From a virus: DNA of 24,087 nt. The notes below the pieces were generated by a model. That model did not search any database and was not told where the DNA came from. It saw nothing but the letters and a program-made list of their open reading frames with translations. The first letter of the stretch is position 1, and each line of letters starts with the position of its first letter. Location: IMG/VR virus record IMGVR_UViG_3300023216_000815, positions 1-24,087 of that record; one strand, given 5' to 3'. Both the position numbers and the translations under genes were made by a program. Of the stretch, positions 1 to 24,087 are shown one piece after another.

Positions 1-126
1 ATAACTACTGCCTCAGAAAATGAGGAAGGGGATGCGTACATTACGGAAGATGGGCTATTAGCACACGATGGACATGATGTGACATATATGGATATGGAAC
101 GAAATATAGTATGGAGTACGGTGTAA
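1..126 (+). CDS. C-terminal end of an unidentified protein (5' end outside the window)
   Basis: Frame 1 is open from the left edge to a TAA at 124-126 and gives the last 41 residues of a protein. They are acidic (EEGDAY, ITEDG, DGHD) and end in IVWSTV. The stop lies 3 bp before the next ATG at 130, which fits a tightly packed operon read rightwards. I recognise no domain. The reading is supported by the absence of stops and by its junction with the next gene. The start and total length cannot be seen. Confidence 0.55.
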   Translation: MTTASENEEGDAYITEDGLLAHDGHDVTYMDMERNIVWSTV

Positions 127-129
127 GTA

Positions 130-327
130 ATGGATGTTAAAGATGTAACAGTTACATTTACCTTAGAAGCTGATATGGATGCATATGGATTCTTAGACCA
201 CATCTTATTATCTGATGGACGAAATTGGCCTGATTATTTGGTTGGAACTCATATTGATGTTGACCTTATACGTCAGGCAACGGCAGAAGAAATAGAATCA
301 ATGGGGTATGAAGATAATGATGAATAA
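130..327 (+). CDS. Small acidic hypothetical protein (65 aa)
   Basis: An unrecognised 65-residue protein. Its first half reads like a short beta strand followed by a helix (VTVTFTLEADMDAYGFLDHI). The C-terminus is strongly acidic (TAEEIESMGYEDNDE). The ATG sits 3 bp after the preceding stop, with only a weak GGTG ribosome site in front. The 3' end overlaps the next frame by up to 20 bp, typical of translational coupling in phage operons. No Cys or His cluster, membrane segment or signal peptide is visible, so I give no function. Confidence 0.6.
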   Translation: MDVKDVTVTFTLEADMDAYGFLDHILLSDGRNWPDYLVGTHIDVDLIRQATAEEIESMGYEDNDE

Positions 328-538
328 ACAAGTAATTGATTGCTGTAAATGCAAAGAGGACTTTGAGTGGGATGAGCCAGAAGGTTATGAATGGACGGAC
401 TTGATGCCTGATGGTGCATTCACTGGTGCTGTTCCCGGTGAATGGATATGTCTAGACTGTAGTTACTGTGAAGAATGTAATGGCGACTTGTTACAAAGTG
501 AATGTATTTGTGAGGAGGATACTCATGTGGAAGCGTGA
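308..538 (+). CDS. Small Cys-rich, probably zinc-binding protein
   Basis: An acidic protein of up to 76 residues with ten cysteines: CCKC near the N-terminus, then a second group CLDCSYCEEC and a final CIC. Pairs of CxxC like these usually bind zinc, and the spacing suggests a zinc-ribbon or double zinc-knuckle fold. The start is uncertain: in-frame ATGs lie at 308, 317 and 320, all overlapping the preceding gene, and none has a strong ribosome site. It overlaps the next gene (start 525) by 14 bp. It is the first of many small zinc-type proteins in this window. Its target could be DNA, RNA or protein; the sequence does not decide. Confidence 0.65.
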   Translation: MKIMMNKQVIDCCKCKEDFEWDEPEGYEWTDLMPDGAFTGAVPGEWICLDCSYCEECNGDLLQSECICEEDTHVEA

Positions 539-695
539 TGAATGTGCTATCTGTCGTACTAACTTTGGAATACATCCGAAGGCCAAAACATTTCTGACTA
601 CGAGCCTTTGTGTTCAATGTCGAAAAGTACCCACTTTCATAAAGAGGTGGGGAACAAACAAAATAACTTTTGGTGTAAGCAAAACCAGGGATTGA
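525..695 (+). CDS. Small zinc-finger-like protein (56 aa)
   Basis: I chose the ATG at 525 because GAGGAG stands about eight bases ahead of it (512-517); the longer frame from 468 would start far inside the previous gene with no ribosome site. The 56-residue basic product carries two CxxC pairs (CAIC at residues 8-11 and CVQC at about 28-31), the pattern of one four-Cys zinc site. The C-terminus is Lys/Arg rich. The TGA stop at 693-695 falls inside the loop of the terminator hairpin, so this is the last gene of its transcription unit. Confidence 0.6.
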   Translation: MWKRDECAICRTNFGIHPKAKTFLTTSLCVQCRKVPTFIKRWGTNKITFGVSKTRD

Positions 696-711
696 GGTCC
701 CTGGTTTTTTT
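682..711 (+). terminator. Rho-independent terminator after the first gene group
   Basis: A perfect 10-bp stem (AAACCAGGGA at 682-691 with TCCCTGGTTT at 698-707) has a six-base loop and runs into seven T (705-711). It ends the operon of the 525 gene, whose stop codon lies in the loop. This is a textbook intrinsic terminator. Confidence 0.93.
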
Positions 712-719
712 ATGCCGCG

Positions 720-735
720 GATCCATCTTTTCCTT
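720..735 (+). repeat. Post-terminator repeat, copy A
   Basis: GATCCATCTTTTCCTT begins nine bases after the T run of the 682-711 terminator. Two further copies of the same motif follow the terminators at 2168-2202 and 3351-3391. This copy has one extra C after GATC. Its function is unknown. Confidence 0.6.
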
Positions 736-763
736 ACAATGAGCGTATCATTAGATGTATACC
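734..763 (+). promoter_or_regulatory. Possible promoter for the GP88-like operon (weak)
   Basis: TTACAA at 734-739, an 18-bp spacer and TATACC at 758-763 give a sigma70-like pair that would start transcription near 770, just before the ribosome site of the 781 gene. It lies directly behind a terminator, where a promoter is expected. It does not have the TTGACTT signature of the six clearer promoters in this window, so I hold it loosely. Confidence 0.3.
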
Positions 764-780
764 AACTGAGGAGCAATGAG

Positions 781-1479
781 ATGCAACTTAAAGTCCAACC
801 TAAAAATATGAAGCTTGGCAACATCTGGAATATGTCCATTCCAGCAGTCGAAACATGTGGTGGAATGTCTGCCGCCTGTGCAGGCCCAGATGGGAAGTGT
901 TACGTATTAAAGATATACAAACGTCGGCCCACTGTCCTCACATCCCATCAGAATACCTACATCGGTGTTCTCGAAGCATTGGAGAACGGTGATAGCTTCG
1001 AATTGCCCACTAAGATTCACGATGGGGATGTATTCCGCCTTCACGTCGCAGGTGACTTTTTTGCCCCCGCGTATGCTTATGCTTGGATTAAGCTTATGAC
1101 TGAGAATCCTAATGTTCAATTCTTTGCTTATACTCGGTCATGGCGTATGCCCGATATGGTGGAATGCCTCCAAGAACTAGCCAATCTCCCGAACATGACT
1201 CTATTGCTGTCCTGTGACCGTGATACGGGATATCCTGACCCCACCTTATGGGATGGATATCGAACTGCCTTTATGATGGTTGATGATAATGATTCCCATC
1301 TAGTGCAACCGGATACCCACGTTGTGTTTCGTGACAATCGATTTGCTGTGGTCAAACGGGTCAATGGTAACCTAGTCTGCCCGACTGAGAATGGCATAAC
1401 CAAAACCACTTGTGAGAAGTGCAAGTGGTGCTTCAAGGCCGAAGTGAATAAAACTGCCCTATTAAAAGAAGTGATCTAA
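781..1479 (+). CDS. GP88-like phage protein (Cys-rich)
   Basis: This 232-residue protein matches the pattern I know from the GP88 family (named after mycobacteriophage gene product 88): KLGNIWNMSIP near the N-terminus, a Cys-rich stretch (Cys26, Cys33, Cys40, ending GKCYVLK), RLHVAGDFF at about 86-94, then FAYTRSW at about 115-121. A four-Cys cluster closes the protein (Cys200, 211, 214, 217), which suggests a metal or iron-sulfur site. The molecular role of the family is not settled. I chose the ATG at 781 because GAGGAG at 768-773 precedes it by seven bases; an in-frame ATG at 739 lacks such a site. The next gene starts 3 bp downstream. Confidence 0.8.
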   Translation: MQLKVQPKNMKLGNIWNMSIPAVETCGGMSAACAGPDGKCYVLKIYKRRPTVLTSHQNTYIGVLEALENGDSFELPTKIHDGDVFRLHVAGDFFAPAYAYAWIKLMTENPNVQFFAYTRSWRMPDMVECLQELANLPNMTLLLSCDRDTGYPDPTLWDGYRTAFMMVDDNDSHLVQPDTHVVFRDNRFAVVKRVNGNLVCPTENGITKTTCEKCKWCFKAEVNKTALLKEVI

Positions 1480-1482
1480 ACC

Positions 1483-1869
1483 ATGAAAGTCGAAGTCTAT
1501 CGAAACTTACATAAAAACTGTTGGTCTGTCCGTGACACCAAAACCGGGAGAGTGGTGGACCACGTCCCCTACATCTGTATAAAGGATGCAAAACTAGTAG
1601 TCCGTCCAGCAGGACGTGCAAAGGTATTAAAGGATCAACGTAAAAATGTACATGCATTTATACGGGGAACTGCAGCCCTAGTCAAAGAACTAAATGAGTT
1701 TCACAACCTACAATACCAACACTGGACACAAATATCCTATAATCCTTATAAGCATGATTCTTTCATTTACACGGATTCCGAGACTCCGATATATGATAGC
1801 GATTATGTATTTCTAGATGATGATGGGAAGGGTTGGACATATGCCAAATACAACACGAATAAAATATAA
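1483..1869 (+). CDS. Conserved phage hypothetical protein (128 aa)
   Basis: The pattern VEVYRNLHKNCWSVRD, then GRVVDH, then a stretch ending RKNVHAFIRG at about residues 52-61, is one I know from small proteins of unknown function in many tailed phages. The basic N-terminal 60 residues look like the conserved domain. The remaining half is rich in Tyr and Asp and more variable. It starts 3 bp after the GP88-like gene and overlaps the next gene by 29 bp, so the three are probably co-transcribed. I can assign the family by pattern only and know of no established function. Confidence 0.7.
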   Translation: MKVEVYRNLHKNCWSVRDTKTGRVVDHVPYICIKDAKLVVRPAGRAKVLKDQRKNVHAFIRGTAALVKELNEFHNLQYQHWTQISYNPYKHDSFIYTDSETPIYDSDYVFLDDDGKGWTYAKYNTNKI

Positions 1870-2125
1870 GGCCATTGGTACATGCTCATGGTGTCCCCGG
1901 AATAAATATATCAATCCCGGTACTGGACATGTTTATGCTTTATGTGAACAACACTATATGCAATCCATCAAGAACCGACAAAAGCGCACACAGCGGCCTT
2001 TTAATGGTTTATGTGTGCGATGCAGTAAACCTATTGAATATCAACGTACCCTTTGCGAATACCATCTAGCTTATGAACGGAATCGCATATTAAATAAAAT
2101 GACAACTGACGATACTATGCTATAA
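1841..2125 (+). CDS. Small protein with two C2CH-type zinc sites (94 aa)
   Basis: From the ATG at 1841 the product has 94 residues and two similar units: CSWC followed about 20 residues on by CEQH, and CVRC followed by CEYH. Each unit has three Cys and one His, as in short treble-clef zinc fingers. The regions between and after are Lys/Arg rich, which fits nucleic-acid binding. A GAAGG-type ribosome site lies about ten bases upstream. Longer in-frame starts at 1817-1823 are possible. It is the last gene before the hairpin at 2134-2158 and the terminator at 2168-2202. Confidence 0.65.
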   Translation: MPNTTRIKYKAIGTCSWCPRNKYINPGTGHVYALCEQHYMQSIKNRQKRTQRPFNGLCVRCSKPIEYQRTLCEYHLAYERNRILNKMTTDDTML

Positions 2126-2133
2126 TCATTGTT

Positions 2134-2158
2134 GAAGTTACATCTCCACTGTAACTTC
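2134..2158 (+). repeat. Perfect 9-bp inverted repeat upstream of the terminator
   Basis: GAAGTTACA (2134-2142) and TGTAACTTC (2150-2158) form a perfect stem with a seven-base loop. There is no T run behind it, so it is not itself an intrinsic terminator. It could be an operator, or an RNA hairpin that protects the mRNA 3' end. Confidence 0.6.
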
Positions 2159-2167
2159 CACAAAAAT

Positions 2168-2202
2168 AAACTCCGGGGTTGGCCTTGACCCCGGAGTTTT
2201 TT
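2168..2202 (+). terminator. Rho-independent terminator after the GP88-like operon
   Basis: AAACTCCGGGGT (2168-2179) pairs perfectly with ACCCCGGAGTTT (2188-2199), giving a 12-bp stem with an eight-base loop. The stem runs into a T tract (2197-2202). This is a strong intrinsic terminator for the 781-2125 genes. Confidence 0.95.
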
Positions 2203-2205
2203 ATT

Positions 2206-2265
2206 GGGACCTGCGAAGAGCGGCAGATCATCTTTTCCTTAAGGTCCCAGGGAGCTCGTGCCGCT
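2206..2265. repeat. Two interlocked inverted repeats around post-terminator repeat copy B
   Basis: GGGACC (2206-2211) pairs with GGTCCC (2243-2248), and AGCGGC (2219-2224) pairs with GCCGCT (2260-2265). The two arms cross (A-B-A'-B'), the order of an H-type pseudoknot. The shared motif GATCATCTTTTCCTT (2226-2240), copy B of the post-terminator repeat, sits in the middle. The element lies between a terminator and the next promoter, so if it acts as RNA it is transcribed only by read-through; it may act as DNA instead. Confidence 0.5.
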
Positions 2266-2285
2266 GATCGTCGTCAGATTGGGTC

Positions 2286-2314
2286 TTGACTTGGAATATC
2301 TGCGGGTGTATAAT
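2286..2314 (+). promoter_or_regulatory. Sigma70-type promoter for the first methyltransferase
   Basis: TTGACT at 2286-2291, a 17-bp spacer and a perfect TATAAT at 2309-2314 make this the best promoter in the window. Predicted transcription starts near 2321, about 28 bp before the ATG at 2350. It belongs to a set of six promoters sharing TTGACTT and a 17-bp spacer. Confidence 0.88.
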
Positions 2315-2349
2315 TAGATAGTGACCAAACCGAAACGGCGGAGAACTCT

Positions 2350-3096
2350 ATGAAAGCTGTATTATCTTTATTCGATCTAACAGGAGCAATGGTAGAACCT
2401 TGGGTACAGGACGGATACCAATGCTTCATCTTTGATATCCAGCATCCTGACGTATCCATCCCCGACCAACTGGAAGCAGGGAGGAACCCTGTCAAAGTCT
2501 CTGGGGACTATCAGGACTGGAACCTCATCATAGGACGACTAGTCCAGGACTATAAGGTGGAGATGCTATTTAGCTTCCCACCCTGTACTGACCTAGCTGT
2601 CTCTGGCGCATCTCACTTCGCTAAGAAGCTTATGGTTGACCCCTTATACCGACAAAAGGCTATGGATATGGTTTATTTTGCCGGTAATATTGCTTATGGT
2701 TATGATATTCCCTGCATGATAGAGAACCCTGTATCAGTTATAAGTTCTGAATGGCGAAAGCCAGACTACATATTCCACCCTTATGAATATGGTGGTTATA
2801 TCCCTATCGAGGATGAGACATCCCCTTATGACCTCATCCCTACTCGTGATGCTTATACCAAGAAGACATGCTTATGGGTGCGTAATGCTCATAATGTAGA
2901 CTTCCATATGCCAGAGAAACTACCTGTGGAACTACCCACTGACTATAAGTATTCCCCACAGCACCTGAAACTAGGTGGGAAATCCCTTAAGACCAAGAAC
3001 ATACGGTCTGCCACACCCCGTGGGTTTGCCATCGCTATATGGCAGGGGAACAAGGACAACTTCAAAGCAACCCCCATACAATACCCAAATCTATAG
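2350..3096 (+). CDS. Short phage-type DNA cytosine (C5) methyltransferase
   Basis: A 248-residue protein with a reduced set of C5-cytosine methyltransferase motifs. The N-terminal SLFDLTG corresponds to the SAM-binding motif I. FPPCTD at about 76-81 carries the probable catalytic Cys79 (PPC instead of the usual PCQ). IENP at about 124-127 matches motif VI (ENV in standard enzymes). At 248 residues it is much shorter than the usual 330-450, with little room for a target-recognition domain. Enzymes of this type are common in phages and are usually annotated Dcm-like. No restriction endonuclease gene is nearby, so an anti-restriction role is likely. It starts 7 bp after GCGGAG (2338-2343) and is the first gene behind the 2286 promoter. 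Confidence 0.78.
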   Translation: MKAVLSLFDLTGAMVEPWVQDGYQCFIFDIQHPDVSIPDQLEAGRNPVKVSGDYQDWNLIIGRLVQDYKVEMLFSFPPCTDLAVSGASHFAKKLMVDPLYRQKAMDMVYFAGNIAYGYDIPCMIENPVSVISSEWRKPDYIFHPYEYGGYIPIEDETSPYDLIPTRDAYTKKTCLWVRNAHNVDFHMPEKLPVELPTDYKYSPQHLKLGGKSLKTKNIRSATPRGFAIAIWQGNKDNFKATPIQYPNL

Positions 3097-3105
3097 GAGA
3101 ACAAC

Positions 3106-3327
3106 ATGAAAACCAAGAGAGCAATGAAACCTTATACTTGCTACCTATGCAAGGACCCCATCGAGAGGGGTAACCAATATGCCCGGAAGAGTATAACTCT
3201 AGGCTATATGGGAACTTGGGGACATAGTAAGGAATGCAAGTGTTGCGGTGGGGTAATGCCTGATTGGGCTGCTACTGACCTCATACGCTCAACGGAACCT
3301 GTATGTTCCCCATGTGCTAATGGCTAA
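3106..3327 (+). CDS. Small Cys-rich zinc-binding protein (73 aa)
   Basis: The ATG at 3106 follows a good ribosome site (TAGGAGA, six bases ahead). The product is basic at its N-terminus and has CYLC at 12-15, CKCC in the middle and a final CSPC, enough for one or two four-Cys zinc sites. The first part (YTCYLCKDPIERGNQY) resembles a zinc ribbon. It is the second and last gene of the unit behind the 2286 promoter and ends 23 bp before the terminator. Pairing with a methyltransferase suggests a DNA-related job, which is inference only. Confidence 0.68.
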   Translation: MKTKRAMKPYTCYLCKDPIERGNQYARKSITLGYMGTWGHSKECKCCGGVMPDWAATDLIRSTEPVCSPCANG

Positions 3328-3350
3328 CCTATATATACATATCCTAATAA

Positions 3351-3391
3351 AAAGACTCGACACCCGGTTTCCCGGTGCCGGGTCTTTTTTT
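3351..3391 (+). terminator. Rho-independent terminator after the methyltransferase/zinc-protein unit
   Basis: A long imperfect stem pairs AAAGACTCG and CACC on the left with GGTG and CGGGTCTTT on the right (one mismatch, one G-T pair). The loop is C/G-rich and the stem is followed by a run of seven T ending at 3391. It closes the 2350-3327 unit. Confidence 0.88.
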
Positions 3392-3400
3392 GTGGTCCTC

Positions 3401-3415
3401 GATCATCTTTCCCTT
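3401..3415 (+). repeat. Post-terminator repeat, copy C
   Basis: GATCATCTTTCCCTT starts ten bases after the T run of the 3351-3391 terminator. It differs from copy B at 2226-2240 by a single base. All three copies in the window share this position behind a terminator. Confidence 0.6.
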
Positions 3416-3474
3416 GCGGCCCTGCGGGTAGTTGCGGGTCGTGCGGGTGGTCGTCGGGGCGCCCAAGGCCGCAA
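3414..3474. repeat. Perfect 8-bp inverted repeat enclosing three GCGGGT copies
   Basis: TTGCGGCC (3414-3421) and GGCCGCAA (3467-3474) are exact reverse complements. The 45-bp interval has three direct GCGGGT copies at 10- and 9-bp spacing, about one helical turn, the usual layout of protein-binding iterons. It may be a replication or regulatory site, or a structured RNA element; nothing visible decides which. Confidence 0.5.
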
Positions 3475-3611
3475 AACCGGGGCATTCGGACCCAAGCCCT
3501 CGCTTGAGCCGATGGCCTCGATTTTGGCCTCTGGCTGTTGGGGCCGTATGAGCATGAGCCGGTGGGTTCTCGTGGCCTTGACTATAAATTATAAAAGGGG
3601 CAATAAACTAG

Positions 3612-3686
3612 ATGGTGTATTCTAGGTATCTCCAGATGTATTTATCAATAAATCGATATAAAGACGAAGTACAAGAAGGTAAATAG
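3612..3686 (+). CDS. Possible 24-codon leader peptide (low confidence)
   Basis: An ATG at 3612 opens a 24-codon frame ending in TAG at 3684-3686, giving a basic, Tyr-rich peptide (starts MVYSRYLQMY). AAAAGGGG lies about eleven bases upstream as a possible ribosome site. It stops 3 bp before the -35 box of the 3690 promoter, and elsewhere in this window promoters sit right behind or over a stop codon. The length is too short to be convincing by itself. Confidence 0.2.
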   Translation: MVYSRYLQMYLSINRYKDEVQEGK

Positions 3687-3689
3687 TTA

Positions 3690-3718
3690 TTGACTTGGGG
3701 CTATCAAGACTATAGGAT
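3690..3718 (+). promoter_or_regulatory. Sigma70-type promoter for the lipoprotein/HTH gene group
   Basis: TTGACT at 3690-3695, 17 bp, then TAGGAT at 3713-3718; TATAGG at 3711-3716 with a 15-bp spacer is an alternative -10. The -35 flank TTGACTTGG is shared with the promoters at 2286, 8282 and 11756. The leader to the next gene is about 100 bases, much longer than behind the other promoters. Confidence 0.7.
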
Positions 3719-3828
3719 TGAATAAGGTAGTGTGGATGGGTGGGTGATAGAAGGATTCAAGCCTACTACTGTAAGTATGCCTTACCTATAAGACCTTTGT
3801 GGTTATGGTTACTTATGGTTCTGAGTGT

Positions 3829-4482
3829 ATGGTTATGAATCATATCCTTATGGTTATTATCCTTATGATTGGTATTGGTATAATAGGTTGTACTGATACC
3901 CCGCCAGAGATTCCTATACCTACTCCGGTGGTCCAACCTGTTCTTGATGAACGGGTCATGGTTATGGAATCCTTGACCCAATTCAATCAGACCGGCAATC
4001 TATATATCCTGATCCTGATGGGTACGAATGAGATTTATGAACTGAATGATTATATGGTTTCTGATACCAGTAGATATCATGTCTCCTATGTACTCTCTAG
4101 GATGATAGGTCTAAGTCTTAACCTTTATAAAGATGGTATAACTAATTGGAACCCCCCGGAAGATAGTAAGTATTACGATAGATTGATAGAGATTAAAGAG
4201 GCTGAACTATATCGGATAAAACACTTTGGGGAGTTAAACGATATGATGTTATTAACATTACCGATAGAAAACGATAAAGCACTCGAAGGGGTGCGCCAAA
4301 AATTTGTTGAATGGAAGGATGATTCAAGAAATCAAATCCCTATGAACCTTCAGAATGAAATCTTGAAAGAATTAAGCATCGAACCAGATGAAATTGATTT
4401 TTTGTATGCCGTACCAGACAAACCACTACCCACATTACCACCGATGCCATTAGATGATCAGAGTCCCGGTACGCGTGGTTGA
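3829..4482 (+). CDS. Putative lipoprotein, unknown function (about 217 aa)
   Basis: The N-terminus is a hydrophobic segment rich in Ile and Met (ILMVIILMIGIGIIGC) ending in Gly-Cys, which resembles a lipoprotein signal with Cys21 as the lipidated residue. A Pro-rich linker follows (TPPEIPIPTP). The rest is mostly helical and charged, with a Pro-rich C-terminus (PLPTLPPMPLDD). The start is unclear: in-frame ATGs at 3805, 3829, 3835 and 3850 and a GTG at 3799 are all possible, and none has a clear ribosome site; the 5' end contains several copies of TTATGGTT. No positive charge precedes the hydrophobic core, which weakens the signal-peptide reading. A host-surface role such as superinfection exclusion is possible but is inference. 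Confidence 0.6.
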   Translation: MVMNHILMVIILMIGIGIIGCTDTPPEIPIPTPVVQPVLDERVMVMESLTQFNQTGNLYILILMGTNEIYELNDYMVSDTSRYHVSYVLSRMIGLSLNLYKDGITNWNPPEDSKYYDRLIEIKEAELYRIKHFGELNDMMLLTLPIENDKALEGVRQKFVEWKDDSRNQIPMNLQNEILKELSIEPDEIDFLYAVPDKPLPTLPPMPLDDQSPGTRG

Positions 4483-4533
4483 TTTAATATTAGAAAAGGA
4501 GGAATAAATAACTAGGAGATTTAAAAAATAATA

Positions 4534-4878
4534 ATGAATGATAATACAAAAGGATTTGATATTCCATCAGAAATCAAAGAACAATTAAATAAATACATTG
4601 GTTCTGAGGTTTTGGAATTTTTAAAGACATGGGCTGAATTAACTCGAAAATCATTGGAAGCAAACAAAGAAGTTCTCTTTAATTGTCTTACCGTCGATAT
4701 ACTAGAGGGACATATACTGTGTCGTTTCTGTGGTGACGGGATCCCTAATTGGAGACAAGAAAACTCTAGAGAACATAAGAGTGAATGTCCAATGAATGCT
4801 ATTACAGACATATTGGACACAGTGAGAAAAATGCATAAAGATTTAAACGAAACCATTGAGAATAAAACTTTAAATTAA
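4534..4878 (+). CDS. Hypothetical protein with a CCHC-type zinc motif (114 aa)
   Basis: A mostly helical, charged protein. Its centre holds CRFC (about 63-66) and, after about 17 residues, His and Cys in HKSEC, together a C-C-H-C zinc-site pattern. Both flanks look amphipathic and could form a helical dimer. The ATG at 4534 lies 14 bases behind TAGGAG (4514-4519), rather far. A second and stronger site, AAAAGGAGG at 4494-4502, has no usable start codon behind it. A+T content is higher than in the methyltransferase genes. Function unknown. Confidence 0.65.
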   Translation: MNDNTKGFDIPSEIKEQLNKYIGSEVLEFLKTWAELTRKSLEANKEVLFNCLTVDILEGHILCRFCGDGIPNWRQENSREHKSECPMNAITDILDTVRKMHKDLNETIENKTLN

Positions 4879-4893
4879 AAAGGGGTGGTAGGA

Positions 4894-5790
4894 ATGCAAA
4901 GTCCAAATCAAAATCATCTTATCTTAGAGATGGATGAACAAGACAAAATCAAGCTTGGTAAACGAAGGCCGGGAGTCCATCAACAAGATAGGTTAAATAG
5001 GGAGCATGAAAAAGCAATGTCAGGTCAAGAGGTCCAAACAAATAAATACGGAAGTGGGATAGACATTGATTCCCATCACAAGGAAAGTGCAGACCCATTT
5101 CCTCACACATGTAGATATTATCGTGGATGTTTCACTGACCCACTTACGGCAATGGAGATGTATCTAGATAACGCCGTTCAGAACAAAGCTCACTTTGACG
5201 ATATACATCCACTGACAATAGATGAAGAACACTTCTATCTAACCATCTACCGCCAAAACCCCAATGGGAAGACTGTGCATGAACTAGCTATCCTCTACGG
5301 ACGCTCTGAGGACACGATTAAGCAGGTTCTAAGCAAGAACAGTATCAATGACATCCCAAGATGGGGAAGACGTAGTAAAGAGATAGAAGACCTGCATCAG
5401 CGAATTAGAATGAACCGGGCAGCAATCGTCTATGACTGGAATGTGATGGTCCAATACGCTACACTCGAACCGATAGAGCCTACCTTTTCTATCCCTACCA
5501 GTGTAGAATCTATTCAGGGGCAGAACTACCTAACAGGTAACCAACCCGACATTCTCAGCCAGATGCAAAATGGCCTCACCGCCGGATCCCAACTTCTTGA
5601 GCAATACATCGCTTTAAAGGAATGGAAGGTCGAAGCAGAAGAACGAGAAAAAGGATACCAAGAGCGAATCCAAACTCTTCAAGAGTACGCTCAGAATCTA
5701 GATAAACTGGTTACTCACTTCACTGGAAATTACGAGAAACTAGTCCAATCTGAATCCGATTTGGACGGAGATACTCCCCCTACACTGTAG
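4894..5790 (+). CDS. HTH and coiled-coil protein, possible DNA-binding phage protein (298 aa)
   Basis: I start at the ATG at 4894, which has AAGGGGTGG ahead of it; a GTG at 4885 would add three residues. The N-terminal 70 residues are polar and probably disordered. Residues about 126-148 (GKTVHELAILYGRSEDTIKQ) look like a helix-turn-helix of the kind in small terminase subunits and regulators. Residues about 232-275 are a long charged helix likely to form a coiled coil. HTH plus coiled coil would suit a small-terminase-like or replication-initiation protein, but I see no large terminase beside it. It is the last gene before the structured noncoding stretch 5791-6070, a candidate binding target. 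Confidence 0.62.
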   Translation: MQSPNQNHLILEMDEQDKIKLGKRRPGVHQQDRLNREHEKAMSGQEVQTNKYGSGIDIDSHHKESADPFPHTCRYYRGCFTDPLTAMEMYLDNAVQNKAHFDDIHPLTIDEEHFYLTIYRQNPNGKTVHELAILYGRSEDTIKQVLSKNSINDIPRWGRRSKEIEDLHQRIRMNRAAIVYDWNVMVQYATLEPIEPTFSIPTSVESIQGQNYLTGNQPDILSQMQNGLTAGSQLLEQYIALKEWKVEAEEREKGYQERIQTLQEYAQNLDKLVTHFTGNYEKLVQSESDLDGDTPPTL

Positions 5791-6070
5791 ACGTAGAACC
5801 GGGGTTCAACCTCCCAACCGTGATAGACTCGGTGAGTCCTAAATTCCTTCTAGGGAGGATTTTAGGGACATCCTATCGCCACTACCCTTAAAGGGTACAT
5901 TTTAAGTATCTGCGGGGCGTTCTAGGGGTATGCATGTTTCCCCCTTACGCATACGATAGTGGCTGGGCATACAAGGTTGATAATGGGTGTCACTAGTATC
6001 CTTTCTAGGATGGCATCCGCCCCCTTTAAATCCAATTTCATCCAATTTTCAAATTGGTCTGCTAAAGTAC
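5791..6070. other. Noncoding, hairpin-rich 280-bp region
   Basis: No convincing coding frame crosses this stretch. It contains hairpins GACTC/GAGTC (5826-5838), CCTAAA/TTTAGG with an extended inner stem (5838-5866), TACCC/GGGTA (5883-5897), GTATGC/GCATAC (5928-5954), ATCCT/AGGAT (5998-6011) and CCAATTT/AAATTGG (6042-6057). A 7-bp helix GCCACTA (5878-5884) with TAGTGGC (5957-5963) would enclose the central ones, and GGGGCG/CGCCCC (5914-5919, 6018-6023) could add another. No T run marks an intrinsic terminator. It may be a structured RNA, a control region, or a packaging or replication site; I do not recognise a known RNA family. Confidence 0.5.
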
Positions 6071-6099
6071 TTGACTTAGACCTTAGTAGGTGGTAAAGT
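6071..6099 (+). promoter_or_regulatory. Sigma70-type promoter for the 6134-8285 gene group
   Basis: TTGACT at 6071-6076, a 17-bp spacer and TAAAGT at 6094-6099. The -10 is weaker than average, but spacer length and the TTGACTTA flank match the family. The predicted leader to the ATG at 6134 is about 27 bases and includes a strong ACGGAGGT ribosome site. Confidence 0.72.
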
Positions 6100-6133
6100 T
6101 ACTTAGTAATCAAAAAACACGGAGGTCCACCGA

Positions 6134-6391
6134 ATGGCGACTACTAGCAACACTTCTGTCCTAGCCAATGCAGTCAAACTACTGAAAGAGTGCTACGGGC
6201 AAATGGGAGCTGAACCTGATATGGAAACAGATGGGTTTGGTGAACTCATTAATCCAGCTTCTGAAGAACTCTTTGAAAGTTTAGATAACTTTCTCAAAGA
6301 TATCACTGGACTCACTGGCAAAGATTTTCGGACTTGGGTTCTGTCTGAGGATCTCGATCAAAATTCAAAAAATGAGGAACATTATTACTAA
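6134..6391 (+). CDS. Small acidic hypothetical protein (85 aa)
   Basis: First gene behind the 6071 promoter, with a strong ribosome site (CACGGAGGT) shortly before the ATG. The 85-residue product is acidic and predicted helical, with Ala/Leu-rich helices in the first half (LANAVKLLKECYG). I see no metal site, membrane segment or known motif. Its position at the head of an operon and strong initiation signals suggest high expression early in that transcription unit. Function unknown. Confidence 0.68.
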   Translation: MATTSNTSVLANAVKLLKECYGQMGAEPDMETDGFGELINPASEELFESLDNFLKDITGLTGKDFRTWVLSEDLDQNSKNEEHYY

Positions 6392-6392
6392 C

Positions 6393-6800
6393 ATGGAATT
6401 TACTAAAGACATAGCAAAAGAAGTCCGAACCAGCATCGTAGCCGTGGTTCAAGAATTTCTAGATGCGAACTACCCCGACATTAAAATTACGAAAAGTACT
6501 GCTGGATACGACTCTGCCAAACTCGATGTGAAGCTACAACTATTCAGTGCGGTCAATGGTGACACTGAGGCCGAAGCAGACTACAAGAAATACGCAAACC
6601 TGTATGACTTGCCCCTGGAAATGTTGGGTTCTACATTCAACTTTAGTGGCAAAATCTTTACGGTCACTGGCTTTCTTCCCAATAGACGCAAGAATGACAT
6701 GCAGATAAAGAGTGCCAATGGTAAGACATTCATCGCTCCACATGCAGGAGTAGTACGTGCATACAATCGTCACGTTGATGGATTCAAGGTGAGCGTCTAA
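6393..6800 (+). CDS. Conserved phage protein with a small beta-rich C-terminal domain (135 aa)
   Basis: From the ATG at 6393 the product has 135 residues. The C-terminal half runs MLGSTFNFSGKIFTVTGF, then LPNRRKND, then GKTFIAPHAGVVRAY; I know this order (F..G..YTV.G..P..RK.P and a closing GK.Y..P..VV) from short proteins and C-terminal domains in many phages and plasmids whose function is unknown. The N-terminal half is helical. An in-frame ATG at 6372 lies within the preceding gene and has no better ribosome site. The stop TAA overlaps the next ATG (TAATG at 6798-6802). Confidence 0.66.
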   Translation: MEFTKDIAKEVRTSIVAVVQEFLDANYPDIKITKSTAGYDSAKLDVKLQLFSAVNGDTEAEADYKKYANLYDLPLEMLGSTFNFSGKIFTVTGFLPNRRKNDMQIKSANGKTFIAPHAGVVRAYNRHVDGFKVSV

Positions 6801-7024
6801 TGTCACCAGAAGCGAATCTACTTAAACTAGCCTACATCGATATCAATGCCCTCTTAGTTGAGGGCTTTGATACCAATGCTGAAGATCTTGTGGGTGCTTA
6901 TCGAGCTCACCCTGCTCCCCATACGGTTCGCTCATCCGCTTCATTTCCATACCCAACACCCCTATTGGCGGTAGCACAGACCCTAACTGAAATTCGAGAC
7001 TTGTTTGGAGCCGATAAAATTTAA
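6800..7024 (+). CDS. Hypothetical protein (74 aa)
   Basis: A 74-residue protein that starts on the last base of the preceding stop codon, with AAGGTGAG about eight bases ahead of the ATG. Residues 1-30 and 55-74 look helical; the centre is rich in Pro, Ser and His (AHPAPHTVRSSASFPYPTP). There is no Cys, no membrane segment and no motif I recognise. Its tail overlaps the next gene's ATG, so translation is probably coupled. Confidence 0.62.
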   Translation: MSPEANLLKLAYIDINALLVEGFDTNAEDLVGAYRAHPAPHTVRSSASFPYPTPLLAVAQTLTEIRDLFGADKI

Positions 7025-7209
7025 TGCCTGAATATAACGTAGAACTTGAAATGACCATCGTTGAAGTGGTCAACATATTTGCTGACTCTCCCGAAGATGC
7101 GGAGAGAATCGCTAGAGAGAGGGGGTGGTCCTCTCTAACCAATGGCATCGGCAATTGGGATATCACCAAACAATATGAAACAGCAACTGAGGTCGAGGAG
7201 ACAAAATAA
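7024..7209 (+). CDS. Small DpnD/PcfM-like protein (61 aa)
   Basis: The product begins with alternating hydrophobic residues (YNVELEMTIVEVVNIFADS) and continues with PEDAERIARERGW, so a strand-strand-helix fold. This resembles the DpnD/PcfM-type domain (a beta hairpin followed by an S.EEA helix), common next to methyltransferase genes and in mobile elements. The match is by pattern only. It ends inside the ATG of the C5-methyltransferase at 7209, so the two are translationally coupled, which supports a link between them. Confidence 0.58.
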   Translation: MPEYNVELEMTIVEVVNIFADSPEDAERIARERGWSSLTNGIGNWDITKQYETATEVEETK

Positions 7210-8285
7210 TGCAACACTACTCCGTTTTAGAACTTTTCGCAGGTGCAGGTGGACTCGCCTTAGGTCTTGAAAAAGCCGGGTTTAAATCCTGCCTGTTGAA
7301 TGAATTCAACAAAGACGCATGTGCCACCCTACGTAAGAATCGTCCTGATTGGAATGTCGTAGAGGGTGATGTATCCACCATAGATTTCACTGAGTATCGT
7401 GACAAGGTCGATGTACTAGCCGGTGGATTCCCATGCCAAGCCTTTTCTATGGCTGGAAAACGATTAGGCTTTGATGATATTCGAGGGACAATGTTCTATG
7501 AATTCGCCAGAGCCGTCAAAGAGGTCAATCCTAAGTTCATAGTGGCAGAGAACGTCATAGGTCTACTGTCCCATGATGGTGGCAAGACATTGGAAACCAT
7601 AACTAACGTCATTGACGACCTTGGATACACATTGGTTAAGCCAACTGTCTTAAAGGCGGTGCAACATGGTGTACCTCAAAGGCGAGAACGTCTGGTCTTA
7701 GTTGGAATACGTAAGGATCTTGTTGAACAAACGTTTTTCACATACCCAAAGCCTCTTGATGAGATGTTCACCCTACGTGATGCTTTAATGGCTGGAAAAC
7801 TATATGACACTGATGTCCCCGAATCTACCAACCCAACCTATTCTCAGAGAAAATCTGAAATCATGGATATGGTTGAACCCGGTAAGAACTGGAAAAGCCT
7901 ACCTGAAGATATCCAAGTGGAATACATGAAGAATAGCCTTTATGGTGGCGGTGGCAGGACTGGCTATGCCCGTCGATTAGCTTGGGATGAACCAAGCCTA
8001 ACGCTGACATGCTCTCCAGCTCAGACGCAAACAGAACGTTGTCACCCTGATGAAACTCGACCACTTACTGTACGTGAGTATGCCCGAATCCAAACCTTTC
8101 CTGATGAATGGGAATTTGAGGGTTCCATGTCTAGTGTTTACAAGCAGATTGGAAATGCTGTTCCAGTTAACTTGGGCTATGAGATAGGACGCTCTTTGCA
8201 GAATGCCCTCAAGACTCTAACAAAGACTGTATTGCATCTGTCCGACGCAGAGATGGTGGATGGTGGACGCAATTTAGACTATTGA
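7209..8285 (+). CDS. DNA (cytosine-5-)-methyltransferase
   Basis: A complete C5-cytosine methyltransferase of 358 residues, normal for the family. It transfers a methyl group from SAM to C5 of cytosine in a DNA recognition site. Motif I is ELFAGAGG at about 8-15; motif IV is GGFPCQAFS with catalytic Cys76; motif VI is AENV (113-116); motif VIII is QRRER (157-161). The target-recognition region spans roughly 190-280 (GGGGRTGYARRLAWDEPSL), motif IX is RPLTVREYARIQTFPD, and motif X is QIGNAVPVNLGY. GAGGAG precedes the ATG. No partner restriction enzyme is visible, so it is probably an orphan protecting phage DNA. I cannot read the recognition site from sequence. Its TGA stop is embedded in the -35 box of the next promoter. 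Confidence 0.95.
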   Translation: MQHYSVLELFAGAGGLALGLEKAGFKSCLLNEFNKDACATLRKNRPDWNVVEGDVSTIDFTEYRDKVDVLAGGFPCQAFSMAGKRLGFDDIRGTMFYEFARAVKEVNPKFIVAENVIGLLSHDGGKTLETITNVIDDLGYTLVKPTVLKAVQHGVPQRRERLVLVGIRKDLVEQTFFTYPKPLDEMFTLRDALMAGKLYDTDVPESTNPTYSQRKSEIMDMVEPGKNWKSLPEDIQVEYMKNSLYGGGGRTGYARRLAWDEPSLTLTCSPAQTQTERCHPDETRPLTVREYARIQTFPDEWEFEGSMSSVYKQIGNAVPVNLGYEIGRSLQNALKTLTKTVLHLSDAEMVDGGRNLDY

Positions 8286-8310
8286 CTTGGCGACGTAAAT
8301 CTACTATCAT
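8282..8310 (+). promoter_or_regulatory. Sigma70-type promoter overlapping the stop codon of the upstream methyltransferase
   Basis: TTGACT at 8282-8287 contains the TGA stop (8283-8285) of the 7209 gene. A 17-bp spacer leads to TATCAT at 8305-8310, and the predicted leader to the ATG at 8340 is about 22 bases and carries AAAGGAA as ribosome site. Confidence 0.8.
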
Positions 8311-8339
8311 TTAAATATATTAAATAAAGGAACCTGTAC

Positions 8340-9653
8340 ATGCAACACACAATTCAACCCAAATGTATCGAGCTCTTCGCTGGAGTAGGTGGATTCCGAT
8401 TAGGTCTAGAAAAGGCCGGATGGGATGTCACTTGGAGCAACCAGTGGGAACCCAATAAAACAAAGCAATGGGCAGCAGAGGTCTATCGCCATCGATTCGG
8501 TGATGATGGGTTTGTAAATGAAGACATATGTAATGTTAATGCCTCTCGCCTACCCGATCATGATTTGCTAGTTGGTGGATTCCCCTGCCAGGATTACTCC
8601 GTAGCAAAACCGCTTAATCAATCTGCGGGGATCCAAGGCAAGAAGGGTGTCCTGTGGTGGGAAATTTTCCGAATCCTGCAAGAAAAGAAGCCCACTTACG
8701 TTCTACTAGAGAATGTAAGTCGATTACTCTCTACTCCCACTAATAACCGTGGGAGAGACTTTGCCACCATCCTAGCGTGTTTCAATGCCTTGAACTACGT
8801 GGTGGAGTGGCAGGTAATCAATGCAGGGGATTATGGATATCCTCAGAGCCGTAAGCGTGTATTCATATTGGCCTATAAAAGACCTAATGATAATTCCCGT
8901 GCTGATCAAAACATTCTTAGAAAAGAATTCCCCTACTATTCAAAGGGGAACTCCAGTGCCTTTAAACTCCTACCAGAAAGGACTCCCTCCAACTGGTTCT
9001 GTACCAGACAATGGGAGACAAATAGCAATGGAGTAATCGAGGACATTTCTAACTATCTTCATGCGGTATCCACTGAATGGGATAAAGTCCATAAAGAGTC
9101 TAAGACCTCCCCCTTTAAAGATGCTGGCATAGCCTATGGTGGGAATGTTTGGACTGTGAAGATTGAACCAGTCTATAAAGGCCCACAAAAGACTCTTGAA
9201 ATGATTCTTCAAGACAAAAAGGTCATACCAGAGGACTTTTACATCCCAGAAGAGAAACTAGGCCGATGGGAGTACCTCAAAGGGTCTAAGAAAGAGCAGA
9301 GAGTCCATAAGGAGACAGGAACCACTTGGCAGTACTCTGAGGGGGCTGTAACCTTCCCAGACGCTTTAAATCGGCCCTCTCGCACGATAGTGACAGGTGA
9401 GGGTGGAACATCCCCATCCCGGTTCAAGCATGTCATTCAAACAGAAGATGGTCGTTACCGTCGATTAACTCCTGTTGAGTTGGAACGTCTTAATGGATTC
9501 CCCGATGAGTGGACCAGTCTTAAAGGATGTCCTGACAAGAAAATCACCGATGGGCAAAGAGCCTTTTTGATGGGCAATGCCTTGGTGGTAGGAATCATCG
9601 AACAGATTGGAAAAGGAATTTTAAACGCAAAGAAGGTGGTTAAAGATGAGTAA
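8340..9653 (+). CDS. Second DNA (cytosine-5-)-methyltransferase
   Basis: A 437-residue C5-cytosine methyltransferase. Motif I is ELFAGVGGFRLGLEKAG (about 11-27), motif IV is GGFPCQDYSVA with catalytic Cys83, motif VI is LENVSRLL (from 123), motif VIII is QSRKRVF (169-175). A long variable region of about 180 residues follows, holding the target-recognition domain; then RTIVTGEGGTSPSRF, motif IX RRLTPVELERLNGFPD, and motif X GNALVVGI. It begins with the same MQH as the 7209 enzyme, but the recognition region differs in length and sequence, so it probably has another target. It has its own promoter and a good ribosome site, and overlaps the next gene by 8 bp. No cognate endonuclease is visible. 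Confidence 0.95.
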   Translation: MQHTIQPKCIELFAGVGGFRLGLEKAGWDVTWSNQWEPNKTKQWAAEVYRHRFGDDGFVNEDICNVNASRLPDHDLLVGGFPCQDYSVAKPLNQSAGIQGKKGVLWWEIFRILQEKKPTYVLLENVSRLLSTPTNNRGRDFATILACFNALNYVVEWQVINAGDYGYPQSRKRVFILAYKRPNDNSRADQNILRKEFPYYSKGNSSAFKLLPERTPSNWFCTRQWETNSNGVIEDISNYLHAVSTEWDKVHKESKTSPFKDAGIAYGGNVWTVKIEPVYKGPQKTLEMILQDKKVIPEDFYIPEEKLGRWEYLKGSKKEQRVHKETGTTWQYSEGAVTFPDALNRPSRTIVTGEGGTSPSRFKHVIQTEDGRYRRLTPVELERLNGFPDEWTSLKGCPDKKITDGQRAFLMGNALVVGIIEQIGKGILNAKKVVKDE

Positions 9654-9864
9654 TGAAATCGTTTCAATGAATGTTATGAGTACCGACCCTTTACTTAGAT
9701 TGCAAGCAGAATGGGAGACACAAAGGGGGATGGTAAGGCTTATTATTTCTAAAGCTGAAGTAGGTTTGAATCCTAAACGCGAAGAAAAAGCGAGTATTTA
9801 CATTAGTAAGGCATCCCTTAGAAGTCTTGCTAGGGCATGTGCCGAATACAAAGAGGAAGTATAA
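9646..9864 (+). CDS. Small hypothetical protein (72 aa)
   Basis: Starts within the last codons of the methyltransferase gene, with AAGGTGG as ribosome site, and ends directly before the next ATG. The 72-residue product looks like helix, strand, then a basic helix (VRLIISKAEVGLNPKREEKA, then SLRSLARACAEYKEEV). No Cys cluster or membrane segment is seen and I do not recognise a family. Tight coupling on both sides argues that it is a real gene. Confidence 0.65.
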   Translation: MSNEIVSMNVMSTDPLLRLQAEWETQRGMVRLIISKAEVGLNPKREEKASIYISKASLRSLARACAEYKEEV

Positions 9865-10413
9865 ATGTTAGTTCAACCATCCGATAAGATAGCCATTTGT
9901 GAGGCTCTATTTGAAGAGCTTCAATTCAGATCTGATAAAGACAATCTAGTAACTCTAGGGGTGGACGAATCCTTAGCAGGAGTATTAGCTGCCGATTGGG
10001 TTATTCCACGCAACATGCTAGAGGATTTAATCACCTATCTCAAAGAGGGTGTGATGTATCACTACCCTAATGAAAACCCGGCAGAACTGCCATATGATGT
10101 TTGGAGTCTATCCGGTAGTGATTTGTCAGGTCCATTAGAAAATATTACTGCATTCAAAAGCGCATTTGGTCGAGAGATTGGCTATCAGGCTGGACTGCTC
10201 CAGCTTGATGTGGGGGAAGAATTATTTGACTGTAGTTGCGGTACGTATGATGAGCATGGTGTGGCTTTAGATAGTGAAGAATGCATCCATCATGGTGACA
10301 GGTGTGGAGCATGTGGAGCCTTCATAATCGAGGCCACAGAAGTGGGTGATGGTGAAGCCATGTACCACGGTAGAGATGAAGACTGTAGGTTAGTAAGGAG
10401 ATTAACACTATGA
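9865..10413 (+). CDS. Hypothetical protein with C-terminal Cys-rich zinc site (182 aa)
   Basis: The first 115 residues are acidic and helical and match nothing I know. From about residue 122 there is FDCSCGTYDEHG, then SEECIHHGDRCGACGAF, then a final DEDCR: CxC, a C-H-H group and CxxC that could together hold one or two zinc ions. It starts immediately after the preceding TAA with AAGAGGAAG ahead, and its stop overlaps the ATG of the small membrane protein at 10410. Function unknown; the layout suggests a helical domain carrying a zinc ribbon at its end. Confidence 0.65.
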   Translation: MLVQPSDKIAICEALFEELQFRSDKDNLVTLGVDESLAGVLAADWVIPRNMLEDLITYLKEGVMYHYPNENPAELPYDVWSLSGSDLSGPLENITAFKSAFGREIGYQAGLLQLDVGEELFDCSCGTYDEHGVALDSEECIHHGDRCGACGAFIIEATEVGDGEAMYHGRDEDCRLVRRLTL

Positions 10414-10508
10414 GCAAGATTTTTAATCCTTGGATGATGGTCACAAACTTTATGATCATGGCTGGTGTATGGACCACGTTCATTTGTCTGTTGGTTGGAA
10501 TTATCTAA
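10410..10508 (+). CDS. Hidden single-span membrane miniprotein (32 aa)
   Basis: A 32-codon gene: ATG at 10410-10412, stop TAA at 10506-10508, with AAGGAG nine bases upstream of the ATG. After a short N-terminus (MSKIFNPW) almost everything is hydrophobic (MMVTNFMIMAGVWTTFICLL), giving one membrane helix of about 20-23 residues. Its ATG overlaps the stop of the upstream gene (ATGA) and its stop overlaps the ATG of the downstream gene (TAATG), which is strong evidence for translation. It could be a small inner-membrane effector such as an antiholin or exclusion peptide; no motif specifies this. Confidence 0.7.
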   Translation: MSKIFNPWMMVTNFMIMAGVWTTFICLLVGII

Positions 10509-10726
10509 TGCCAGAAGAACATAAAACCGGGGTTCAATGGGCTGGTCTATATGGAATGATGATTCTTGATGAAGATGGGTTTGGGGAACGTATACCCGAT
10601 CGACCGATCTCTACAGAGTTAATGACTGAAGAGATGTTCCATAAATGCACCATTGAATCCACAACTCATATATTCAACAGGAAGGTCTGGTCCGACATGG
10701 TTAATAAATACGAGGAGAAAAGGTAA
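10508..10726 (+). CDS. Hypothetical protein (72 aa)
   Basis: I start this gene at 10508, where its ATG overlaps the TAA of the 32-codon membrane gene. A longer reading from 10430 would run through that gene out of frame and has no ribosome site. The 72-residue product has a hydrophobic patch (GVQWAGLYGMMIL) and an acidic remainder, and ends in a Lys/Glu-rich helix (MVNKYEEKR). I do not recognise a family. It abuts the next ATG without a gap. Confidence 0.6.
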   Translation: MPEEHKTGVQWAGLYGMMILDEDGFGERIPDRPISTELMTEEMFHKCTIESTTHIFNRKVWSDMVNKYEEKR

Positions 10727-11083
10727 ATGGAAATTATTCAACATCGTACCCCAGGTAAATGGGTGGGGCTTAACTGCAAGGTGACAGGGGGAGAACTAAA
10801 CAAGGTTATTCTAACCACTCCAGCAGATAAATTAGTACAGGAACGAGCAGCTAATGTGAAATTAGCCTCTGCGGCTCCAGACTTGTTGGAATCTTTAGAG
10901 GAGTTAGTTCACTACTTTACTGACCACACCCACACAAAACCTACAGCCCTCAGACCTATCATTAGCAAGGCCCAAGAAGCCATTGGAAAAGCTAAAGGTT
11001 GGAAGCCAGATCATTGTGAAGACCATATCAATAAATCTGAAGTAATGGAGATAGTCAACAATGCAATTAATAACCTTAGATAG
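10727..11083 (+). CDS. Conserved phage protein with the ANxKLxxAAPDLLE motif (118 aa)
   Basis: The N-terminus HRTPGKWVG and the stretch ERAANVKLASAAPDLLESLE at about residues 38-57 match a small protein common in phages and prophages (HTPGPW... then ANAxLIAAAPDLLEAL). The conserved part is an amphipathic helix. The last 40 residues are specific to this phage. The family is of unknown function and often lies among early or accessory genes. GAGGAGAAAAGG provides the ribosome site, and the 3' end overlaps the next gene by 23 bp. Confidence 0.72.
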   Translation: MEIIQHRTPGKWVGLNCKVTGGELNKVILTTPADKLVQERAANVKLASAAPDLLESLEELVHYFTDHTHTKPTALRPIISKAQEAIGKAKGWKPDHCEDHINKSEVMEIVNNAINNLR

Positions 11084-11759
11084 TAATGAAGTCTTAAGTG
11101 AACGAGCAGTCGAATTGGGATTCCGTATTGAGGGAACTACCTATTGGCCTAATAAGTCTTATGAATATGTCGTAGGACTGACATTTGATAAGGAAACATT
11201 TCCTAAGGAAACATTTCCCACTACTGATTCGTTCTTCTTACATAGATCTATAACCGCTGATTCTGCACAAGATGCACAACTCAAAGCAGCCCAAGAGGTT
11301 TATAAGCAGTTTGCACCACTCGTAACTCCAAGAGTTCCAGCAGGATTCAATGTTCAAAAATATGTGAAACTTGGCTATTCCGATCTTGAGATTCGAGATT
11401 TCATAGATGAACATATCGACAGTCCTGCAACTGATTTACGTCATGATCGACGAGAAGGGCGCTCTAATGAATCCTTTATAAACCTACGAGTTGATTTATG
11501 GGATGATAAGGATATTCAGATTCAATACCCAAACATCTGGTATGCCCAGAAGAAAATTTATGAAGGAAAGTGGATACCGGGTAACAACCCTTATCCTCAA
11601 TTCCCACTTTATCTACGGCTCTATAATGATCCGGACCGGGGCATAACATCTGATTCTTATAAGGGAAAAACCTTTAAAGAATGTCTAGCTGAGAATGATT
11701 TATGGTGGAATATCCCGACAAACCAATTTGAGGAGGTCCAACTTTCACTCAGCATTTGA
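11061..11759 (+). CDS. Hypothetical protein (232 aa) with a 15-bp tandem duplication
   Basis: An unrecognised 232-residue protein rich in Tyr, Trp and Pro in its second half. It has no signal peptide, membrane segment or Cys cluster. Near residues 44-53 the pentapeptide KETFP occurs twice in a row, encoded by a tandem 15-bp repeat at 11190-11204 and 11205-11219 that differs at one base. It begins inside the previous gene, with GGAG about ten bases ahead. Its TGA stop at 11757-11759 lies in the -35 box of the next promoter, as in the 7209 gene. Confidence 0.66.
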   Translation: MQLITLDSNEVLSERAVELGFRIEGTTYWPNKSYEYVVGLTFDKETFPKETFPTTDSFFLHRSITADSAQDAQLKAAQEVYKQFAPLVTPRVPAGFNVQKYVKLGYSDLEIRDFIDEHIDSPATDLRHDRREGRSNESFINLRVDLWDDKDIQIQYPNIWYAQKKIYEGKWIPGNNPYPQFPLYLRLYNDPDRGITSDSYKGKTFKECLAENDLWWNIPTNQFEEVQLSLSI

Positions 11760-11784
11760 CTTGGAGATATCTTAGCTATAGACT
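11756..11784 (+). promoter_or_regulatory. Sigma70-type promoter overlapping a stop codon, with a very short leader
   Basis: TTGACT at 11756-11761 contains the TGA stop of the 11061 gene. A 17-bp spacer leads to TAGACT at 11779-11784 (TATAGA at 11777 with a shorter spacer is the alternative). Transcription would begin near 11791, under ten bases before the ATG at 11800, so its mRNA could be almost leaderless. Confidence 0.72.
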
Positions 11785-11799
11785 TATTGGACAAATATC

Positions 11800-12042
11800 A
11801 TGAACAAACCATTTCTTATATTTCATTACACTCATAAAGACCGGGATTATGTTGAAGCCTATCCGATTCATGTTCCTTGGACAGTAACTTATCGCCAATT
11901 GCCAAAGGATATTCTTTATGCCATCATGATTTGTTCTTCTCGAAATCAAGCTCGTAAAGAAGCATATAGATTATGGATAAATCCATCTGGTGCAGGCTTC
12001 AATAAACTTAAGGCGAATCCTAGAACCTATACTTTTAAATAA
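11800..12042 (+). CDS. Hypothetical basic protein (80 aa), possibly from a near-leaderless mRNA
   Basis: First gene behind the 11756 promoter. No Shine-Dalgarno sequence precedes the ATG at 11800, and the predicted leader is under ten bases, so initiation may be leaderless. The 80-residue product has a strand-rich first half (PFLIFHYTHKDRDYVEAYPI) followed by a helix and a basic tail. No motif is recognised. A later start is unlikely because no downstream Met has a better ribosome site. Confidence 0.6.
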   Translation: MNKPFLIFHYTHKDRDYVEAYPIHVPWTVTYRQLPKDILYAIMICSSRNQARKEAYRLWINPSGAGFNKLKANPRTYTFK

Positions 12043-12052
12043 AGGAATCTAC

Positions 12053-12319
12053 ATGACAGTTAATACTGAAACATATAAATATCACACAGACACACTTACC
12101 ATTGGACATCTACTTCATGCAGGTAAAGAGTGCTATTGCAAGAATTGTTCAACTCAGTTGATAGCCACAATGAGGTTAGGGTCTATCTACTGTAAGGTCT
12201 GTGAGGATCAACGGGGAGAAGTTCCATTCATAGTGTGGCTTCACCAAGATTGCCCAGAAACAGGCTGTGGAGAACATTGCTTAAATGATGAGGTAATGGC
12301 TGAAGGACAAACAACATAA
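12053..12319 (+). CDS. Small zinc-ribbon-like protein (88 aa)
   Basis: I choose the ATG at 12053, preceded by AAAGGAA; the longer frame from 11990 overlaps the previous gene. The product has CYCKNC at about 28-33 and CKVC at about 49-52, the spacing of a zinc ribbon, then a third group CPETGCGEHC. The family is unclear. Its stop overlaps the ATG of the first HTH-zinc paralogue (TAATG at 12317-12321), so the two are translationally coupled. Confidence 0.65.
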   Translation: MTVNTETYKYHTDTLTIGHLLHAGKECYCKNCSTQLIATMRLGSIYCKVCEDQRGEVPFIVWLHQDCPETGCGEHCLNDEVMAEGQTT

Positions 12320-12888
12320 TGGCTAATCAGATAAGGTACAACACTGAAAAATATCCGCGAAGTGATTCACGTAAAATGATTATAGGGTTACGTGTTACTC
12401 ACCCAGAGTGGACTCTTAAACAGATTGGAGACAAGGTGGGGTGCTCTAGGGAACGTGTGCGTCAAATTCTTGCAAGTGAGGGGATGGAGTCACGTTCTAC
12501 AAAGGCCGTATATGCTCGTCAACCCAGGCACTTGAAGAAAGGTCCGCCATGCAAACATTGTGGAACACCTGTACCCTATACTTTTTATTCTAAATCCAGA
12601 AGTGGAAGATATCCAAAATACTGTAGTCCGATTTGCCGTGTAAAGTATTATCACACCGATGTAACCTGTAGTCATTGTAAGAAGATGTTTGTGCTGGGCA
12701 AAAGCCAGGTTAAATCTAGAAAAGAACGTAATAAGGACTTATATTGTAGCCACTCATGTCGCAGTAAGGTATATTGGGCTATTGTTAAAAACGAAAGACC
12801 CAATACTTTCGAATATTCAACACATCAGCCAATGACTCAAACCTCTAGAAAGGATAGTAAAAATGACGATAAGACAAACAGTAATTGA
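12319..12888 (+). CDS. HTH (sigma70 region 4-like) plus double zinc-site protein, paralogue 1 (189 aa)
   Basis: Residues about 30-51 read WTLKQIGDKVGCSRERVRQI, closely similar to the region 4.2 HTH of sigma70 factors (TLEEIG..F.VTRERIRQI), which contacts the promoter -35 element. No region 2 or 3 is present, so it is not a sigma factor. A conserved link (RSTKAVY...KKGPPC) leads to eight Cys in the order CxxC (78, 81), CxxxC (102, 106), CxxC (117, 120), CxxxC (143, 147), two treble-clef-like zinc sites. The tail is basic and polar. It shares this layout with the genes at 12863 and 14728. A DNA-binding regulator is the likely role; a homing-enzyme-like DNA-binding module is another option. Confidence 0.75.
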   Translation: MANQIRYNTEKYPRSDSRKMIIGLRVTHPEWTLKQIGDKVGCSRERVRQILASEGMESRSTKAVYARQPRHLKKGPPCKHCGTPVPYTFYSKSRSGRYPKYCSPICRVKYYHTDVTCSHCKKMFVLGKSQVKSRKERNKDLYCSHSCRSKVYWAIVKNERPNTFEYSTHQPMTQTSRKDSKNDDKTNSN

Positions 12889-13387
12889 CCTTCGAATTAA
12901 TCATCCAGATTGGACATTACACAAGATCGGTCAAGCAGTTGATAGAACTAGAGAACGTGTACGCCAAATCCTTATAAGTGAGAATTTGGAACAACGTTCA
13001 ACCAAGGCAGCATATTCAAGACTGCCATCACATCTTAAGAAAGGTCCGCCTTGTCCGAAATGTGGAACACTTGTCCCTTATAGGGAGAGATCTTATGAGA
13101 GCGGATACAGAGGTGGATCTTACCCAAAATATTGTAGTGCTGAATGTCTTCCAAGGGAAGAAACTATTGAATTGATATGTTTCTACTGCACTAAAGCTTA
13201 TGTACTAACAATCCCACAAGCTAAGAGTCGTCAACGTCGAATAGCAAAGGGGTTATATAAGGCAACCTATTGTAGTCACTCATGTAGTAGTCATGCTTAT
13301 TGGGATGTTGTTCACGGTAAAACACCTAATGACTTTAACTACAATCTTGAACTTGGCCCCAAAGGTATTAAAAGAGAGCTATCGTAA
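12863..13387 (+). CDS. HTH (sigma70 region 4-like) plus double zinc-site protein, paralogue 2 (174 aa)
   Basis: Overlaps paralogue 1 by 26 bp and repeats its architecture. The HTH is at about 17-37 (WTLHKIGQAVDRTRERVRQI), followed by RSTKAAYSRLPSHLKKGPPC and eight Cys in the same order: CxxC (64, 67), CxxxC (91, 95), CxxC (106, 109), CxxxC (137, 141). The link and first zinc unit are alike in DNA as well (around 12529-12570 and 13027-13080), showing that the pair arose by tandem duplication. The last 30 residues differ. Its stop overlaps the ATG of the SLOG gene (TAATG). Function as for paralogue 1. Confidence 0.75.
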   Translation: MTIRQTVIDLRINHPDWTLHKIGQAVDRTRERVRQILISENLEQRSTKAAYSRLPSHLKKGPPCPKCGTLVPYRERSYESGYRGGSYPKYCSAECLPREETIELICFYCTKAYVLTIPQAKSRQRRIAKGLYKATYCSHSCSSHAYWDVVHGKTPNDFNYNLELGPKGIKRELS

Positions 13388-13737
13388 TGAATATCTTAAT
13401 TTGTGGGGATCGACACTACAAAGATTGGAAAAAAATTCAGGATTATCTGCAAACCTTAAACCCAACAAGTGATGTAATCATTCATGGAGCAGCTAAAGGG
13501 GCCGATAGTTTGGCTGGAAACCTAGCAACCTCTATGAAGATGAAGGTCCTTGAATTTCCTGCGAAATGGGAAGAATTCAATCGGGCTGCAGGTTCAATTC
13601 GAAATCAACAAATGATTGATGAGGGGCATCCTGACCTAGTGGTATATTTCCATGACAATCTAGACGATAGCAAAGGCACAAAGGATATGGTTAATAGAGC
13701 AACGAGGATAAACATCCCCATATTAGCGAATCCTTAA
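13387..13737 (+). CDS. DUF2493 / SLOG-family Rossmann-like protein (116 aa)
   Basis: The start NILICGDRHYKDW, then VIIHGAAKGADSLA at about 30-43, then a block FPAKWEEFNRAAGSIRN and FHDNLDDSKGTKDM match DUF2493 of the SLOG superfamily (G..RGADSLA, PA.W...GRAAGP.RN, SKGT). Such single-domain proteins have a Rossmann-like fold and are thought to bind nucleotides or nucleotide-derived ligands. They are widespread in phages and their exact role is not known. At 116 residues it is a normal-length single domain. It starts on the stop codon of paralogue 2. Confidence 0.85.
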   Translation: MNILICGDRHYKDWKKIQDYLQTLNPTSDVIIHGAAKGADSLAGNLATSMKMKVLEFPAKWEEFNRAAGSIRNQQMIDEGHPDLVVYFHDNLDDSKGTKDMVNRATRINIPILANP

Positions 13738-13760
13738 CCCTGGAAAATTAAGGAGAATTT

Positions 13761-14033
13761 ATGATTGAAGTTCAACTACGAGATGCTTGTTTTTCTTGCA
13801 ATGGAAGGGGCACCTTTCGTAGCAAAGAGGTAATTTCTTCAATGTGTGCAGATTGCGAGGGCTTGGGGTCAATTTATACTTGGATATCTATTGAAGAATT
13901 AAGTAATATGACGGCTGAAATTCAATTACAAAAAATAGAAAGATCCAAATTCCCATCGATTGAGGAAAATATATTTCAAAACCCTTTCTCAACAGATAAT
14001 GATTTAAATATAACCCCAAATCCGAATATTTAA
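13761..14033 (+). CDS. DnaJ-type zinc-finger protein (90 aa)
   Basis: Two CxxCxGxG repeats, CFSCNGRGTF at about 10-19 and CADCEGLGSI at about 29-38, are the zinc-binding repeats of the DnaJ central domain. A short hydrophobic helix follows (YTWISIEEL). There is no J-domain, so it is not a chaperone; isolated two-repeat proteins of this form are common in phages with unknown roles. The tail is polar, Asn- and Pro-rich. AAGGAG lies seven bases before the ATG, one of the stronger ribosome sites in the region. Confidence 0.75.
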   Translation: MIEVQLRDACFSCNGRGTFRSKEVISSMCADCEGLGSIYTWISIEELSNMTAEIQLQKIERSKFPSIEENIFQNPFSTDNDLNITPNPNI

Positions 14034-14047
14034 GGAAGGTCGAATAA

Positions 14048-14731
14048 ATGACTAGCAAACGAATCTATAAGGTCACATTAACAGGTTGGGTGGTTAAGAA
14101 TGAAAATGATTCCGAGGTCAATGAATGGACCAAAGAATCTATTCTCGATGCAATAGTTGGTGAACAGTTAATGGTTAATTTCATCGACAGCAATGACATG
14201 GTAGTCACTCCAACTAGGTCAGATGTTGTCCCTGAAAAACGTAAGCCAGGCCGTCCCCCTAAGGTAAATAAGACAGAGGCCGAAGATGACAAAGCTAAGG
14301 CACTAAAATATGCTGCTGTATATGGTGCAGGAGATAAAAAACTCGAAGAGTTGGAAGAAAAGTGGGATGGAATCATCCAAGAAGCAAATGTGGATAATAC
14401 CGATAAGTATCCAACCGATCCTGCACAAGAGGGACGAGATGCAGTTAAAGCTGACGAAGAATTTGAGGAACTGGGAAAATTAATACTCGCAAGTCAACAA
14501 CCAGGTACTAATTCTCAAGACCCAGATGGGCCGGTCTATGATGAATCAGAAGTAATACCCGGAGTCGCTAATACAGTTGGTCAGAACTTGGCACAAGAAG
14601 CGTTAGATTTAATTGAAGCAAAGGATGAGATAGACAAACGACAGGCTGATGAATCTGATGGGCCATCCCCATTGGTAATGGAATTCGAGGGCGATGATGA
14701 AGAGGCCGATGATTCAGAGATGTCTTTATGA
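14048..14731 (+). CDS. Acidic protein with an AT-hook motif (227 aa)
   Basis: The N-terminal 55 residues look like a small strand-rich domain (YKVTLTGWVVKNE). Then comes EKRKPGRPPKVNK at about 63-75, a canonical AT-hook core (GRP flanked by basic residues) that binds the minor groove of A+T-rich DNA. The remaining 150 residues are helical to disordered and strongly acidic, ending in GDDEEADDSEMSL. The same motif type occurs in the proteins at 16135 (three copies) and 19520. AAGGAAGG is the ribosome site. Its stop overlaps the ATG of the third HTH-zinc paralogue (ATGA). Confidence 0.7.
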   Translation: MTSKRIYKVTLTGWVVKNENDSEVNEWTKESILDAIVGEQLMVNFIDSNDMVVTPTRSDVVPEKRKPGRPPKVNKTEAEDDKAKALKYAAVYGAGDKKLEELEEKWDGIIQEANVDNTDKYPTDPAQEGRDAVKADEEFEELGKLILASQQPGTNSQDPDGPVYDESEVIPGVANTVGQNLAQEALDLIEAKDEIDKRQADESDGPSPLVMEFEGDDEEADDSEMSL

Positions 14732-15141
14732 GCTCACAGCCAATTAACCGAGACAGACACACTAAATGGAAACAAGCCGTTGAATATCGAAAAGCATTTC
14801 CTGAGATGACGTTAAGGGAAATTGGAGATGCCGTAGGCTACACACGAGAACGTATCCGTCAAATCCTTTCCGTGGAAAACTTGTCAACCAGATCTAGTGG
14901 TAGGGTTTATGGTAAACCTAAATCGCTTTGTTTAACCTGTAATCAGCCAGTTCCACGAAGGCGAATGTTATACTGTAGCCCAGAATGTAGGCATCCAAGC
15001 GGAAAAACAACTTTCCTTTGCGTCCAGTGTAATCAACCTGTAACTGTGATGACTTCAATCTATAAAAGTCGATCTTCTCGATCTTCAAATATTTATTGCA
15101 ATCGAACTTGTAGAGATTTAGGACATAAATTAAAAGGTTAA
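14728..15141 (+). CDS. HTH (sigma70 region 4-like) plus double zinc-site protein, paralogue 3 (137 aa)
   Basis: The shortest of the three paralogues. The HTH at about 28-47 reads MTLREIGDAVGYTRERIRQI, the closest of the three to sigma70 region 4.2. Then SVENLSTRSSGRVYG leads to the same eight-Cys order: CxxC (68, 71), CxxxC (83, 87), CxxC (98, 101), CxxxC (124, 128), with compact intervals. The protein is strongly basic. It is separated from paralogues 1 and 2 by three unrelated genes, so it is an older or relocated copy. Translation is coupled to the AT-hook gene by ATGA overlap. A DNA-binding regulator is the most likely role. Confidence 0.75.
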   Translation: MSSQPINRDRHTKWKQAVEYRKAFPEMTLREIGDAVGYTRERIRQILSVENLSTRSSGRVYGKPKSLCLTCNQPVPRRRMLYCSPECRHPSGKTTFLCVQCNQPVTVMTSIYKSRSSRSSNIYCNRTCRDLGHKLKG

Positions 15142-15145
15142 CTTC

Positions 15146-15607
15146 ATGACTATCACAACTAATGACCTTCATAACATGGCCCAACAAGGGGCTACAATGA
15201 ATATCCATCTAACCAATGAGGACCTTCTCCCCACATTGATTATAAGCACTGAAGATAATCAACTTGGAATATATGGGCTAAGTGGCTCTAAAGATGAGAT
15301 TCCCCATCTAGTTTTTCATCAATTACGGGAGAGTAATGCAAAAGCTTATGCATTTGTAGCTGAAGCATGGGCTACCACTTTTTATGAAGAAGTTAAGAAA
15401 TATGATCGAGTTCAAGACATGCCCCTAGATGATCGATATGAAATGGTTCAAATTGTTCTAGTGGAAAAGAACAAAGGTATAGTTGGTGGGTCAAACGCTA
15501 GGATCGATCGACCTGGAACTCACACTAAAACATTAGGACCATGGGAAAACATTGCTAACAGTGAGGATGTAAAGCTAGTCTCAGACTACTATATAACTGA
15601 ATGGTGA
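15146..15607 (+). CDS. Hypothetical protein (153 aa)
   Basis: An unrecognised 153-residue protein with a mixed alpha/beta look: strand-rich early part (PTLIISTEDNQLGIYGLSGS), a central helix (ESNAKAYAFVAEAWATTFYE), then a strand (YEMVQIVLVEKN). No Cys cluster or membrane helix is present. AAAAGG lies about seven bases before the ATG, and the gene begins 4 bp after paralogue 3. An in-frame ATG at 15197 also exists, but 15146 has the better context. It overlaps the next gene by 7 bp. Confidence 0.66.
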   Translation: MTITTNDLHNMAQQGATMNIHLTNEDLLPTLIISTEDNQLGIYGLSGSKDEIPHLVFHQLRESNAKAYAFVAEAWATTFYEEVKKYDRVQDMPLDDRYEMVQIVLVEKNKGIVGGSNARIDRPGTHTKTLGPWENIANSEDVKLVSDYYITEW

Positions 15608-15870
15608 ACATTCCGAATGGTTCCGATTATCGTTTCCTCTATGTCTTTCTCTATAACAAAGGTAGAGGTTGGCAAATCGCAGAAACGACGGATAAACGAG
15701 ATCTCTCACAAATTCTGATAGATAATGGATACGAAATAATTTACCACCCCGAATATGATGGCGATATTGCAGTAGGTAAGAAGGAAGGGAGTATCGTCGG
15801 AGTAGCCACAATATTTGATTTATGGGCAATAGATATAACTGACCACACTCCAACAAAGGAACAAACGTAA
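15601..15870 (+). CDS. Hypothetical protein (89 aa)
   Basis: The ATG lies within the last codons of the preceding gene and the stop directly abuts the next ATG. The 89-residue product looks like a small alpha/beta domain (DYRFLYVFLYNKGRGWQIAE, then a helix, then YEIIYHPEYDGDIAVG). Nothing identifies a family. Both junctions fit coupled translation within the long 11800-16071 operon. Confidence 0.62.
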   Translation: MVNIPNGSDYRFLYVFLYNKGRGWQIAETTDKRDLSQILIDNGYEIIYHPEYDGDIAVGKKEGSIVGVATIFDLWAIDITDHTPTKEQT

Positions 15871-16071
15871 ATGGGACCCTTCAAACGTAAGAAAAAAGAA
15901 TTAAAGAAACCACTAGAAGAAATCCTCCAACCAGAACCTGAGCAAGAATCTGTTCACGAATATATGATAAATGTTGCTGAATATCTAGAGGTGCAAAGTC
16001 GAGTAGATTTGCGAACTTCTGAACTTGATGCTATTCAACAACAATTAGATGATTTAAGGAATGAACAATAA
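15871..16071 (+). CDS. Small basic/coiled-coil protein (66 aa)
   Basis: The N-terminus is very basic (FKRKKKELKKP) and the second half is a charged helix likely to form a coiled coil (SELDAIQQQLDDLRNEQ at the C-terminus). It is the last gene of the 11800-16071 group; its TAA is followed after one base by the -35 box of the next promoter. No motif points to a function. Confidence 0.58.
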   Translation: MGPFKRKKKELKKPLEEILQPEPEQESVHEYMINVAEYLEVQSRVDLRTSELDAIQQQLDDLRNEQ

Positions 16072-16072
16072 T

Positions 16073-16101
16073 TTGACTTAAGGTTATTTATCGGCTATAC
16101 T
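16073..16101 (+). promoter_or_regulatory. Sigma70-type promoter for the AT-hook/SNF2 unit
   Basis: TTGACT at 16073-16078, 17 bp, then TATACT at 16096-16101. The -10 matches the consensus at five of six positions. The predicted leader to the ATG at 16135 is about 26 bases and contains GAAGG. It begins one base after the preceding stop codon. Confidence 0.83.
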
Positions 16102-16134
16102 TTTAATATCAAATTTCAAAAGAAGGTACTTCAT

Positions 16135-16611
16135 ATGCCACGAGGACGACCTAAAGGTTCCAAGAATAAAATAAAAACTCAACCAGTCGAAGTAACTACC
16201 ACCAATCGAGGGCGCCCACCAGGGAGCAAGAATAAGAAAACGGTGGAAGAGCTCACTCCTAAGGCTGAAACCCCTACAAAACGAGGTAGAGGCCGTCCTG
16301 TGGGCAGTGTTAACGTACCTAAGGCCGATCACGTTCCTGAACCCATCCGAGGGTTTCAAGAAGTAATAGCTGCCTTTGGTATGAAAGGGTATCTCAACTA
16401 TAACAATACCCTTAGTATGGAATTACTCCCTGAGGATATGGAAAAGGCTGTTGAGAAATTCTACAATGCCTTCTCGATAAAGCCTGTACGGGCGATTCTT
16501 AATTTCAACAATGAAAAGTTACTGCCATATCTCTATGCTCAAGTTCCAAATCTAGAATGTGGATTAGTCAAAGGTACGGCTACTTGGGAAATCAAATTTC
16601 AGGTTCCGTAA
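16135..16611 (+). CDS. Triple AT-hook DNA-binding protein (158 aa)
   Basis: Three AT-hook cores lie in the first 60 residues: RGRPKGSKNK at about 3-12, RGRPPGSKNK at about 25-34 and RGRGRPVGS at about 50-58, separated by polar linkers. Such hooks insert into the minor groove of A+T-rich DNA, and three in a row should bind clustered A+T tracts. The C-terminal 90 residues are a folded alpha/beta domain of unknown type (GFQEVIAAFGMKGYLNYNN, ending ATWEIKFQVP). It ends 3 bp before the SNF2 helicase gene and shares its promoter, so it may recruit that enzyme to DNA, which is inference. Confidence 0.8.
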   Translation: MPRGRPKGSKNKIKTQPVEVTTTNRGRPPGSKNKKTVEELTPKAETPTKRGRGRPVGSVNVPKADHVPEPIRGFQEVIAAFGMKGYLNYNNTLSMELLPEDMEKAVEKFYNAFSIKPVRAILNFNNEKLLPYLYAQVPNLECGLVKGTATWEIKFQVP

Positions 16612-16614
16612 GCT

Positions 16615-18294
16615 ATGTTAGTTCAATTTCCTTACAATAAAGAATTAATCGACGAAATTAAATCTATTCCAGGGCGTAAGTATCGTCCAAATGATAAAGG
16701 GTGGGATATACCAGAGGAATTCCTCCCCACTGCGGCCGAGATGATTCGCCCCTATTATCCAAATATTGCTGACACTGTCAGTGATTATTTCACGTTAACT
16801 TCTGACGGACCAACGTTGGCGGATATATCCACAGCTACATCTAAAGAAGATCTAATTGAGATTGATAGTCTCAAACTTCTTGAAGATGTGCGTGAGCGTC
16901 TAGATACACCCTTTCCTCTCTATGCCTACCAAGAACTCGCTGTAGCCTTCTTAGAGGCCAGAATCGGGACCAGAGGGGCATTAATAGGGGATCAACCGGG
17001 GTTGGGGAAGACCATTGAAGCTTTAGCTTTTTGCTCCCTACATCCACAAGTTAAACCGATCTTGGTAGTGACACTGGCAACAATTAAAAGGAACTGGTAT
17101 CGAGAAGTTGAAAAATGGCTTCCCGGTATCTCTATTCAAATCATTAACCAAGGTAAGGATCTAATAGATTCTGATGCTGATGTAGTCATCATCAACTATG
17201 ATTTGATATGGAGAGCCAAGATTGAAAAACAACTATTAGCACGAAAATTTCAGATTGTAATATTTGATGAGATAACCTATCTCAAGGAACGGTCTACCAA
17301 ACGGACGAAAGCAGCTCGAAAGCTTGGAAAGGCTGCTGCATTCACTATTGGACTTTCGGGTACTCCAATCCTAAATCGTCCTATTGAGTTCTACACGTTT
17401 TTGAATATGATTAGTCCAAAGCAATTCTCTTCCCAATTTCAATTTGGGATGCGATATTGTAATGGCTATCACAATGGCTTCGGGTACACCTTTAAAGGAG
17501 CTAGTCGTGTGAGTGAACTCCGTCAATTGATTCACCCCTTGATGATTAGACGGAAAAAAGAGGAAGTGTTGACAGAACTTCCTGCGAAAAGCCGTCAAAA
17601 TATCTACATCGACATGCCTGGAAGCTATTTTCAGAACTATCGTGCAGCCGAATTAGATTTAGTTCAAAGCTTAAAAAGCTTAAACCCTGATGATGAAGAA
17701 GCTGATGTCTCCAAAGAGTATGAAGACAAACAGATGTGGCTTCTTTCAAAATTAAACTTCTTACGACATTTAGTAGGATTGGCTAAAGCTGATGCAGCAG
17801 AGGAGATCATCACTAGTTTTGTTGATTCGGGGGAAAAGCTAGTTGTATTTGGACATCACCATGATGTGATGGACAAAATGGATGCATACCTAACGAAGAA
17901 TAAAATCGGGCATGTCACTGTAGATGGACGAACTCCTACTCAAAAACGACAAGATGCAATTGATACATTCCAAGAAGACGACGATTGTATGGTCTTTTTG
18001 GCATCTACGGCAATGGGAATGGGAGTCACACTCACAGCCGCTAGCAATGCTTTATTTGTGGAACGTCAATGGACCCCAGGCATGGAAGAACAAATGGAGG
18101 ACCGAATACATCGGATTGGGCAAAATCGGGGGGTCTTCATTCATTACATGCAGATAGAGAACAGCATCGATGCCAAAATGGCAAAGCTAGTGGAATATAA
18201 GCGTGATGTGTTGGCAGCCGTATTAGATGGAGAACGTCAACGAGATCGTGGGGAGAGCATAATCAACGAACTATTAGGTGAATTATCTAAATAA
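16615..18294 (+). CDS. SNF2-family helicase/translocase of SMARCAL1 (HARP) type
   Basis: A 559-residue superfamily 2 ATPase. The N-terminus (FPYNKELIDEIKSIPGRKYR, then KGWDIP) resembles the HARP-like domain of SMARCAL1-type annealing helicases. Walker A is GDQPGLGKT (125-133). Motif II is DEIT (218-221) where most relatives have DEAH. Motif III is SGTP (248-251), and motif VI is RIHRIGQ (497-503), typical of SNF2 enzymes. Length fits the compact phage form. These proteins translocate on double-stranded DNA and may rewind single strands or remodel replication forks. It is the last plus-strand gene and overlaps the convergent minus gene by 8 bp. Confidence 0.93.
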   Translation: MLVQFPYNKELIDEIKSIPGRKYRPNDKGWDIPEEFLPTAAEMIRPYYPNIADTVSDYFTLTSDGPTLADISTATSKEDLIEIDSLKLLEDVRERLDTPFPLYAYQELAVAFLEARIGTRGALIGDQPGLGKTIEALAFCSLHPQVKPILVVTLATIKRNWYREVEKWLPGISIQIINQGKDLIDSDADVVIINYDLIWRAKIEKQLLARKFQIVIFDEITYLKERSTKRTKAARKLGKAAAFTIGLSGTPILNRPIEFYTFLNMISPKQFSSQFQFGMRYCNGYHNGFGYTFKGASRVSELRQLIHPLMIRRKKEEVLTELPAKSRQNIYIDMPGSYFQNYRAAELDLVQSLKSLNPDDEEADVSKEYEDKQMWLLSKLNFLRHLVGLAKADAAEEIITSFVDSGEKLVVFGHHHDVMDKMDAYLTKNKIGHVTVDGRTPTQKRQDAIDTFQEDDDCMVFLASTAMGMGVTLTAASNALFVERQWTPGMEEQMEDRIHRIGQNRGVFIHYMQIENSIDAKMAKLVEYKRDVLAAVLDGERQRDRGESIINELLGELSK

Positions 18295-18487
18295 TATTAA
18301 AGAGTTCCGCAAACTTTTGAGATTCGATGATATATCCCTCTAAATGTTCCTCAGGATATTTAAGCCGGATTATACATTTTAAACAAAGTCTTCCATGATG
18401 GTTCCAATCATTTAAATGTTCTTCATGGTGGATTGGATATATCAGCATTCGGTGGCAAATAGCACAATCAAGGACAAATCCCTGCAT
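18287..18487 (-). CDS. Small zinc-ribbon-like protein (66 aa)
   Basis: Last gene of the minus-strand group. The ATG at 18487 gives 66 residues; a GTG at 18535 would add 16 but overlaps the upstream gene by 32 bp. Two Cys pairs, CAIC at 8-11 and CLKC at about 36-39, bracket a His-rich segment (HHEEHLNDWNHH), a zinc site that resembles the Cys/His frame of HNH proteins, though no full HNH signature is present. The TAG stop overlaps the end of the SNF2 gene on the other strand. Function unknown. Confidence 0.6.
   Translation of the reverse strand: MQGFVLDCAICHRMLIYPIHHEEHLNDWNHHGRLCLKCIIRLKYPEEHLEGYIIESQKFAELFNII
18299..18318. terminator. Weak candidate bidirectional terminator between convergent operons
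   Basis: AAA and AGTT (one bulged G) can pair with AACT and TTT across a five-base loop, giving a seven-pair hairpin within the 3' end of the minus-strand gene. It begins 5 bp after the stop of the SNF2 gene. The stem is A+T-rich and there is no long T run, so termination here is only a possibility. Confidence 0.2.
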
Positions 18488-18503
18488 TGCCACTTCAGAA
18501 TCG

Positions 18504-18911
18504 TCAAACACCGTTGTTCTTAAGAGTACAAACACCCAAAGCCAGAAATTCTTGAACCGTGATATTCATATCGTGGCTTTTATTTATTATCGTATTTAAT
18601 CCCATTTCTTGAATTAAAGCCGTTGCCAGTTCGTGATCGGTCTTGAGCAATCGTTTACTAATCTTCTGATCGACTTCAGGTGGAACCACTTCTCCCAAAC
18701 TCTCTGCATATTCAGTCTTTCTATATGGAGAACTATGGGTTAAGAGTCCAGCTCGTACTTGATTACGAAGTGCATCTTCAACAAAAACAGTCCAAATCAA
18801 ATTAACACGGGTTTCCAGCTTAGAGAATTTAAAGCCAAAACCATATATAGTCCCAGCGGCCGCAAGACTGCCTGTTACGATCCCAACAATTGGTGCCCAC
18901 TCAGCAAACAT
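18504..18911 (-). CDS. Membrane-anchored hypothetical protein (135 aa)
   Basis: The N-terminus contains one hydrophobic segment of about 20 residues (APIVGIVTGSLAAAGTIYGF at 6-25) that should cross or anchor in the membrane. The remaining 105 residues are soluble, mostly helical and charged. The start directly follows the stop of the upstream zinc-ribbon gene. A small phage membrane protein with a cytoplasmic helical tail could be holin-related or an exclusion factor, but nothing specific shows this. Confidence 0.62.
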   Translation of the reverse strand: MFAEWAPIVGIVTGSLAAAGTIYGFGFKFSKLETRVNLIWTVFVEDALRNQVRAGLLTHSSPYRKTEYAESLGEVVPPEVDQKISKRLLKTDHELATALIQEMGLNTIINKSHDMNITVQEFLALGVCTLKNNGV

Positions 18912-19109
18912 TTAATTACCGTGAGAACCATTTAACTTAATAATCATATTAATCGCTATTTCCATCTCAGCCGGGAAATTTCTATTTGCACACTGTAAAC
19001 ACACTAATTCGTAGGTGTTGTCAGGTAAGATTTCTTCATCAATAGTGATTGGTCCACCGCATTTAGGACACGGACATTTAATGTGGGGAAACTGCCCTAT
19101 TGATATCAT
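18912..19109 (-). CDS. Zinc-ribbon protein (65 aa)
   Basis: CPCPKCGG (from about residue 12) and CLQC (about 37-40) form a classic zinc ribbon: a first knuckle followed by Gly and a strand (ITIDEE), and a second knuckle after about 20 residues. A helix follows (AEMEIAINMIIKL). The start overlaps the preceding nuclease gene by 32 bp. Zinc ribbons of this size often act as subunits or adaptors in nucleic-acid complexes. The nuclease next door is a possible partner. Confidence 0.68.
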   Translation of the reverse strand: MISIGQFPHIKCPCPKCGGPITIDEEILPDNTYELVCLQCANRNFPAEMEIAINMIIKLNGSHGN

Positions 19110-19530
19110 CTAGTTTCTCAAAATCTCGAAGACGTTGATAAAGTCTTTTTCGATCATCTGGTTTTGGCTTTAACTCTCGTTGCCACACGACTAGAACATG
19201 GTAGTCACTTCTGGCAAATAAATCTATTCTCTGTTGTTCCTCTTCTGGCTTATGCCATCGTTCCCCATATAACTCTATTATTTTTCGATCTGTTAGATGA
19301 ACAAAATCAGGACAACGTCCCATTAATAAAAATTGACCGTTCCCTGTGTATTTATATGGCATCCCCAAATAACACATGATGCCGAATAACGTCATTTCGG
19401 CGTTATTCGGCTCCTGTCTTGCCAGTCTATCCCAAAATGCTGCAGATTTTGAAATAGTACGGGGATTCCTCGTCGGACCATGCTGATCCCTTTTACGTGG
19501 ACGACGAGTCCTTACCTTATTAGGCGGCAT
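19078..19530 (-). CDS. Vsr-like / EDxHD endonuclease (150 aa)
   Basis: The core EMTLFGIMCYLGMPYKYTG, then CPDFVHLTDRKIIELYGERW-H, then YHVLVVWQREL fits the Vsr fold (PD-D/E-x-K superfamily). It holds Glu45 in the first helix, Asp75 in PDF and His93 after GERW, as in the EDxHD group that includes the phage homing enzyme I-Bth0305I. Vsr itself nicks T:G mismatches left by deaminated 5-methylcytosine. The N-terminal 30 residues are very basic and probably touch DNA. I start at 19530 because GGTGGTG precedes it; an ATG at 19539 is also in frame. Homing endonuclease, repair nickase and restriction-like activity are all possible. Confidence 0.78.
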   Translation of the reverse strand: MPPNKVRTRRPRKRDQHGPTRNPRTISKSAAFWDRLARQEPNNAEMTLFGIMCYLGMPYKYTGNGQFLLMGRCPDFVHLTDRKIIELYGERWHKPEEEQQRIDLFARSDYHVLVVWQRELKPKPDDRKRLYQRLRDFEKLDDINRAVSPH

Positions 19531-20026
19531 CACCACCATGTTGAATGCTGTAATACCTTTCTGATGTTACATTTGCTTCCAAGGACTGATACTCATCTAC
19601 AGATGGATTCTCAGGAAGTTTCCGCATTATTTCTTCGAGAGATGCTTCTGCTGTACCATCTACAGAGTTAGTGATTCGCCCGGTATTTAGATAATGATGG
19701 AACGCTTCAACCCAAGCTTGAAGCACTGTTAATCTTTGTGACTCCTCCCCTTGAAGAGAGTTTGTCGTTGTTGTCGTTGAAACTGATGTCGGAATAATTG
19801 CTACTGCAGCATTTGTCTGCATCCGCTCAATCGTATCTTTAAGAAAATTCACAGTACTTCGGAGTTCATCTATTTCAGCTTGTAACTCTTTTGTACCATT
19901 TGTTTTATTCAAGGAACCTGCGGGGCGGCCCCGGCCTCGTTTCGAAGAAGTAGTTTGATCTACCTCCTCAACCCCTTGATCAAAATCCTTACCTTCTCTT
20001 GTAGAACCCGAAAAGTCATTAACCAT
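19520..20026 (-). CDS. AT-hook and coiled-coil protein (168 aa)
   Basis: SKRGRGRPAGSLNK at about 28-41 is an AT-hook core like those in the 16135 protein (RGRP.GS.NK). A coiled-coil segment follows (TKELQAEIDELRSTVNFLKD at about 45-64), then a Thr/Ser-rich linker and a helical acidic C-terminus. AGGAGAAGG gives a strong ribosome site. It overlaps the next gene by about 11 bp. A dimeric DNA-binding protein is the likely reading. Confidence 0.7.
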   Translation of the reverse strand: MVNDFSGSTREGKDFDQGVEEVDQTTSSKRGRGRPAGSLNKTNGTKELQAEIDELRSTVNFLKDTIERMQTNAAVAIIPTSVSTTTTTNSLQGEESQRLTVLQAWVEAFHHYLNTGRITNSVDGTAEASLEEIMRKLPENPSVDEYQSLEANVTSERYYSIQHGGDAA

Positions 20027-20038
20027 TTGTACCTTCTC

Positions 20039-20170
20039 CTATGAAACTTCCTTCACCTTTTTAAGACACCAAAGACATGTAAACCATGCATTAGATCTAT
20101 ATTTTTGCCATTGGTGCTTACCTAACAAACATTTTATAGATTTTTTTATTCCCCGTCTACTCTTTATCAT
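20039..20170 (-). CDS. Hidden small basic protein with one CxxC pair (43 aa)
   Basis: Between the genes at 20197 and 20026 a 43-codon frame begins with ATG at 20170-20168 and ends in TAG at 20039-20041. GGAAAGGAAAGG stands just before it, a good ribosome site. The product is strongly basic (MIKSRRGIKKSIKC), has Cys14 and a later CLWC pair, and is rich in Trp and Lys. Three Cys plus His19 could hold one zinc. It fills the only gap in this otherwise gapless operon, which supports it. Confidence 0.6.
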   Translation of the reverse strand: MIKSRRGIKKSIKCLLGKHQWQKYRSNAWFTCLWCLKKVKEVS

Positions 20171-20196
20171 ACCTTTCCTTTCCTATATTCCCTTTC

Positions 20197-20592
20197 CTAG
20201 TTTCCGTAACCTCCGTAAGCCCGACGTTCCCCACTAGGGAGAACACCAGATTCACCAAGCTGTTTTAACACGTCTGCAAACCCCATATGATCCCCCATAA
20301 TCGTTTGCATTTGATCGTTAGCAATGGCTAAAGATCTCTCAAGCCTTACAATCTGTTCGTGCAGTTTATTATTTCGGTCCATCGCCTCTCTAAAGCGTTC
20401 ATCCAGATTGCTATCAAAGTTCGAGCTCGCAGCATCAATTCTTCCGTAAATGCTAGAAATCTCTTCATGTATTCCATCAACTTGAGCAACTGTATCAGTT
20501 ACATCCGCACGTAATGTGAAAATCCATCCCATCAAACCAATAGCTACAATCACCAAAGGTATGATTGTAGCTATTAAAGTCAACTTATTCAT
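20197..20592 (-). CDS. Membrane-anchored coiled-coil protein (131 aa)
   Basis: A single N-terminal membrane helix (about 5-27, LIATIIPLVIVAIGLMGWIF) is followed by a long charged helical region (ADVTDTVAQVDGIHEEISSI through NKLHEQIVRLERSLAIANDQ), likely a coiled coil. The end is Gly/Tyr rich (GGYGN). This layout is common in phage spanin-like and other virion- or membrane-associated proteins. No lipobox is present. A lysis or host-membrane role is plausible but not shown. Confidence 0.65.
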   Translation of the reverse strand: MNKLTLIATIIPLVIVAIGLMGWIFTLRADVTDTVAQVDGIHEEISSIYGRIDAASSNFDSNLDERFREAMDRNNKLHEQIVRLERSLAIANDQMQTIMGDHMGFADVLKQLGESGVLPSGERRAYGGYGN

Positions 20593-20602
20593 TATTACAT
20601 CC

Positions 20603-21262
20603 TTAGATTCCTAATCGATCCAAAAGACTTAAAAGAATGGACTCACTAGATTTAGTAATATGCTCATTTGGGTCCGATCTAATTACTGTGTGAAGTGGAG
20701 CAGGTGCTGTAACTGTCTCTATTGGCTTATCCCCCAATGTGTCATATTTACCACCCCTCTTACCAGTTTCTCCACCCGTTGGATGATAGTCCTTGTAAGG
20801 TTTAACTATACCTTGCGGATCATCACCTACTGGAGCGGTGTATTGCTCAATCATCTCGATAAGTTGAGTCTCATCCTCCATCCCATACTCTGCTGCCACT
20901 TGGCCCAATCGTTGCCATATTTCTTTTTGAGCAGGATCTTCAGTAGAAGTATCTATATCAGATGTGTCAGGATCAGATGTGTCAGAAATCTCAGGAATGT
21001 CAGAGGAAGTGTCGGAGGAAGTGTCGGAGGGACCCCCACTATACCTCGAAGACATTCTCGCATGTGCTGCGTCTATGACTCCAGGAGAAAATGGTCGATC
21101 GGGAGAGGGCGAAGCCGCTTCATGTAATTTTCGCTGAACTGGATCAGTGACAGCAGAAGTATATTCACGAGGAGGGGCTTTACCAAGCTCTGATTCAACA
21201 TCATCGTGTTTTTTCAAATACGATAGAAGATTAACTAGTCGTTCTAAATCATTATCATTCAT
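20603..21262 (-). CDS. Acidic, low-complexity protein with Ser-Asp-Thr repeats (219 aa)
   Basis: Residues about 79-108 are a low-complexity tract of Ser, Asp and Thr in units such as SDTS, encoded in part by a 12-bp tandem repeat at 21003-21026. Short helical segments flank it at both ends (LERLVNLLSYLKK; ESILLSLLDRLGI). A Gly/Lys-rich patch (GGETGKRGGKYD) lies in the second half. The protein is acidic and probably largely disordered. The ATG overlaps the upstream stop (TAATG). A virion scaffold or linker function is possible; the sequence is not specific. Confidence 0.6.
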   Translation of the reverse strand: MNDNDLERLVNLLSYLKKHDDVESELGKAPPREYTSAVTDPVQRKLHEAASPSPDRPFSPGVIDAAHARMSSRYSGGPSDTSSDTSSDIPEISDTSDPDTSDIDTSTEDPAQKEIWQRLGQVAAEYGMEDETQLIEMIEQYTAPVGDDPQGIVKPYKDYHPTGGETGKRGGKYDTLGDKPIETVTAPAPLHTVIRSDPNEHITKSSESILLSLLDRLGI

Positions 21263-21645
21263 TACGGCAATCCATAAGTATTAGGTTCTCGATCTTCAGC
21301 ATCCGGTCCACCAATCGCTGACTGCTCATTCTTAATTTCTTGTGTAGGACGTTTAGTTTCTTGCATCTTTTTAGCGGCAAGAATAGCGTGTATTGAATTT
21401 TGAAGTTCAAAGAGAAGAGAGTTACCATACTCCATCTTCTCTAAATCAAGGATTAAATTATAAATATCTAAAGCCGGACCCGGTTCCATTCCAGCGAGAA
21501 CAGGTTCAAATTCTTCTTCTGATTTGTATAAATAGTCATGTAAATCAGGATGATGGGCCTGATCGAGAGAATGCCAACGATCATAGCCATCATGCCGATG
21601 GTGACCATCTTTCTGTAGCAACTTAGGTCGCCCGGTTTTAGCCAT
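21262..21645 (-). CDS. Hypothetical protein with His/Asp-rich N-terminus (127 aa)
   Basis: The first 45 residues are basic and full of His, Asp and Tyr (MAKTGRPKLLQKDGHHRHDG), with a short half-AT-hook (TGRPK). A helical middle follows (LDIYNLILDLEKMEYGNSLL; LQNSIHAILAAKKM), and the end is polar. The ATG overlaps the end of the upstream gene by 8 bp. I do not recognise a family. A metal-binding role for the His-rich tract is possible. Confidence 0.58.
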   Translation of the reverse strand: MAKTGRPKLLQKDGHHRHDGYDRWHSLDQAHHPDLHDYLYKSEEEFEPVLAGMEPGPALDIYNLILDLEKMEYGNSLLFELQNSIHAILAAKKMQETKRPTQEIKNEQSAIGGPDAEDREPNTYGLP

Positions 21646-23176
21646 TTATACCCACCACATCTAACATCTCATCAACATAGACTAACCCAGACTCATGTGA
21701 AAGAAGTATTTCAATAGATTCATCTACTAAATACTGCTGTGATTTCTTCAATTCATCTGTGCCCTCTTCACCAGCCGTTTCAGGCTTAGAAGATTTAATC
21801 TTATTCATTCGTTTCTTTGCAACTTCAAGCCATTTAGGATTGTATTCTTTGTGATCCTTAGCATCCGCCTCTGAAACCTTGAAGAATCGTTCTATATCAC
21901 CTTTCAGAATTACGGCTAATTTCTTGTAATCAGCCTCGTCTCCCTTCGGACCAACCTTACTCATAAAGAGATGATTTTCAACTATATTAGACACACGGTT
22001 AACAGTATCTTTAGGTACACCTAATTCGGTTAGAATACTCATTGTCATTTGGGCGCCCGTTTTATCGTGACCGGGGAAATGAGTATTATTATCAGTTCCA
22101 GTCTTATTTTTTCCAATATCATGGAATAAAATAGCTAGATTTACAATCGCATCAGTACTAGCTGCATTTTTAAGAGCTGTAATCGTATGTTTCCAAACAT
22201 TAGTCTGTTTGTGATTCTTGCCCCGTTGCTTGGTTTCTTCCATCGCAACTAAATCTTTTGAGATAAATTTAAGCTGATCGTTATCCGCTAAAAATTGTAA
22301 CCCAATCCAAGACTTTTCAGTCTGCATTATCTTAACCAGTTCAAACCCAATACGATGCTTCTTAACCCCTGATAATGCCTCAGAGTTAGCCTTTAAACCC
22401 TTCAAAACAGATGGATGGGCTTTAATAGGAAAATCGGCTAGAAATCTAGCACCACGCAAGATTCTAGTCGGATCTTCTTTAAAAGATTTAACACTATCAT
22501 TGTTAGGGGCTCGTAGCCACTTTAATTTGATATCTTCCATGCCTCTAGTTGGATCATAAAATTGACCTGTAACAGATTGAGCAACAGCATTAATCGTAAA
22601 ATCTCTAGTTCGTAGATTATTAAGAAGTTCATCCGGTGTAGTTGATATTAAATCAACTTTCATCCCGCCAACCTTAAACTGTAATCTCGAATGAGAATTA
22701 CTTCTCTCTGTGAACTCAATATTTATCTGCTTCAAGACTTCCTTTGCTTCCTCTAATGAAATAAGGGCAACTAAATCTATATCTTTAGAGACTTTCTTAA
22801 AGAATTTATCTCTAACAAAACCACCTACAAAATAAATAGGCAGATAATTCCCCAACATTCGAATCCAGTCAGACGCACGTTTTCGTTGTTCTAACTGTTC
22901 AGCAACCTTTGGATTAACCCATGCAGTTCTAGCACGTTCAAAAGTCCTACCGCCTCGGTGTACTAATTCATAAATCTTAGTACGCACCTTTCCAGTAGGA
23001 TCTTCTTTTGCTTCCTCTGAACGAGGTTTTCCCTCTTGCTCAAATTGCTCTGCACGGGGGTCAGAGGCCGGGTCAGACCTTTCAGTTTGAGCCTGACGAT
23101 ATTCAGCTACAGCTTGCTTTGCAAGCGTATAGTCCAGTCGCAATAAAAGTTTATCTACGTTAGACAGTTCTGTCAT
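21638..23176 (-). CDS. CCA-adding tRNA nucleotidyltransferase / poly(A) polymerase-like protein with HD domain (512 aa)
   Basis: Residues about 110-250 form a class II nucleotidyltransferase head: VGGFVRD (117-123), the metal-binding DID (132-134), RDFTINAVA (191-199) and EDPTRILRGARF (234-245), all hallmarks of CCA-adding enzymes and poly(A) polymerases. Residues about 325-405 are an HD phosphohydrolase domain: NVWKHTI, FHDIGK (351-356), HFPGH (366-370) and ENHLF, as in the bacterial CCA enzyme. An N-terminal extension of about 105 residues is not part of that family; it has a disordered acidic-polar part and then basic segments. The enzyme could repair tRNA 3' ends during infection. CCA and poly(A) addition cannot be told apart here. 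No tRNA gene is in the window. Confidence 0.85.
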   Translation of the reverse strand: MTELSNVDKLLLRLDYTLAKQAVAEYRQAQTERSDPASDPRAEQFEQEGKPRSEEAKEDPTGKVRTKIYELVHRGGRTFERARTAWVNPKVAEQLEQRKRASDWIRMLGNYLPIYFVGGFVRDKFFKKVSKDIDLVALISLEEAKEVLKQINIEFTERSNSHSRLQFKVGGMKVDLISTTPDELLNNLRTRDFTINAVAQSVTGQFYDPTRGMEDIKLKWLRAPNNDSVKSFKEDPTRILRGARFLADFPIKAHPSVLKGLKANSEALSGVKKHRIGFELVKIMQTEKSWIGLQFLADNDQLKFISKDLVAMEETKQRGKNHKQTNVWKHTITALKNAASTDAIVNLAILFHDIGKNKTGTDNNTHFPGHDKTGAQMTMSILTELGVPKDTVNRVSNIVENHLFMSKVGPKGDEADYKKLAVILKGDIERFFKVSEADAKDHKEYNPKWLEVAKKRMNKIKSSKPETAGEEGTDELKKSQQYLVDESIEILLSHESGLVYVDEMLDVVGING

Positions 23177-23343
23177 TATTTCTCAGTTTGAATAATATCT
23201 TTGACCAAAGCAACAACGCCACCAGTTGCACCTGCAGCGATTTCACTTTGGCCCATAAACATTCCATAGCCAGCTATAAGACCTAAAATTATCACAGCAG
23301 TAAGTGCTTGTGGTCTAATTTTGTCTAGTAAGTTAGAGATCAT
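23176..23343 (-). CDS. Hidden small holin-like membrane protein (55 aa)
   Basis: A 55-codon frame from ATG at 23343-23341 to TAA at 23178-23176. A hydrophobic helix spans about residues 12-31 (ALTAVIILGLIAGYGMFMGQ), and a second Ala/Gly/Val-rich stretch follows (IAAGATGGVVALV). This shape is usual for small phage holin-like and membrane proteins. Both junctions overlap neighbours by a few bases (ATGA with the upstream gene, TAATG with the nucleotidyltransferase gene), which strongly supports translation. Confidence 0.7.
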   Translation of the reverse strand: MISNLLDKIRPQALTAVIILGLIAGYGMFMGQSEIAAGATGGVVALVKDIIQTEK

Positions 23344-23768
23344 TTATATTTTTTACTCTCCCCACCTTTAACGGTTTGAAGTTTATCTAACTCTCGAAGA
23401 AGTTCTTCGTGATCTTGGTCACTAGCCCCGACCACCGCAAAGCCAGCATTATTATATGCTTCTGTAACCTCATCCAAATCAACATCAGTGATGACTACAC
23501 TATGTTTGAACTCATCACCACCGTGGCCTAAAGGACCAGTCATATGAATTAGTTCATCAAAAAATGGATTATTGTCATCTTTCGAGATTTGAGCACTATA
23601 GGAGCCAGTAGCATCTAAGGCAATATTACCTAGACAGACACCTCTTCCATCATAAATCCACCAAATCTCAGGATTTTTCTTCTCGTCCTTTTCTTCCTCT
23701 TCTTGCTCGTCCTTCTTATCCGAGGATTCATCTTCTTTCTGTTTCCAGAAAAGTTTTCTAAGCGTCAT
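23340..23768 (-). CDS. Acidic hypothetical protein (142 aa)
   Basis: I choose the ATG at 23768, whose GAGGGGGG ribosome site lies just ahead; a longer reading from 23846 would overlap the upstream gene by 89 bp. The N-terminus has a short basic piece (MTLRKLFWKQ), then a long Asp/Glu/Lys tract, then a compact alpha/beta part (IWWIYDGRGVCLGNIALDA through HSVVITDVDLDEVTEAYNNA). The acidic tract is probably disordered. I recognise no family. It overlaps the downstream membrane gene by 4 bp. Confidence 0.62.
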   Translation of the reverse strand: MTLRKLFWKQKEDESSDKKDEQEEEEKDEKKNPEIWWIYDGRGVCLGNIALDATGSYSAQISKDDNNPFFDELIHMTGPLGHGGDEFKHSVVITDVDLDEVTEAYNNAGFAVVGASDQDHEELLRELDKLQTVKGGESKKYK

Positions 23769-24087
23769 CAAACCATCCCCCCTCTTTGAGAAGTTCACGA
23801 GCAACATCATCAGCAAAAATTTCGCTAGATACTGCTTGATTATCAAAATTCTGCAAAATTATCCAATAAAACGCAGATAACGGAATATCCTCCTCATTGG
23901 GATCCGGAGGTAACATGTCATTATCATCAGCAAAGTTTTCTAAGTAAAAATCTTTACTCTTATTAGCAATAGATTGTCGTAAATCAGAATCGTCTTTCCA
24001 ACGATCTACATATCCGCCAATATGATCAGCAAGATAATCATTTTCACCTCGACTCAGAACTTTACGACTGGGTAACACCACATTTGT
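23758..24087 (-). CDS. Acidic hypothetical protein, 5' end probably outside the window
   Basis: The frame is open to the right edge. GTG codons at 24081 and 24078 could start it, but the codons before them stay open, so the true start may lie beyond the window. About 107-109 residues are visible: acidic, helical, with segments such as HIGGYVDRWKDDSDLRQSIA and LSAFYWIILQNFDNQAVSSE. Its end overlaps the start of the next gene by about 11 bp. Function unknown. Confidence 0.6.
   Translation of the reverse strand, partial: TNVVLPSRKVLSRGENDYLADHIGGYVDRWKDDSDLRQSIANKSKDFYLENFADDNDMLPPDPNEEDIPLSAFYWIILQNFDNQAVSSEIFADDVARELLKEGGWFDDA

Follow-up and report, generated by a model that had tools for sequence, protein, structure and literature searches.

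The region analysed here lies in a 24,087-base virus record (IMGVR_UViG_3300023216_000815), the whole of which is referred to as the window. Within it, a 343-base gap at 5791–6133 separates the ORF at 4885–5790 from the ORF at 6134–6391 and contains a hairpin-rich element followed by a promoter-like site (Table 1). A preliminary description took the genome to be gapless and argued from this that the stretch must have a function; in fact, the + strand block is interrupted internally by three gaps of more than 200 bases (224, 471 and 343), at 2126–2349, 3328–3798 and 5791–6133 in a gene set chosen by hand from the ORF list. The ORFs inside the gap are short and none is common in full to G001 (IMGVR_UViG_3300025267_000047; 38,037 bases), the sole record found to carry the element (93% identity, same neighbours). 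The window and G001 also differ by single-base indels in the 5' half of the element, and a coding role for the gap was rejected on these two grounds. A replication origin at the element was likewise rejected, as the GC skew does not turn there and has its extreme at 18304 of the window.

Table 1. Features of the element and its surroundings in the window. Probabilities are mean pair probabilities, given for the window and for the homologous region of G001.
Feature	Position	Strand	Details
Intrinsic terminator	2168–2199	+	Ahead of the promoter-like site at 2286
Intrinsic terminator	3362–3383	+	Ahead of the promoter-like site at 3690
TTGACT-17-TAnnnT promoter-like site closest upstream	3690–3718	+	Presumed transcript start, putatively linked to the element
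ORF upstream of the element	4885–5790	+	301 aa; the HTH/coiled-coil gene of the preliminary description
Proposed RNA domain	5801–6023	+	Closed by GGGGT (5801–5805)/GCCCC (6019–6023); 0.81 window, 0.80 G001; invariant
Long-range helix TCAACCT/AGGTTGA	5806–5980	+	5806–5812/5974–5980; 0.98 window, 0.95 G001; 7 of 7 pairs invariant
Long-range helix CCCA/TGGG	5813–5967	+	5813–5816/5964–5967; nested within TCAACCT/AGGTTGA; 0.91 window, 0.88 G001
Arm	5822–5877	+	GATAG (5822–5826)/CTATC (5873–5877); GTG (5832–5834)/CAT (5869–5871)
Upper stems of the arm 5822–5877		+	CCTAAA (5838–5843)/TTTAGG (5861–5866); TCCTTC (5845–5850)/GGAGGA (5854–5859)
Inner domain	5878–5963	+	Closed by GCCACTA (5878–5884)/TAGTGGC (5957–5963); 0.88 window, 0.91 G001; invariant
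Inner hairpin	5885–5916	+	CCC (5885–5887)/GGG (5914–5916); GGGTAC (5893–5898)/GTATCT (5906–5911)
Rewritten-stem hairpin	5917–5950	+	Stem AGGGG/CCCCT in window, ACAGGG/CCCTGT in G001; GCG/CGC base in both
3' hairpin GGGTGTCACTAG/CTAG-GA-TGGCATCC	5985–6018	+	12 invariant pairs; outer part 0.97 in both
Last hairpin CCAATTTCA/TCAAATTGG	6032–6057	+	No T-run behind; 0.50 window (one mismatch), 1.00 G001
Promoter-like site TTGACT-17-TAAAGT	6071–6099	+	TG ahead of the second hexamer; abuts the element on its 3' side; consensus match only
ORF downstream of the element	6134–6391	+	85 aa; opens the next transcription unit; 90% identical in G001

Scans of viral contigs yielded G001, while two further records, G002 and G003 (IMGVR_UViG_3300009108_000002; 141,341 bases), were reached through the window helicase, G003 being recovered a second time with A3 and A4. 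By BLASTN, the DNA-pattern matches in viral contigs other than those from the G001 contig are chance, as is the one match from the genome contig scans, which gave no relative. Searches for homologues among phage records by DNA and by the 301-residue protein, and among plasmid records by DNA, found none; the helicase matches 805 phage records, all at less than 60% identity and too distant to serve for the element. G003 keeps relatives of the ORFs flanking the element (301 aa, 142 aa) and has at the corresponding place other genes, a short hairpin (z −3.55) and then a promoter-like TTGACT-17-TATACT. A search for the element by BLASTN gave at best an unconvincing match in G003 (E 0.147) and none in G002, and covariance model R1 run on the window, G001, G002 and G003 matched in the window and G001 only. 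Collecting related phages, as the preliminary description had proposed, has thus provided one homologue with the element and one distant relative without it.

No second full copy of the element was found in these four records by the covariance model or, beyond a 20-bp piece, by BLASTN. In a comparison of window 5997–6023 with G001 (L004:1490–1520), these 20 bases recur exactly within the 3'-terminal part of a 150-aa ORF, the longest exact repeat among the G001 tiles. Immediately after them in G001 comes an 11-base piece whose place in the element is upstream, making this a rotated copy. The product of the upstream ORF has relatives at 93% identity in G001 and at 34% over the alignment in G003 (46% over residues 66–186); it has no match in Pfam or PHROGs and, with a pLDDT of 41, the structure predicted for it is unusable. 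Its proposed role as a partner of the element finds no support, since the protein relative is kept in G003, where neither BLASTN nor the covariance model finds the element.

The two other large gaps each show the order terminator, 12-mer ATCTTTTCCTTA and promoter-like site, the 12-mer in 3328–3798 being the variant ATCTTTCCCTTG at 3405, whereas at 5791–6133 the 12-mer is absent within two mismatches. The form TTGACT-17-TAnnnT occurs at six + strand sites in the window (2286, 3690, 6071, 8282, 11756 and 16073) and recurs in G001 and G003; between 5700 and 6200 the site at 6071 is the only one, with none directly upstream of the element. Exact copies of ATCTTTTCCTTA are present at 725–736 and 2230–2241 (+) of the window, with three in G001, none in G002 and 12 in G003, clustered within 55.8–66.8 kb. 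All copies lie on one strand in each record, the reversed control pattern gave none, and 13 of the 19 listed copies (variants included) have a promoter-like site 34–118 bases downstream. As sequence features, the terminator, 12-mer and promoter-like site are a recurring cassette. Beside the terminator at 2168–2199, a second hairpin (GGGACCT/AGGTCCC, 2207–2249) encloses the 12-mer, in a region with a z of −5.30. The noncoding stretch 3384–3590 is G+C-rich relative to the 41% G+C of the record, and this gap has diverged between the two phages.

Five non-overlapping perfect hairpins (stem of at least 5 bp, loop of 3–10, at least two G or C per arm) are found in 280 nt of the region, compared with a mean of 1.29 ± 1.01 in 500 dinucleotide shuffles (P = 0.004). 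The same level is reached by two of the 341 tiles of the window, and these two may overlap the element region. The reported hairpin density is therefore borne out, but the count is five and not six. On the + strand, the whole region of the window folds at −89.9 kcal/mol (z −2.14; six of 200 shuffles as good), compared with a z of −0.97 on the − strand (28 of 200). The G001 homologue reaches −99.6 kcal/mol on the + strand (z −4.23; none of 200), where the centroid equals the best structure, and a z of −2.51 on the − strand (four of 200). Folding energy on the + strand is thus better than that of shuffled controls, a comparison suggested in the preliminary description, modestly in the window and clearly in G001. 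Tiles of 120 nt starting at 5801, 5901 and 6001 have + strand z values of −1.45, +0.32 and −1.75 and lie outside the best 25 of the 480 such tiles in the window. Since these local tiles are ordinary, it is the long-range architecture that stands out.

The predicted architecture is one of nested long-range helices enclosing an arm and an inner domain, with further hairpins on the 3' side. Most named helices reach a mean pair probability of 0.7 or more in each sequence; H11b falls below this in both, and H4, H5 and H12 do so in the window alone. Mean pair probability is at least 0.67 in both sequences except, in the window, for the base of the arm at 5822–5877 (0.37, compared with 0.94 in G001), the helix next to this base (0.33) and the last hairpin. 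Three one-sided changes fall in this arm, and pairing is preserved at each through G-U. The 7-bp helix GCCACTA/TAGTGGC of the preliminary description is present at 5878–5884/5957–5963, is predicted to pair with high probability in both sequences and bounds a domain that contains two hairpins in each. The second of these (5917–5950) is the most telling piece of the predicted fold, as its loop is kept while its stem is partly rewritten: the loop TATGCATGTT (5929–5938) is identical in both sequences, a two-sided change is located at alignment columns 152/178 (window 5921/5947) and the window has a mismatch at columns 153/177.

Of the 164 pair cells given by the 82 named pairs in the two sequences, 162 are standard; a single pair has changes in both partners, and in three others one partner is changed. 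When one strand is shifted by 1 to 3 columns, the share of standard pairs falls to 40–51%; a column-shuffle control (256 of 500) is uninformative, as the alignment has two rows. The structure was picked with both sequences in view, and mapping of the folds onto simulated mutants (1000) is therefore the fairer test. When the G001 fold is mapped to the window on the + strand, four of ten changed pairs are broken, compared with 7.6 ± 1.9 in the simulations (P = 0.046, ratio P = 0.014), while mapping of the window fold to G001 gives P = 0.060 (ratio P = 0.153). The corresponding − strand mappings give seven of ten broken (P = 0.51, ratio P = 0.466) and P = 0.005 (ratio P = 0.071). Alifold energies against 150 simulated mutants give P values of 0.127 and 0.013 for the + strand and of 0.367 and 0.000 for the − strand, the last being that from the window. 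The structure conservation index gives P values of 0.133 and 0.147 on the + strand and 0.13–0.21 over both strands. The simulated-mutant tests do not cleanly separate the + from the − strand.

The element differs between the two phages at 17 of 272 sites and the fourfold sites of the neighbouring genes at 10 of 107 and five of 34, so that by this measure the element appears only mildly more conserved. The preliminary description had proposed a search for compensatory changes, and the one two-sided and three one-sided pairs are what two sequences at 93% identity provide; for this reason the covariation evidence is thin. A conserved + strand fold has moderate support, chiefly from the fold of G001 and from the pairs kept through G-U. 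The nested architecture common to the window and G001 is suggestive and, with two sequences, falls short of proof. The proposal of a structured RNA has moderate support: the folds of both sequences, the + strand preference, the shared helices and the one two-sided compensation speak for it and the thin covariation against it.

On these comparisons, the intergenic stretch of about 270 bases, as RNA, probably adopts a compact, branched fold that one close relative keeps, and it is plausibly a new but narrow RNA element. The reading tentatively preferred, at a likelihood just short of even, is that 5801–6057 is the folded + strand 3' end of the upstream mRNA. Because the two other large boundaries carry a terminator and a promoter-like site, the element lies where the transcript of ORFs 3799–5790 should end. 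That transcript would start at the promoter-like site at 3690, carry these ORFs and end in the element, whose bulk would insulate the two units and protect or process the upstream mRNA; a stable small RNA might also be released from this 3' end. The reading takes position, predicted folds and shared helices from the sequence and extends from them to transcription, strand, processing and function. It is favoured by the + strand z values (−2.14 and −4.23, compared with −0.97 and −2.51 on the − strand), but no canonical terminator with a U-run is present at the 3' end of the element. The element thus resembles an intrinsic terminator in its end-of-block position and differs from one in that its 3' hairpins have no U-run. 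A scan for an intrinsic terminator at the unit end gave a single weak match in the middle of the element (5883–5897), with 0.5 expected by chance.

A free-standing phage RNA acting in trans (regulatory, decoy or assembly), with the loop TATGCATGTT as the contact in, for example, a kissing dimer, is a possible but doubtful alternative. The conservation of this palindrome-bearing loop above a partly rewritten stem would fit such a role, although a 6-nt palindrome is not rare in a loop of this length, no promoter-like site lies directly upstream and Rfam has no match. Large multimeric phage RNAs with kissing loops do exist, and ROOL and GOLLD are large structured phage RNAs of obscure function (PMC12286853). 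The element is like these in being a sizeable phage fold with a loop that might form kissing contacts; it is much shorter, has no match in Rfam and lies in a window in which no tRNA genes were found. The more specific idea of a new, orphan class of phage RNA is itself doubtful. Such RNAs, of about 220–260 nt, would be made from operon ends and would act in trans, possibly as dimers; their marks would be long-range helices stacked on one another, an inner domain that is closed off and a palindrome-bearing loop that is conserved while its stem changes.

The element might instead act as DNA, either through protein-binding inverted repeats (e.g. TACCCTTAAAGGGTA at 5883–5897) upstream of the site at 6071 or as a recombination or shuffling cassette like those of T4-type phages. 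This is unlikely, even though the element abuts the promoter-like site, the other boundaries carry a terminator and ATCTTTTCCTTA, mostly with a promoter-like site downstream, and the 20-bp piece recurs in another ORF of G001 beside the rotated 11-bp piece. The 12-mer is absent at the boundary of the element, the GC skew has no turn there and the G-U-type changes in the long-range helices favour a + strand RNA over DNA in one of the two mappings. Among the nearest known counterparts are the PeSL (promoter early stem-loop) cassettes of T4-type phages, reportedly described by Arbiol in 2010 and Comeau in 2014. In these cassettes, a stem-loop between genes immediately precedes an early sigma-70-type promoter, and copies are repeated and shuffled in the genome. 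The position of the element is similar, with hairpins extending to 6057 and TTGACT-17-TAAAGT, itself a consensus match only, at 6071–6099; repeated copies beyond the 20-bp piece were not found in the window, G001, G002 or G003. The likeness to PeSL boundary cassettes (PMC4503421) is one of position, with a stem-loop placed just ahead of a sigma-70-type promoter where two gene blocks meet. In form the element differs, having no typical terminator hairpin and a predicted 220-nt branched fold with long-range helices instead.

That the fold has no function and consists of clustered small inverted repeats, conserved through the closeness of the two phages, is quite unlikely. Such an origin would agree with the ordinary local z values, the absence of the element from the distant relative G003 and the covariation from two sequences only, weak relative to simulated mutants, but it sits poorly with the z of −4.23 for the same fold in G001, the hairpin density (P = 0.004) and the one double compensation. 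The preliminary description had also read two pairs of mutually exclusive helices as a sign of a switching RNA. The complementary strings exist, but they hardly pair: GACTC/GAGTC has an ensemble probability of 0.013 in the window and is absent from G001, while GTATGC/GCATAC has a probability of 0.001 in the window and is reduced in G001 to TATGC/GCATA with 0.000. These near-zero values leave switching without support. A promoter-like site at 6071–6099 separates the element from the gene that follows, so that the element would not be that gene's ordinary leader. A riboswitch or leader attenuator serving the downstream genes is thus very unlikely despite the complementary alternatives, given their probabilities, the absence of one from G001, the promoter-like site downstream of the element rather than ahead of it, for which this candidate was rejected, and the lack of any Rfam riboswitch match. 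A self-splicing intron was also rejected, since the ORF ahead of the element is intact, its alignment with the relative in G003 covers nearly the full length, and no Rfam intron matches.

A search of the window with the Rfam 15 covariance models, which include ROOL, GOLLD, riboswitches, introns and 6S, gave no match at the gathering score, and at E ≤ 10 only an irrelevant CRISPR-repeat match at 6070–6098. Antiterminators of the HK022 put kind are nascent RNAs that bind RNA polymerase and suppress termination, and the put sites lie just downstream of early promoters. The element would resemble put RNA (PMC9378689) as a folded phage RNA that could affect transcription in cis, but it stands at the end of a unit and upstream of a promoter-like site. 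A literature search, by topic rather than by sequence, found no description of the element. From its sequence, it would be placed as a lineage-restricted 'structured phage intergenic RNA of unknown function' and would be new there. If the RNA is made, phage boundaries that otherwise rely on simple terminators would gain an orphan structured element. With a single element and a relative that lacks it, this would also be a compact setting for studying what large folds do at the ends of phage mRNAs; at present it is a lead rather than a system.

Two further observations concern other parts of these records. In G001 (L004:304–1900), two extra genes (150 and 377 aa) lie between the relatives of window 13761–14033 and 14048–14731. 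The 82-aa and 150-aa genes of G001 carry a 24-bp repeat (92%) close to their ends, and the arrangement suggests that the extra genes were inserted by end homology. The ORF at 21638–23176 (−) of the window combines a poly(A) polymerase/tRNA nucleotidyltransferase head with HD domains.

Follow-up and report, generated by a model that had tools for sequence, protein, structure and literature searches.

The closest relatives on record of the proteins analysed here belong to PHROG 2308, a large phage family with unannotated function and inconsistent annotations, which is common in Firmicutes phages and occurs also in those of Gardnerella. Its members carry a short helix-turn-helix (HTH) and then CxxC...(F/Y)CSxxC...CxxC...YCSHxC, a layout that spans their full length. 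HTH-zinc proteins are found in many temperate Firmicutes phages and uncultivated phages under labels as different as hypothetical, HNH endonuclease, zinc finger and 'RNA polymerase subunit sigma-70', and no study of the layout of an HTH with two Cys4 sites was found in literature searches. In sigma70 itself, R584 and E585 make base contacts at -31 and -33 (PMC2613000), and the residues named as reading the -35 element are R584, E585 and Q589 (PMC8407463). The window, a stretch of viral DNA of 24,087 nucleotides, contains three paralogous ORFs on the + strand (12319-12888, 12863-13387 and 14728-15141) coding for proteins of 189, 174 and 137 aa, referred to below as paralogues 1, 2 and 3 (P0001, P0002 and P0003).

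Architecture and conservation of the three paralogues

The original prediction assigned one architecture to the genes at 12319, 12863 and 14728, and the analysis agreed: all three encode a sigma70-region-4.2-type HTH followed by two CxxC...CxxxC sites, and they are paralogues. The motif TL..IG..V...RER[VI]RQIL was located at aa 32-51, 18-37 and 28-47, respectively. In paralogue 1 (12319..12888) the HTH (12412..12471, TLKQIGDKVGCSRERVRQIL) is followed by putative zinc site 1 (C78, C81, C102, C106; 12550..12636), putative zinc site 2 (C117, C120, C143, C147; 12667..12759) and a basic C-terminal tail, and the entire protein has 40 K/R and 15 D/E residues. Paralogue 2 (12863..13387), which shares its first 26 bp with the end of paralogue 1, has the same layout, with its HTH at 12914..12973 and putative zinc sites at 13052..13147 (C64, C67, C91, C95) and 13178..13285 (C106, C109, C137, C141). 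Paralogue 3 (14728..15141) repeats it as the most compact and most conserved of the three, with the HTH at 14809..14868 (TLREIGDAVGYTRERIRQIL) and putative zinc sites at 14929..14988 (C68, C71, C83, C87) and 15019..15111 (C98, C101, C124, C128). All these zinc sites were assigned by Cys spacing. The count of exactly eight Cys in the order CxxC-CxxxC-CxxC-CxxxC held for paralogues 2 and 3, but paralogue 1 has nine, the extra one being C42 within the HTH. The eight Cys probably bind zinc, in modules that would be treble-clef- or zinc-ribbon-like; matches to the Pfam models zf-FCS and LIM were sub-threshold.

The HTH and zinc modules were confidently predicted by AlphaFold, with HTH helices at residues 33-40 and 44-53 of paralogue 1 (pLDDT > 90) and 29-36 and 40-49 of paralogue 3, and a pLDDT of ~90-95 at zinc site 2 of paralogue 1. 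The expected HTH is thus present in the model. No whole-protein match was found for the three proteins in a fold search of the PDB.

A sister phage contig (L004) carries orthologues of all three genes in the same order, with identities of 60% (paralogue 1), 91% (paralogue 2) and 98% (paralogue 3) and dN/dS values of 0.29, 0.23 and 0.08. Because of this conserved order and these ratios the three ORFs can be regarded as real genes, and all three are under purifying selection. The fast evolution of paralogue 1 was considered as a sign of an arms race, but its dS is also raised (1.08), and this, together with a dN/dS of 0.29, makes allele replacement the likelier cause. At least 15 other contigs of uncultivated phages encode the same layout, frequently two or three times each; the eight Cys are retained in members down to ~25-30% identity and are invariant in nearly all of the 27 proteins aligned, and two family slots keep their order across diverged phages. 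An attempt to assign a host through the portal protein of the window was abandoned, as its nearest relatives, from haloarchaeal tailed viruses, are too distant at 25% identity. A role in defence or anti-defence was also dropped, the three proteins having no PADLOC match.

Likeness to sigma70 region 4.2

All three proteins scored above the Pfam Sigma70_r4 cut-off of 24.1 bits, paralogue 1 with 31.3, paralogue 2 with 24.2 and paralogue 3 with 29.3 bits (E 1.5e-7, 2.3e-5 and 5.9e-7). Region 4 was the only sigma region matched in Pfam, with no hit to a region 2 model, and NCBIfam matches were confined to the region-4 stretches of sigma models, all below cut-off; the original prediction that these proteins are not sigma factors, for lack of region 2, therefore stands. 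A profile of the 27 members searched against the PDB found principal sigma factors (SigA and RpoD entries) as its best matches (E 1e-6 to 2e-4), among them 1ku3/1ku7 for Taq SigA region 4, so the HTH is closest to region 4.2 of principal sigma factors, as had been proposed. A match to a Vibrio phage sigma-70 (E 1e-3) was discarded, since that protein is a full sigma-like protein with only the HTH part in common. Residues E45, R46, R48 and Q49 of paralogue 1, which correspond in the alignment to E585, R586, R588 and Q589 of E. coli sigma70, do not vary among the 27 proteins; at R44, the counterpart of R584, most members have R and six have K or G. By these -35-reading residues and by scores above the curated cut-off, the HTH of all three is of the sigma70 region 4.2 type.

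We propose, with a probability of about one half, that the three paralogues are small sequence-specific promoter-binding regulators of the phage which read the TTGAC core of -35 elements and probably act as occluders, either repressors or competitors. The N-terminal HTH, copied from sigma70 region 4.2 or mimicking it, would be directed at phage promoters and possibly at host ones too, and the two zinc sites would lend the protein stability and provide either further DNA contacts or a surface for binding other proteins. The bound protein could then cover the -35 box and block sigma-RNA polymerase, leading to repression or to a timed shut-off, and the fixed paralogues may each serve a different subset of promoters. 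Occlusion would be the simplest result of binding, because the -35-reading helix is kept while nothing matches the core-binding parts, namely regions 2-3 and the C-terminal region 4 helix that docks on the beta flap of RNA polymerase. The observations in favour are the architecture, the invariant -35-reading residues, the purifying selection and the fixed genomic slots; from these we infer that the proteins bind -35 DNA and that the effect is negative. An activator could also be envisaged if the zinc modules contact RNA polymerase despite the absent beta-flap helix. A possible but rather improbable extension is that they are phage-specific stand-alone mimics of sigma region 4, kept as 2-3 fixed paralogues per genome; as rivals of host sigma70 at -35 boxes they would time the phage promoter classes or silence host promoters, being neither sigma nor anti-sigma factors.

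Promoters in the window and in other phages

The original claim of six promoters with a conserved -35 box was correct and could be made more strongly, as TTGACTT, a 17-nt spacer and TANNNT were present at all six. On the + strand, these TTGACTT promoter-like sites lie at 2286..2314 (TTGACTTGG, TATAAT), 3690..3718 (TTGACTTGG, TAGGAT), 6071..6099 (TTGACTTAG, TAAAGT), 8282..8310 (TTGACTTGG, TATCAT), 11756..11784 (TTGACTT, 17-nt spacer, TAGACT) and 16073..16101 (TTGACTTAA, TATACT). The looser pattern TTGACT-N14-20-TANNNT gave 9 matches in the window versus 2.4 expected. The site at 11756, found also in L004 at 5358, would drive a unit with all three genes, and no strong + strand terminator was seen between it and the next promoter at 16073; a single transcription unit for the three is plausible. 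TTGACTT promoters of this kind were described for early promoters of Listeria phage CKA15 (PMC12282133).

The implied tie of the paralogues to the TTGACT promoters of the window failed the control. The family and the TTGACTT class dissociate both ways: TTGACTT promoters are numerous in the Listeria phages P100 and A511, which carry no family member, and other lineages with the family have TTGACA promoters. TTGACTT promoters were therefore rejected as evidence for an operator of the three proteins, and no operator could be defined. The -35 core common to both promoter classes of family-bearing phages is TTGAC. A putative autoregulatory operator, AGTAGT, conserved upstream of the -35 before the family gene of contigs L016-L020, was rejected, since it is explained by the 3' end of the preceding coding sequence, its final codons and stop codon.

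The two promoter classes also bear on a reading in which the paralogues are made early and compete globally on TTGACA-type promoters of host or phage early genes, redirecting RNA polymerase, while TTGACTT(V)(R) promoters escape or respond differently. The clade of the window uses TTGACTT promoters almost exclusively, and a 141-kb relative (G005) with three family members keeps the classes in separate blocks, TTGACTT at ~39-62 and 77-90 kb and TTGACA at ~63.5-73.5 kb, the latter block consisting mostly of small ORFs and having a promoter for almost every 500 bp. However, P100 and A511 mix the classes similarly in the absence of the family, hence the classes need no such regulator, and many family-bearing phages have their own genes under TTGACA promoters. 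We consider such global competition unlikely.

Neighbouring genes and known systems

The original view that the layout belongs to no named family has to be divided: the layout matches PHROG 2308, whereas the branch with the sigma-like HTH is itself nameless. In profile searches PHROG 2308 was matched by paralogue 1 (E 2.1e-6 over aa 31-147), paralogue 3 and P0009 reached only E 0.012 and 0.013, and paralogue 2, P0007 and P0008 had no match at E 0.1; hhalign of small alignments gave a probability of 97.5% over 115 columns. When proteins of the window type were aligned with P0004-P0006, all eight Cys columns lined up in the CxxC-CxxxC-CxxC-CxxxC order. The trio appears to be a divergent, more sigma-like branch relative to PHROG 2308. 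The paralogues might be local accessory regulators or cofactors of adjacent DNA-modification or recombination genes, as their PHROG 2308 relatives look to be. In the sampled Firmicutes and Gardnerella phages the PHROG 2308 gene stands directly before serine recombinases, an excisionase-integrase pair or a DNA methyltransferase, and in most cases it overlaps or abuts the ORF that follows; two C5 methyltransferase genes lie 2.7 kb upstream of the trio in the window, and L011 and L014 carry a homologue of the methyltransferase at 8340 near the family gene. However, the trio does not adjoin an integrase, recombinase or methyltransferase gene: its clade has a SLOG-family gene and small genes of unknown function as fixed neighbours, the genes checked included no integrase, and the lineage with SNF2-helicase neighbours (L016, L018, L020) has no methyltransferase match nearby. 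PHROG 2308 proteins, moreover, are encoded by single genes and lack the sigma-like recognition helix RERVRQI, and an accessory or cofactor role of this kind is unlikely for the trio.

Descent from HNH or homing endonucleases, with the HTH-zinc part as a free-standing remnant or partner that targets DNA, is very unlikely: paralogue 3 and P0008 do match PHROG 1271, an annotated HNH endonuclease, in its zinc part (E 1e-5 and 3e-6; positions ~158-247 of 361), ORFs of phages L029 and L040 join the same HTH type to a different domain resembling HNH-type phage nucleases by eye, and weak fold matches include HNH-annotated proteins, but the rest of the PHROG 1271 profile is unmatched, the stretches between the Cys pairs show no HNH catalytic motif, a Pfam search of L029/L040 gave no nuclease domain, and two slots are vertically inherited under strong constraint, unlike sporadic homing-gene insertions. 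The profile and fold searches by which a homing endonuclease was to be recognised likewise found no nuclease for the trio in Pfam, NCBIfam or the list of 50 PDB fold matches, and a nuclease identity was rejected.

Promoter-binding regulators, probably occluders, remain our preferred reading. The branch in the window keeps the exact -35-reading residues of sigma70, and it thereby gives a concrete testable prediction, TTGAC binding, to a family that had none. The resemblance to T4 MotA, a middle-promoter activator that takes the place of sigma region 4 at the -35 region (PMC2988021), would be a conceptual one, in that both are small phage proteins with the -35 region as their target; MotA recognises a TGCTT box, works with AsiA and has no sequence relation that we could find. 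Compared with SigA/RpoD, the paralogues share the HTH pattern and -35-reading residues of region 4.2, but at 137-189 aa they lack regions 1-3 and the C-terminal beta-flap helix and carry zinc modules after the HTH. If the proposal is correct, transcription would be controlled here by mimicry of the DNA-reading helix of sigma, instead of by replacement or inhibition of sigma.

Three paralogues and their relatives

The three genes originally described as joining a sigma70-region-4-like HTH to two zinc-type sites, P0001 (12319-12888), P0002 (12863-13387) and P0003 (14728-15141), all on the plus strand, were found as predicted: each encodes a short N-terminal helix, the HTH and two CxxC...CxxxC sites, in that order, and Pfam Sigma70_r4 exceeded its curated cut-off in all of them (31.3, 24.2 and 29.3 bits). 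The claim of exactly eight cysteines held for P0002 and P0003, but P0001 has nine, the ninth (C42) lying inside the HTH. Used as a query against the 24,087 bases of the window record, P0001 matched precisely these three places. Orthologues of all three genes stand in the same order in the 38-kb sister phage record (L004), which also has the 26-bp overlap of the P0001 and P0002 genes. The dN/dS values between the two phages were 0.29, 0.23 and 0.08 for P0001, P0002 and P0003, and P0003, at 98% identity, is among the most conserved proteins of the compared region. Synonymous divergence was raised too in P0001 (dS 1.08), which suggests allele replacement and not positive selection.

The proposed profile search, run against IMG/VR from the proteins of the window and of the sister phage, recovered relatives that share the layout from no fewer than 15 additional contigs, the majority of them multi-copy. 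Three copies are carried by the sister phage and by G005, a 141-kb record, and two each by G002, G003, G006, G007, G009, G011 and G015, one of the G015 copies being truncated at the contig end. Two orthologous slots, of the paralogue 2 and paralogue 3 types, could be traced across L004, L011, L012 and L015, and the second of them in L014 as well, with a SLOG-family gene and homologues of the window genes at 13761, 14048, 15146, 15601 and 16135 as shared neighbours. P29, E45, R46, R48 and Q49 are invariant in the 27-member alignment, and so are all but one of the eight zinc-motif cysteines, the exception being C102, which a few members lack. The family tree supported small groups and gave no support to the deep branching order.

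A putative reader of the -35 box

Among PDB sequences, the family profile ranked principal sigma factors first, including Taq sigma region 4 (1ku3/1ku7). P0001 residues E45, R46, R48 and Q49 fall at the positions of E585, R586, R588 and Q589 in E. coli sigma70, and R44, which is R in most members and K or G in six, falls at that of R584. The -35-reading residues of sigma70 are R584, E585 and Q589 (PMC8407463), with contacts of R584 and E585 at -31 and -33 (PMC2613000); a wider set is listed in PMC4943231. The base-reading residues are kept among members that are otherwise 25-60% identical, which supports, without proving, the reading of a TTGAC-like core. The second copies in L016, L018 and L020, with G at the R584 position, may prefer another base at -31.

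The HTH was also present in AlphaFold models of P0001 and P0003 (mean pLDDT 79 and 84), where it and the second zinc module are mostly at about 90 or above; pTM is low (0.45 and 0.42), so the models do not fix how the parts are arranged relative to each other. Foldseek gave weak HTH matches only against the PDB, none below E 0.001, and mostly uncharacterised zinc-finger or zinc-ribbon proteins as top matches among viral models.

The original interpretation of the three proteins as putative promoter-binding regulators is reasonable. Their HTH would read the TTGAC core common to the TTGACTT and TTGACA promoter classes and, because the core-binding parts of sigma are absent, action mainly by covering the -35 box is proposed. 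This is the preferred reading, with a probability of about one half.

Promoter classes and other features

The six window promoters expected to share a -35 element do so: at 2286, 3690, 6071, 8282, 11756 and 16073, TTGACTT is separated by 17 nt from a -10-like hexamer. Conservation at these sites runs beyond the hexamer: TTGACTT, a non-T, a purine. The signature is phage-wide in the window clade: the sister record has 8 sites, G003 has 4 and G005 has 32, and the pattern read backwards gave 0-1 matches. Counted from the first base of TTGACTT, position 8 is T at only 2 of the 51 sites, and 43 of them have a purine at position 9. TTGAC with other non-A letters and then a non-T gave only 14 matches in six records. 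In G005 (IMGVR_UViG_3300009108_000002), two classes of sigma70-like promoter occupy distinct blocks at about 39-90 kb: TTGACTT at 39-62 and 77-90 kb, and TTGACA at 63.5-73.5 kb, where the ORFs are small and many have a promoter each. The pattern suggests temporal classes.

TTGACTT was considered first as a possible operator of the family, and the Listeria phage control speaks against it. Early promoters of Listeria phage CKA15 carry the identical TTGACTT (PMC12282133). Its relatives P100 and A511 have many such sites, commonly with T at the eighth position where the window sites have non-T, but no HTH-zinc family member was found in these two phages, just an HTH-less zinc ribbon. Records G004, G007, G008, G009 and G011-G013 carry the family and mainly TTGACA promoters, so motif and family dissociate both ways. 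Beside the preferred reading, a role of the three proteins as a global competitor at host or early promoters appears unlikely.

Elsewhere in the window there is an adjacent pair of C5 cytosine DNA methyltransferase genes (7209-8285 and 8340-9653; Pfam DNA_methylase, E 2e-85 and 5e-67); no restriction enzyme was recognised among the genes checked. An SNF2-type helicase (16615-18294), whose N-terminal part has a HARP-like stretch, is akin to the helicase parts of the defence proteins ZorD and DpdE (PADLOC E 1e-57 to 1e-55) and is here carried by a phage. A 512-aa protein with a poly(A) polymerase/CCA-adding head domain and an HD domain (21638-23176, minus strand) is 96% identical to its sister-phage copy. 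Many further small Cys-rich (CxxC-pair) proteins are encoded, at 308-538, 1817-2125, 3106-3327, 12051-12319, 13761-14033 and 18912-19109 (minus strand); putative zinc proteins of small size seem unusually numerous in this phage. At 3300-3600 the G+C content climbs locally to about 0.6 (genome 0.41), with a hairpin and then a T-rich stretch at 3362-3383; the region had no Rfam match. In two loci on other contigs (L029 2331-3020; L040 3535-4113), a sigma4.2-like HTH of the same type is fused to a different C-terminal domain (CWWNML..CYNP...GGRGI..C.RW...IDN.G.Y.P.NC.WA), unnamed by Pfam, which by eye resembles HNH-type phage nucleases.

Relation to PHROG 2308 and sigma70

Distant relatives with the same layout in annotated phages match PHROG 2308, whose function is unassigned (E 1e-47 to 1e-52). 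A tblastn search located such relatives in 142 phage records, chiefly streptococcal and other Firmicutes phages, under the annotations hypothetical protein, HNH endonuclease, zinc-finger protein and RNA polymerase subunit sigma-70. Against the PHROG 2308 profile, P0001 scored E 2e-6 (aa 31-147), P0003 E 0.012, and P0002 had no match; hhalign of small profiles gave 97.5% over 115 columns. The three are regarded as a divergent branch of this type of protein.

Serine recombinases, an excisionase-integrase pair or a DNA methyltransferase lie directly downstream of the sampled PHROG 2308 genes, a placement consistent with a regulatory role of the latter. The PHROG 2308 products are candidates for regulating integrase operons or for acting as their directionality factors. 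Two contexts recur (L109, L110, L112, L113, L114; also L111, L115, L116): the gene is followed by a small ORF and large serine recombinases, or by excisionase and integrase, often immediately after lysis genes, or it follows an HNH gene just 5' of a DNA methyltransferase. That the window proteins are likewise local regulators or cofactors of modification or recombination genes is improbable, and that they are a DNA-binding module derived from a nuclease is the least probable of the readings.

Region 4 of sigma70 has a beta-flap-binding terminal helix, whereas no equivalent helix follows the HTH of P0001 or P0003. The original statement that no named family has this layout stood only in part, as PHROG 2308 shares it; compared with PHROG 2308, the recognition helix of the three proteins is more sigma-like, and they are regarded here as a new sigma-like form within an unstudied phage family.
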